Assembly: GCF_001263335.1 (NCBI RefSeq)
Contig: NZ_LGVW01000026.1
Coordinates: 1 to 48,303 of the forward strand
Direction of reading: 5' to 3'
Length of the DNA stretch: 48,303 nucleotides
Source of the DNA: Dichelobacter nodosus
GTDB taxonomy: Bacteria; Pseudomonadota; Gammaproteobacteria; Cardiobacteriales; Cardiobacteriaceae
Both the position numbers and the translations under genes were made by a program. Below, in pieces: positions 1 to 48,303 of this stretch. The notes below the pieces were generated by a model that saw nothing but the letters and a program-made list of their open reading frames with translations, had not been told where the DNA came from and did no database searches. Each line of letters starts with the position of its first letter. Position 1 is the stretch's first letter.

Positions 1-260
1 GATCCAAATTACCTACAACGCCGGTTTTAGTCGGGTCAACTTCATCATCGGAAGCTTGATTTTCGAGCTCTTTTTGTTTTTTCTTGTATGCGTCGAAAAG
101 ACCTTTATCGATTTTACTTAAGGTTGCTTCTGGGAAATTCTTTTTTGAAATTACGACCGCGGTTTTATCGTTTTTTGATTCGGATTTATAAAAACATAAA
201 AAACAGTTTAAAAACTTGCGGCAAAAATTTTTCTTTAAAAGCCTGCCAAATTTTCTCCAT
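1..260 (-). CDS. Partial hypothetical protein, apparently frameshifted near its start
   Basis: I do not recognise this protein. On the minus strand a frame is open from the window edge up past position 195, giving a charged, lysine-rich segment (for example KNFPEATLSKIDKGLFDAY) that looks like real protein. This frame has no ATG, GTG or TTG start upstream. A second frame starts at an ATG at 260 (MEKIWQAFKEKFLPQ...) and stops at 186-188. Skipping one base in the T5 run around 189-193 joins them into one continuous protein. The gene is therefore either a pseudogene, carries a base-call error, or uses frameshifting. There is no convincing ribosome binding site before the ATG. The 3' end lies outside the window. 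Confidence 0.4.
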
Positions 261-272
261 GATTTTTGTGTT

Positions 273-296
273 AACGTTTTATAAAACGTTTTATAA
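273..296. repeat. Tandem 12-bp repeat with embedded 18-bp palindrome
   Basis: The 12-base unit AACGTTTTATAA occurs twice head to tail (273-284 and 285-296). The first 18 bases (273-290) form a perfect palindrome, and a second palindrome, AAAACGTTTT, sits at 283-292. It lies 12 bases upstream of the minus-strand ATG at 260 and about 215 bases upstream of rep. Its symmetry suggests an operator for a dimeric regulator, but no regulator gene is in view. Confidence 0.5.
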
Positions 297-510
297 ACTG
301 CATAAAGTTTTCCAAATTGTTTTTAAAATCGTTCCGTCGCCGTGAAAAAGTTTTCTTTTAAAACCGCCCTTTTTATCCGCTTTTTTATGATTTTTATTGC
401 AAAAAAGGCATCAAATTTTGGTGCCGTCATTTGAATAACCGGAGCAAATGGTCGATAATTTCGCGCCGACTTTATCTCGGAATAACCCTTTCATTTATTG
501 GATATATTTT

Positions 511-2505
511 GTGTTCGATCAATTAAATCCACAGCAACGCGCCGCCGTTCTTTATCTTGATTCTCCTCTGCTGGTTATCGCTGGCGCTGGTTCCGGCAAA
601 ACCGGCGTTATTACCGAAAAAATCGCGTATCTCATCGAAAGCGCGCATTACGACGCCCCAAATGTATGCGCCGTGACCTTTACCAATAAAGCTGCGCGCG
701 AAATGTTAGCGCGCAGCCGTGCCCGTTTAAAAAAGCGAGCGCACGGATTAACGATTGCCACGTTTCATCGTCTCGGGCTGATGATGCTCGAGCGCGATTT
801 TGCTAAAGCGAATCGGCGCCGCGGTTTTAGTATTTTTGATCAACACGATAGCCTCACGTTGTTGCGCGAATTGTGTCACAACGATGATGATGCATTTTTG
901 CGCCGTATGCAGCAGCACATTTCCGCGTTTAAAAATGCCAATGTTTTGCCGGAAGAAACCGCTTCTTTAATGATTGATGACGAAACGGCAGCGCAGGCGG
1001 CAAAAATTTATTGCGCTTATTGTGAACGTTTACAGGCGTATAACGCGGTGGATTTTGATGATTTGTTGTTATTGCCAACGCGACTATTAAAAACTGATGC
1101 CGCGGTGCGCGGTTTTTGGCAGGAAAAAATCCGTTATTTATTCGTCGATGAATATCAAGATACTAACAATTGCCAATATGCTTTGATGCAGTTGATTGTG
1201 GGCGCGGGCGGCGCGTTAACCGCGGTTGGCGACGATGATCAATCGATTTACGCGTGGCGCGGGGCACAGGTGAAAAATTTGCAGTATTTGCAGGAAGATT
1301 ATCCGCAGCTTCACATCATCAAATTAGAGCAAAATTACCGTTGCCATCATAAAATTTTGCAGGCGGCAAACACGTTAATTGCGCACAATCCGCATCTTGT
1401 GGAAAAACGGCTTTGGTCGCAGTTGGAACGCGGCGACGGCGTTTGTATTTTTGCGGCGCGTAATGATGAAGCCGAAGCCGAACGCATCGCCAGCGCGATT
1501 TATCAGCAAAAATTACGCACTCAAGCGGCGTGGCAGGATTTTGCCGTGTTATATCGCAGCAATTTTCAGGCACGGGCAATTGAGCAGGCGTTGCGCGATG
1601 TGAGTATTCCTTACCAAATAAGCGGCGGCACCAGTTTTTATGAACACAGCGAAATCCGCGATTTACTCGCCTATTTGCGTTTAATTAATAATCCGGAAGA
1701 TGATGCGGCATTTTTGCGGATTTGTAATGTGCCCAAACGCGAAATTGGTACTAAAACGTTGACGGTTTTAGGCGAATATGCGGCAAAACGGCAATGTTGT
1801 TTATTTTATGCGGCAACGGAATTGGGTTTGGCTACGTTATTGTCGGCGCGCGCGGCAATGAGTGTGCAGCAGTTTTGCCAATGGATTGAAGAAAAACAAA
1901 AAGAAGCCGAAACGGCGCTGCCCAGCGCATTATTGCAAACGGTGATCGATGAAGTAGCTTATCGTGAATATATTGAAGCCAATGAGGCGCCGGCAAAGGC
2001 GGAAAAACGTTGGGCGCGGGTTGAGGAGTTGATCGCGTGGCTTGTGCGTTTGGAGGAGGAAGAACGTTATCAATCGTTAGCGGGATTGATGCGGCATGTG
2101 TTGTTGCTTGATATTTTGGAGCATCAGGATAAGCAAAAAGATGGCGTGCAATTGATGACGTTGCATGCAGCAAAGGGTTTGGAATTTCCTTATGTGTATA
2201 TCGCCGGCGTGGAGGAAGATTTGTTACCACATCATCATTGCGGCGAAAGCGAGGAAGCGATTGCAGAAGAACGGCGATTGCTTTATGTCGGCATGACGCG
2301 GGCAAAGTTTCAATTGACTTTGAGTTACGCTAAACAACGCCGCCACGGCAAAAATTGGGAGGCGAGCACGGCAAGCCGTTTTTTGCAGGAATTGCCAGAA
2401 GAAGGCATTGATTGGCAAGACGGGCGCTGCGCGATTGATGAACAGGCGCTTAACGAAAAACGCGAGGAAATGTTTAGCACGCTGCGGCAGATGTTTGAAA
2501 TGTGA
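511..2505 (+). CDS. rep: ATP-dependent DNA helicase Rep
   Basis: Superfamily 1A 3'-5' DNA helicase that clears proteins from DNA ahead of the replication fork and helps restart. Visible motifs are the Walker A GAGSGKT, TFTNKAAREM (motif Ia), VDEYQDTN (motif II), GDDDQSIYAWRGA (motif III), LEQNYRC (motif IV) and, near the C-terminus, LMTLHAAKGLEF and EERRLLYVGMTRA (motifs V and VI). GDDDQSIY and the segment around SGGTSFYE favour Rep over UvrD. The start is placed at GTG 511 because homologues begin directly at LNPQQ. An in-frame ATG at 448, with GGAG only 3 bases upstream, would add 21 aromatic-rich residues not typical of the family. Length from GTG is 664 residues, close to the family norm. 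It is convergent with guaA. Confidence 0.93.
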   Translation: MFDQLNPQQRAAVLYLDSPLLVIAGAGSGKTGVITEKIAYLIESAHYDAPNVCAVTFTNKAAREMLARSRARLKKRAHGLTIATFHRLGLMMLERDFAKANRRRGFSIFDQHDSLTLLRELCHNDDDAFLRRMQQHISAFKNANVLPEETASLMIDDETAAQAAKIYCAYCERLQAYNAVDFDDLLLLPTRLLKTDAAVRGFWQEKIRYLFVDEYQDTNNCQYALMQLIVGAGGALTAVGDDDQSIYAWRGAQVKNLQYLQEDYPQLHIIKLEQNYRCHHKILQAANTLIAHNPHLVEKRLWSQLERGDGVCIFAARNDEAEAERIASAIYQQKLRTQAAWQDFAVLYRSNFQARAIEQALRDVSIPYQISGGTSFYEHSEIRDLLAYLRLINNPEDDAAFLRICNVPKREIGTKTLTVLGEYAAKRQCCLFYAATELGLATLLSARAAMSVQQFCQWIEEKQKEAETALPSALLQTVIDEVAYREYIEANEAPAKAEKRWARVEELIAWLVRLEEEERYQSLAGLMRHVLLLDILEHQDKQKDGVQLMTLHAAKGLEFPYVYIAGVEEDLLPHHHCGESEEAIAEERRLLYVGMTRAKFQLTLSYAKQRRHGKNWEASTASRFLQELPEEGIDWQDGRCAIDEQALNEKREEMFSTLRQMFEM

Positions 2506-2537
2506 ATTTGCTTCTTAAAAAAAATCGTTATGAAAAA

Positions 2538-2567
2538 ATCACCCAAAGAATGCATTCTTTGGGTGAT
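2538..2567 (-). terminator. Rho-independent terminator of guaA
   Basis: A perfect 30-base inverted repeat (ATCACCCAAAGAATG and its complement) lies between the convergent rep and guaA genes. On the minus strand it is followed at once by T6 and then T8 runs, as expected for guaA termination. On the plus strand no T-run follows, so termination of rep by it is less certain. Confidence 0.85.
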
Positions 2568-2594
2568 CGTCAACATGAAATAGCAAATAGCGCG

Positions 2595-4148
2595 CTATTC
2601 CCACTCAATCGTTGCCGGCGGTTTACTACTCACATCGTAAACCACGCGCGAAATGCCCGAAACATGATTAATAATCCGCCGCGAAACTTCATCTAAAAAA
2701 TCATAAGGCAATTTTGCCCACCGCGCCGTCATAAAATCAATTGTTTCCACCGCGCGCAACGCCACTACAAAATCATAACGCCGCCCGTCGCCCATCACGC
2801 CCACCGAACGAATCGGTAAAAAAACAGCAAACGCTTGGCTCACAGCATCATATAAATCATATTCGCGCAACGCTTGAATAAAAATCGCATCGGCTTGCCG
2901 CAGCAAATCGGCATATTCCGCCTTCACTTCTCCCAAAATGCGCACGCCCAAACCTGGCCCCGGAAAAGGGTGACGATAAATCATCGTTTTTGGCAAGCTC
3001 AAAGCCAGCCCCAATTGCCGCACTTCATCTTTAAACAACATGCGCAACGGTTCCAAAAGCGATAAATTCATCTTTTCAGGCAAACCGCCCACATTGTGAT
3101 GCGATTTAATCACTTGCGCTTTGCCCGTTTTACTACCAGCCGATTCAATCACATCAGGATAAATCGTGCCCTGCGCCAACCATTTAGCGTCCTTAATTTT
3201 TGCCGCTTCTTCATCAAAAATTTCAATAAACAAACGCCCGATAGTTTTGCGTTTTTCCTCGGGATCGGTCACCCCTTTTAATGCTGCAAAAAAGCGATCA
3301 GCCGCATTAACGCGAATCACGTTAACGCCCATATTTTGCGCAAAAACCGCCATCACTTCATCGCCTTCATGCAAACGCAATAAACCCGTATCCACAAAAA
3401 CACATGTCAATTGCGCGCCGATGACTTCGTGCAATAACGCCGCAACCACGGAAGAATCCACGCCGCCCGATAATCCCAAAATAACTTTTTCGGTGCCTAC
3501 TTTTTCGGCAATTTCGCGCCGTTTTTCGGTAATAAAATGCTCGGTTGTCCAATCAGCTGAACAACCGCATATTTTGCGCACGAATTGTGCGATTAATGCC
3601 GCGCCGTTTGGTGTATGCGTGACTTCTGGGTGAAATTGCACGCCGTACCACGGTTTTGATTGATGCGCGCAAGCAGCAATCGGCGCATTATTTGAAGACG
3701 CAATCGCAACAAATTCTGCCGGCAATTGGCTGACGTGGTCGCCGTGGCTCATCCAAACATCGCGCATATCCAATCCGGCAAAAAAGGCGTGATCCGCTTG
3801 AAAATCCAGCGCGGCATAACCAAATTCTTGTTGATTTGTATGCGTAACTTGACCGCCCCAATGTTTAATCATCGCCTGCATGCCGTAGCAAACGCCTAAA
3901 ATCGGGCAATCCAATTGCCAAACAATTTCAGGAATGGTTGGCGCATCGCTTTCGAGCGTACTATTAGGACTGCCGGAAAGAATGATGCCTTTGGGCGCAA
4001 AAGCGCGGATCATTTGCGGATCCACATCGTAAGCGTAGATTTCGCTATAAACGCCCGCCTCGCGCACACGGCGCGCAATTAATTGCGTAAATTGCGAGCC
4101 AAAGTCCAGAATTAAAATTTTATCGTTATGAAGATTAGAATGAAGCAT
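2595..4148 (-). CDS. guaA: GMP synthase (glutamine-hydrolysing)
   Basis: Converts XMP to GMP with ATP and glutamine, the last step of guanylate synthesis, in the cytosol. The N-terminal class I glutamine amidotransferase domain (about 10-195) has nucleophile Cys87 in GVCYGMQ and the His173/Glu175 pair in QFHPEVTH. The ATP-pyrophosphatase domain has the P-loop SGGVDSSV at 227-234. The C-terminal dimerisation domain ends in the conserved PPATIEWE. At 517 residues it is full length. It lies 8 bases downstream of a small membrane-protein gene and is probably co-transcribed with it. guaB is encoded 1.4 kb away on the same strand but separated by an unrelated binding-protein gene, so this is not a classical guaBA operon. 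Confidence 0.97.
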
Positions 4149-4156
4149 GATTATCC

Positions 4157-4543
4157 TTAAAGATTGTCATATTTTATGATCTCCTGCCAAGGCATTATTT
4201 GATATTTTCGTCTTTGCCATTCCCAAAAACCAGCGGCAGCGGCGCCAAAAATCGGCGTCAAAATAACGCTAAAAAAAAGAGAAAAAATCAAAGAATAAAA
4301 AACATCATGCCCCAAAAAAATTAAGGCATAGAGCAGAAAAAAAGGGAGTAACAGCAGCGCAGAAAAAATGCTCATCATGATGAAGTTCTTTAAAAAATCA
4401 GCCACAATCGGCGGCGGAATTTCCAAGCCGCGCTGCCATAAAACGCGATAAATTTTCGGAGATTTATAAGAATTTGGAATCCGCGCCGTCCATAAATAAG
4501 CCAATATTTGCCGAATGGATTCAGGATATTCCTCCGGAATCAT
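4157..4543 (-). CDS. Small membrane protein, DUF6404-like
   Basis: A protein of about 128 residues with no assigned function. It has a soluble N-terminal third, with a K[15 protein letters not shown] segment followed by the FLKNF region, and then two hydrophobic stretches that look like transmembrane helices, ending in a charged, cytosolic-looking tail. The GLEIPPP motif just before the membrane part recalls DUF6404 proteins; this is recognition from memory. The start is placed at ATG 4543, which has a strong AAGGAG six bases upstream, rather than at an ATG ten codons earlier. It lies immediately upstream of guaA (8-base gap). Confidence 0.7.
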
Positions 4544-4667
4544 AAAATGCTCCTTACTCACAAGTTTATTCAAATGTCTACTTTAACGGTTTTTAAAATA
4601 GAACGGAAAAAACGATGAAATATTGAGCCTATTTTTGAGCAACAGAGATGAAAATAAAGGCAAAAAA

Positions 4668-5417
4668 CTATCGCCAACGCGCAATAATTTGACTGAGTTC
4701 ACCGCTTTTCCGGATATTTTCCAAACCGGCGTTAATTTTACGCAATAATTCTTGTTCGCGCTCATCAACACCAATAACTAATTGCGTTGCATCTTTATCT
4801 TCGGCAGTCATATCAATCACTTGTGAATAAAAAACGCGGCGACTCAACGCGCCGCGCGTAGCCAAATAATTGAGCACTAAACAATCGCCCGCAGCAAATT
4901 CGGCTTTACCGTTTAATAAACTTTTCAAACTCAAAAAATGCGTTCCCGGAAAAGCAACAAATTGATCGGGATTAGTGATGATTTGATTTTCTAAAAAAAG
5001 ATCTTTTAAGCCATCTGCGGGATCGGTGCTGATGGTGCCGTTTGTCCAATGAGCTAATTTATCTTTATCCAAAGAAAAAATGCAATCTTTTGATTCTAAA
5101 TAATATTCTGAAGCGGTGATGCCGGAAAAATCAGAAAGATCACTACGAGAAACGCCTTCCATAATGATGGATAATCCTTCTTCTTTCCAATTTTTCAAAG
5201 CTGACCACGGAAGAATTTTGTAATCAAATTCAATATCTTGATCGATAGCAATCGCATTTAAAATATCAATATCAATGCCGGAAACTTTGCCGCGCTCATC
5301 AGTGCTTGCATAAGGCGCATAAATTCTTTCCGTACCGACCAAATAAGTTTTTGCCAAAACAGTTTGGGACAAGATTGAAAATCCCAGCGCTATCAGTAAC
5401 ACATTATTTTTCATCAT
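4668..5417 (-). CDS. Periplasmic solute-binding protein, family 3 (orphan)
   Basis: A 249-residue protein of the bacterial extracellular solute-binding family 3 fold, usual for polar amino-acid ABC importers. A signal peptide (about 1-22, ending LSQTVLA) directs export. The mature part shows the typical order: a start like YLVGTERIYAPYASTDE, GIDIDILNAI, the lobe-1 segment GVSRSDLSDFSG, and a later lobe-2 AGDCLVLNYL. The position where amino-acid binders carry the carboxylate-binding Arg (in the usual T-P-E-R stretch) is Ser here, so the ligand may not be an amino acid. No permease or ATPase gene is adjacent. It could be a scavenging partner of a distant importer or a sensor domain. ATG 5417 is preceded by GGAG. 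Confidence 0.85.
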   Translation of the reverse strand: MMKNNVLLIALGFSILSQTVLAKTYLVGTERIYAPYASTDERGKVSGIDIDILNAIAIDQDIEFDYKILPWSALKNWKEEGLSIIMEGVSRSDLSDFSGITASEYYLESKDCIFSLDKDKLAHWTNGTISTDPADGLKDLFLENQIITNPDQFVAFPGTHFLSLKSLLNGKAEFAAGDCLVLNYLATRGALSRRVFYSQVIDMTAEDKDATQLVIGVDEREQELLRKINAGLENIRKSGELSQIIARWR

Positions 5418-5525
5418 AAACTCCGATTCTAATACGACAAAAGTCCATTGTGCTACAAAATAGCGCGGGTGTCCCTACTATTTTTTAATCATGCCGCAGC
5501 GCAAAGCCACGGCATCAGCCAAAAA

Positions 5526-7043
<1,518 letters not shown>

Positions 7044-7162
7044 TTATTTTGCCGGCAGCGCTATTCCATGATGAAACTGCAAACGGCAAACGCGGAAAAA
7101 TGATGGAGTTATGGCATCTGACAAAAAAGAAATGAAACATCATGAGCAGGTTTTGCGTGATA

Positions 7163-7627
7163 TTACGGTTTCAAACTGCAGGGGAAAAAACCAGATTGTG
7201 CATTTTCTGCAGGATACAACGATAAATGGCGCTGCAATAAACATTGTCGGTGATTTTTACTCAATAATACCGCGCCAGCACTGCTCAAAATCGCCGCGAA
7301 AAAAGTTACATATTCTGCAAACGGCGTCCCCATAAATAACACCACAAAAAATAAAAATAACGGCAAACCGTAGGTATAAATCGCTAATAAAGACAAAATT
7401 CGGCGCGAAATGCACAACATTCCATAATCGCCCCAAGATGTTTCCGGTTGCCGCGGCAACGTTAAAGATGCCGGAAAAATCGCACCCGTAAACCACATTT
7501 CCTGCTTGCCGCAAGCGCAATTTTGCGTGCAGTGCAAACATTGGGCATTTTCTCCCAACATATTGATTGTTAAGTAATGCTCATTTTGAGCGATGATTTT
7601 TACCGGTATTTTCAGAAAATCATTCAT
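7163..7627 (-). CDS. rseC: SoxR-reducing system protein RseC / sigma-E regulator family
   Basis: A 154-residue inner-membrane protein of the RseC/MucC family, which in other bacteria modulates sigma-E and supports reduction of the SoxR iron-sulfur cluster. An N-terminal beta-rich region carries a Cys cluster (Cys30, 33, 37, 39; pattern C-x2-C-x3-C-x-C), followed by two transmembrane segments (about 78-100 and 103-121) and a short basic tail. Its ATG overlaps the stop of the upstream lipoprotein gene by 8 bases, so translation is probably coupled. rpoE and rseAB are not in the window. The family call rests on topology and the Cys pattern, since sequence identity to the E. coli protein is low. 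Confidence 0.75.
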   Translation of the reverse strand: MNDFLKIPVKIIAQNEHYLTINMLGENAQCLHCTQNCACGKQEMWFTGAIFPASLTLPRQPETSWGDYGMLCISRRILSLLAIYTYGLPLFLFFVVLFMGTPFAEYVTFFAAILSSAGAVLLSKNHRQCLLQRHLSLYPAENAQSGFFPCSLKP

Positions 7628-7958
7628 TTTTTTGCTGCCGGATCACGTTTTGCGCAGAATGCAACGCGCTTTCTGCGGCAATTTCTGCGGCGCGATAACG
7701 TCCCTGTTGAATTAATTTTTGCGCGCGCTGATACGCCGCTTCCGCTTCCGCTAAATCAGGACACGAACACGGCGGCGTTAAATATTTGGGACACGAGCAA
7801 GTCGCCAACGATTTTGCCGCGTCAATAGCGGCTTGTGCTTCACTTAAACGTTGGAGCGGCATCGATGAAAGAGACGTTGTACACGCAACCATCATTTCCA
7901 AAAGCGGCAACAAACACAAAAAACGTGATGACGGCATAAAATTTTTCATGAATATCAT
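7620..7958 (-). CDS. Small Cys-rich lipoprotein, DUF4398-like
   Basis: About 112 residues. The start is set at ATG 7958, which has AGGA five bases upstream; the open frame continues further upstream without a better start. Residues 1-26 form a lipoprotein signal with lipobox M-V-A-C (Cys26). The mature part consists of two helices rich in Ala and Glu, of the AEAAYQRAQKLIQQGRYRAAE type, that resemble DUF4398/TPR-like lipoproteins. Between the helices are two closely spaced CSCP motifs (TCSCP and PCSCP), which could bind metal or form disulfides. It overlaps rseC by 8 bases, suggesting a shared envelope-stress or redox role. The function is unknown. Confidence 0.7.
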   Translation of the reverse strand: MIFMKNFMPSSRFLCLLPLLEMMVACTTSLSSMPLQRLSEAQAAIDAAKSLATCSCPKYLTPPCSCPDLAEAEAAYQRAQKLIQQGRYRAAEIAAESALHSAQNVIRQQKNE

Positions 7959-8261
7959 TTTTATCCTAATTTTTAAGCGTAGACGATAAAATAAATGCAA
8001 CGGGTGACGTATTAAAGCATCTTTTGCTCCGGCGCCAACATAATACGCCAACGCGTGAAAAACAACCGTCCGCCGGAGACAAAAAAAGCCCGCGTTCGAT
8101 TCTTTATAAAGCCGGCGTGGACTTTTCTCCCAAAGCGGTATTTTCGAGCAAATATACGCCGAATTTGCGCAATCGTATTGCAAATTATTTTATTTTTAAC
8201 ATAAGGCATGCAGATTGCTTGCAAAGAATGAGCATAACAATCACATCAAAGGAGTTTCATA
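7959..8261. other. Divergent intergenic region between the lipoprotein gene and qmcA
   Basis: About 300 bases with no convincing gene. It must hold the divergent promoters of the rseC unit and the qmcA unit. Visible structure: an 8-bp inverted repeat CTCCGGCG (8027-8034) / CGCCGGAG (8071-8078), and a GC-rich element around 8086-8120 that on the minus strand ends in a T7 run but has a mismatched stem. An AAAGGAG ribosome site precedes the qmcA ATG. Confidence 0.4.
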
Positions 8262-9200
8262 ATGGAAATGGTTTCTGGCGTTAATGTCTTTACCTTAATT
8301 TTTGTTTTTACCCTGATTTGGTTGGTTAGAAAAGCAGTGCAAATTGTGCCGCAGGGAATGGAATATACCGTGCTGCGTTTGGGACGTTATCACCGCACTT
8401 TAGATCCGGGTTTTACTTTATTAGTGCCGTTGTGGGAATCGATCGGGCACCGCGTCAATATGAAAGAACGGGTTTTTGACGTGCCGCGGCAAGAAGTAAT
8501 TACGCAGGATAACGCCATCGTCAGCGTTGATGGCGTGGTGTTTTTTCAAGTTATCGACGCGGCAAAAGCGGCGTATCGCGTGGACGATTTGGAATTGTCC
8601 ATTATGAATTTATCCATGACGAATTTGCGCACGGTGATGGGCTCCATGCCGTTAGATGATTTATTGTCTCGCCGCGATGAAATCAATCATAATTTATTAA
8701 AAACCATTGATTTAGCAACGAATCCTTGGGGCGTCAAAGTCACGCGTGTAGAAGTTAAAGACATTACACCGCCCGATGAATTAGCCGATGCGATGGCGCG
8801 ACAAATGAAAGCCGAACGCATCAAACGCGCGCAAATTCTAGAAGCCGAAGGTTTACGGCAAGCGGAAATTCTGCGCGCCGAAGGGGAAAAACAAGCGCAA
8901 GTTTTAGAAGCCGAAGGCGAAAAAGCCGCAGCATTTTTGCAAGCCGAAGCCCGCGAACGCCTCGCACAAGCCGAATCACGCGCTACACAAATGGTTTCCC
9001 AAGCGATTGAAAACGGAAACATCAATGCTATTAACTATTTCGTTGCGCAAAAATACGTGGAAGCGTTGGCGAAATTTGCCGAAAACGATCAACAAAAAAC
9101 CTTTTTCATGCCGATGGAGTCTAACGGTTTATTAGGCGCGCTCGGCGGCATTGCCGAAATGTTAAAACAAAGCGCCGATCGCGGAGCCGATAAGAAATGA
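8262..9200 (+). CDS. qmcA: SPFH/Band 7 membrane protein QmcA
   Basis: A stomatin-like (SPFH) protein anchored by one N-terminal transmembrane helix (about 8-26) that forms large ring or cage assemblies with membrane proteases in the inner membrane. The SPFH domain follows (VPQGMEYTVLRLGRYHRTL ... NPWGVKVTRVEVKDI). Then comes a long Ala/Glu-rich coiled coil with repeated ILEAEG/ILRAEGEKQ units, and the C-terminal signature NYFVAQKYVEAL. At 312 residues it is near the E. coli length (305). AAAGGAG lies seven bases before the ATG. The stop overlaps the nfeD start by four bases, the standard QmcA-NfeD pairing. Confidence 0.93.
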   Translation: MEMVSGVNVFTLIFVFTLIWLVRKAVQIVPQGMEYTVLRLGRYHRTLDPGFTLLVPLWESIGHRVNMKERVFDVPRQEVITQDNAIVSVDGVVFFQVIDAAKAAYRVDDLELSIMNLSMTNLRTVMGSMPLDDLLSRRDEINHNLLKTIDLATNPWGVKVTRVEVKDITPPDELADAMARQMKAERIKRAQILEAEGLRQAEILRAEGEKQAQVLEAEGEKAAAFLQAEARERLAQAESRATQMVSQAIENGNINAINYFVAQKYVEALAKFAENDQQKTFFMPMESNGLLGALGGIAEMLKQSADRGADKK

Positions 9201-9649
9201 CGTTGCTCGAACCCATTTTTTGGAATTGGTTGGTTTTAGCGGCATTTTTTTTATTCGTTGAACTCATCAGCCCTTCTTTTTTTGCGTTTTTTTTAAGCCT
9301 CGCGGCGGCAATTGTTGCCGCGATCAGCTTTATTTATCCCGAATTATCGTTATCAGCGCAAGGAATTTGCTTTGCGCTTTTTGCGCTCGTCAATACGATT
9401 TTTTGGTGGAAATTCGTTAAAAAACGTTGGCAAAATGATCGCCGCGATCTCTCAACGCAATTAAATCACCCCAATAACGAATTGATCGGACGCCATTTTC
9501 AGCTGCAAACGCCGATTGAAAACGGGCGCGGGCAATTGCAAATTAACGATAGTTTTTGGACGATTCACGGCGAAGATATGCCCGCCGGCGCCATAATTCA
9601 AATTGATCGCATTGAAAGCTTGGATATTTATGTTAGTCGCGTTGCGTAA
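9197..9649 (+). CDS. NfeD family protein (QmcA partner)
   Basis: A 150-residue membrane protein of the short NfeD type, like E. coli YbbK. Three closely spaced hydrophobic segments lie in residues about 8-75, followed by a small C-terminal OB-fold (about 85-148: IGRHFQLQTPIENGRGQLQI and VSRVA at the end). NfeD proteins are encoded next to SPFH proteins and bind them. The ATGA overlap with qmcA supports co-translation. The 3' end overlaps the next gene by 20 bases. Confidence 0.9.
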   Translation: MTLLEPIFWNWLVLAAFFLFVELISPSFFAFFLSLAAAIVAAISFIYPELSLSAQGICFALFALVNTIFWWKFVKKRWQNDRRDLSTQLNHPNNELIGRHFQLQTPIENGRGQLQINDSFWTIHGEDMPAGAIIQIDRIESLDIYVSRVA

Positions 9650-10421
9650 AATAATTGTGCCGGTGATTTTGTCGTCGTTTTTATTGGAAACGGCTGCCGC
9701 GCATTTGGATTTTAAAAAGGTGGCAGGCGGTAATTTTGCGCGTTTTCATCATCAATCGGTTGATTATGCAGTTTTTATGCCGGAGCACGACAAAATCCGT
9801 TTTTTATGGCAAAACGATCGCGGCGAAAATTATCAAACGATGCACCACGCTTTGCGCGCACTGACGAATGAAGGTTATCAAGTACATTTTTTAATGAATG
9901 CCGGCATTTTTAATCAAAACGCGCAACCGGCAGGTTTGTGGGTTGAAAAAAAGGCGCTTTTGCGCCCGTTAAATCGACGTTCTGGCAAAGGTAATTTTCA
10001 TATTCAGCCGAACGGCGTTTTTTATCTCACTCAAGAAAAAGCGCACATCATCACCACCGTGCAATGGCACAATAATCCGCCAAAAGCAGATTATGCCGTG
10101 CAATCCGGACCTTTGTTGATTATCGACGGCGCGATTAATTCGCGGTTGCCGAAAAATCATAAAGCGGCGTATAAACGTAATGCCGTATGCGTTGATAAAG
10201 CGCGGCGCGTTTATTTTGTAATTACAACGCGTTATGACGACGGCACGCATTTTCCTAATCTTTACCGTTTTGCACACGCTTTGCAAACGATTGGCTGCCA
10301 GCAGGCGTTATATTTGGACGGTTCGTTATCCGATTTTTATTTACCCATGGAAAGTAGCCGTTTTCACTGGCAGAAGTTTGCCGGCATGATTGCGGTAGTA
10401 TCAAAAAGGAATGATAAATGA
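9630..10421 (+). CDS. Secreted phosphodiester glycosidase (NAGPA domain) family protein
   Basis: About 263 residues. It has an N-terminal signal peptide (basic start LRKIIVP, hydrophobic core, ending ETAAA) and a domain of the phosphodiester glycosidase/NAGPA fold. Characteristic segments are FLMNAGIFN (cf. N-G-t-F), GLWVEK, NGVFYL, AVQSGPLLI with a following R-N-A-V-C, and LYLDGSLSDFY near the end. Relatives such as YigE are periplasmic with unknown substrates; a role on sugar-phosphodiester bonds is inference. The start is set at ATG 9630 (GGA five bases upstream), inside the nfeD end. The stop overlaps creA by four bases, so the gene sits in a four-gene unit qmcA-nfeD-this-creA. Confidence 0.85.
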   Translation: MLVALRKIIVPVILSSFLLETAAAHLDFKKVAGGNFARFHHQSVDYAVFMPEHDKIRFLWQNDRGENYQTMHHALRALTNEGYQVHFLMNAGIFNQNAQPAGLWVEKKALLRPLNRRSGKGNFHIQPNGVFYLTQEKAHIITTVQWHNNPPKADYAVQSGPLLIIDGAINSRLPKNHKAAYKRNAVCVDKARRVYFVITTRYDDGTHFPNLYRFAHALQTIGCQQALYLDGSLSDFYLPMESSRFHWQKFAGMIAVVSKRNDK

Positions 10422-10942
10422 ATAAATTATGGTTTTTGTTGGCGGTTTTATTCGGGTTGACCGCGTGCAGCGATGAAGCGGAAAAAATCGGAGAAGCGAG
10501 CACGGTTTTTAATGTGCTCGGGAAAAATGATCGCATTGAAATTGTGGCGCTCGATGATCCTGATGTTGCCGGCGTTTCGTGTTTTCTTTCTTACGCGAAA
10601 AAAGGCGGTCTTAAAGAATTCGTTAATTTAGAAGAAGATACGAGCGACGCCTCTATTACTTGTTTGCAAACGGCGCCCGTTATTCGTTTTAATGAAAAAC
10701 ATGTGCTCAATCCGCGGCAAATTTTCAAGCGTAACAGTAATTTGACTTTTAAAAGCATGCAAATTGTGCGCTATTACGATCAAAAGCGGAAAACGTTTTC
10801 TTATTTGGTTTATAGCGACAAAATTATTGAAGGTTCGCCGAAAAATTCTTTAACCGCATTTTCTTGTTATCAAACGCCGGCGACGGAAAAAATCGCCGAT
10901 GCGCTGCAAATCGGCAGTTGTATTATTGACGTTTCAAAATAG
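10418..10942 (+). CDS. creA: CreA family protein, predicted lipoprotein
   Basis: A 174-residue exported protein of the CreA family. Conserved segments are GEASTVFNVLGKNDRI, ALDDPDVAGVSCFLS, AKKGGLK, LEEDTSDASITC and YSDKIIEGSPKNSLTA. The molecular function of CreA is not established; in E. coli it lies beside creBCD. Unlike the E. coli protein, whose signal lacks a lipobox, residues 14-17 here are L-T-A-C, a good lipobox with lipidated Cys17. Three further conserved Cys could form disulfides. It starts in an ATGA overlap with the glycosidase gene and is the last gene of that unit. Confidence 0.92.
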   Translation: MNKLWFLLAVLFGLTACSDEAEKIGEASTVFNVLGKNDRIEIVALDDPDVAGVSCFLSYAKKGGLKEFVNLEEDTSDASITCLQTAPVIRFNEKHVLNPRQIFKRNSNLTFKSMQIVRYYDQKRKTFSYLVYSDKIIEGSPKNSLTAFSCYQTPATEKIADALQIGSCIIDVSK

Positions 10943-10964
10943 GCGCCGATGAATAAAAGCATGA

Positions 10965-10987
10965 CTTATGGTTGGAAAAATCATAAG
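10965..10987 (+). terminator. Weak hairpin after creA
   Basis: CTTATG and CATAAG form a 6-bp stem around an 11-base loop, followed by a short T5 stretch at about 10992-10996. It may attenuate transcription between creA and ppx. It is weak by stem length and loop size. Confidence 0.3.
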
Positions 10988-11043
10988 AGATTTTTAGGAA
11001 CAAGTGTTATCATGCCGCCCGAATTTTTAGGGTTTATTTTCTT

Positions 11044-12567
11044 ATGACTACTGATGCACATTCTTATTATGCTGCTTTGGATTTAGGCTCAAACAGCTTT
11101 CATCTCATCATTGTTCAATTAACCGATAGCGGCATTCAGGAACTCGATAAAATTCGGCATATGGTTCACCTCGGCGAAGGTTTGGATAAAAATAATTATT
11201 TAAGTAACGCCGCGATGACGCGCGCTTTAGAAGCATTAAGTTCTATGCGGCAGCGCATCGCGCATATTCCAGAAGAACATATCCGCGTTGTGGGCACGAA
11301 TACAATGCGTATTGCCGAAAATGGCGAAGAGTTTTTAAAAGCAGCAGAAGAAGCCATCGGCACCAATATTGAAATTATCAGCGGCGCCGAAGAAGCGCGT
11401 TTAATTTATTTGGGCGTGATCGCGCATAATTATTTCCCCGATCGCAATTTGGTTATCGATATCGGCGGCGGTTCAACCGAAATCATCACCGGCACCGGCA
11501 AAGAAATCCATTTATTGCGTTCGGTTAAAATGGGGTGCGCCAATATGGCAAACCGCTTTTTTGCCGATGAAAAAATCACGCCCGCCTGTATTAAAAAAGC
11601 CGTGGATTATGTTGGTAAAAATATCGAACCATTTCAAAGAGAAGTGATCGATTTTGCCAGTCAACGCATTACTTTTTGCTCGGGAACGGCAAAAGCAACG
11701 GAAAAAGTATTGCAACAATTGCATTTATGCGAACGCGGCATTGAGAAAAAAGCGCTGGATCAATTAATTGATGTTTTAGTAGATATCGGCAGAAGCGATC
11801 ATTTATCGGACGTTTTAGATTTAAATCCCGATCGGCGTTTTGGTTTTATCGGCGGCGTTTGCATTATTCTTGGTTTATTCAAGCATTTGCAATTAACGCA
11901 GGCAATCGTCAGCCAGCAGGCTTTGCGTGAAGGCGTGATTTTAGAATTGATGAACCGCGCCGATAATAAAGATGAACGCGAGCATACCGTTAGCGCATTG
12001 CAGCAGCGTTTTCAAATTAATCTGCATCAAGCAAAACGCGTCACCACGCTTGCCCAACATCTCAATCAACAATTGCCGCCGATCGATTTGCCCAGCTTTC
12101 ATAGTTTGCTTACTGCTGCCAGCAACTTGCATGAAATTGGTTTGGCAATTGATTTAAATAAACATCAAGATCACGGCGAATATATTTTAATTCACGCGGA
12201 TTTACCGGGATTTACCCAATTAATGCAACAAATGTTAGCCGTTTTAGTCAAAGGGCAACGCAAAAAAATCCCCAGCAAATTGATCCACAATTTTCCGCTG
12301 CAATATCAACCGATGCTGTGGCAATATTTATTAGTGATTCGTTTATCGGTATTGCTTTATCGCAGCCGCGTTAATATCGATCCTAAAGATTACCCCAAAA
12401 TCGAAATCAATAAACAAACCGTTCATTTAACATTTCCTGAAGGATTTTTAGCCGAACGACCGCTAACCGTTGCGGATTTAAATGATGAAAAAAACCAATG
12501 GAAACATAACACTCCATACCGGTTAACCTTTAATTCTCTAGCAGAACACGGCTTAAATATGAATTGA
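11044..12567 (+). CDS. ppx: Exopolyphosphatase (Ppx/GppA family)
   Basis: Removes terminal phosphates from inorganic polyphosphate. Members of the family can also act on pppGpp, so GppA activity is the alternative. The two ASKHA-fold halves show DLGSNSFH (about 13-20), GTNTMR, the IISGAEEARLIYLG segment and the second phosphate loop DIGGGSTE (about 139-146). The C-terminal HD-like domain (from about 310) has LHEIG and an H-x(n)-Y-I-L segment. At 507 residues it has the long Ppx length (E. coli 513). ppk is not nearby. The next gene starts 7 bases downstream, so the two are probably co-transcribed. Confidence 0.92.
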   Translation: MTTDAHSYYAALDLGSNSFHLIIVQLTDSGIQELDKIRHMVHLGEGLDKNNYLSNAAMTRALEALSSMRQRIAHIPEEHIRVVGTNTMRIAENGEEFLKAAEEAIGTNIEIISGAEEARLIYLGVIAHNYFPDRNLVIDIGGGSTEIITGTGKEIHLLRSVKMGCANMANRFFADEKITPACIKKAVDYVGKNIEPFQREVIDFASQRITFCSGTAKATEKVLQQLHLCERGIEKKALDQLIDVLVDIGRSDHLSDVLDLNPDRRFGFIGGVCIILGLFKHLQLTQAIVSQQALREGVILELMNRADNKDEREHTVSALQQRFQINLHQAKRVTTLAQHLNQQLPPIDLPSFHSLLTAASNLHEIGLAIDLNKHQDHGEYILIHADLPGFTQLMQQMLAVLVKGQRKKIPSKLIHNFPLQYQPMLWQYLLVIRLSVLLYRSRVNIDPKDYPKIEINKQTVHLTFPEGFLAERPLTVADLNDEKNQWKHNTPYRLTFNSLAEHGLNMN

Positions 12568-12574
12568 GAGCATT

Positions 12575-13444
12575 ATGCGCACAAAAAAAGATTATTTAAT
12601 TATTTACTTAAAAGGCATTGCGATGGGCGCGGCAGATATTGTGCCCGGCGTTTCCGGCGGCACCATCGCTTTTATTTCCGGCATTTATGAAGAATTAATC
12701 AACAGCATTGCCGCATTTAAACCCGAACTTTTGAAAACATTATTTAAAGAAGGTTTTGTTGCGGTTTGGCAAAAGGTTAACGGCAATTTTTTAGCAACGT
12801 TGATCGCTGGCATCATGACTTCAATCCTGCTGTTTGCGCAATTAATTCGTCATTTGCTCGATTCTCAACCTTTATTCGTCTGGTCATTTTTCTTTGGATT
12901 AGTGCTCGCCAGCGTTTTTATTTTATTTAACAACATTCACCGCTGGCGCGGACAGGAAATGGTCGCGTTATTAACGGGAATTTTCTTATCCGGCGTTGTC
13001 TATTTTCTCCCCACCACAACCGCCGCCAATATCACGCCTTCTTATATTTTTTTCTGCGCCGCGCTTGCCATTTGCGCAATGATATTACCGGGAATTTCCG
13101 GATCCTACGTTTTAGTTTTATTGGGCGTTTATCGCTTTATGCTCGACGCGCTGCATTGTTTTGATTTCAACATCATTGCCATTTTTATCGGCGGCGCCGT
13201 CATCGGATTGCTTTGCTTTGCGCACTTTTTGAAATTTTTATTAAACAACTACCGCAATCCCGCGCTCGCATTGCTCACCGGCTTTGTTGCCGGCTCATTA
13301 GTTAAAATCTGGCCGTGGTCATTATTGCCGGAAGACAGCTGTTTTCTCGCGCATTATTTTTACCCGATTTTACTCATTATCACCGGCGGCACGCTCGTTA
13401 TTCTCATCGAAACTTTGGGACGCCGCAGCGCCAAAAATAAATAA
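12575..13444 (+). CDS. DUF368 family polytopic membrane protein
   Basis: A 289-residue integral membrane protein. The DUF368 hallmark is the near-N-terminal KGIAMGAADIVPGVSGGT, repeated in a degenerate form later as MILPGISGSYVLVLLG, reflecting an internal duplication. About eight transmembrane segments are visible. The family has been linked to undecaprenyl-phosphate/polyprenyl-phosphate transport across the membrane; applying that here is inference. It follows ppx by 7 bases. Its stop is only 7 bases from the stop of the convergent oxidoreductase gene, with no terminator between. Confidence 0.9.
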   Translation: MRTKKDYLIIYLKGIAMGAADIVPGVSGGTIAFISGIYEELINSIAAFKPELLKTLFKEGFVAVWQKVNGNFLATLIAGIMTSILLFAQLIRHLLDSQPLFVWSFFFGLVLASVFILFNNIHRWRGQEMVALLTGIFLSGVVYFLPTTTAANITPSYIFFCAALAICAMILPGISGSYVLVLLGVYRFMLDALHCFDFNIIAIFIGGAVIGLLCFAHFLKFLLNNYRNPALALLTGFVAGSLVKIWPWSLLPEDSCFLAHYFYPILLIITGGTLVILIETLGRRSAKNK

Positions 13445-13451
13445 AACGCTA

Positions 13452-14435
13452 CTATTCAAAATCAGCGTCCGCTGGTGCGCAACGCACGATCACGCGCCCC
13501 GCGCGCAACATCTGCCATCTGCGCGCCAGCGGTAATACTTCATCTAAAAAAATCTCTTGATACGGCATTGTGGCAATAAAATCAGCATCAAAATACCGCG
13601 CCAACCATTGCCACACTTGCTCCCGCCGCGCCAGCGAACAATGCGTTGTAATGCCAAATAACGCAATGCCGCGCACAATAAACGGCAATAATGACGCCGT
13701 AAAATCCGGCGCCGTCACCACGCCAATCGCTGCCACGGCGCCTTGTTGCCGAATTTGAGAAAGCATTGCGGCAAGTGCGCGCCCGCCCAAACAATCAATA
13801 CCGCCGGCAACTTGTTCTTTTGCCAACGCTTTTGACGATGCATATAACGATTCCAGCGCTAATAAACGACTGGCGCCGTGATGCAATAAAAGCGATTCAT
13901 GCAACGCCGGATTACGCGTTACTGCCACCACGTCATAACCCAAATAAGCCGCAATTTTCACCGCCCACAAACCCACGGCACCGCTGGCGCCCGTAATCAA
14001 TAACTCACCCTGCTCCGGCAAAATACCGCTTTGTTGTAATTGCAAAATCGCCTGCGCCGCGGCAAATCCTGCCGAACCCAATAACATCGCTGATTTACTC
14101 GACCAATCGCGCGGCAAAGCAAATACAGCCGAAAGCGGTAAGTGCACTTGTTCGGCAAGACCACCGTCATACATCGCGCCCAATCCCGCGCCCGTGCAAA
14201 AAATTTTATCGCCGCGCCGAAATAATCCCTGATCCGATAGCACCACGCCGACCGCATCAGAACCCGCGATCAGCGGCAAACGTTGCAGCGCTTCAGCGCG
14301 TCCCGTCAACGCCAACATATCTTGATAATTTACCGCCGAATATAAGGTTTGCACGGCAACAAAACCTTTTTCCACCGGCGCGGCAGTCAAATCCACCAAT
14401 GCTGCACCTTGTTTTTGCACTTGAATCGCTTTCAT
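13452..14435 (-). CDS. MDR-type NADPH oxidoreductase, YhdH/AcuI family
   Basis: A zinc-independent medium-chain dehydrogenase/reductase of 327 residues. It has a GroES-like N-terminal domain (AVNYQDMLALTGRA, followed by PLIAGSDAVGVVLS), then a Rossmann domain with a nucleotide loop in GASGAVGLWAVKIAAYLGYDVVAVTR. YhdH/AcuI enzymes reduce acryloyl-CoA to propionyl-CoA with NADPH. The segments NYQD, YDGGLAEQ and GGIDCLGGRAL agree with that subgroup, but the substrate is not proven. The ATG lies 3 bases after the sbcC stop, and its GAGGAG ribosome site is inside the end of sbcC, so it is the last gene of that run. Confidence 0.88.
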   Translation of the reverse strand: MKAIQVQKQGAALVDLTAAPVEKGFVAVQTLYSAVNYQDMLALTGRAEALQRLPLIAGSDAVGVVLSDQGLFRRGDKIFCTGAGLGAMYDGGLAEQVHLPLSAVFALPRDWSSKSAMLLGSAGFAAAQAILQLQQSGILPEQGELLITGASGAVGLWAVKIAAYLGYDVVAVTRNPALHESLLLHHGASRLLALESLYASSKALAKEQVAGGIDCLGGRALAAMLSQIRQQGAVAAIGVVTAPDFTASLLPFIVRGIALFGITTHCSLARREQVWQWLARYFDADFIATMPYQEIFLDEVLPLARRWQMLRAGRVIVRCAPADADFE

Positions 14436-14438
14436 GAA

Positions 14439-17405
14439 TTACTCCTCAACTTTTCCCACGCCGGCGCCGCGCAATTGGCTGATTCCATTTCCCGCCGCAA
14501 TCACTTGAATATGCGTACTCACGCGTTCTTTTAATAACGGCAAATGAGAAATAATCCCGATCATTTTGCCGCTCATTTGAATGCTCGCCAAAGTATCGAG
14601 CGCTACGTCTAACGCCTGCGCGTCCAAAGTCGCAAATCCCTCATCTAAAAATAAACTATCCACGCGCGCCTCTCTTCCCGAAAGCGCCGCAAGTCCCAAC
14701 GCCAACGCCAATGACACAATAAAACTCTCACCGCCGGATAAATTTCTACTGCTGCGCACCTCGCCGCCCTGCCATAAATCCACCACCACCAAACTAAGCG
14801 GCGGCTCCATTTCGGCTTGCAATTGATATCTGTCCGACATTTTCGCTAAAACCTTATTCGCTTCGAGCAACATCGCTTCAAAAGTGAGACTTTGCGCAAA
14901 ATTGCGAAACTTTTTCCCATCTGATGAACCGATCAAATCATATAAACGCTGCCAGCGCTGCACCACGGCGTCCTGCCGTTGATAACGTTCTTTCAAAGCC
15001 GCATTTTCCGCCTGCTCGTTTTCCTGCTGACGGCGGCGCGCGCGCACCGCGCCCAAATCTTCCTGCGCTTTAGCTAAAGCTGACGTTATCGTTTGCAAAT
15101 GCGTTTGACATACGGCAGCGTCTTTCATCGTATCCGGTAAACCTTGCTGTGCCTTGTTTACCCGATCGCACAGCGTTTCCAACTGCCATTGTTGTTGCTT
15201 TTTTTCTTCAGTTAACTGCGCCATTTGTTGCTCAACGCGTTCAAAATCCCGCGCGGCTGCCTGCAACGCCTCAAATGCCGCGCGATGTTCAAAACCATTT
15301 GCCGCTAAAAACTGCATAAATTCCTGCTCCGCCGCGGTTTGTTCTTGCTGCGCTTGCATCAATAACGCCGCATCGCGTTGATACGCCGCCCGCTGCGCCA
15401 ACTCATCTTTAATTTGCGCCAATTCCGCCTGCTGCGCCGCCTGATAACCGCGTTCACATTCCGCGAGCAAACGTTTTTGCGCCGCCTGATAATCTTCAAT
15501 CGTTTGACCGCCTAACAACTGCGCAAATTTTGCCTTTTTCTCAAAAAACGCCTGCGCCCGCGCCGCTGCCAAATTTTTTTCTGCCTCATCAATCAACGTT
15601 AACCGCTGCACAACTTGCGCCAAATCCGTTTTTACCGCCTCCATCTCTCGCCCAATATCTGCCGCACGGAAACTTAAATCGCGTTCAAAAATAACGAGTT
15701 CCTGCCGTAACGCCGAAATTTGCTGCTCAATTATGAGAGATTGCTCCTTAATTTGTGCACACCGCTCCATTAATTGTAATGCCAGTTGCGCCAATTGCTG
15801 ACGCGCCTCATCTGCCGCTTCTGCTTCTTGCTGCGCCGCGCGCCACAATTGCTCCGCCGTCGTCATATCTGGCATTGACACGGCAAACGGGTGTTCCCGC
15901 GCACCACATAAAGGACACGGTTCACCGGTACGCAAAAGTTGCCGCTGTTCATTCAAACTTTTGATTTGCAACGATAAATCATAAATTTGCCGTTTATCTT
16001 CCGCGCGCGCTTTATTTTGTTGCCAATGCATTGTTTTTTGGGCTAAATCCGCCTGCACCGCCTGCAAACGCTGCGCCGTTTCTTGCCATTGCTGCCGAAC
16101 GTCTTGCTGCGTTTTATTCAACGCCGTAATTTGCTGATATTTTTGCTGAAAATCCTGCAACACGTGCTGCCGTTGCAATAAACAATTTTGCCGCGACCAA
16201 TATTCTTGTTTACTTTTTTGCGCCAGCGCCGCATTTAACGCCGCTTCTGCTACTTCAACGCGCAACACCATTTCCGGCAACGTTTTCGGAAAATCCCGTT
16301 CATAAATGCGTAGCGCCGCGATTTGCGCTTGCAATTGTCTTGCTTCATTTAACAACGGCTGCGCGGCTTCTTCTTTTTGCTGCGCGTTTTGCCAAACGGC
16401 TTCCGCTTGCGCGCGCGCGATTTGTGCGTTTTTCACCTGTTCCGCCGCCTTTTTTGCCAACGCAGCGCTGTTATTCACCAATTGCTGCTGCTCGGCACAA
16501 CGCGTCTGCGTGCGCATAAAAGCGTCCCATAAAGCCGCGCCGGCGGAAACTTTTTGATACTGCGCAAAACGCGCCTGTTCTGGCAATAACGCATTCATTT
16601 TTTTATCAATTTCTGCTAAACGCGTTTGCGTGGCGTGCGCTTCTTGCTGCAAAGTATGCAATTGTTGATGAATGTGCACGGCATTACGCCAATCATCAGC
16701 GGCTTTTTGCTGCGCGCAAATGCTATCCATCAACTGCTGCTCTTCCGCTTGCCAACGAGCAATTTCTTCCGCACTGACCAACGAAATCCGGCTCATTTTG
16801 TCTGCTAATACGGAAAAATCATCATGTTCTCGCGCAAAACGTTTTTGTACGGCGATTGAAATCTCGCTATAAATTTCCGTGCCGGTAATTTGTTCTAAAA
16901 TCGGCGCGCGTTCCTCGCCTTTTGCTTGCAAAAATGTGGCAAATTGCCCCTGCGCTAATAATACCGTGCGCGTAAAACGGGCAAAATCTAAATGCGTGAT
17001 TTCGGCGACTTTCGCCGCGGTTCTGCTTAATTTTTCTTCGATAATGACGCCAGTTTCGGCATCACTGATGTAATGCTGCGGCTCCTGCAATTTGCCATCA
17101 CGCCGCCCGTATGCGCGATTTTGCCGCCAAAAAACACGATAACGTTTCCCCGCAATAAAAAATACTACTTCTGCGCCGCATTCCGCGCGGCTGCGGTTCA
17201 TAATTTGATTATCTTTTGTCGTGATTTTGCCCAATCGCGGCGTTTGCCCGTATAAAGCCAAACAAATTGCATCTAAAATCGTGGATTTTCCCGCGCCGGT
17301 GGCGCCGGTGATGGCAAAAATATCATCTGCCATTGCGGTAAAATCAATCTGCCACGCGCCTTTTAACGCGTTTAAATTATGAAAACGTACCGATTCAATG
17401 CGCAT
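14439..17405 (-). CDS. sbcC: Exonuclease subunit SbcC
   Basis: The ATPase subunit of the SbcCD (Rad50-Mre11-like) nuclease that opens DNA hairpins and trims protein-blocked ends. Walker A GATGAGKST is at residues 34-42. Two very long Gln/Ala/Glu-rich coiled coils flank a zinc hook, CPLCGAREHPF, at about residue 500. The C-terminal half has the signature LSGGESFIVSLALALGLA and Walker B LFLDEGFATLD. At 988 residues it is the normal length. The start overlaps the end of sbcD by 11 bases. Confidence 0.96.
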   Translation of the reverse strand: MRIESVRFHNLNALKGAWQIDFTAMADDIFAITGATGAGKSTILDAICLALYGQTPRLGKITTKDNQIMNRSRAECGAEVVFFIAGKRYRVFWRQNRAYGRRDGKLQEPQHYISDAETGVIIEEKLSRTAAKVAEITHLDFARFTRTVLLAQGQFATFLQAKGEERAPILEQITGTEIYSEISIAVQKRFAREHDDFSVLADKMSRISLVSAEEIARWQAEEQQLMDSICAQQKAADDWRNAVHIHQQLHTLQQEAHATQTRLAEIDKKMNALLPEQARFAQYQKVSAGAALWDAFMRTQTRCAEQQQLVNNSAALAKKAAEQVKNAQIARAQAEAVWQNAQQKEEAAQPLLNEARQLQAQIAALRIYERDFPKTLPEMVLRVEVAEAALNAALAQKSKQEYWSRQNCLLQRQHVLQDFQQKYQQITALNKTQQDVRQQWQETAQRLQAVQADLAQKTMHWQQNKARAEDKRQIYDLSLQIKSLNEQRQLLRTGEPCPLCGAREHPFAVSMPDMTTAEQLWRAAQQEAEAADEARQQLAQLALQLMERCAQIKEQSLIIEQQISALRQELVIFERDLSFRAADIGREMEAVKTDLAQVVQRLTLIDEAEKNLAAARAQAFFEKKAKFAQLLGGQTIEDYQAAQKRLLAECERGYQAAQQAELAQIKDELAQRAAYQRDAALLMQAQQEQTAAEQEFMQFLAANGFEHRAAFEALQAAARDFERVEQQMAQLTEEKKQQQWQLETLCDRVNKAQQGLPDTMKDAAVCQTHLQTITSALAKAQEDLGAVRARRRQQENEQAENAALKERYQRQDAVVQRWQRLYDLIGSSDGKKFRNFAQSLTFEAMLLEANKVLAKMSDRYQLQAEMEPPLSLVVVDLWQGGEVRSSRNLSGGESFIVSLALALGLAALSGREARVDSLFLDEGFATLDAQALDVALDTLASIQMSGKMIGIISHLPLLKERVSTHIQVIAAGNGISQLRGAGVGKVEE

Positions 17406-18585
17406 CGTGCACCTGCTGCAAAATGGTTAAAAAATCTGCCGTTAACTGCGCTTTTTCCACATCATTAAACGGCGTTTTCTCCAAACGTTGCGCAAAAACT
17501 TCCTGCGGTTCATACAATTGCCGCGTATCGCTTAACGCGGCTACAAAATCTTGCGTGGAAGGCTGTTGAATGCGCAAAATTTTTACCGACGTATTGGCAA
17601 CTAAATCCTGCAACCGCGCATTTAAAGCACTATCAAAAACGCCCTCTTCAATGATAATTTCCAACCACACCGCCGCCTCATCATTTAAAAGCGCTTCAAT
17701 TTCAGCGATAACAGTTTCTTGCCGTCCTCGTAATTGCCGCAATTTTTGCCACACCGGAACCGTAATGGCATCAATGATCGGCTGCCGCTCGTGAAAATGC
17801 AGCTGCACAATGTGTTTTTCTGAAACGCTTTCACCAAAGCCCATCATTAACGGCGCGCCGCTATAACGAATGCGCGGATTTTGCGCCACCATTTGCGGCA
17901 AATGTAAATGTCCCAGCGCAACATAATCAAAACATTGAGGAAAAATCGTTGCGCTCAAATGCCCCAATTTGCCCACGAATAAATCGCGCACGCCGTCGTG
18001 ATCGGTCGTTTTACCGCCGGCAGCAAATAAATGTCCTAACGCAATTAACGGTTCCGAACCACGCCGCAATTTTTGCGCCTGTTCCGCAGCTTGTTGATAA
18101 TACTGACGCACGCCGTCAGCAATTGCTGAGGCTTTATCTGCCAACGATTCGCCCACCTGCGTGCAACGAATATCGCGTTCACGCAAAAAAGGCACTGCGG
18201 CAACAATCGCGCGCCCGTTTTTCGTCTCCAAAGCAAATACTGCTTCGGCGGCATTTTGCGGCGCCTGCCCAACCACATAAATTTGCATATTAGCGAGCAA
18301 CGCCTGCGGTGCATCTAAAAACGCGGCGCTATCGTGATTGCCGGCAATGATAACGATGGCATCGCATTGCTGCGCGGCTTGATAAAGGAAATGATAATAC
18401 TGCCGCTGCGCAGAAACGGGCGGCGTTGCCGTATCAAAAATATCACCGGCGAGCAATAAAATATCCGGCTGCACGCGCGCCAACGTTTCTAAAAACCAAT
18501 CGAGAAATGCCTGTTGTTCGGATTCGCGCGATTGACCGTGTAATTTCGCGCCTAAATGCCAATCGGCGCTGTGCAAAATCTTCAT
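17395..18585 (-). CDS. sbcD: Exonuclease subunit SbcD
   Basis: The metallophosphoesterase nuclease subunit of SbcCD. The metal-binding residues typical of Mre11-type enzymes are visible: Asp8 and His10 (SADWHLG), Asp48 (LAGDIFD), Asn83-His84-Asp85 (GNHDS), and later ALGHLHLPQ. The C-terminal part (about 290-396) is the capping and SbcC-binding region. Length is 396 residues. The ATG follows the stop of the upstream ABC exporter gene directly (TAAATG), so expression is probably coupled to it. Confidence 0.96.
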   Translation of the reverse strand: MKILHSADWHLGAKLHGQSRESEQQAFLDWFLETLARVQPDILLLAGDIFDTATPPVSAQRQYYHFLYQAAQQCDAIVIIAGNHDSAAFLDAPQALLANMQIYVVGQAPQNAAEAVFALETKNGRAIVAAVPFLRERDIRCTQVGESLADKASAIADGVRQYYQQAAEQAQKLRRGSEPLIALGHLFAAGGKTTDHDGVRDLFVGKLGHLSATIFPQCFDYVALGHLHLPQMVAQNPRIRYSGAPLMMGFGESVSEKHIVQLHFHERQPIIDAITVPVWQKLRQLRGRQETVIAEIEALLNDEAAVWLEIIIEEGVFDSALNARLQDLVANTSVKILRIQQPSTQDFVAALSDTRQLYEPQEVFAQRLEKTPFNDVEKAQLTADFLTILQQVHDAH

Positions 18586-20445
18586 TTAATCGTCAAACTC
18601 TTCGATATCGCCCAAATAACCGCCCGTTTGCCGCGACCACAAGCGCGCATATAATCCTTTTTGCGCCAATAATTCTTGATGCGTGCCTTCTTCAACAATG
18701 CGTCCTTTATCCAAAACAATTAAACGATCCATTTGCGCGATGGTAGACAAACGATGCGCAATAGCGATGACGGTTTTTCCAGTCATCAGCGTTAATAAAC
18801 TGCTTTGAATCGCGGCTTCAACTTCGCTGTCTAACGCGGAAGTGGCTTCATCTAAAATTAAAATCGGCGCATTTTTGAGCAAAACGCGCGCAATTGCGAT
18901 GCGCTGCCGCTGTCCGCCGGAAAGTTTCACGCCGCGTTCGCCAACTTGAGCATCTAAACCACAATGACCTTGTGGATCAGAAAGTTGTGCGATAAATTCC
19001 AACGCTTCGGATTGTTCCAAAGCGCGCTGTAACGCCGCTTCATCGGCATCAGGTTTACCGTATAACACATTTTCGCGCACGGATCGGTGTAGTAAAGAAG
19101 TATCCTGCGTTACCATCGCGATGTGGCTGCGCAAACTTTCTTGCGTTACCGCCGCGATATTTTGCCCGTCAATTAAAATTTCGCCGCCGCTGACGTCGTA
19201 AAACCGCAGCAATAAATTAACTAAAGTGGATTTGCCGGCGCCGCTTCGTCCCACCAAACCAATTTTTTCGCCCGAACGAATCGTTAAATTTAAATGATCG
19301 ATGACGACCGGCGCTTTTTGAGTGACTGCATTTTGATAAGAAAAACACACATCTTTAAACGTAATTTCGCCGCGGCTAACGACTAAATCGCGGGCGCCGC
19401 GTTGATCGGTTATTGCCGGTGGCACTGCCATCATCGTCATGCCGTCAACTACGGTGCCTAAATGTTCAAATAAACTGCTGATTTCCCACATAATCCAATG
19501 CGACATCACGTTTAACCGTAATGCCAACGCGCTGGCGATTGCCACCGCGCCGGCGGTTGCCGCGCCTTTAATCCACAAACTAATCCCCAGCGCGGTGACG
19601 GCAAAAATGAGCAGTAAATTGATGCTGTTCATGCTGACTTGCAAACGCGTTACCAAACGAAATTGCGTGTAAACCGTTTGCATAAAATCGTCCATTGCTG
19701 CGCGGGCATAATTTTCTTCGCGGCGCGTATGAGCAAATAATTTGATGGTGGAAATATGCGTATAAGCATCAACCACGCGCCCCGTCATCGTTGAGCGTGC
19801 GTGCGCTTGTGCTTGCGCGATGGCTTTTAAACGCGGAATAAAATAAATCTGCAATGCAATGTATAACGCAAACCAGCAAAAAATCGGAATGAGAAAATGG
19901 GTATTTAACCGCCCCAAAAGATAAAACATTGACGCAAAATAAACGATGACGTACACCACGACGTCCATCAATTTAATGATTAATTCGCGCGTGGAAAGCG
20001 CCGTTTGCATCACTTTGGTGGCAACGCGTCCGGCAAATTCATCTTGATAAAAACATAAACTTTGCCCCAGCAAATGCCGATGCATGCGCCAGCGAATCGA
20101 CATTGGGAAATTGCCCATCAATGCTTGATAACGAAAAAGCGTATTCATCAAATGCAATAAAGGCAATATCAACAAAACAACTGCCGCCATCGCAAACAAA
20201 GTTAACGCTTCTTGATTTAAAAAATCCGCGCGCTGATGCCGCGATAACCAGTCAACAATCGTCCCCAAAAAAGAAAATAAACTGACTTCAAATACCGCTT
20301 GCGCCGCACTGATTACGCCCAATAAAAGAATATATTTTTTAAAACCCTGCGCATATTGCAAACAAAAACGCAGCAAGTTTTTAGCAGGCGCGGCGTTTAA
20401 TTGCTCGGGATAAGCCTCGGTGAGGCGCTCAAAAAATCGTAACAC
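18586..20445 (-). CDS. ABC exporter, fused permease-ATPase
   Basis: A 619-residue half-transporter. The N-terminal membrane domain (about 35-340) has six predicted helices. The ATPase domain (about 365-600) has Walker A GRSGAGKST, Q-loop MVTQDTSLLH, signature LSGGQRQRIAIAR, Walker B ILILDEATSALD and switch His in AIAHRLST. It is of the lipid/multidrug MsbA-like class, but the substrate cannot be told from sequence. It most likely works as a homodimer in the inner membrane. The start is GTG 20445 with AAAGGA eight bases upstream. It is the first gene of the run that continues with sbcD, sbcC and the oxidoreductase. Confidence 0.9.
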   Translation of the reverse strand: MLRFFERLTEAYPEQLNAAPAKNLLRFCLQYAQGFKKYILLLGVISAAQAVFEVSLFSFLGTIVDWLSRHQRADFLNQEALTLFAMAAVVLLILPLLHLMNTLFRYQALMGNFPMSIRWRMHRHLLGQSLCFYQDEFAGRVATKVMQTALSTRELIIKLMDVVVYVIVYFASMFYLLGRLNTHFLIPIFCWFALYIALQIYFIPRLKAIAQAQAHARSTMTGRVVDAYTHISTIKLFAHTRREENYARAAMDDFMQTVYTQFRLVTRLQVSMNSINLLLIFAVTALGISLWIKGAATAGAVAIASALALRLNVMSHWIMWEISSLFEHLGTVVDGMTMMAVPPAITDQRGARDLVVSRGEITFKDVCFSYQNAVTQKAPVVIDHLNLTIRSGEKIGLVGRSGAGKSTLVNLLLRFYDVSGGEILIDGQNIAAVTQESLRSHIAMVTQDTSLLHRSVRENVLYGKPDADEAALQRALEQSEALEFIAQLSDPQGHCGLDAQVGERGVKLSGGQRQRIAIARVLLKNAPILILDEATSALDSEVEAAIQSSLLTLMTGKTVIAIAHRLSTIAQMDRLIVLDKGRIVEEGTHQELLAQKGLYARLWSRQTGGYLGDIEEFDD

Positions 20446-20516
20446 AATCGTTGTCCTTTTATTAAAAACTTATTGTTGCGAGGATAAATCAATAAAAAAT
20501 ATAAAACAAAGAAACA

Positions 20517-20543
20517 AACCTTACCATGCGTTGAAGTAAGGTT
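20517..20543 (-). terminator. Rho-independent terminator after ftsB
   Basis: AACCTTAC and GTAAGGTT form an 8-bp stem with an 11-base loop directly after the ftsB stop. The minus-strand transcript continues into a T-rich stretch (TGTTTCTTTG). It closes the tilS-to-ftsB unit. Confidence 0.75.
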
Positions 20544-20544
20544 T

Positions 20545-21027
20545 TTAATTGCCTTCCAACGATTCTAATTCCAATGGCAGCGCGTCAATTTTCGGCATTT
20601 CAATCGGCGCAGAAACGGGTTCCGGTTCCGACGGCGACGGTTGCGGCGTTTGCGGCGAAACAGCATAAATCGGCGCCAAACCTTCGCGGTCGTATTCTTG
20701 CAATGCGGCAAGATCGGGCAAGGCATTTAATTCTTCTTGCGGCAACACAAAAAACGTTTCATCTTGCCCAATCATGCCGTACTCCTCGCGCGCTTTTTCT
20801 TCATACGTATAAAAAGAATCCGGCGATTGCAACGTTTGCAAATCGAGATCTAACGTTTTATTGCGCGCCTTTAAGCGTTCGTTTTGCGTATTAAAATAAG
20901 AAACTTGCTCGGATAACTCGCGAATTTTGCTTTTTTTATCATCTTGCAACTGCCATAAATACACATTAAGCAACGCCAACAATGCGGCGATAATGATTAA
21001 AAAAAGATAAAAACTGCGTTGACGCAT
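20545..21027 (-). CDS. ftsB: Cell division protein FtsB (septum formation initiator family), with C-terminal extension
   Basis: A bitopic division protein that bridges FtsL and FtsQ at the septum. From ATG 21027 (GGAG six bases upstream) it has 160 residues: a short basic start, one transmembrane helix (about 6-24) and a periplasmic coiled coil (about 30-65). The FtsB region around 70-90 follows, with Y-x-Y-EEKAREEYGMI-x-x-x-ET-FF. Beyond about residue 105 is a Pro/Glu/Ser-rich tail (PQTPQPSPSEPEP) ending in an acidic Leu-rich stretch. Typical FtsB is 90-105 residues, so the tail is extra. The position after eno is the standard gammaproteobacterial context; ispD, often next, is absent here. 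Confidence 0.92.
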   Translation of the reverse strand: MRQRSFYLFLIIIAALLALLNVYLWQLQDDKKSKIRELSEQVSYFNTQNERLKARNKTLDLDLQTLQSPDSFYTYEEKAREEYGMIGQDETFFVLPQEELNALPDLAALQEYDREGLAPIYAVSPQTPQPSPSEPEPVSAPIEMPKIDALPLELESLEGN

Positions 21028-21048
21028 CACATACTCCACAAAAAACAC

Positions 21049-21071
21049 AATCACCGCACGAGGCGGTGATT
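21049..21071 (-). terminator. Terminator/attenuator between eno and ftsB
   Basis: A 9-bp perfect stem (AATCACCGC / GCGGTGATT) with a 5-base loop is followed on the minus strand by GTGTTTTTTG. It sits in the 57-base gap between the eno stop and the ftsB start, just upstream of the ftsB ribosome site. It probably lowers ftsB expression relative to eno. Confidence 0.8.
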
Positions 21072-21084
21072 GATGAGGGTGAAT

Positions 21085-23203
<2,119 letters not shown>

Positions 23204-23207
<4 letters not shown>

Positions 23208-24838
23208 GATAAACGTTCCGTTTGATAATCCAATGCCGCGGCAATGAATGCGGAAAATAGCGGGTGACCGCCGAGCGGTGTGGACGTAAATTCAGGGTGC
23301 GATTGCAAACCGATAAACCAACGATGGCTTGGAATTTCAATGACTTCTACCAAATCATTATCCGCGGAACGTCCGGAAATGCGCATGCCGGCGGCTTCCA
23401 AGCGTTTTTCATAATTGGCGTTGACTTCATAACGATGACGATGGCGTTCATTCATGATTTCGCTGCCGTAAATCGTGGCAATTTTGCTGCCGGCTTTTAA
23501 TTTTGCTGGCAATGCGCCCAAACGCAGCGTGCCGCCGAGATCCATTTTTTTATCGCGTTGTTCTACTTCGCCGCGTTCATTTACCCATTGCGCCACTAAT
23601 GCGATAATCGGCTCATCGGTTTTTTCGTCCCATTCCGTGCTGCATGCATTTTTAATACCTAAAACGTTGCGTGCAAATTCCACCACAGCAATTTGTAATC
23701 CCAAACAAATGCCTAAATAAGGAATATTTTCCTCGCGCGCATATTGCACTGCCCGCAATTTGCCGTTCACACCGCGATTACCAAAACCGCCGGGCACAAC
23801 GATGGCATCAACGCCCGCGAGCAATTCTGTTCCTTGAGAATATAAATCTTCAGAATCAACGTAGCGAATATTAACCTTGGTTTTATTTTTAATGCCGGCG
23901 TGATAAAGCGCTTCATTCAATGATTTATAAGCATCAGTTAAATTGACGTATTTACCGACCATTGCCACGGTTACTTCATGTTCGGGGTGATTGATGGCGT
24001 CAACAACTTTTTCCCAATCGCCTAAATTGGCTTCTTTAACGTGTAAACCAAAATGTTTCACCACCAAATCATCAACGCCTTGTTTTTGGTAAAGCATGGG
24101 AATTTCATAAATATTTTTCACGCTTAAACCGCTGATTACTGCTTTTGCCGGCACATTGGTAAACAAAGAAATTTTGGCTTTTTCATCTTCTGGAATTTCC
24201 CGATCGGCGCGGCAAATTAACATATCCGGTTGAATGCCGATGGATCGCAATTCTTTAACGCTGTGTTGCGTTGGTTTGGTTTTGAGTTCACCGGCAGCCG
24301 AAATAAAAGGCACTAAAGTGAGATGAATAAACATGGTATCGCGGCGCCCTAATTTCGTGCCCAACTGACGAATGGCTTCCATAAACGGCAACGATTCAAT
24401 ATCGCCCACCGTGCCGCCGATTTCCACCATAGCAATATCAGCGCCTTGTGCCGCGCGGAGAATATATTGTTGAATGGTATCCGTAATATGCGGAATAACT
24501 TGTACCGTTTTTCCTAAATAATCGCCTTTACGTTCGCGTTGGATCACTTCTAAATAAACGCGTCCGGCGGTGCAATTATGAAATTGCGTGGCGCGCATAT
24601 TAACGAACCGTTCATAATGCCCCAAATCCAAATCCGTTTCCGCGCCGTCATGCGTTACAAACACTTCTCCATGTTGAAAAGGACTCATCGTGCCGGGGTC
24701 AACGTTAATATAAGGATCTAATTTGATCATGGTGATCCGTAAACCGCGCGCTTCCAAAATTGCGCCTAAAGAAGCAGCAGAAATCCCTTTTCCCAATGAA
24801 GAAACCACGCCGCCGGTGATAAAAATATATTGCGTCAT
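23204..24838 (-). CDS. pyrG: CTP synthase
   Basis: Aminates UTP to CTP using ATP and glutamine. The N-terminal synthase domain begins [19 protein letters not shown] (P-loop). It continues with the CTP-feedback region, including [13 protein letters not shown] and GGTVGDIES. The C-terminal glutamine amidotransferase domain has [11 protein letters not shown], the nucleophile Cys in GICLGLQ, and the His/Glu pair in SHPEF near the end. The start is set at ATG 24838 (AGGA nine bases upstream), giving 544 residues as in homologues; an upstream ATG in the same frame would add 22 residues overlapping tilS. Confidence 0.97.
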
Positions 24839-24884
24839 CGTTGAAAATCCTGTCAAAAAAATAACCCGAAATTTTATCAGTTTG

Positions 24885-26132
24885 CTAGAAGCGTTGCCAA
24901 TCAATTACTAACGTTTCCCAGCCCGAAGCCGCACCAATGCCGCCAACCCAAATTAACGCGTCATCAGCCCACAAAAGCGGTGTTCTACGGCGAAAAAAAG
25001 GCGGAACGCCGTATTGTTGAAACCACGCTTTAAGCGGTTTGTGATGCGCTTGATGATGCGGACGAAACCGCGCCGCCGGCGGATACAGTGTCCAACGGCA
25101 AATGTGCGACGATAACAACGCCGCGCCCGATTGAAGGGTTAATGTGCCGATGCCGTGCCAATGCGTTTGTTCGGCAAAAATGGGCGGCGGCGCCGGCGGT
25201 TCCGTCGCAACGTTATAAATTTCGGAACGATAACGAAATAAACAGCGATCGGCGTATTCAATTTGCGCGTGTTCGGCGTTATCGAGTTGATCGATAAATT
25301 CTTGTAAACGACGCCGCGGCGGCAGCGGCAGATGACGTTGTCGCAACCAATAACGAATGAGTAACGCGCGGCTGGAAGACGGCACCGCGGAAAGCGTTTC
25401 CATAGTGAACGGTTGTTCGGGCGCGGGTAAATAAGCGTATAAACAATGTTCTTGAAAATGACGCGCGGCAGATAATTGGGCGCTCGTTTGCGCGAGTTGG
25501 GCGCGGATCGCCGGAAAACGCGTTTCCAATAACGGCAATACTTGATGGCGCAGCCAATTCCTTTGATAACGTGTATCGGTGTTGCTGCTGTCATCAACGA
25601 AAGTCAGCTGCTGCGATTTTAAATAATCTTCAATTTCAGCGCGCGCATGCAACAGCCACGGACGCCAATGTTCTCCTGCGGCAAATGAACGCCGCAAAGG
25701 CATGGCTGATAATCCATCTAATCCGCTGCCGCGGCATAAATTAAGCAATAATGTTTCGGCTTGATCGTCTTGATGGTGCGCGGTGAGTAATACGCCGTTT
25801 ACAGGCAATAATTGCGCAAATGCTTGATAACGCGCTTTGCGGGCGACGGCTTCCGCGTTTTTCGTGGCTTTTAAATGCAGGGAAACGCTGCGAAAGGAAA
25901 AACCGTAGGCGGCGGCGCGCGTTGCCACCAATTCGCCCCATTTGGCGGCATCTTGATGCCAGCCGTGATTGATGTAGACAATTTCAAGCGGTGCACTTAA
26001 TTGCGTTTTTTGTTGATAAAGCGCGTGCAATAAGGCGATGCTGTCGCGTCCGCCGCTGCACGCAAGCAAATAAGCCGTGGGATTAGTTTGCGTTTGCCAT
26101 TGAAAAAGTAGTTCTAATTGATTGATATTCAT
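24885..26132 (-). CDS. tilS: tRNA(Ile)-lysidine synthase
   Basis: Converts C34 of the CAU anticodon of a minor tRNA-Ile to lysidine, switching it to AUA decoding. The N-terminal PP-loop ATPase has SGGRDSIAL at 26-34, [26 protein letters not shown] and RPWLL. The C-terminal substrate-binding domains are more divergent but complete, with a [12 protein letters not shown] segment near the end. At 415 residues it is normal. It leads the tilS-pyrG-kdsA-eno-ftsB run, with 46 bases before pyrG. Confidence 0.95.
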
Positions 26133-26331
26133 ATTATTTTTCTGTTTTTCTACCGCGGAGAAAGTCTTTTTTAATAGGGTTCACCGCGGCGGTTTGTGAG
26201 GTTGTTTATTTTCCGCCGGCGCTTATCATTGACGGCGCGCTGGAAGTAGATTATCCCTTTTTCAAGATATAAAGTACTGTAATTTCTGTTTAAAGCGGAT
26301 AAAATCAGACGATACACAGGAGAAGTTCACC

Positions 26332-29148
26332 ATGGCATTAGACAAAATTATCCGCACAATCAGTCCGGGGTTCCGACGAGAACAAGAGGAACTCGAAGAT
26401 TATCTCTTGCGTTTGGAGCAGGAAAGTCTCAATAACGGTCAGACGATCCGCAATTTGCAAGAAAAAATCCAAGAATTGGAAAAAAAGCATAGCGAAGAAT
26501 TGGGCGTGGTCAATTTACAACTCGCTGATCAAACGCGCGATTTTGAGCAAAAAAGCGCGCAAATGCAGAAAAAAGAACAAGAATTAGCGCAGGAAAAAAA
26601 GGTTTTAGAAGAACAAATCGCAGCTAATAAACGCGCATTTCATAATCAGCAGTTGGAATTGGAGAAAAAATTCCAAGCGTTGCAGGAGCAATACGAGCAA
26701 GAGTTTCAACAAAAACAAGCCGAATGTAGTCAAAAAACGGAAGACGCCGAAGCGCTAAAAACTGCGCTGAAACAAGAAAAAACGCAGTGGGCAGAAAGTC
26801 AACAGCAACGCGTTGCTCAAGCTGAAGAAGCGTTTCAAAAAAAAGAAGGGGAATTTGCTAATCGCGTTTTAGCGCAACAACAAAAGCTCACCGAATTAAC
26901 TGCGCAATGCCAAGCGGCGGAAGCAAAATTGGCTCAATTACAAACGCAATATCAACAAGCAGAAAGCGAAGAAAAAGCAAAAAAAGCGGCACGAGTGGAA
27001 GAATATGCCGAACTGGAAAAAAATCATCAACAACAATTAATCGCCGAGCAGCAAAAGCAAGAAAGCGCATTGCATGATATTCAAAAAGAGTTAGCCGCCG
27101 CGCAAGCGCAATTAGATGAAAAGCAAAACGCCGTTATTCAAGAGCAAAAATCGCTTGAGGATTTACAGAAAAAATCTCAAGAAATTATCGCAACAATTGA
27201 CGAAAAACGTCATAATTATCAAGAAGAAAAAGAAAAATTACGCCTCGAAATGGAAGATAAAGCTCATAAAATTCAAGTCGATTTGGAGCAAGAATATCAA
27301 TTTATTATGAGCGAGCGCGAGCGCAGCGAAAAACAATTGGCAGAAACGCGCAAAAAACAAGAAACGATCGTGGTCGGCGCGCAAGCAGAAGTGAAAATTT
27401 GGCAGGAAAAACTCGATAAAATCACGAAAAGATTCGTTGTTAAACAAGATGAATTGAGTCAAATCCAACGTCAAATTGAGCAAACACAACGCGATACGGA
27501 AAATAAATGCCAACAACTCATTTCCGAACAAGAACGCGTTTGTGCCGAACTCGAACAACGCGCCGAAGAAACGCGGCAAAAACTCGCCTCCGAAGAGCAA
27601 CAGCACGCGCAAAATTATCAGCAGCAAATGGCAGAAATCACCGCCGCGCGCAGTGCATTAGAAAATGAGCAAGCAGAAATTCAGGAACAATTAGTTACCA
27701 GCCGACAAGAACAAATCGATTGCGAACAATCCATTAAAAAAGCACAAGAAAAATTGGAGCAATTGCATAAAGATGCGGTTGAAGTGAAAAGAAAAACGCA
27801 AGAAGCCGTGGAAAAAGAAGAAACGGCAAAACAAGAATATGACCGTTGCAATGCGGCGCTGGAAGAGGCGAAAAACGAACTTGCCGCGCAGCAGCAATCG
27901 TTAACCGCAAAACAACAAGAAATCACCGCCGCGCAGGCAGAATTGGAACGCGTGCAGCAAGAAATTGCGCAGTTCAATCAAGATCTTGCCACAAAACAAG
28001 CGGAACAAGAACAACTCGCAAAATGCACGGCAGAATATGAAAAAGAACAAAAAATGCTGGAAGAAACGAAAAATGAACTTGCCGCGCAGCAGCAATCGTT
28101 AACCGCAAAACAACAAGAAATCACCGCCGCGCAGGCAGAATTGGAACGCGTGCAGCAAGAAATTGCGCAATTTAATCAAGAGCTCGCCACAAAACAAGCG
28201 GAACAAGAAAATCTCGCAAAATGCGCAGCAGAATATGAAAAAGAACAAAAAATGCTGGAAGAAACGAAAAATGAACTTGCCGCACAGCAGCAATCGTTAA
28301 CCGCAAAACAAGCGGAAGCAAGCCGTGCGCAATTAGTCAAAATACAGCCAACTGTAACATCGGCGGAAGATTGTCTCGTCAGCCAACAATTGCAGCAAAT
28401 GCAAGCCGATATGGTTAAAACTTTGGCGCTTACAAAAACTTTGCTTGCGCAATTAACGGAGCGCGCTCAGGGAACCCGCGCGGATTTGATGCATTTACCC
28501 GATGATGAAGCGGGTTCAGATGGATTATTTTTCCAAATCGATGAACCGCATCATTTGGAAGATGAAAAAGAAATGTTGACCAAATCCACGGATTTGATGC
28601 ATTTGCCCGATGATGAAGCGGATTCAAATGGATTGTTCTTCCAAACCGATGAACCGCATCATTCGGAAAATGAAAAAGAAACGTTGACCGAATCCGCAGA
28701 TTTGATGAATTTACCTGATGATACCGCACAAAAACCCAATAAACCTCAAAAGATTCATTCTTTTCAGGAAGTTATATTGCATCGTTGGTTGAGCGATTTA
28801 AATATTTCTAATGACGGGCGCCCACTTTATGCTTATTTCATTACTCCGCAGCAATCCTTTTCTTTATTTAAATTATTGCAGCAATATCAATCGATTGCTT
28901 CATCACCCATTTTTGCGGCGTGTTATTGTTTGGCAGTTAATATGATTTACCGACAAAATTATGCTGGCGGCAATTGGGATTGGCGCGTTGTTGATGAAAA
29001 TTTAGGCATTTCGTTTACGCCTGAAGAAAGAAATAAATTATTTTTATCAGGATTCTCTTATTGGCAACGTCCTTTGTGTTGGAAAAAAGACGGCAGCGTT
29101 GATGAAATGCGCATGATGCAGCAAGAAAGTGGTTTACCGCTAAAATAA
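26332..29148 (+). CDS. Large coiled-coil protein with internal tandem repeats and globular C-terminal domain
   Basis: 938 residues, no established function. ATG 26332 follows GGAGAAG. Residues about 15-690 are an almost unbroken Gln/Glu/Lys/Ala-rich coiled coil with no signal peptide or membrane segment, so it is probably cytosolic. Within it a 66-residue unit (ELAAQQQSLTAKQ...) occurs two and a bit times from residue 511 to 660. Residues 718-797 hold a 36-residue acidic unit (DLMHLPDDEA...FFQ-x-DEPHH) two and a bit times. From about 808 to 938 there is a globular domain: R-W-L-S-D-L at 818-823, DGRPLYAYFIT at 828-838, FAACYCLAVNMIYRQNYAGG up to 880, then N-W-D-W. That pattern recalls, from memory, the N-terminal domain of STY4851/ECs_5259 (DruH-type) defence proteins. 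Structural scaffold is the alternative. Confidence 0.85.
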   Translation: MALDKIIRTISPGFRREQEELEDYLLRLEQESLNNGQTIRNLQEKIQELEKKHSEELGVVNLQLADQTRDFEQKSAQMQKKEQELAQEKKVLEEQIAANKRAFHNQQLELEKKFQALQEQYEQEFQQKQAECSQKTEDAEALKTALKQEKTQWAESQQQRVAQAEEAFQKKEGEFANRVLAQQQKLTELTAQCQAAEAKLAQLQTQYQQAESEEKAKKAARVEEYAELEKNHQQQLIAEQQKQESALHDIQKELAAAQAQLDEKQNAVIQEQKSLEDLQKKSQEIIATIDEKRHNYQEEKEKLRLEMEDKAHKIQVDLEQEYQFIMSERERSEKQLAETRKKQETIVVGAQAEVKIWQEKLDKITKRFVVKQDELSQIQRQIEQTQRDTENKCQQLISEQERVCAELEQRAEETRQKLASEEQQHAQNYQQQMAEITAARSALENEQAEIQEQLVTSRQEQIDCEQSIKKAQEKLEQLHKDAVEVKRKTQEAVEKEETAKQEYDRCNAALEEAKNELAAQQQSLTAKQQEITAAQAELERVQQEIAQFNQDLATKQAEQEQLAKCTAEYEKEQKMLEETKNELAAQQQSLTAKQQEITAAQAELERVQQEIAQFNQELATKQAEQENLAKCAAEYEKEQKMLEETKNELAAQQQSLTAKQAEASRAQLVKIQPTVTSAEDCLVSQQLQQMQADMVKTLALTKTLLAQLTERAQGTRADLMHLPDDEAGSDGLFFQIDEPHHLEDEKEMLTKSTDLMHLPDDEADSNGLFFQTDEPHHSENEKETLTESADLMNLPDDTAQKPNKPQKIHSFQEVILHRWLSDLNISNDGRPLYAYFITPQQSFSLFKLLQQYQSIASSPIFAACYCLAVNMIYRQNYAGGNWDWRVVDENLGISFTPEERNKLFLSGFSYWQRPLCWKKDGSVDEMRMMQQESGLPLK
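27862..28311 (+). repeat. 198-bp intragenic tandem repeat (66-residue coiled-coil unit)
   Basis: Units begin at 27862, 28060 and 28258. The first two are full length and the third breaks off after about 54 bases. The copies differ by only a few bases (for example GAGGCG/GAAACG after the first codon), which implies recent duplication or ongoing homogenisation. The unit is in frame, so copy number changes would lengthen the coiled coil without disrupting the gene. Confidence 0.9.
28483..28722 (+). repeat. 108-bp intragenic tandem repeat (36-residue acidic unit)
   Basis: GATTTGATG starts the unit at 28483, 28591 and 28699 (exact 108-base period). Two copies are complete and the third is short. 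Each encodes DLM-x-LPDD, then FFQ-x-DEPHH and a Glu/Lys-rich end. The unit links the coiled coil to the C-terminal domain and may be an array of short peptide-binding sites. Confidence 0.9.
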
Positions 29149-29167
29149 TGTTTTATTTGAATATAAA

Positions 29168-29191
29168 AAAGCTCCGAATTATCGGAGCTTT
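29168..29191. terminator. Bidirectional terminator between the convergent coiled-coil and J-like genes
   Basis: A 10-bp perfect stem (AAAGCTCCGA / TCGGAGCTTT) with loop ATTA, followed on the plus strand by AACATTTTTT and preceded by an A-run that gives a T-run on the minus strand. It can serve both convergent genes. Confidence 0.88.
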
Positions 29192-29221
29192 AACATTTTT
29201 TCCAGCACTTAATAATGGATT

Positions 29222-29425
29222 TTATTTTGCGTATCGGCTGGGATAGTTTTGCCGCAAAAATAAATCGTAATTCGCTTTACTGGCTGGATTTAATAACGTT
29301 TCTTTGATTGCTTTTATTTCTTCTGGATTAGTTGCTTTGGAGGCATAACGTTCAAAAGCAGCTTGTAATTCTTGTGGTTTTGCGTCCATTCCAACGCCAA
29401 GAAGTACATAATAGTCTGTCATCAT
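29222..29425 (-). CDS. Small J-domain-like protein lacking the HPD motif
   Basis: 67 residues. The first part (DYYVLLGVGMDAKPQELQAAFE) matches helices I-II of a DnaJ J-domain (typical DYYEVLGV...EIKKAYR). The end (EEIKAIKETLLNPASKANYDLF) matches helices III-IV including the L-x-P-x-x-x-x-x-YD signature. The loop that should carry HPD is missing, so it should not stimulate an Hsp70 ATPase. It may be a decoy, an adaptor, or a purely structural J-like fold. AGGTG lies seven bases before the first ATG, and a near-consensus promoter (29465-29492) lies directly upstream, so the gene is expressed on its own. It is convergent with the coiled-coil gene. Confidence 0.75.
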   Translation of the reverse strand: MMTDYYVLLGVGMDAKPQELQAAFERYASKATNPEEIKAIKETLLNPASKANYDLFLRQNYPSRYAK

Positions 29426-29464
29426 GATATATCACCTTTTTTCAACGACTTTAAGAAAAAAATC

Positions 29465-29492
29465 ATTATAAAATAATCTTAGGTGATGTCTA
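29465..29492 (-). promoter_or_regulatory. Near-consensus sigma-70 promoter for the J-like gene
   Basis: On the minus strand TAGACA (29492-29487) and a perfect TATAAT (29470-29465) are separated by 16 bases. The predicted transcript starts about 30 bases before the ATG. A 7-bp inverted repeat, ATCACCT (29431-29437) / AGGTGAT (29481-29487), overlaps both the ribosome site and the spacer. Confidence 0.7.
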
Positions 29493-29497
29493 CGGTT

Positions 29498-31687
29498 TTA
29501 ATCGAACCATAAAGGATCGACATCTATTCCCACTTTAACGCCCGACGCACGACTTTCTTCCCATAACAGCGCGCGAACTTGCGCCAATTCTCGCTGCAAA
29601 ACTTTCTTATTCGGTGCCTGCACCACCATTTGCGCCCGATATTTGCCATCTTTACGCGCAATTAACGCGGGAATCGGTCCCAACCATTGCCACGTTTGCC
29701 CTATTTCCGCTTTTTGCGCCACATCGCGCATTGAAGTTAATACCGCCAACGTGCGCGATAATTCATGATGTTGCGCCCAAAATAACGTTTGAGCACTAAA
29801 CGGCGGCAATTGCGCTTGCTGACGTATCGTTAATAATTGTTGCGCAGTGGCAAAATACGGCTGCGACAGCGCGGAAAAAATCGGGTGCTGCGCGTGTTGC
29901 GTTTGAATCCAAATAGTTCCCGCTTGTTCTCGCCCTGCCCGTCCGCCAACTTGCACCAGCAACTGCGCCAATCGTTCTTCGGCGCGAAAATCGCTACTAT
30001 AAAACGCGCTATCAGCATCAACCACCGCCACCAATTGCAAACGCGGAAAATGGTGCCCTTTTGCTAACCATTGCGTTCCAATCATCACATCGATCGCGCC
30101 GCTGTGAATTTGTTTAAGCGCTTGTTGAAATTGTTTAGCGGTACTAAAAACATCACGATCAATGCGCAAAACGCGCGCTTGTGGAAATTGTTCGCGCACC
30201 GTCTGCTCCAAACGCTGCGTGCCCAATCCGCAAACGTATAATTGCGTTGACGCACATTTAGGGCAGCGCACCGGCAATAATTGGCTGCGTCCACAATGAT
30301 GACAAATCAATTGCCGGCTAAACGTGTGCACCGTCATCATCGTATCGCAAGCCGTGCAACTGCTTTCCCACGAACATTCGCGGCAGCGCATCACCGGCGC
30401 ATAACCACGACGATTTAAAAATAACAAAATTTGTTGCTTTCGCTGAAGATGTTGGCGTATCGCGCTGATTAATGGCTGCGATAATCCGCCGATTTGTTTA
30501 CTGGGTTCGATTTCATCGATAACGATCGACGGCTTGTGCTGCGTCAACGCGCGTTCGGGAAGATGCAACAATTGCCACGTGCCGGTTAAGGTTTGTTGAT
30601 AATGTTCGAGCGTAGGCGTTGCCGAACCTAATAATATGGGAATATTGTGTTGTTTGGCGCGCACTACTGCCATATCAGCGGCGTGATAACGAAATTGGTC
30701 GGATTGTTTATAGGATTGATCATGGGCTTCATCAACGATAATCGCGCCGAGCCGACAAAACGGCAAAAATAACGCCGAACGCGTCCCCACAACCATTTTA
30801 ATATCGCCAGCTTTTACCGCCTGCCAAACAGATAACCGCGCCGCCTCGCTCATTTCCGAATGATAAACCGCGCACGCCGAAAAACGCGCCCGAAAACGCG
30901 CAAAAATACTCATCGCCAAACCAATTTCGGGCAATAAAACGCATATTTGTTTACCAGCTGCCAACAACAATTCCGCCCAACGCCAATAAATTTCCGTTTT
31001 TCCGGAACCGGTGACGCCGTCAAGCACGGTTACGGAAAAGGTCGTTTTCGTTATTAATGTTTGTAATACGGCGTTTTGAGCGGCGTTTAACGTGGGCGCT
31101 TTTTCTGTTGCCGCCGGCGGTGCGATAAAAGTTTCCGTCATTTCGAGCCAACCGCGATTGACTAAATCGTTTAACCACGCCGCCGAAACCGAAAACGTTT
31201 GCCGCAATTGTGCGCCGGATAACGGTTGAATGGTTAATGCATGCAACACGGCTTGTTGTTTTTTGCCCGATGCGTTCGCCGCGCGCCCTTTTTCCGTTAA
31301 ACGATAAATTGCCGGCAGCGTTCTTTTATTGGACGCACCATTTAATAAAGCATTCGGCAATGCCGCCGCAAAAACCGTGCCTTCCGGAACTTGATAATAA
31401 CGGGCGGTGTATTGTAAAAACCGCAAAAGCGTTGCATCAAATACGGGTTCATTATCAAGCACTTTGCGGATTTTTTTGATATGAAAATGGGTTTTGGGCT
31501 GGGCGACAGTGGCAACAGTAATACCGATTGCGTCTCGCGCGCCGAAAGGAACGCGTACGCGCATGCCTGAAGCAATAGGCGTTGCCGCCGCATAAATAAA
31601 GCGCTGATACAATGGACGCAACACGACCACCGCGATAAAATGCGCCGCCTCGTTATCGTGTATCACTTCATTTTGATTATTTTGCAT
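29498..31687 (-). CDS. priA: Primosomal protein N' (replication restart helicase PriA)
   Basis: Recognises abandoned forks and reloads the replisome. The N-terminal fork-binding domain includes MRVRVPFG. The helicase core has Walker A VTGSGKTEIYW, the DEAH box VDEAHDQSYKQ and LGSATPTLEHY. The inserted zinc module carries eight Cys in CRECSWESSC, CDTMM, CHHCG and CPKC. VGGRAGREQ is motif VI. The start is set at ATG 31687, overlapping the divergent znuC ATG; the open frame also allows a TTG at 31714 or a downstream GTG. About 14 residues precede the region where homologues start, so the true start is uncertain. No terminator follows; the J-like gene promoter does. Confidence 0.95.
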   Translation of the reverse strand: MQNNQNEVIHDNEAAHFIAVVVLRPLYQRFIYAAATPIASGMRVRVPFGARDAIGITVATVAQPKTHFHIKKIRKVLDNEPVFDATLLRFLQYTARYYQVPEGTVFAAALPNALLNGASNKRTLPAIYRLTEKGRAANASGKKQQAVLHALTIQPLSGAQLRQTFSVSAAWLNDLVNRGWLEMTETFIAPPAATEKAPTLNAAQNAVLQTLITKTTFSVTVLDGVTGSGKTEIYWRWAELLLAAGKQICVLLPEIGLAMSIFARFRARFSACAVYHSEMSEAARLSVWQAVKAGDIKMVVGTRSALFLPFCRLGAIIVDEAHDQSYKQSDQFRYHAADMAVVRAKQHNIPILLGSATPTLEHYQQTLTGTWQLLHLPERALTQHKPSIVIDEIEPSKQIGGLSQPLISAIRQHLQRKQQILLFLNRRGYAPVMRCRECSWESSCTACDTMMTVHTFSRQLICHHCGRSQLLPVRCPKCASTQLYVCGLGTQRLEQTVREQFPQARVLRIDRDVFSTAKQFQQALKQIHSGAIDVMIGTQWLAKGHHFPRLQLVAVVDADSAFYSSDFRAEERLAQLLVQVGGRAGREQAGTIWIQTQHAQHPIFSALSQPYFATAQQLLTIRQQAQLPPFSAQTLFWAQHHELSRTLAVLTSMRDVAQKAEIGQTWQWLGPIPALIARKDGKYRAQMVVQAPNKKVLQRELAQVRALLWEESRASGVKVGIDVDPLWFD

Positions 31688-32381
31688 GGCACAACCGTTA
31701 ATCACCGTTTCCAATCTGGATTACTGCATTCGTGGGCGCTCCATTTTACACAACATCACGCTTGAAATTACCGCGGGCACGTTGCTGACAATTGTCGGAC
31801 CAAACGGCGCGGGTAAATCCACTTTGCTTAAATTAATTTTGGGACAACTGGCGCCGAGTTCCGGCAATATCAAGCGCAAAAAAGCGCTGAAAATGGCGTA
31901 TTTACCGCAAAAATTTCAACCGCCAGCTGATTTGCCGATTTCGATGCGGCGATTTTTGCGCGATATTCCCAACGCCGATAAAGCAGATATTTTGCAAACT
32001 TTATCCATTCAACATTTGCTCGATACGCCGCTGCAAATGCTTTCCGGCGGCGAAACGCAACGGCTTTTGTTGGCACGCGCATTTTTGTTGCAACCCGATC
32101 TCATCGTTTTAGACGAACCCGCGGCAGGCATTGATCCAACGGCGATCGATCATTATTACGCGGTCATTCGCGCGATGCAGTTGCGGTATCAATGCGCAAT
32201 TGTGATGGTGTCGCATGATTTGCATTTGGTGATGGCGGCAAGCGATCGCGTGATTTGTATTAATCGCCATATTTGTTGCCAAGGTCACCCGCAAGAAATT
32301 ATGCATCACCCTGAATTTGTGCATCTTTCTGAACATACCATCGGCTTTTATTCTCATCATCATCAACATACGCATTTATGA
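31686..32381 (+). CDS. znuC: Zinc ABC importer ATPase ZnuC
   Basis: Energises high-affinity zinc uptake at the inner membrane. Walker A is GPNGAGKST at 38-46, Q-loop AYLPQKF, signature LSGGETQRLLLARA, Walker B LIVLDEPAAGID and switch His in MVSHDLHLVMA. The family-specific DRVICINRHICCQGHPQEI and the C-terminal His-rich tail SHHHQHTH identify ZnuC rather than a manganese or iron homologue. At 231 residues it is complete. Its ATG overlaps the priA ATG on the other strand by two bases, so its promoter must lie inside priA. The stop overlaps znuB (ATGA). Confidence 0.95.
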   Translation: MAQPLITVSNLDYCIRGRSILHNITLEITAGTLLTIVGPNGAGKSTLLKLILGQLAPSSGNIKRKKALKMAYLPQKFQPPADLPISMRRFLRDIPNADKADILQTLSIQHLLDTPLQMLSGGETQRLLLARAFLLQPDLIVLDEPAAGIDPTAIDHYYAVIRAMQLRYQCAIVMVSHDLHLVMAASDRVICINRHICCQGHPQEIMHHPEFVHLSEHTIGFYSHHHQHTHL

Positions 32382-33184
32382 ATTTTCTGATCCATTTTAT
32401 TGTTGTTCCGTGGTTGTGCGCGTTATTAACTGCCACGACCGCCGCACCTTTAGGCGCTTTAATCAGTTGGCGCCGTTTGGTTTATTTTGGCGAAACGTTG
32501 GCGCACGCTTCTTTATTGGGCATCGCATTAGCTTTGCTGATGGGATTTCCCATTTATTTGGGAATTTGGTTGATGAGCGTGTTAATGGTCGTGTTACTTT
32601 TTATTTTAAAACAACAGAGTAACGCTGATTCCAATAATATTTTGGGTACGCTCGCACATATTTTTTTAGCGCTGGGCATGATTACGTTAACGTCTATGCC
32701 TCATATTCGCACCGATTTAGTAGGCTATCTATTCGGCGATATTTTATCGACCACCATCAGCGATCTGAAAATAATTGGTTTTGCAAGTTTTTTTCTGGCG
32801 GTAGTTTTGAAAAAAATCTGGCAACCGCTGATTTTATTAACGGTTAACGAATCCATTGCCAAAGCTGAATCGCGTTATATGGTGTATTACGATTTTATTT
32901 TCTTATTAATCATTGGGTTATATTTGGGATTAATGGTGCATTATTTGGGATTGATGTTAATCATTGCTTTTTTAATTATTCCCGTACACATCGCCGCGCC
33001 GATGAGTCAAACGCCGGAAGAATGCGTTTTAATTGCGCTTTTCATTGCCGCGATTGCCACGACCGTTGGCTTTGGCATTGCTTATTACGGTAATTTGCCG
33101 GTCGCGCCGACGATTGTGGTTTCTTTGGGCGGCGTTTATTTCGTGCAATCGGTTAGGAACGTGTTATTTAAAAAGAAATTTTGA
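32378..33184 (+). CDS. znuB: Zinc ABC importer permease ZnuB
   Basis: The membrane subunit of the zinc importer, of the ABC-3 permease family. Its 268 residues form about eight transmembrane helices. Recognisable segments are APLGALISWRRLVYFGETLAHASLLGIALAL, with the conserved H-A-S-L, and SIAKAESR in the large cytosolic loop. It is translationally coupled to znuC. The periplasmic zinc-binding protein gene znuA is not in the window. Confidence 0.94.
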   Translation: MNFLIHFIVVPWLCALLTATTAAPLGALISWRRLVYFGETLAHASLLGIALALLMGFPIYLGIWLMSVLMVVLLFILKQQSNADSNNILGTLAHIFLALGMITLTSMPHIRTDLVGYLFGDILSTTISDLKIIGFASFFLAVVLKKIWQPLILLTVNESIAKAESRYMVYYDFIFLLIIGLYLGLMVHYLGLMLIIAFLIIPVHIAAPMSQTPEECVLIALFIAAIATTVGFGIAYYGNLPVAPTIVVSLGGVYFVQSVRNVLFKKKF

Positions 33185-33200
33185 CTTCACCAGCAAGCTC

Positions 33201-33223
33201 CGCTAATATCAGCGCGTTTTTTT
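33201..33223 (+). terminator. Weak terminator after znuB
   Basis: A short 4-bp stem (CGCT/AGCG, six-base loop) is followed by CG and T7, 17 bases after the znuB stop. The stem is short, so partial read-through into dksA is possible. Confidence 0.35.
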
Positions 33224-33242
33224 ACTGCTCAATGGAGCGATT

Positions 33243-33674
33243 ATGAAAGAACTTATTAAAATAAAAAATAAATATACTCCCGCCGCCGATGAACCTTATA
33301 TGAGCGAACAACAGCTCGATTATTTTTCGCGCATTTTGCAAGAATGGAAAGCGACAATTTTGGCAGATAGTGAAAAAACCCGTGAATATTTAAAAGACGA
33401 ACGTCCACAAACCGCCGATTTAAACGACCGCGCATCGCAAGAAGAAGAATTTTCATTGGAATTGCGCACCCGCGATCGGGAACGAAAATTATTAAGAAAA
33501 ATCGATAAAGCGTTGGAACGCATTAAACAAGGGCATTTTGGTTATTGCGAACAATGCGATGAAGAAATCGGTTTTCATCGTTTAGAAGCGCGCCCAACGG
33601 CAGAATTGTGCATTGATTGCAAACATCTTGCCGAACGCAAAGAAAAATCGTTTTATAACGAACGCAACGAATGA
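33243..33674 (+). CDS. dksA: RNA polymerase-binding transcription factor DksA
   Basis: Binds the secondary channel of RNA polymerase and, with ppGpp, adjusts rRNA and amino-acid promoters. The coiled coil has the tip motif D-x-x-D-x-A at Asp59, Asp62 and Ala64. The C-terminal C4 zinc finger is complete (Cys102, 105, 123, 126; C-x2-C-x17-C-x2-C). At 143 residues it is near the E. coli length (151). GGAG precedes the ATG. It lies 58 bases after znuB. Confidence 0.96.
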   Translation: MKELIKIKNKYTPAADEPYMSEQQLDYFSRILQEWKATILADSEKTREYLKDERPQTADLNDRASQEEEFSLELRTRDRERKLLRKIDKALERIKQGHFGYCEQCDEEIGFHRLEARPTAELCIDCKHLAERKEKSFYNERNE

Positions 33675-33694
33675 TTTCCTTATTTTTCGCATAA

Positions 33695-33723
33695 AAAAAG
33701 ACCGCACGAGCTGCGGTCTTTTT
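33695..33723. terminator. Bidirectional terminator between dksA and the dipeptidase gene
   Basis: A 12-bp perfect stem (AAAAAGACCGCA / TGCGGTCTTTTT) with loop CGAGC. T-runs are present on both strands, serving the two convergent genes. Confidence 0.92.
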
Positions 33724-33735
33724 GTTTTGAGACGT

Positions 33736-35241
33736 TTAATCGTCTGTTCTTAAATAACAGTTTTTCATCGTATTTGACGCGATATAAAGCACATCATTTA
33801 AAACGCCTTGCGTTTGTTTACGCGCTTCTTCGGCAATGGCTTCGTTGGCTTCCTCGCAAATGTGCGCCGCATCGGCATAAGAAAGACCTTTTTCTAAAAT
33901 TTGCGCATCGTACTTGTTGATTAATTCCATACATTTGCTTTGCAAATCATTTTGATAAAACTCAATAGTATTTGCGGTAGCGTGATAATGCGCATCAGCG
34001 AGCGCACCAACAATGCGATTAGTCCAATAAAAATTATCCGTGGTTACAGTGGCGCTGGTATTTGCGAGATAATCTGGAGTTTTATCGATATTTACGTAAA
34101 ACGGAATCATGGCGTTAAATACGTTTGACCCCAAAGCAATCCATTCCAAGCTGCGAATCGCTTCCGGCATATAAGGACGAATTTGCACCAATCCTAAAAC
34201 GCCGTTGCGGTTAATACCGATCGATCTGAATTGTCCTTTTTGCGACAAATCGCCATATTTTCCATACGGATCATAAGGTGTACCTTGGAAATGATGCGAT
34301 AACACATATTTCACATCTTCAACCGTAATTTTGCGCTCCGGCACCCGCGCCCAAGGAATATCATCAGAATACGGCGTAAAATCAGCGTTACAACCGTCCC
34401 AAACATTGGAGCGCGGATTCAAATAGCGTTGCAAAATCCACGCCCGCGGTGTGTTGTAAATATGATCAGAATCGGCGCGACTACCAAAAGCAAGCCGTGC
34501 ATTGAATGTGCCGTTTAAAGATAAATCAAGATGATATTTTTCAATAAATTGTTTTAAATCTTTGGAGCACAAATGATTTTTTTGCGCGCCAAAAGCATCA
34601 TGCAAATCAAAATCATCAATTCCGAATTGGTTCGGCATAATGACATAACAATCATCAGGCACGCGTTTTGCAATCCAATGATGACCGCCGATGGTTTCCA
34701 ACCACCAAATTTCGTTGACATCTTGGAAAGCAATGCCGCTCATTTCATACGTGCCGTATTTTTCCAACAATTCGCCCAAACGAATCACGCCTTCGCGCGC
34801 GGTACGCATATACGGCAAAAGCAAAGTAACAAAATCTTCCTCGCCGATGCCGCCGACTTGTTCGGGAATATAATTTTCATCGCCTTCTTTACCAACTGCG
34901 GCAACATATTTCACCAACGGATCCGCGGCTAAAACGCGTTCATTAGACGTAATAGTTTCTGTTGCGCTCATAGAAACGTTGGCAGTATTGACACCAAACG
35001 ATCCCCAAATGCCTTCTTTATCAATCGCATGCGGCATGCAGGTATAACGCATTGGCTCATCGGGCAGCGGAATTTCAACATGTGATAATACTGATTTATA
35101 AACGCGCGGCTGCTCGCTCGGTTGCACGACGACATATTTTTTCGGGTTATAAATTCCGGTGGGAGAATCTTCATTCCGCGCCACTAAAGTTGAGCCATCG
35201 AAGCTGGCTTTTTTGCCAACTAAAATCGTTGTACAAGGCAT
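33736..35241 (-). CDS. C69 family dipeptidase
   Basis: A 501-residue N-terminal-nucleophile hydrolase of peptidase family C69 (PepD type), cleaving dipeptides in the cytosol. The catalytic Cys is residue 3 in the start CTTILVGKKAS. Family segments DGSTLVARNED, WGSFGVNTANVSMSATET, FQDVNEIWWLETIGGHHWIAKRVPD and MPNQFGIDDFD follow. It has a strong AAGGAG seven bases before the ATG, no signal peptide and no close operon partners. The family is best known from lactobacilli and other Firmicutes, so gain by transfer is possible, but its codon use looks like that of its neighbours. Confidence 0.93.
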   Translation of the reverse strand: MPCTTILVGKKASFDGSTLVARNEDSPTGIYNPKKYVVVQPSEQPRVYKSVLSHVEIPLPDEPMRYTCMPHAIDKEGIWGSFGVNTANVSMSATETITSNERVLAADPLVKYVAAVGKEGDENYIPEQVGGIGEEDFVTLLLPYMRTAREGVIRLGELLEKYGTYEMSGIAFQDVNEIWWLETIGGHHWIAKRVPDDCYVIMPNQFGIDDFDLHDAFGAQKNHLCSKDLKQFIEKYHLDLSLNGTFNARLAFGSRADSDHIYNTPRAWILQRYLNPRSNVWDGCNADFTPYSDDIPWARVPERKITVEDVKYVLSHHFQGTPYDPYGKYGDLSQKGQFRSIGINRNGVLGLVQIRPYMPEAIRSLEWIALGSNVFNAMIPFYVNIDKTPDYLANTSATVTTDNFYWTNRIVGALADAHYHATANTIEFYQNDLQSKCMELINKYDAQILEKGLSYADAAHICEEANEAIAEEARKQTQGVLNDVLYIASNTMKNCYLRTDD

Positions 35242-35406
35242 AGTTATCTCCTTATTAAAATTAGTAGATTACGGCTTCACAAATATTGCCGCCCGCGATG
35301 AAGCAAGTCATCGTAGAGACGAGCATTTCAATAAAATAACCGCGGCACCATACTAAAAACGATGTTCCTTCCTTGTCAAGTTTATTAATTTGTATCGCAC
35401 CATAAA

Positions 35407-35433
35407 AAAACCAGCTGATAATCAGCTGGTTTT
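35407..35433 (-). terminator. Rho-independent terminator of valS
   Basis: A 12-bp stem (AAAACCAGCTGA / TCAGCTGGTTTT) with a three-base loop is followed on the minus strand by a run of T residues. It lies 13 bases after the valS stop. Confidence 0.92.
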
Positions 35434-35446
35434 CATCAAAACGCGG

Positions 35447-38245
35447 TTACATTTGTTCGACTTTTTGGCGTTGCTCTTTTAACGCTTTAAGCGCCGTTTC
35501 ATCGGCGGACAATTGCGCACGCGTTTGCGCAACTAATGCCTCGGGTGCCTGCGTAACAAATTTAGGATTATTAAGTTGCGCGCTCAATTTCGCTTGATTT
35601 TTTTCAATTTTTTCAATCTCTTTATCGAGCCGCGCGAGTTCTGCCGTTTTATCGATTAATCCGGCAAGCGGAATTAATCCTTGCATTTCACCGACTACAA
35701 ACGCCGCTGATTCTGGCGCTGCGCCCGTAATAATCGTGATTTCTTGCAACCGTCCCAAAGCGAGCAAACGTTCTTTTTGCGCCTGCAAATAATGTTGATC
35801 TTGCGCGCTGACTTTATCAAGCAATAACGGCAACAATTTCGCCGGCGCAATATCCATATCCGCGCGAATTTTGCGCACGCCTAATAATACCGCCTGCAAC
35901 CACAAAACTTGCGCCTGCGCATCTTCATCAAGCGCCCAATCGGCGGCAACTTGCGGATAAGCGCAATGCGTAATGTGTTTTTCAGGCAAATGGAGCAAAT
36001 CGCGCAAAGTTTGCCAAATTTCTTCGCTGATAAACGGCATAATCGGGTGCGCGAGGCGTAAAATCGTTTCTAAAATCGTTAATAAATGCCGCCGCGTTTG
36101 CGCTTTTGCCGCTTCGTCGGGATTATTTTTATTAAGAACGGGTTTAACCAATTCCAAATACCAATCGCAATAATCGTGCCACACAAATTCATAAATCGCC
36201 GTTGCCGCAAAATCAAAACGATATTCCGCAAACGCTTGACGCACCGCCGCAATCGTGACGCATAAACGGTCATCAATCCAACGCGCGACTGCATCTTTGG
36301 ATTCAACGGTTGCGGCAATTTCTTTTCCTTCCGTTTGCATCAACACAAAACGCGCGGCGTTCCACAATTTATTGCAAAAATTGCGATAACCTTCAACACG
36401 TTGCAAATCAAAAACCACATCGCGACCGCTGGTTGCCAGTGCGGCAAAAGTAAAACGCAAAGCATCGGTGCCACAAGCAGGAATGCCTTCTGGAAATTCT
36501 TTGCGCGTTTGCGCCGCAATTTTTTCCGCTAATTGCGGCTGCATCATATTTTCGGTTCTTTTTGCTACCAAAGTTTCCAAATCGATGCCGTCAATAACAT
36601 CAATCGGATCAATCACATTGCCTTTGGATTTAGACATTTTTTTGCCTTCACTATCGCGCACTAAACCGTGAATATAAACGGTATGGAATGGTACTTTGCC
36701 GTCCATCGCATACAGTCCCAATAACACCATGCGCGCGACCCAAAAGAAAATAATGTCAAAACCAGTCACTAAAATGCTGCTCGGATAATAAGTATTGAGA
36801 TCGGGCGTTGATTCGGGCCAACCTTGCGTTGCAAAAGGCCATAATCCAGAACTAAACCACGTATCCAACACGTCTTCATCTTGCGTTAACGGCACATCGT
36901 CTGCTAATTGATATTTTTCGCGCGCGGCGGCTTCGTTTTCTGCCACATAAATATGTCCATCGGCGTCATACCAAGCAGGAATGCGATGTCCCCACCACAA
37001 TTGCCGAGAAATACACCAATCTTGTAAATTTTCCATCCAATGGAAATAAGTATTTTCCCAATTAGACGGCACAAAACGAATGCGACCACTGCGCACCGCC
37101 TCAATCGCAGGTTTCGTTAAACGTTCATAACCTTTTTTACTCAAATCAACAAACCATTGATCGGTTAAATACGGCTCAATAACCACGCCGCTGCGATCGC
37201 CGTACGGTCGTTTTAAAAGATGCGGCTCGGTTTTTATCAACAAATCTGCTGTTTTTAAATCCGCAACCACGCGCTCCCGCGCCGTTTCCCGATCCAAACC
37301 GCGATAAATCGGCGGAACATTGTCGTTTAACGTTGCATCAGGGTTTAGCATATTAATCGGCGTGATGTTGTGACGCATGCCCACCGCGTAATCGTTAAAA
37401 TCGTGCGCCGGCGTGATTTTGACGCAACCCGTACCAAATTCGGGATCAACATAATCATCAGCCACAATGGTAACCGTGCGTTCGGTTAACGGCACGTGCA
37501 CTTTTTTCCCCACAACTTTTTGATAACGCTCATCATTTGGGTGAACTGCCAGCGCGCCGTCTGCCAAAATCGTTTCCGGACGCGTGGTGGCAATCATCAT
37601 AAATTGACCGTCAAGCCCTTGTCCGGCAGCAAAAGGATAACGCACGTAATACATCAATCCTTGCTCATCGCGGTTTTCAACTTCCAAATCAGAAATCGCC
37701 GTTTTTAATACCGGATCCCAATTAACCAAACGTTTACCGCGGTAAATCAAGCCGTCATCATATAAACGTTCAAACATCGCACACACCGCGCGCGACATGC
37801 CCTCGTCCATCGTAAAACGTTCGCGTGACCAATCCACAGCAGTGCCTAAACGCCGCAATTGTTTCATAATTTGTCCGCCGGAGGTTTTTTTCCACTGCCA
37901 AACTTCTTGTAAAAACGCCTCGCGTCCCAAATCATGCCGCGTTTTTCCTTGCGCATTTAAACGCCGTTCAACCACCATTTGCGTGGCAATACCCGCGTGA
38001 TCGCAGCCAACTTGCCATAATGTATTGTGCGCATTCATACGGTGATAGCGGATCAAAATATCCATAATCGTATCTTGAAAAGCATGTCCCATATGAAGGC
38101 TGCCGGTGACGTTTGGCGGCGGAATCATAATGGAAAACACATCGCCCGTGCCGCTGGGTTTAAAATCTCCATTTTGTTCCCAAATTTGATACCACTTTGC
38201 CTCAATTTCCGCCGGCTGATAGCGTGTTGCCATCGATTCGCTCAT
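35447..38245 (-). CDS. valS: Valyl-tRNA synthetase
   Basis: A class I aminoacyl-tRNA synthetase charging tRNA-Val. The HIGH-type motif is HMGH at 51-54 (PPPNVTGSLHMGH) and the KMSKS loop is in SEGKKMSKSKGN at about residue 560. The CP1 editing domain lies between them, with TTRPETILAD and the GTGCVKITPAHDFNDY segment. The anticodon domain and a C-terminal coiled-coil arm (from about 870) are complete. Length is 932 residues. AGGA lies nine bases before ATG 38245; a Met at residue 5 is a possible alternative start. Confidence 0.97.
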   Translation of the reverse strand: MSESMATRYQPAEIEAKWYQIWEQNGDFKPSGTGDVFSIMIPPPNVTGSLHMGHAFQDTIMDILIRYHRMNAHNTLWQVGCDHAGIATQMVVERRLNAQGKTRHDLGREAFLQEVWQWKKTSGGQIMKQLRRLGTAVDWSRERFTMDEGMSRAVCAMFERLYDDGLIYRGKRLVNWDPVLKTAISDLEVENRDEQGLMYYVRYPFAAGQGLDGQFMMIATTRPETILADGALAVHPNDERYQKVVGKKVHVPLTERTVTIVADDYVDPEFGTGCVKITPAHDFNDYAVGMRHNITPINMLNPDATLNDNVPPIYRGLDRETARERVVADLKTADLLIKTEPHLLKRPYGDRSGVVIEPYLTDQWFVDLSKKGYERLTKPAIEAVRSGRIRFVPSNWENTYFHWMENLQDWCISRQLWWGHRIPAWYDADGHIYVAENEAAAREKYQLADDVPLTQDEDVLDTWFSSGLWPFATQGWPESTPDLNTYYPSSILVTGFDIIFFWVARMVLLGLYAMDGKVPFHTVYIHGLVRDSEGKKMSKSKGNVIDPIDVIDGIDLETLVAKRTENMMQPQLAEKIAAQTRKEFPEGIPACGTDALRFTFAALATSGRDVVFDLQRVEGYRNFCNKLWNAARFVLMQTEGKEIAATVESKDAVARWIDDRLCVTIAAVRQAFAEYRFDFAATAIYEFVWHDYCDWYLELVKPVLNKNNPDEAAKAQTRRHLLTILETILRLAHPIMPFISEEIWQTLRDLLHLPEKHITHCAYPQVAADWALDEDAQAQVLWLQAVLLGVRKIRADMDIAPAKLLPLLLDKVSAQDQHYLQAQKERLLALGRLQEITIITGAAPESAAFVVGEMQGLIPLAGLIDKTAELARLDKEIEKIEKNQAKLSAQLNNPKFVTQAPEALVAQTRAQLSADETALKALKEQRQKVEQM

Positions 38246-38305
38246 TTTGTTGTTTCCTAACTCTATTCAAAAACGGTTTATTCTAGCAGCTAAAAAGCAT
38301 AAAAC

Positions 38306-38321
38306 GCCCAATAATTTGGGC
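38306..38321 (-). terminator. Second hairpin between typA and valS
   Basis: GCCCAA and TTGGGC form a 6-bp stem with a four-base loop, followed on the minus strand by GTTTTATGC. It lies 16 bases downstream of the stronger typA terminator and could be a back-up terminator. Confidence 0.45.
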
Positions 38322-38337
38322 AAAAAGCTTAAAAAAA

Positions 38338-38358
38338 GAGGCTGAAATGATCAGCCTC
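38338..38358 (-). terminator. Rho-independent terminator of typA
   Basis: An 8-bp stem (GAGGCTGA / TCAGCCTC) with a five-base loop, followed on the minus strand by T7. It begins 7 bases after the typA stop. Confidence 0.88.
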
Positions 38359-38364
38359 GAAACG

Positions 38365-40188
38365 TTATTCTTTTGGGGCGCGTCGGCGTTCGAGTTCGTG
38401 CAAATATTTTTTGCGCAAACGAATCGATTTCGGCGTCACTTCCACCAATTCATCATCATCAATAAATTCCAAAGCTTGCTCTAAAGAATGATGAATCGGC
38501 GGCGTTAAAATAATATTTTCATCTGAACCGGCAGCGCGAATATTGGTTAATTGTTTTGCTTTCAATGGATTAACCACTAAATCATTATCGCGGCTGTGCA
38601 TGCCAATAATCATGCCTTCATAAACTTCATCGCCGTGCCCGATAAATAAACGTCCGCGTTCTTGCAAATTAAACAAGGCATAAGCCAGCGCTTTGCCGGA
38701 ACCGTTGGCAATTAATACGCCGTTTCGCCGTGTTTTGCCCAAACCTTCTTTAACCGGCGCATAATGATCAAAAGATTGGAATTTTAAACCCGTGCCGGAA
38801 GTCATCGTCATAAATTCTGTTTGAAAACCAATCAAGCCGCGCGTTGGAATCAAATATTCCAGCCGCACGCGTCCTTTGCCGTCAACCACCATATTTTGCA
38901 AATCGCCTTTACGTTCGCCCATGCGCTCCATCACCGCGCCTTGATGTTCTTCATCAATATCAAGCAAAACAAGCTCATAAGGTTCATGTTTGACGCCGTC
39001 AATTTCTTTAAAAATTACTTCCGGACGCGAAACGCCAAGCTCGTAACCTTCGCGCCGCATCGTTTCAATCAAAACAGATAAATGCAGTTCGCCGCGACCA
39101 GAAACTTTAAATTTATCGGCATCTGCCATTGCTTCCACGCGCAAAGCAACGTTATGAATTAATTCACGTTCTAAACGTTCTTGAATTTGCCGCGAGGTAA
39201 CAAATTTGCCTTCCCGTCCGGCAAATGGAGAAGTGTTTACTTGAAACGTCATGCTCATTGTTGGTTCGTCAACCGTCAAACTCGGCAATGCTTCCACGCA
39301 ATTAGGATCACATAACGTATCGGAAATATAGAGCGGATCAATGCCGGTAAAAGAAATAATATCGCCGGCGGCGGCTTGTTCGATTTCTACTTTTTCCAAA
39401 CCTAAAAAACGAAACATTTGCAAAATGCGTCCGCTGCGCATGGCGCCATCTCGTCCAACGATTTTAACCGGCGTATTTTTATTGATTGTGCCGCGCTCAA
39501 CGCGTCCCACGCCAATCACGCCGGTATAACGCGAATAATCCAATGAAGAAACCCGCATTTGAAATGGTTTTGTACGATCAACTTGCGGCGCTTTTACATA
39601 TTTGACAATCGTTTCAAAAAGATAAGTCATATCTCCCGAGCGGATATCGGGATTATCGCCGGCGTAACCATTTAATCCAGAAGCATAAACAATTGGAAAA
39701 TCTAACTGTTCATCGGTGGCACCCAAACGGTCAAATAAATCAAAAGTTTCATTTAAAACCCAATCCGGACGCGCTTCGGGGCGGTCAATTTTATTGATGA
39801 GTACAATTGGGCGCAGTCCCATATTAAAAGCTTTTTGCGTAACAAAACGCGTTTGCGGCATCGGGCCATCGGTCGCGTCAACCAATAAAATAACGCTATC
39901 TACCATCGATAAAACGCGTTCAACTTCGCCGCCAAAATCGGCGTGCCCTGGAGTATCGACAATATTAATCTGATAATCGTGCCAACGAATCGCCGTATTC
40001 TTCGCCAAAATAGTAATCCCGCGCTCGCGTTCCAAATCCATTGAATCCATCATACGTTCATGAATTTCTGCCCGTTTCGCTAAGGTATCGGATTGGCGCA
40101 GCAGCTGATCAACCAAAGTTGTTTTACCGTGGTCGACGTGGGCGACAATCGCAATGTTACGAATATACGCCGTATCGTTATTAGTCAT
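38365..40188 (-). CDS. typA: Ribosome-associated GTPase TypA/BipA
   Basis: A translational GTPase of the EF-G/LepA class acting in ribosome assembly and stress growth. G1 is AHVDHGKTT at residues 16-24, the switch II region is [15 protein letters not shown], and G4 is NKIDR. The specific C-terminal domain ends with [10 protein letters not shown]. From ATG 40188 the protein has 607 residues, matching homologues; an upstream start would add ten hydrophobic residues. A TATAAT for its promoter appears at 40223-40218. Confidence 0.97.
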
Positions 40189-40211
40189 ACTCTTATCCAC
40201 TAAAAAAAGGA

Positions 40212-40228
40212 GCGGCAATTATAGCCGC
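40212..40228 (-). terminator. gatB terminator overlapping the typA -10 element
   Basis: GCGGC and GCCGC pair across a seven-base loop, and the minus strand then runs into TCCTTTTTTTAG. The loop contains TATAAT on the minus strand, about 30 bases before the typA ATG, so the same bases may act as typA -10 element. No good -35 is seen. Confidence 0.55.
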
Positions 40229-40263
40229 AAGAAAAAGGAAGCGCATTAACTTCAGCGGCGGTT

Positions 40264-41700
40264 TTATTCCGCTTGAAGCATTTGGCTGATGATATCGTTT
40301 ACCGTTTTGGGATTGGCTTTGCCGCGCGATTTTTTCATCACTTGCCCGACAAAAAAGCCAAGAAGTTTTTCTTGTCCACCGCGATAATCGGCAACTTGCT
40401 TCGGATAAGCAGCCAATACTTCCGCCGCCCATGTTTTCAACGCTTGATCATCGCTGATTTGCCGTAAACCTTGCGTATCAATGACGGCATCAACATCCGC
40501 ATCGGCGTGCTGCCATAAGTAATCCAGCACTTTTTTACCATTTTGCGCCGAAATCGTATCATCATGAATTTTCAATAATAATTGAGAAAATTGTTCCGCG
40601 GAAACAGGATTTTGTTCAAAACTTAAATGATGTTCATTGAGCAACCGCGCTAATTCTACGGAAATCCAATTAGCAGCGAGTTTGGCGTCGTGGCATTTGG
40701 CAACGACGGCATCGAAATAATCGGCAATCATTCGGGTTTGTACGAGGAATGCAATAGTTTCGTCATCGAGCTGATAATCTTTGCGATAACGTTGCGCGCG
40801 CGCATCGGGCAATTCGGGCAATTGCGCGCGAATATGTTCAATAGTTTCCGCGCTTAAATGGAGTGGCAACAAATCAGGATCCGGAAAATAGCGATAATCG
40901 TTGGCATTTTCTTTGCTGCGCATGGTTCTTGTTTGCATTTTTTCCGGATCAAAAAGCCGCGTTTCTTGCTCAACGCTGCCGCCGGCGTCCAAAATGTCGC
41001 TTTGCCGTTCAATTTCGATTTGAATTGCTTGAGCCACAAAACGGAAAGAGTTGATATTTTTCAATTCCACGCGGGCATTGAGTTCTTTGCTGCCGACCGG
41101 ACGAATGGAAACGTTCGCATCGCAACGAAATGATCCTTCTTGCATATTGCCATCGCTAATGCCCAAATAACGCACTAAATGATGGATTTTGCGCATATAA
41201 GCCACCGCTGCCGCCGCGGAATGCATATCAGGTTCTGAAACCAATTCAATGAGCGGCACGCCGGCGCGGTTCAAATCGATACCCGTGCGATCGGAAAAAA
41301 TATCATGCACGGATTTTCCCGCATCTTCTTCTAACTGCCCGCGATTGATACGTACGGTCTGCGTGGCGCCGTCAACATCAATGCTGACTTGTCCGCCCAA
41401 AATAACCGCATCATTTAACTGGCTGATTTGATAACCTTTTGGCGAGTCAGGATAAAAATAGTTTTTGCGCATAAAAACGGCAGAAGAATGAATGCGGCTG
41501 CCCAAAGCTAAACCAAATAATACCGCTGATGCCAACGCTTGTTCGTTTAATACCGGCAAAACGCCCGGATAAGCCAAATCAATTTCATTGACGTGCGTGT
41601 TCGCTTCGGCGCCAAAAGCTGCGGAAGAAGGAGAAAAAAGTTTACTGTGAGTATTTAATTGAATATGGAGTTCAAGACCAATCACGGGTTCGTAACGCAT
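40264..41700 (-). CDS. gatB: Asp-tRNA(Asn)/Glu-tRNA(Gln) amidotransferase subunit B
   Basis: The kinase and tRNA-binding subunit of GatCAB, which converts misacylated Glu-tRNA-Gln or Asp-tRNA-Asn to the correct amide. It begins MRYEPVIGLELHIQL. Conserved segments include SPKGYQISQ, INRGQLEEDAGKS, DLNRAGVPLIELVSEPD, MQEGSFRCDANVS and NINSFRFV. A YqeY-like helical tail ends in GKANPKTVNDII. The start is ATG 41700 (GAGGT five bases upstream), giving 478 residues. Its usual partners gatC and gatA are not adjacent, so the complex is encoded at two places. Confidence 0.96.
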   Translation of the reverse strand: MRYEPVIGLELHIQLNTHSKLFSPSSAAFGAEANTHVNEIDLAYPGVLPVLNEQALASAVLFGLALGSRIHSSAVFMRKNYFYPDSPKGYQISQLNDAVILGGQVSIDVDGATQTVRINRGQLEEDAGKSVHDIFSDRTGIDLNRAGVPLIELVSEPDMHSAAAAVAYMRKIHHLVRYLGISDGNMQEGSFRCDANVSIRPVGSKELNARVELKNINSFRFVAQAIQIEIERQSDILDAGGSVEQETRLFDPEKMQTRTMRSKENANDYRYFPDPDLLPLHLSAETIEHIRAQLPELPDARAQRYRKDYQLDDETIAFLVQTRMIADYFDAVVAKCHDAKLAANWISVELARLLNEHHLSFEQNPVSAEQFSQLLLKIHDDTISAQNGKKVLDYLWQHADADVDAVIDTQGLRQISDDQALKTWAAEVLAAYPKQVADYRGGQEKLLGFFVGQVMKKSRGKANPKTVNDIISQMLQAE

Positions 41701-41725
41701 TATTACCTCAAGGAAAAAACAAGAA

Positions 41726-41743
41726 GCCCCACAAAAGTGGGGC
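41726..41743 (-). terminator. Rho-independent terminator of the pilMNOPQ operon
   Basis: GCCCCAC and GTGGGGC pair around an AAAA loop, followed on the minus strand by TTCTTGTTTTTT. It lies between the pilQ stop and the gatB start. Confidence 0.85.
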
Positions 41744-41760
41744 AAATAAAAACCTAACGC

Positions 41761-43965
41761 TTAGTTGTCGCGCAAATTAGAGAATTTATCGCTATCGGTT
41801 AAGCGTTGATCGATAACGCGCGGCGTAATGAAAATAAGTAATTCGTTTTTAGTGAATTTCTTATTGGTATTTTTAAATACATTACCAACCACGGGAATAT
41901 CACCTAACAAAGGTACTTTATTCTCACTAAGTGATTGTTCTTGCTCATAGATACCACCAAGCACAATGGTTTCTCCATTAGCAACTTCTACTTTAGTATT
42001 CAACAGATTTTTATCTATTGCTGGTTGTCCTAGAACTTGTTCACTCCAATTTACACGATCCTTTTTAATTTCAATTTCCATATTGACCCGATCATTAGGA
42101 GTAACGCGCGGTGTAACCTCTAAAGAAAGCAAAGCTTCTTTGTAATCAGTTTGGACAGAACCCTTGTCATCAAGAGTACTATAAGGAATTTCCTGACCAG
42201 ACATCACTTTTGCTTGATTGCCATCTTGTGTTACCACGCGTGGACTAGAAATAACTTCGGAACGCCCTTCATTTTGCAAAGCTTGCAATTCTAAATCTAC
42301 GAGCACATCGGAGCCTAAGATAGATATACCGTAAGAAGGAGCTCTGACATTGGGAGAAGCAATTCCCAAATTTACTCCAAGACGATTATCGATGGGTATG
42401 GTTTTTTCTTCCAACATGCCAGCATAAAAAGTAGTGCCAGTTAAATTACCACTACCCACAATAGGATTACTACCCGCTGTACCCTTAAAGGATAAACCAA
42501 AACGTGCACCCAAATCGCGAGCAAAATTATCTTTAGTAATAACCAAACGTGCATCAACCAAAACTTGGCGCACGGATTCATCTAATCGAGCCACTAAATC
42601 GCGCACTGCCTGAATTTTAGCAGGAATATCACTAACAATGAGCGCGTTCATTCTTTCATCAATAGTCACAGAACCACGCGCTGATAAAACTGCGTCTTGC
42701 GCCGCTAAAATACCATTTTTTGTACCATCAGAAGATATTTCACGGGATTTTTCTAAAATTCTTTGTAAATCAGATGCTTTAGCATATTTAATTCTGATAA
42801 AATCAGTTTGCATTGGCATTAATTGTTGTTTTTTCTGCCAACCTTCTAACGCGTCAATTTCTGCCGTATCCAATTCCTTTTCGGGCGCAATATAGATAAT
42901 TCTTCCGGTTTTATCATTACCGTTTTCGCGTTTTGCTAATCCTTTGGTTTTCATAATGATATCTAATGCTTGATCCCAAGGAACATTATCCAAACGCAAA
43001 GTAATATTTCCAGAAACCGTATCGCTAACTACAATATTTTGTTGCGTAAATTCAGCAATAATATTGAGCACCGCGCGCACTTCGATATCTTGGAAGTTCA
43101 ATGATAACGGCTCACCGGTATAAACTTTATTCGGCGCAAAACCTGTTAATTCTTTGGCTTTATTTTCGAAAGAATCTAAATCTGGCTCGCTGATTTCAAT
43201 GTTATAAATATCGCCATTTTGATAGGTTTTGTAATCGTACGGATTACGCCCCATATAGATTTCAATCTTGGTATCTTTTTGTTTTCCTGTGATATCAACA
43301 CGCATCACCGGCGTAGCATAGTCAGCAACATCTAAGCGCCGTTCTTCATCGCGTGAAGGTTTGTAATCACTGATCGTCGCAACTAATGTGCCGCCTTCTT
43401 GCTTCAAATTAACGTAAGTGTCTTTATCAGGCAGTTTGAATGACAAAAGACCTCCTTTTTTACCATTTTTATGGAATGTAGGAACCAATTTATAGGCATA
43501 AGCTTTGCGCTGTGCTGTAGCATTAGTTGAAAAGTTTGACTGTGGCGCAGCGTTGGCAATATTGAATAATCCTGCAGAAGTATTTTGACTCAAAGCGGGC
43601 GCTGCATCGGATAAAGGCAAAGAAAGATAAATATCTTTTCCCACACGAGAAACGTTATAGCTCATGGGTTTGGATAAATTAACCACGGCACGCGTCCGAT
43701 CATCACCGGGGATTACGTCAACAGAAAAAATGCCGTTGGCATTAATCGGCACTTCACGGCTGGGCAGCGCGGAAGTTGTTCTCGGGAAATCCAAAATAAT
43801 CGCTGTGGGCGCGTTGGTATTAAAACTGACGGGTTCAGCATCTGCATTTTTAAAAACCAGATTGAAACGATTATTTCCTCCTGCAACCGCATCAATCCCT
43901 GTGATCGTTCCCGCGAAAATATGGGAACTTACCAACAACATACTCGCATAAATTAACTTTTTCAT
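41761..43965 (-). CDS. pilQ: Type IV pilus secretin PilQ
   Basis: The outer-membrane channel through which the pilus passes. A signal peptide (1-18, ending HIFA) leads to an AMIN domain that binds peptidoglycan (FNLVFKNADAEPVSF...). Then come the STN/N0 region (PLSLNFQDIEVRAVLNIIAEF), the N1 region (FIRIKYAKASDLQRIL...), and the secretin barrel (VISSPRVVTQDGNQAKVMSG, VPLLGDIPVVGNVFK, ELLIFITPRVI). At 734 residues it is typical. Only one AMIN domain is obvious. AGGAAG precedes the ATG. It is last in pilMNOPQ, 22 bases after pilP. Confidence 0.96.
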   Translation of the reverse strand: MKKLIYASMLLVSSHIFAGTITGIDAVAGGNNRFNLVFKNADAEPVSFNTNAPTAIILDFPRTTSALPSREVPINANGIFSVDVIPGDDRTRAVVNLSKPMSYNVSRVGKDIYLSLPLSDAAPALSQNTSAGLFNIANAAPQSNFSTNATAQRKAYAYKLVPTFHKNGKKGGLLSFKLPDKDTYVNLKQEGGTLVATISDYKPSRDEERRLDVADYATPVMRVDITGKQKDTKIEIYMGRNPYDYKTYQNGDIYNIEISEPDLDSFENKAKELTGFAPNKVYTGEPLSLNFQDIEVRAVLNIIAEFTQQNIVVSDTVSGNITLRLDNVPWDQALDIIMKTKGLAKRENGNDKTGRIIYIAPEKELDTAEIDALEGWQKKQQLMPMQTDFIRIKYAKASDLQRILEKSREISSDGTKNGILAAQDAVLSARGSVTIDERMNALIVSDIPAKIQAVRDLVARLDESVRQVLVDARLVITKDNFARDLGARFGLSFKGTAGSNPIVGSGNLTGTTFYAGMLEEKTIPIDNRLGVNLGIASPNVRAPSYGISILGSDVLVDLELQALQNEGRSEVISSPRVVTQDGNQAKVMSGQEIPYSTLDDKGSVQTDYKEALLSLEVTPRVTPNDRVNMEIEIKKDRVNWSEQVLGQPAIDKNLLNTKVEVANGETIVLGGIYEQEQSLSENKVPLLGDIPVVGNVFKNTNKKFTKNELLIFITPRVIDQRLTDSDKFSNLRDN

Positions 43966-43987
43966 TGTGTCTTCCTATACCTCAAAA

Positions 43988-44608
43988 TTATCTAACAATT
44001 AGCTCAAAAGGAGGATTAGGATTCTGCCAACCCCCGGGAACCTTCTTTGCTTCCTTAATCGTCATATGATCTTTATGAATTTCCATAATCAATCCGTTAT
44101 CCCTGCCCATATATTCGCCTTTTCTCGCTTCAATAATGCCGGCATCAGGCGTACTAATCAATGCGATTTTCTCGCAAGAGTCTTCATGAGAACTCTGACA
44201 ATTTTTCCGGTTGATAACAAAACCAACCATAGCGAGCTGACTGAGTTCATAATTTTCTAAAAAATAAGGTTCGTGCGGAGCTGGCGGATCACCATCACAA
44301 GAGCGATTATCACAAATTTCTGAAATTGGCTGCTCTTGCATTTCTTCTTCTGTTTGCATTCGGCTTACAAAAGCTTTGAGTATAAAGGGATCTTTATCGC
44401 TGGGCGAAGAATAAACATAAGGATTATATTTTTCTATGTTAGGAAGCGATCCCAAATCGAGGTTTTTACTCGGTTGCGCATTACTTTGTATTCTATTAAT
44501 AGACGCTTCCACTGCCCTATCTGGTCTTTCTGCCAACAAAATTTCACCAAATCCCACCAGAGAAACGTAACAACATATTACCGCGATAAGTTCATATTTT
44601 GTTTTCAT
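43988..44608 (-). CDS. pilP: Type IV pilus assembly protein PilP
   Basis: Periplasmic protein linking PilN/PilO to the PilQ secretin. The N-terminal linker (NPYVYSSPSDKDPF) is followed by the C-terminal beta-domain: QLAMVGFV, IALISTPDAGIIEARKGEYMGRDNG, and PGGWQ near the end. At 206 residues it is slightly long. PilP is normally a lipoprotein, but the N-terminal hydrophobic segment (about 7-25) has only a poor lipobox candidate (A-V-I-C, Cys12) and may act as a plain anchor. Two extra Cys pairs (C-x4-C and C-x7-C) lie in the mature part. Confidence 0.9.
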   Translation of the reverse strand: MKTKYELIAVICCYVSLVGFGEILLAERPDRAVEASINRIQSNAQPSKNLDLGSLPNIEKYNPYVYSSPSDKDPFILKAFVSRMQTEEEMQEQPISEICDNRSCDGDPPAPHEPYFLENYELSQLAMVGFVINRKNCQSSHEDSCEKIALISTPDAGIIEARKGEYMGRDNGLIMEIHKDHMTIKEAKKVPGGWQNPNPPFELIVR

Positions 44609-44623
44609 GATAGTTCCTCTGCC

Positions 44624-45292
44624 TTATTTCACGTTTTTCTTCATGTTTTTCGTACTTTGCATTACCTCTTTACGAAGCCCTTCAATCATCTCGCTATCGT
44701 AAACATAAGTTTGAAGCTGTGCAGAAACATCGATCATATTTTTTTCATCGATAAAATTTTGATCCTCTTGAGGAGCAACATTTAAATCAAAGTTTACGAT
44801 ATTCATAATACGATCAAGTTTCGTTAAAGCTTCCGCAAACGTTGCAAAATTCTCAAATCTCGTTTTCGTCACTAAAATAAACGGATTGATTGTATAAGAT
44901 TCGCTTTTCACTTCTGCCGCGGGAGAAAATTTAGTAATGGCGATGCTACTATTGAGTGCAGACTGGTTAACTTCTTTAATTAATTCAGGAGCTTGATCGC
45001 TTTCCGGCAAATATTTTAACAATCCTTCCAATATATTCCACAATTCATTTGCTCTTACCTGATACTGTTGAAGATCCACCGTTTTTTGAAAAATATCGGC
45101 AAAACTTTTCTCCAAAGATGCAATTTTGGCTTCATTTGCGGCAATGCTATCTTCTCGCTCCTTGAACAAAGCGGATTTTGCAAGAGCAAACATGGCAACA
45201 ACAAGCAACACCCACATGGGAATCTTATAGTAAATAGGCCAACCACCTATATTTGAAGTATCTAACTTCGCAGGACTCACAAAACCTTTCAT
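44624..45292 (-). CDS. pilO: Type IV pilus inner-membrane protein PilO
   Basis: A bitopic protein that dimerises with PilN to form the alignment complex. It has a short cytosolic start (about 25 residues), a transmembrane helix (IPMWVLLVVAMFALAKSAL), then a periplasmic coiled coil and a ferredoxin-like fold (from about 90, with the TKTRFENFATFAEALTKLDR region). At 222 residues it is typical. It starts 12 bases after the pilN stop and ends 15 bases before pilP. Confidence 0.93.
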   Translation of the reverse strand: MKGFVSPAKLDTSNIGGWPIYYKIPMWVLLVVAMFALAKSALFKEREDSIAANEAKIASLEKSFADIFQKTVDLQQYQVRANELWNILEGLLKYLPESDQAPELIKEVNQSALNSSIAITKFSPAAEVKSESYTINPFILVTKTRFENFATFAEALTKLDRIMNIVNFDLNVAPQEDQNFIDEKNMIDVSAQLQTYVYDSEMIEGLRKEVMQSTKNMKKNVK

Positions 45293-45304
45293 AATCGATT
45301 ACTC

Positions 45305-45952
45305 CTATTTTTCTTGCATTGATTCTGGATTAAGTTTATCCGAGGCTTTAGGAGAAACGACGATACTAACCCGGAAAGATCGCACATCAGTATCATCAGG
45401 AACGGTATAACGATCGGTATTGCTTGCTCTTTCGATACCGACGATTTTTGCCGGCGCAAATTGCCCAAAACTATTGAGCTCCGACATAAAAGAAGAAACC
45501 GCCAGCTCATTTTCCGCAACGCCGCTAATCAGCAACACTTTTTCCCCCGCAGCAATATCCGCTTTTCGCCCTCTTCCAGAATCATTACCGTAGGAAATAT
45601 TATTAATCAAAATGTTTTCTGGAGTTTTTTTAGCAATATGATCGAGGATTTCCACAGTTGTTGAACGCTGAAGCTGCAAAGCATAGATGGTAGAGATTTG
45701 TTGCTCTATTCCTTCATTTAATTTTTTAATTACCGCAATTTGTTTTTCTGCTGTTTCGCAATCTTTAATCTTTTGCTCTAGTCTACTGATTCCATTTTGC
45801 TGGCTTTCAATATACCGATCCATCATGATGCAATACGCTCCAAGCAGCAAAGCTGTAATGACTGCGATTGCAGCGGTAATCGTTATAAAAGTTTTTCGTT
45901 GCGCTTCCCTTTGTTCATGACGCCAAGGTTGTAGGTTAAATCTTCTTGCCAT
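45305..45952 (-). CDS. pilN: Type IV pilus inner-membrane protein PilN
   Basis: Binds cytosolic PilM through its N-terminal tail. Here FNLQPWRHEQRE corresponds to the conserved PilM-binding motif, normally I-N-L-L-P-W-R. A transmembrane helix (about 25-45), a coiled coil and a periplasmic ferredoxin-like domain follow, including the ISYGNDSG and LLISGVAENELAVSSFM segments. At 215 residues it is typical. Its ATG overlaps the pilM stop by one base (TAATG). Confidence 0.94.
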   Translation of the reverse strand: MARRFNLQPWRHEQREAQRKTFITITAAIAVITALLLGAYCIMMDRYIESQQNGISRLEQKIKDCETAEKQIAVIKKLNEGIEQQISTIYALQLQRSTTVEILDHIAKKTPENILINNISYGNDSGRGRKADIAAGEKVLLISGVAENELAVSSFMSELNSFGQFAPAKIVGIERASNTDRYTVPDDTDVRSFRVSIVVSPKASDKLNPESMQEK

Positions 45953-46965
45953 TATTTTGTCTCCAATGCCAATCCAATTGCCAGCGCATGACTCAATCCG
46001 TTTCGCAACAAATCAGGCTGCCCTCTTTGCAATTTAATAAAACGAGATAAATCCAACAAATCAACGCTAATACTCAAATTTTGCTCTAATTTTTTCAACA
46101 AATTATGCGTATTTGCGCCACCGCCCGTTAAATAAATTTTTTCAACTGAAGCCGAATCAGGACTACTTGCTTCATAGAAATCGATAGCCAAATTAATTTG
46201 TTCTGCTAATTCTGCCGCAAAAGGCGTTAAAACGAGCTCATTATACTCTTCACCAAAATTCTGATTTATCTTTTTAACTTCAGCGGCTTCATTATCAATA
46301 TCATAAACATCAATGAAATTTTCGTTGATCTTTTGTCCGCCCAATTGCTGCTCTCTATGGAACACATATTTATGATCGCGATACACGGCAAATCGGCAGC
46401 GATTATAACTAATATCAGCGATCATAAAGCAGGGTTCGCTGGCAACCCCGGAGTTAGGTAAATAAGAAACCAAACGCTCGTAAGCAAAAACGTCCACATC
46501 GACCATTGGTTTAATTTTAGCTTTGGGTTTTTTAGGATCGACAAATAAATCTGTTTTAGGATCAATTAAATCGCGGCGCGCAGCAACGGCTAAGCGATCA
46601 CCGTTGGCATCAGGTTTTTCTGCATAATCAAAATAAACTTGCTCAATTCCGAAAGGAATGGCGGGCGCTAAATCGAGTTCCATCGCGCCTTCAAGTTCAT
46701 TGCCGCTTAAAGATTCGTCCACATGAACTTGTCGCATAATCGTATCGCCGGCATGAACGTGAATAACGGGGGTATAACTAGAGAGTTTGTATTCTTTCCA
46801 TATTCTGTTTAAAAGATTTTTGAGTGCTAATTTATCCTTTTTTTCTCTAATATCCGAAGGAATAACTTCAGAGATTAAGAAGTCGCAAACAAAAACCTTC
46901 CCACTCTTTTTTGCCTTAGCAATCTTGATTGCATACTGTCCTATATCAACACCAACTAGACTCAT
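45952..46965 (-). CDS. pilM: Type IV pilus actin-like protein PilM
   Basis: An actin/FtsA-like cytosolic ATPase that anchors PilN and transmits signals to the pilus machine. Visible nucleotide-binding features are the start VGVDIGQYAIKIAKAKKSG, the phosphate-2 segment around MIADISYNRCR, and the adenosine segment EKIYLTGGGANTHNL. At 337 residues it is slightly shorter than the 350-residue norm. It is the first gene of the pil operon and has AAAAGGAG before the ATG. The preceding region (46966-47224) must hold the operon promoter. Confidence 0.94.
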   Translation of the reverse strand: MSLVGVDIGQYAIKIAKAKKSGKVFVCDFLISEVIPSDIREKKDKLALKNLLNRIWKEYKLSSYTPVIHVHAGDTIMRQVHVDESLSGNELEGAMELDLAPAIPFGIEQVYFDYAEKPDANGDRLAVAARRDLIDPKTDLFVDPKKPKAKIKPMVDVDVFAYERLVSYLPNSGVASEPCFMIADISYNRCRFAVYRDHKYVFHREQQLGGQKINENFIDVYDIDNEAAEVKKINQNFGEEYNELVLTPFAAELAEQINLAIDFYEASSPDSASVEKIYLTGGGANTHNLLKKLEQNLSISVDLLDLSRFIKLQRGQPDLLRNGLSHALAIGLALETK

Positions 46966-47224
46966 ACTTAACTCCTTTTAAATCAGCAGATAATAAAGAT
47001 GGCTGCAATTTTATCCAAAAACTCACAAAGAATTCCAGATTTAAAAAATCATGACGCCGATATTTCGCACCATCTCGCCCTTTTTTTATCTGCCTACTAA
47101 AACGCCCCGCATGCGCGCCGATAGTATCATAATATACATTGATAGCCAGATAAAGATTGGTGATTCTCGCCTTTTTTTAACGCAACTCATCAGCATGCTT
47201 TCGCGCATATTTTCATCAATTTTA
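46966..47224. other. Leader region of the pil operon, with a repeated motif
   Basis: 259 bases between tsaC and pilM. The motif TCTCGCC(C)TTTTTTTA occurs at about 47073-47088 and 47165-47179 in the same orientation. The second copy is preceded by GGTGA, which can pair with TCGCC to make a weak plus-strand terminator. On the minus strand a TAAAAT lies about 55 bases before pilM and is a possible -10 element. No gene is supported here. Confidence 0.4.
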
Positions 47225-47797
47225 TTACGCACGAATAACCTGCCGACTATGCCAATCAATAATACGGCTGGGACGTTCTGCCGCGCCCAATGCGCCTAAA
47301 ACCATTGGTAAATCTGGAAAATACTGCCGCACTGCTGCCACACTGCGCGCTGGTTCCTGACCGCTTAAATTTGCCGATGTTGACAATAACGGCTGCCCAA
47401 TTAAAGCACAAAGTTCTTGAATTAACGGGTGTTGTGAAATACGAATTGCCGTTTTGCCGTCAGCGGTAGCAACGTGCGCGCACAATTTTTCCCCTGCGTA
47501 AACAATAAACGTTGTGGGATAATCGCCTGCCCAATCCATCATTTCCGCTTGATCGCGTTTAGAAACGCCGCTCACCCAACCGCAACATTGCGCCCAATTA
47601 CCCGCAACCATAATCAAACCTTTTGCCGCCGTTCGCCCTTTTAAACGCAAAATCTCACAAACCGCCCGTTCATCGGCAGGATTTCCGCCCAATCCGTAAA
47701 CGGCTTCCGTTGGATAAGCAAAAACCCCACCGGCAAAAATATGACGATAAACGCTTTCCTTATCCTGCGGCAGCTGCCAACATGCTTTCTCATTCAT
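47225..47797 (-). CDS. tsaC: Threonylcarbamoyl-AMP synthase
   Basis: Makes threonylcarbamoyl-AMP from threonine, bicarbonate and ATP for t6A37 of ANN-decoding tRNAs. The YrdC-like fold shows the FAGGVFAYPTEAVYGLGG start, the basic LKGRTAAKGLIMVAG loop, TAIRISQHPLIQEL and LLSTSANLSGQEPA. From ATG 47797 it has 190 residues, the size of the short YrdC/TsaC form rather than Sua5. The ATG overlaps the stop of the transglycosylase gene by four bases. Confidence 0.95.
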   Translation of the reverse strand: MNEKACWQLPQDKESVYRHIFAGGVFAYPTEAVYGLGGNPADERAVCEILRLKGRTAAKGLIMVAGNWAQCCGWVSGVSKRDQAEMMDWAGDYPTTFIVYAGEKLCAHVATADGKTAIRISQHPLIQELCALIGQPLLSTSANLSGQEPARSVAAVRQYFPDLPMVLGALGAAERPSRIIDWHSRQVIRA

Positions 47798-48303
47798 AAT
47801 GGACACCGCCGCAATTGCTCGCGATACATATGCGCGCGGTTGACCACTTTATCGGAAACCGCCAATAACCATGGTTTTGCTAAATAACTACCGCTTTCAA
47901 AACCGCCCATACCTTCGTGATAAGCAAGATATTGATTTTTCACATCATTAATGGCTACGTGATTACGGTCACGATTACGATTTACATAAAATCCCATAAA
48001 ATCCACCGCATCATCAAAACGATCGCGCACGCTATCATAACGCCCCGTTTTCATCATATACCAATCCCACGTATCATCTTTTGCCTGCGCATAACCATAA
48101 GCCATCGATTTACTCAATGCCCGCGGATCAAATCGCGATTCTTGATGCATAAATGCCAAAACAAACCACGGTTTAACTTTCCAATTAGTCTGCGCTTCCT
48201 GCAAAGCCAACCGCCAATGAGGACGTTCCTCCAATAAAATACACGCATCTTCTTGAGCATAAACCGGCGGTTGCAGTTCAAAATCAAAAAGCGCATCGCT
48301 CCC
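47794..48303 (-). CDS. Lytic transglycosylase, SLT family (partial, 5' end outside window)
   Basis: The frame is open to the right edge, so the N-terminus, probably with an export signal, is missing. The visible 169 residues begin GSDALFDFELQPPVY. They contain an SLT-type lysozyme-like domain with the catalytic Glu in AFMHQESRFDPRA, then AYGYAQAKDDTWDWYMM, DFMGFYVNRNRDRN and QYLAYHEGMGGF. The AYG-x-AQAK-x-x-T-W and YHEG-x-GGF pattern matches the SLT_4 group of transglycosylases that cleave peptidoglycan to anhydro-muropeptides. A Cys shortly before E-E-R-P-H-W may be structural. It is coupled to tsaC by an ATGA overlap. Confidence 0.88.
   Translation of the reverse strand, partial: GSDALFDFELQPPVYAQEDACILLEERPHWRLALQEAQTNWKVKPWFVLAFMHQESRFDPRALSKSMAYGYAQAKDDTWDWYMMKTGRYDSVRDRFDDAVDFMGFYVNRNRDRNHVAINDVKNQYLAYHEGMGGFESGSYLAKPWLLAVSDKVVNRAHMYREQLRRCPL

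Follow-up and report, generated by a model that had tools for sequence, protein, structure and literature searches.

The DNTR09 typing locus of Dichelobacter nodosus lies in a gene that joins a predicted coiled-coil rod to a C-terminal DruH N-terminal domain

Dichelobacter nodosus, the sheep-footrot bacterium, carries a gene whose 938-amino-acid product ends in a full-length N-terminal domain (NTD) of DruH/YjiT, attached to the C-terminal end of a coiled-coil protein, a placement that we found nowhere else in the genomes searched. DruH, the STY4851/ECs_5259 protein of Druantia type III (PDB 9tud), was characterized only in 2026. The domain itself is already known, and the novelty lies in the architecture. 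The gene sits in a stretch of 48,303 nucleotides, referred to here as the window, and its open reading frame (ORF) runs exactly from 26332 to 29148, as the original prediction had it. Its parts are as follows.

26332..29148, plus strand: whole gene, 938 aa, coiled coil plus C-terminal DruH NTD (ORF)
26437..28470, plus strand: rod, aa ~36 to 713, predicted continuous helix/coiled coil (composition, periodicity, low-confidence single-sequence AF2)
27858..28311, plus strand: 198-bp (66-aa) in-frame tandem repeat in the rod, 2.3 copies, 95% matches
28481..28722, plus strand: 108-bp (36-aa) in-frame tandem repeat forming an acidic linker, aa 718 to 792, 2.2 copies in this assembly
28762..29145, plus strand: DruH/YjiT NTD, aa 811 to 938, six helices (profiles, 9tud match, AF2)

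An ordered set of motifs near the C terminus had first suggested a resemblance to the start of STY4851/DruH proteins. These motifs lie at the positions claimed for them (R818-W819-L820, D828GRPLYAY835, FAACYCLAV, and Y877AGGNWDW884), and the resemblance was borne out by profile searches, by a sequence match to 9tud, and by a confident fold predicted on the DruH alignment. For residues 800 to 938, the PADLOC DruH profile PDLC00050 matched at an E value of 1.1e-19 over profile positions 18 to 133 of 1101. The NCBIfam STY4851/ECs_5259 model (NF038336) matched the protein at 1.5e-16 over positions 3 to 107 of 1090. The latter score, 59.5 bits, lies below the curated whole-protein cut-off of 150 bits, as expected when only a single domain is present. 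As a control, an HMM was made from 55 DruH NTDs with the window sequence left out; it gave 70.4 bits for the window domain, compared with 6.5 for the best of 2,000 shuffles, and none of the other window ORFs rose above noise. The solved DruH structure, 9tud, was the only significant PDB sequence match to the domain-family profile (2.7e-26), and the window domain alone matched it at 0.0053. When modeled by AF2 together with 46 DruH NTDs, the domain folded into six helices (pLDDT 92.8, pTM 0.86). The 938-aa protein had no Pfam or PHROGs match, and Foldseek and VIA returned nothing convincing (best E 0.13, Z 4.8). Because 9tud, which is not among the fold matches listed, may postdate the library, this result does not imply a new fold. 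The likeness to DruH, a helical domain of ~125 aa, extends from end to end, taking in the W/Y/G core as well as the xGLP motif at its close. Since the last residues of the protein, ESGLPLK, align to the EGGLP that closes the DruH NTD, exactly one complete domain is present. The globular C-terminal domain is therefore a full-length DruH/YjiT NTD, at scores far above chance.

The domain is nevertheless a divergent one, with 24 to 37% identity to its relatives. It keeps 21 of the 34 strongly conserved DruH-NTD columns, where the solved protein 9tud keeps 20, and agrees at 11 of the 54 variable columns. The retention of so many conserved columns suggests that the fold is maintained. Substitutions at aa 63 to 137 of DruH either abolish or enhance defense (PMC13192584). 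Among the defense-required residues, R78, W88, Y114, W115, and G137 are identical in the window domain and F69 is replaced conservatively by Y, but E75, R79, L132, and G136 have become M, Q, M, and S, respectively; T131 also differs, and the near-invariant stretch LGSLF reads MRMMQ. At the level of sequence, this pattern fits a domain in which the fold has been kept and the DruH-specific contacts have been altered. The branch leading to the window domain is so long (3.84) that its origin among the DruH proteins can be narrowed only to a clade of 23 rows. The divergence could also have preceded the fusion.

About 800 residues of predicted coiled coil and repeats precede the domain, as had been read from the sequence at the outset. 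This region is poor in proline (0.3%) and glycine (0.8%), its hydrophobic periodicity is mostly near 3.5 to 3.6, and single-sequence AF2 predicted helix over aa 36 to 713, at low confidence; the full-length model was poor (pLDDT 56.9). The rod shares its length and its richness in E, Q, K, and A with coiled-coil-rich scaffold and cytoskeletal proteins and with SMC-type coils. The SMC matches, however, were weak and of low complexity, and the SMC ATPase heads are absent from the protein; nor is homology of the rod to named scaffold proteins detectable, and the C-terminal head here is the DruH domain. The 66-aa repeat within the rod could be a further site of length variation between strains. 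The 36-aa repeats of the linker begin at aa 718, 754, and 790.

From what is generally known of bacterial coiled-coil-rich proteins, one might suppose that this is a cytoskeletal or cell-shape protein of the crescentin kind, in which the rod is the working part and the DruH-like tail serves only as its anchor or cap. Predicted helix runs almost unbroken for ~680 residues, and no signal peptide is evident in the sequence, which would suit such a role. We regard it as very unlikely, given that no family match was found and that the N-terminal 123 aa of the rod had no homologue at a significant E value in other genomes of the family (Cardiobacteriaceae).

The repeat linker coincides with a locus already used for strain typing. 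DNTR09 is an MLVA marker of D. nodosus (Russell et al. 2014, PMC3969714) with a 108-bp repeat (PMC6783547). It was characterized in each of the 77 isolates of that study, whose alleles had 2, 4, 5, or 6 repeats (PMC3969714). The primer sequences printed in PMC4518504 both have exact sites in the gene.

28359..28377, plus strand: primer DNTR09R site, exact match, in the C-terminal part of the rod
29002..29021, minus strand: primer DNTR09F site, exact match, inside the DruH NTD

DNTR09 therefore spans window positions 28359 to 29021 and lies within coding sequence; it is the same DNA locus, with both primers and the 108-bp unit in common. In the passages at hand, the DNTR09 literature treats the locus as a typing marker and mentions neither the encoded protein nor a relationship to DruH. 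The amplicon measures 663 bp here, whereas 987 bp is the size expected for VCS1703A, so that the two differ by exactly 3 x 108 bp; the repeat number may be understated in this short-read assembly. Since the two primers match the gene exactly, the question of its presence across strains is answered in part: the locus was typed in 77 of 77 isolates, PCR showing the locus rather than an intact frame in each. Because 108 bp corresponds to 36 codons, the length of the linker differs between strains without a change of frame. The same primers dispose of an assembly artifact or chimera. They were designed on another strain, VCS1703A, yet both match exactly on either side of the repeat, one in the rod and the other in the DruH domain, and the predicted product sizes differ by exactly three repeats.

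To see how widely this architecture occurs, we searched ~1,150 genomes with the domain profile. The sets, which overlap in part, comprised 96 relatives, 369 genomes from the same class, 398 from the phylum, and 385 from a second class. Every significant match examined was of the DruH type, and in 56 of 56 named loci in genome_contigs the domain opened a DruH-type frame. Short frames that carry the domain elsewhere (L075, L076, L129, L132, and L085) turned out to be DruH genes that are truncated, carry a frameshift, or run off a contig. One of them, L075 of Marinobacter changyiensis, has, from position 4884 onwards, a DruH cut to 306 aa and followed by an unrelated gene, without DruE, and so a truncated N-terminal part of DruH does occur elsewhere. 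The expectation of an unusual architecture thus held across the genomes searched.

Closer to home, none of 11 other genomes of the family has a DruH NTD, the gene beside priA is absent from all seven family genomes inspected, and a single-sequence scan of genome_contigs returned no relative of the protein. The absence of the domain from the family, together with a rod N terminus lacking relatives, indicates that the gene is lineage specific, as far as the searches reach. A mobile origin was considered and rejected: phage records and viral contigs held no relative of the gene, and the plasmid matches were ordinary DruH. Among the replicons that PLSDB lists as plasmids is a 4.9-Mb E. coli sequence (NZ_CP134663.1) that looks chromosomal and carries a DruH-type gene near mdtM.

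The gene is not a Druantia system. In ordinary DruH loci the neighbor is a DruE-like helicase, which lay beside 53 of 56 (of the other three, two have a broken DruH gene and one is at the end of a contig), whereas the absence of an adjacent DruE noted at the outset holds for the window and extends to the genome (an assembly of 1,452,418 bp in 36 contigs). There, only a helicase-like stretch of 78 aa weakly matched, at 32%, the DruE used for comparison (its first 1,023 aa), and no MZB/DUF1998 domain was found, in a search whose control was positive in 10 of 14 genomes. Neither is there a DruH body: NF038336 run on the whole genome found only the window NTD and a weak match in an unrelated frame. 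In DruH, which is ~1,100 aa long, the domain is N-terminal, whereas here it occupies aa 811 to 938 of 938 and the ~960 aa that follow it in DruH are absent, among them the Ig-like domains, the alpha/beta core, and the CTD with its ATP/dimer site. This missing region is the one that holds the parts of DruH proposed for phage sensing (the Ig-like domains) and for ATP binding and the active dimer (R1064 and K1067 of the CTD) (PMC13192584). With both the DruH body and DruE missing, membership in Druantia III fails on the features tested.

These losses would also be expected if the domain were a relic: a Druantia III locus would have decayed, and its NTD, joined by accident to a coiled-coil gene, would be tolerated there without function. 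The very long branch and the low GC content of the domain (0.374, among the lowest 4% of window segments) point the same way, as do the truncated or broken DruH genes that stand without DruE elsewhere (L075 and L097). We nonetheless consider a relic unlikely. The W, Y, and G positions that define the fold are retained to the same degree as in the solved DruH, the AF2 fold of the domain is confident, the frame of 938 codons is intact with repeat alleles in whole codons, and primer DNTR09F, whose site falls within the domain, gave a product from each of the 77 isolates of the typing study.

The gene lies in a housekeeping stretch, with eno, a DAHP-synthetase-family gene (kdsA type), pyrG, and tilS on one side and priA, znuC, znuB, and dksA on the other. 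It is flanked by tilS, which is divergent, and priA, which is convergent, making it a monocistronic unit. A GGAG lies ~8 nt 5' of its ATG, and a hairpin follows the stop codon.

29168..29191, no strand assigned: hairpin with a 10-bp stem, 3' of the stop, terminator-like on both strands

Between the gene and priA, a 67-aa ORF at 29222 to 29425 on the minus strand is J-domain-like (Pfam DnaJ, E = 1e-4, under the gathering score; HPD motif not seen), and a sigma-70-like promoter match (11 of 12) lies just upstream of it at 29492 to 29465. Elsewhere in the window, the minus-strand gene at 14439 to 17405 gave PADLOC matches to LmuB, mad3, and DndD that are generic; its SbcD-type neighbor at 17395 to 18585 identifies it as an SbcC-type protein.

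The housekeeping setting bears on a further alternative, single-gene phage defense, in which the head would sense a late phage protein or a phage DNA intermediate and the coil would cluster or sequester it or trigger growth arrest without DruE. The domain does derive from a component proposed to sense phage, the NTD surface of DruH controls activation (PMC13192584), and the length of the linker varies between strains. We find this reading improbable, however: the preprint proposes that recognition lies with the Ig-like and J-like portions of DruH (PMC13192584), which, apart from the NTD, are absent here, the protein has no recognizable effector domain, several defense-required residues are changed, and the gene sits among tilS, pyrG, priA, znuCB, and dksA.

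The reading that we prefer, and to which we give an even chance, is that the protein is a scaffold or tether, neither a nuclease nor a Druantia III component, in which a DruH-derived, noncatalytic binding head is carried on an oligomeric coiled-coil rod by an adjustable linker. A lineage-specific coiled-coil gene would have acquired a DruH-type NTD at its 3' end and retained it as the C-terminal head of the protein. The role of sensor or scaffold suggested at the outset as a possibility would be compatible with the anatomy. The protein would be cytoplasmic, the rod, to judge from its composition only, may oligomerize, and the 36-aa repeats would set the reach between rod and head. The head would be a noncatalytic module that binds a protein or DNA ligand, a role suggested by the same region of DruH, where the N-terminal region forms a regulatory surface and the helical regions at the N terminus line the path of the modeled DNA (PMC13192584, a preprint). 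The changed defense residues, the lost LGSLF stretch, the branch length of 3.84, and the poor full-length AF2 model count against the scaffold.

Taken together, our results confirm a real transfer of a domain into an architecture of which the search gave no second example, at a locus shared by the typed isolates of a well-studied animal pathogen. It is conceivable, if quite unlikely, that the regulatory or sensing surface of DruH now serves D. nodosus as a coiled-coil protein of immunity or recognition that acts alone, its reach tuned between strains by the copy number of the 36-aa repeat, in which case DNTR09 typing would have been recording variation in a defense-derived protein. An excised DruH NTD that appears to have kept its fold and has nothing downstream of it offers a natural test of the domain acting alone. 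For footrot epidemiology, a typing marker gains a protein identity, and its variation is suggested to alter spacing inside a protein rather than to be neutral.
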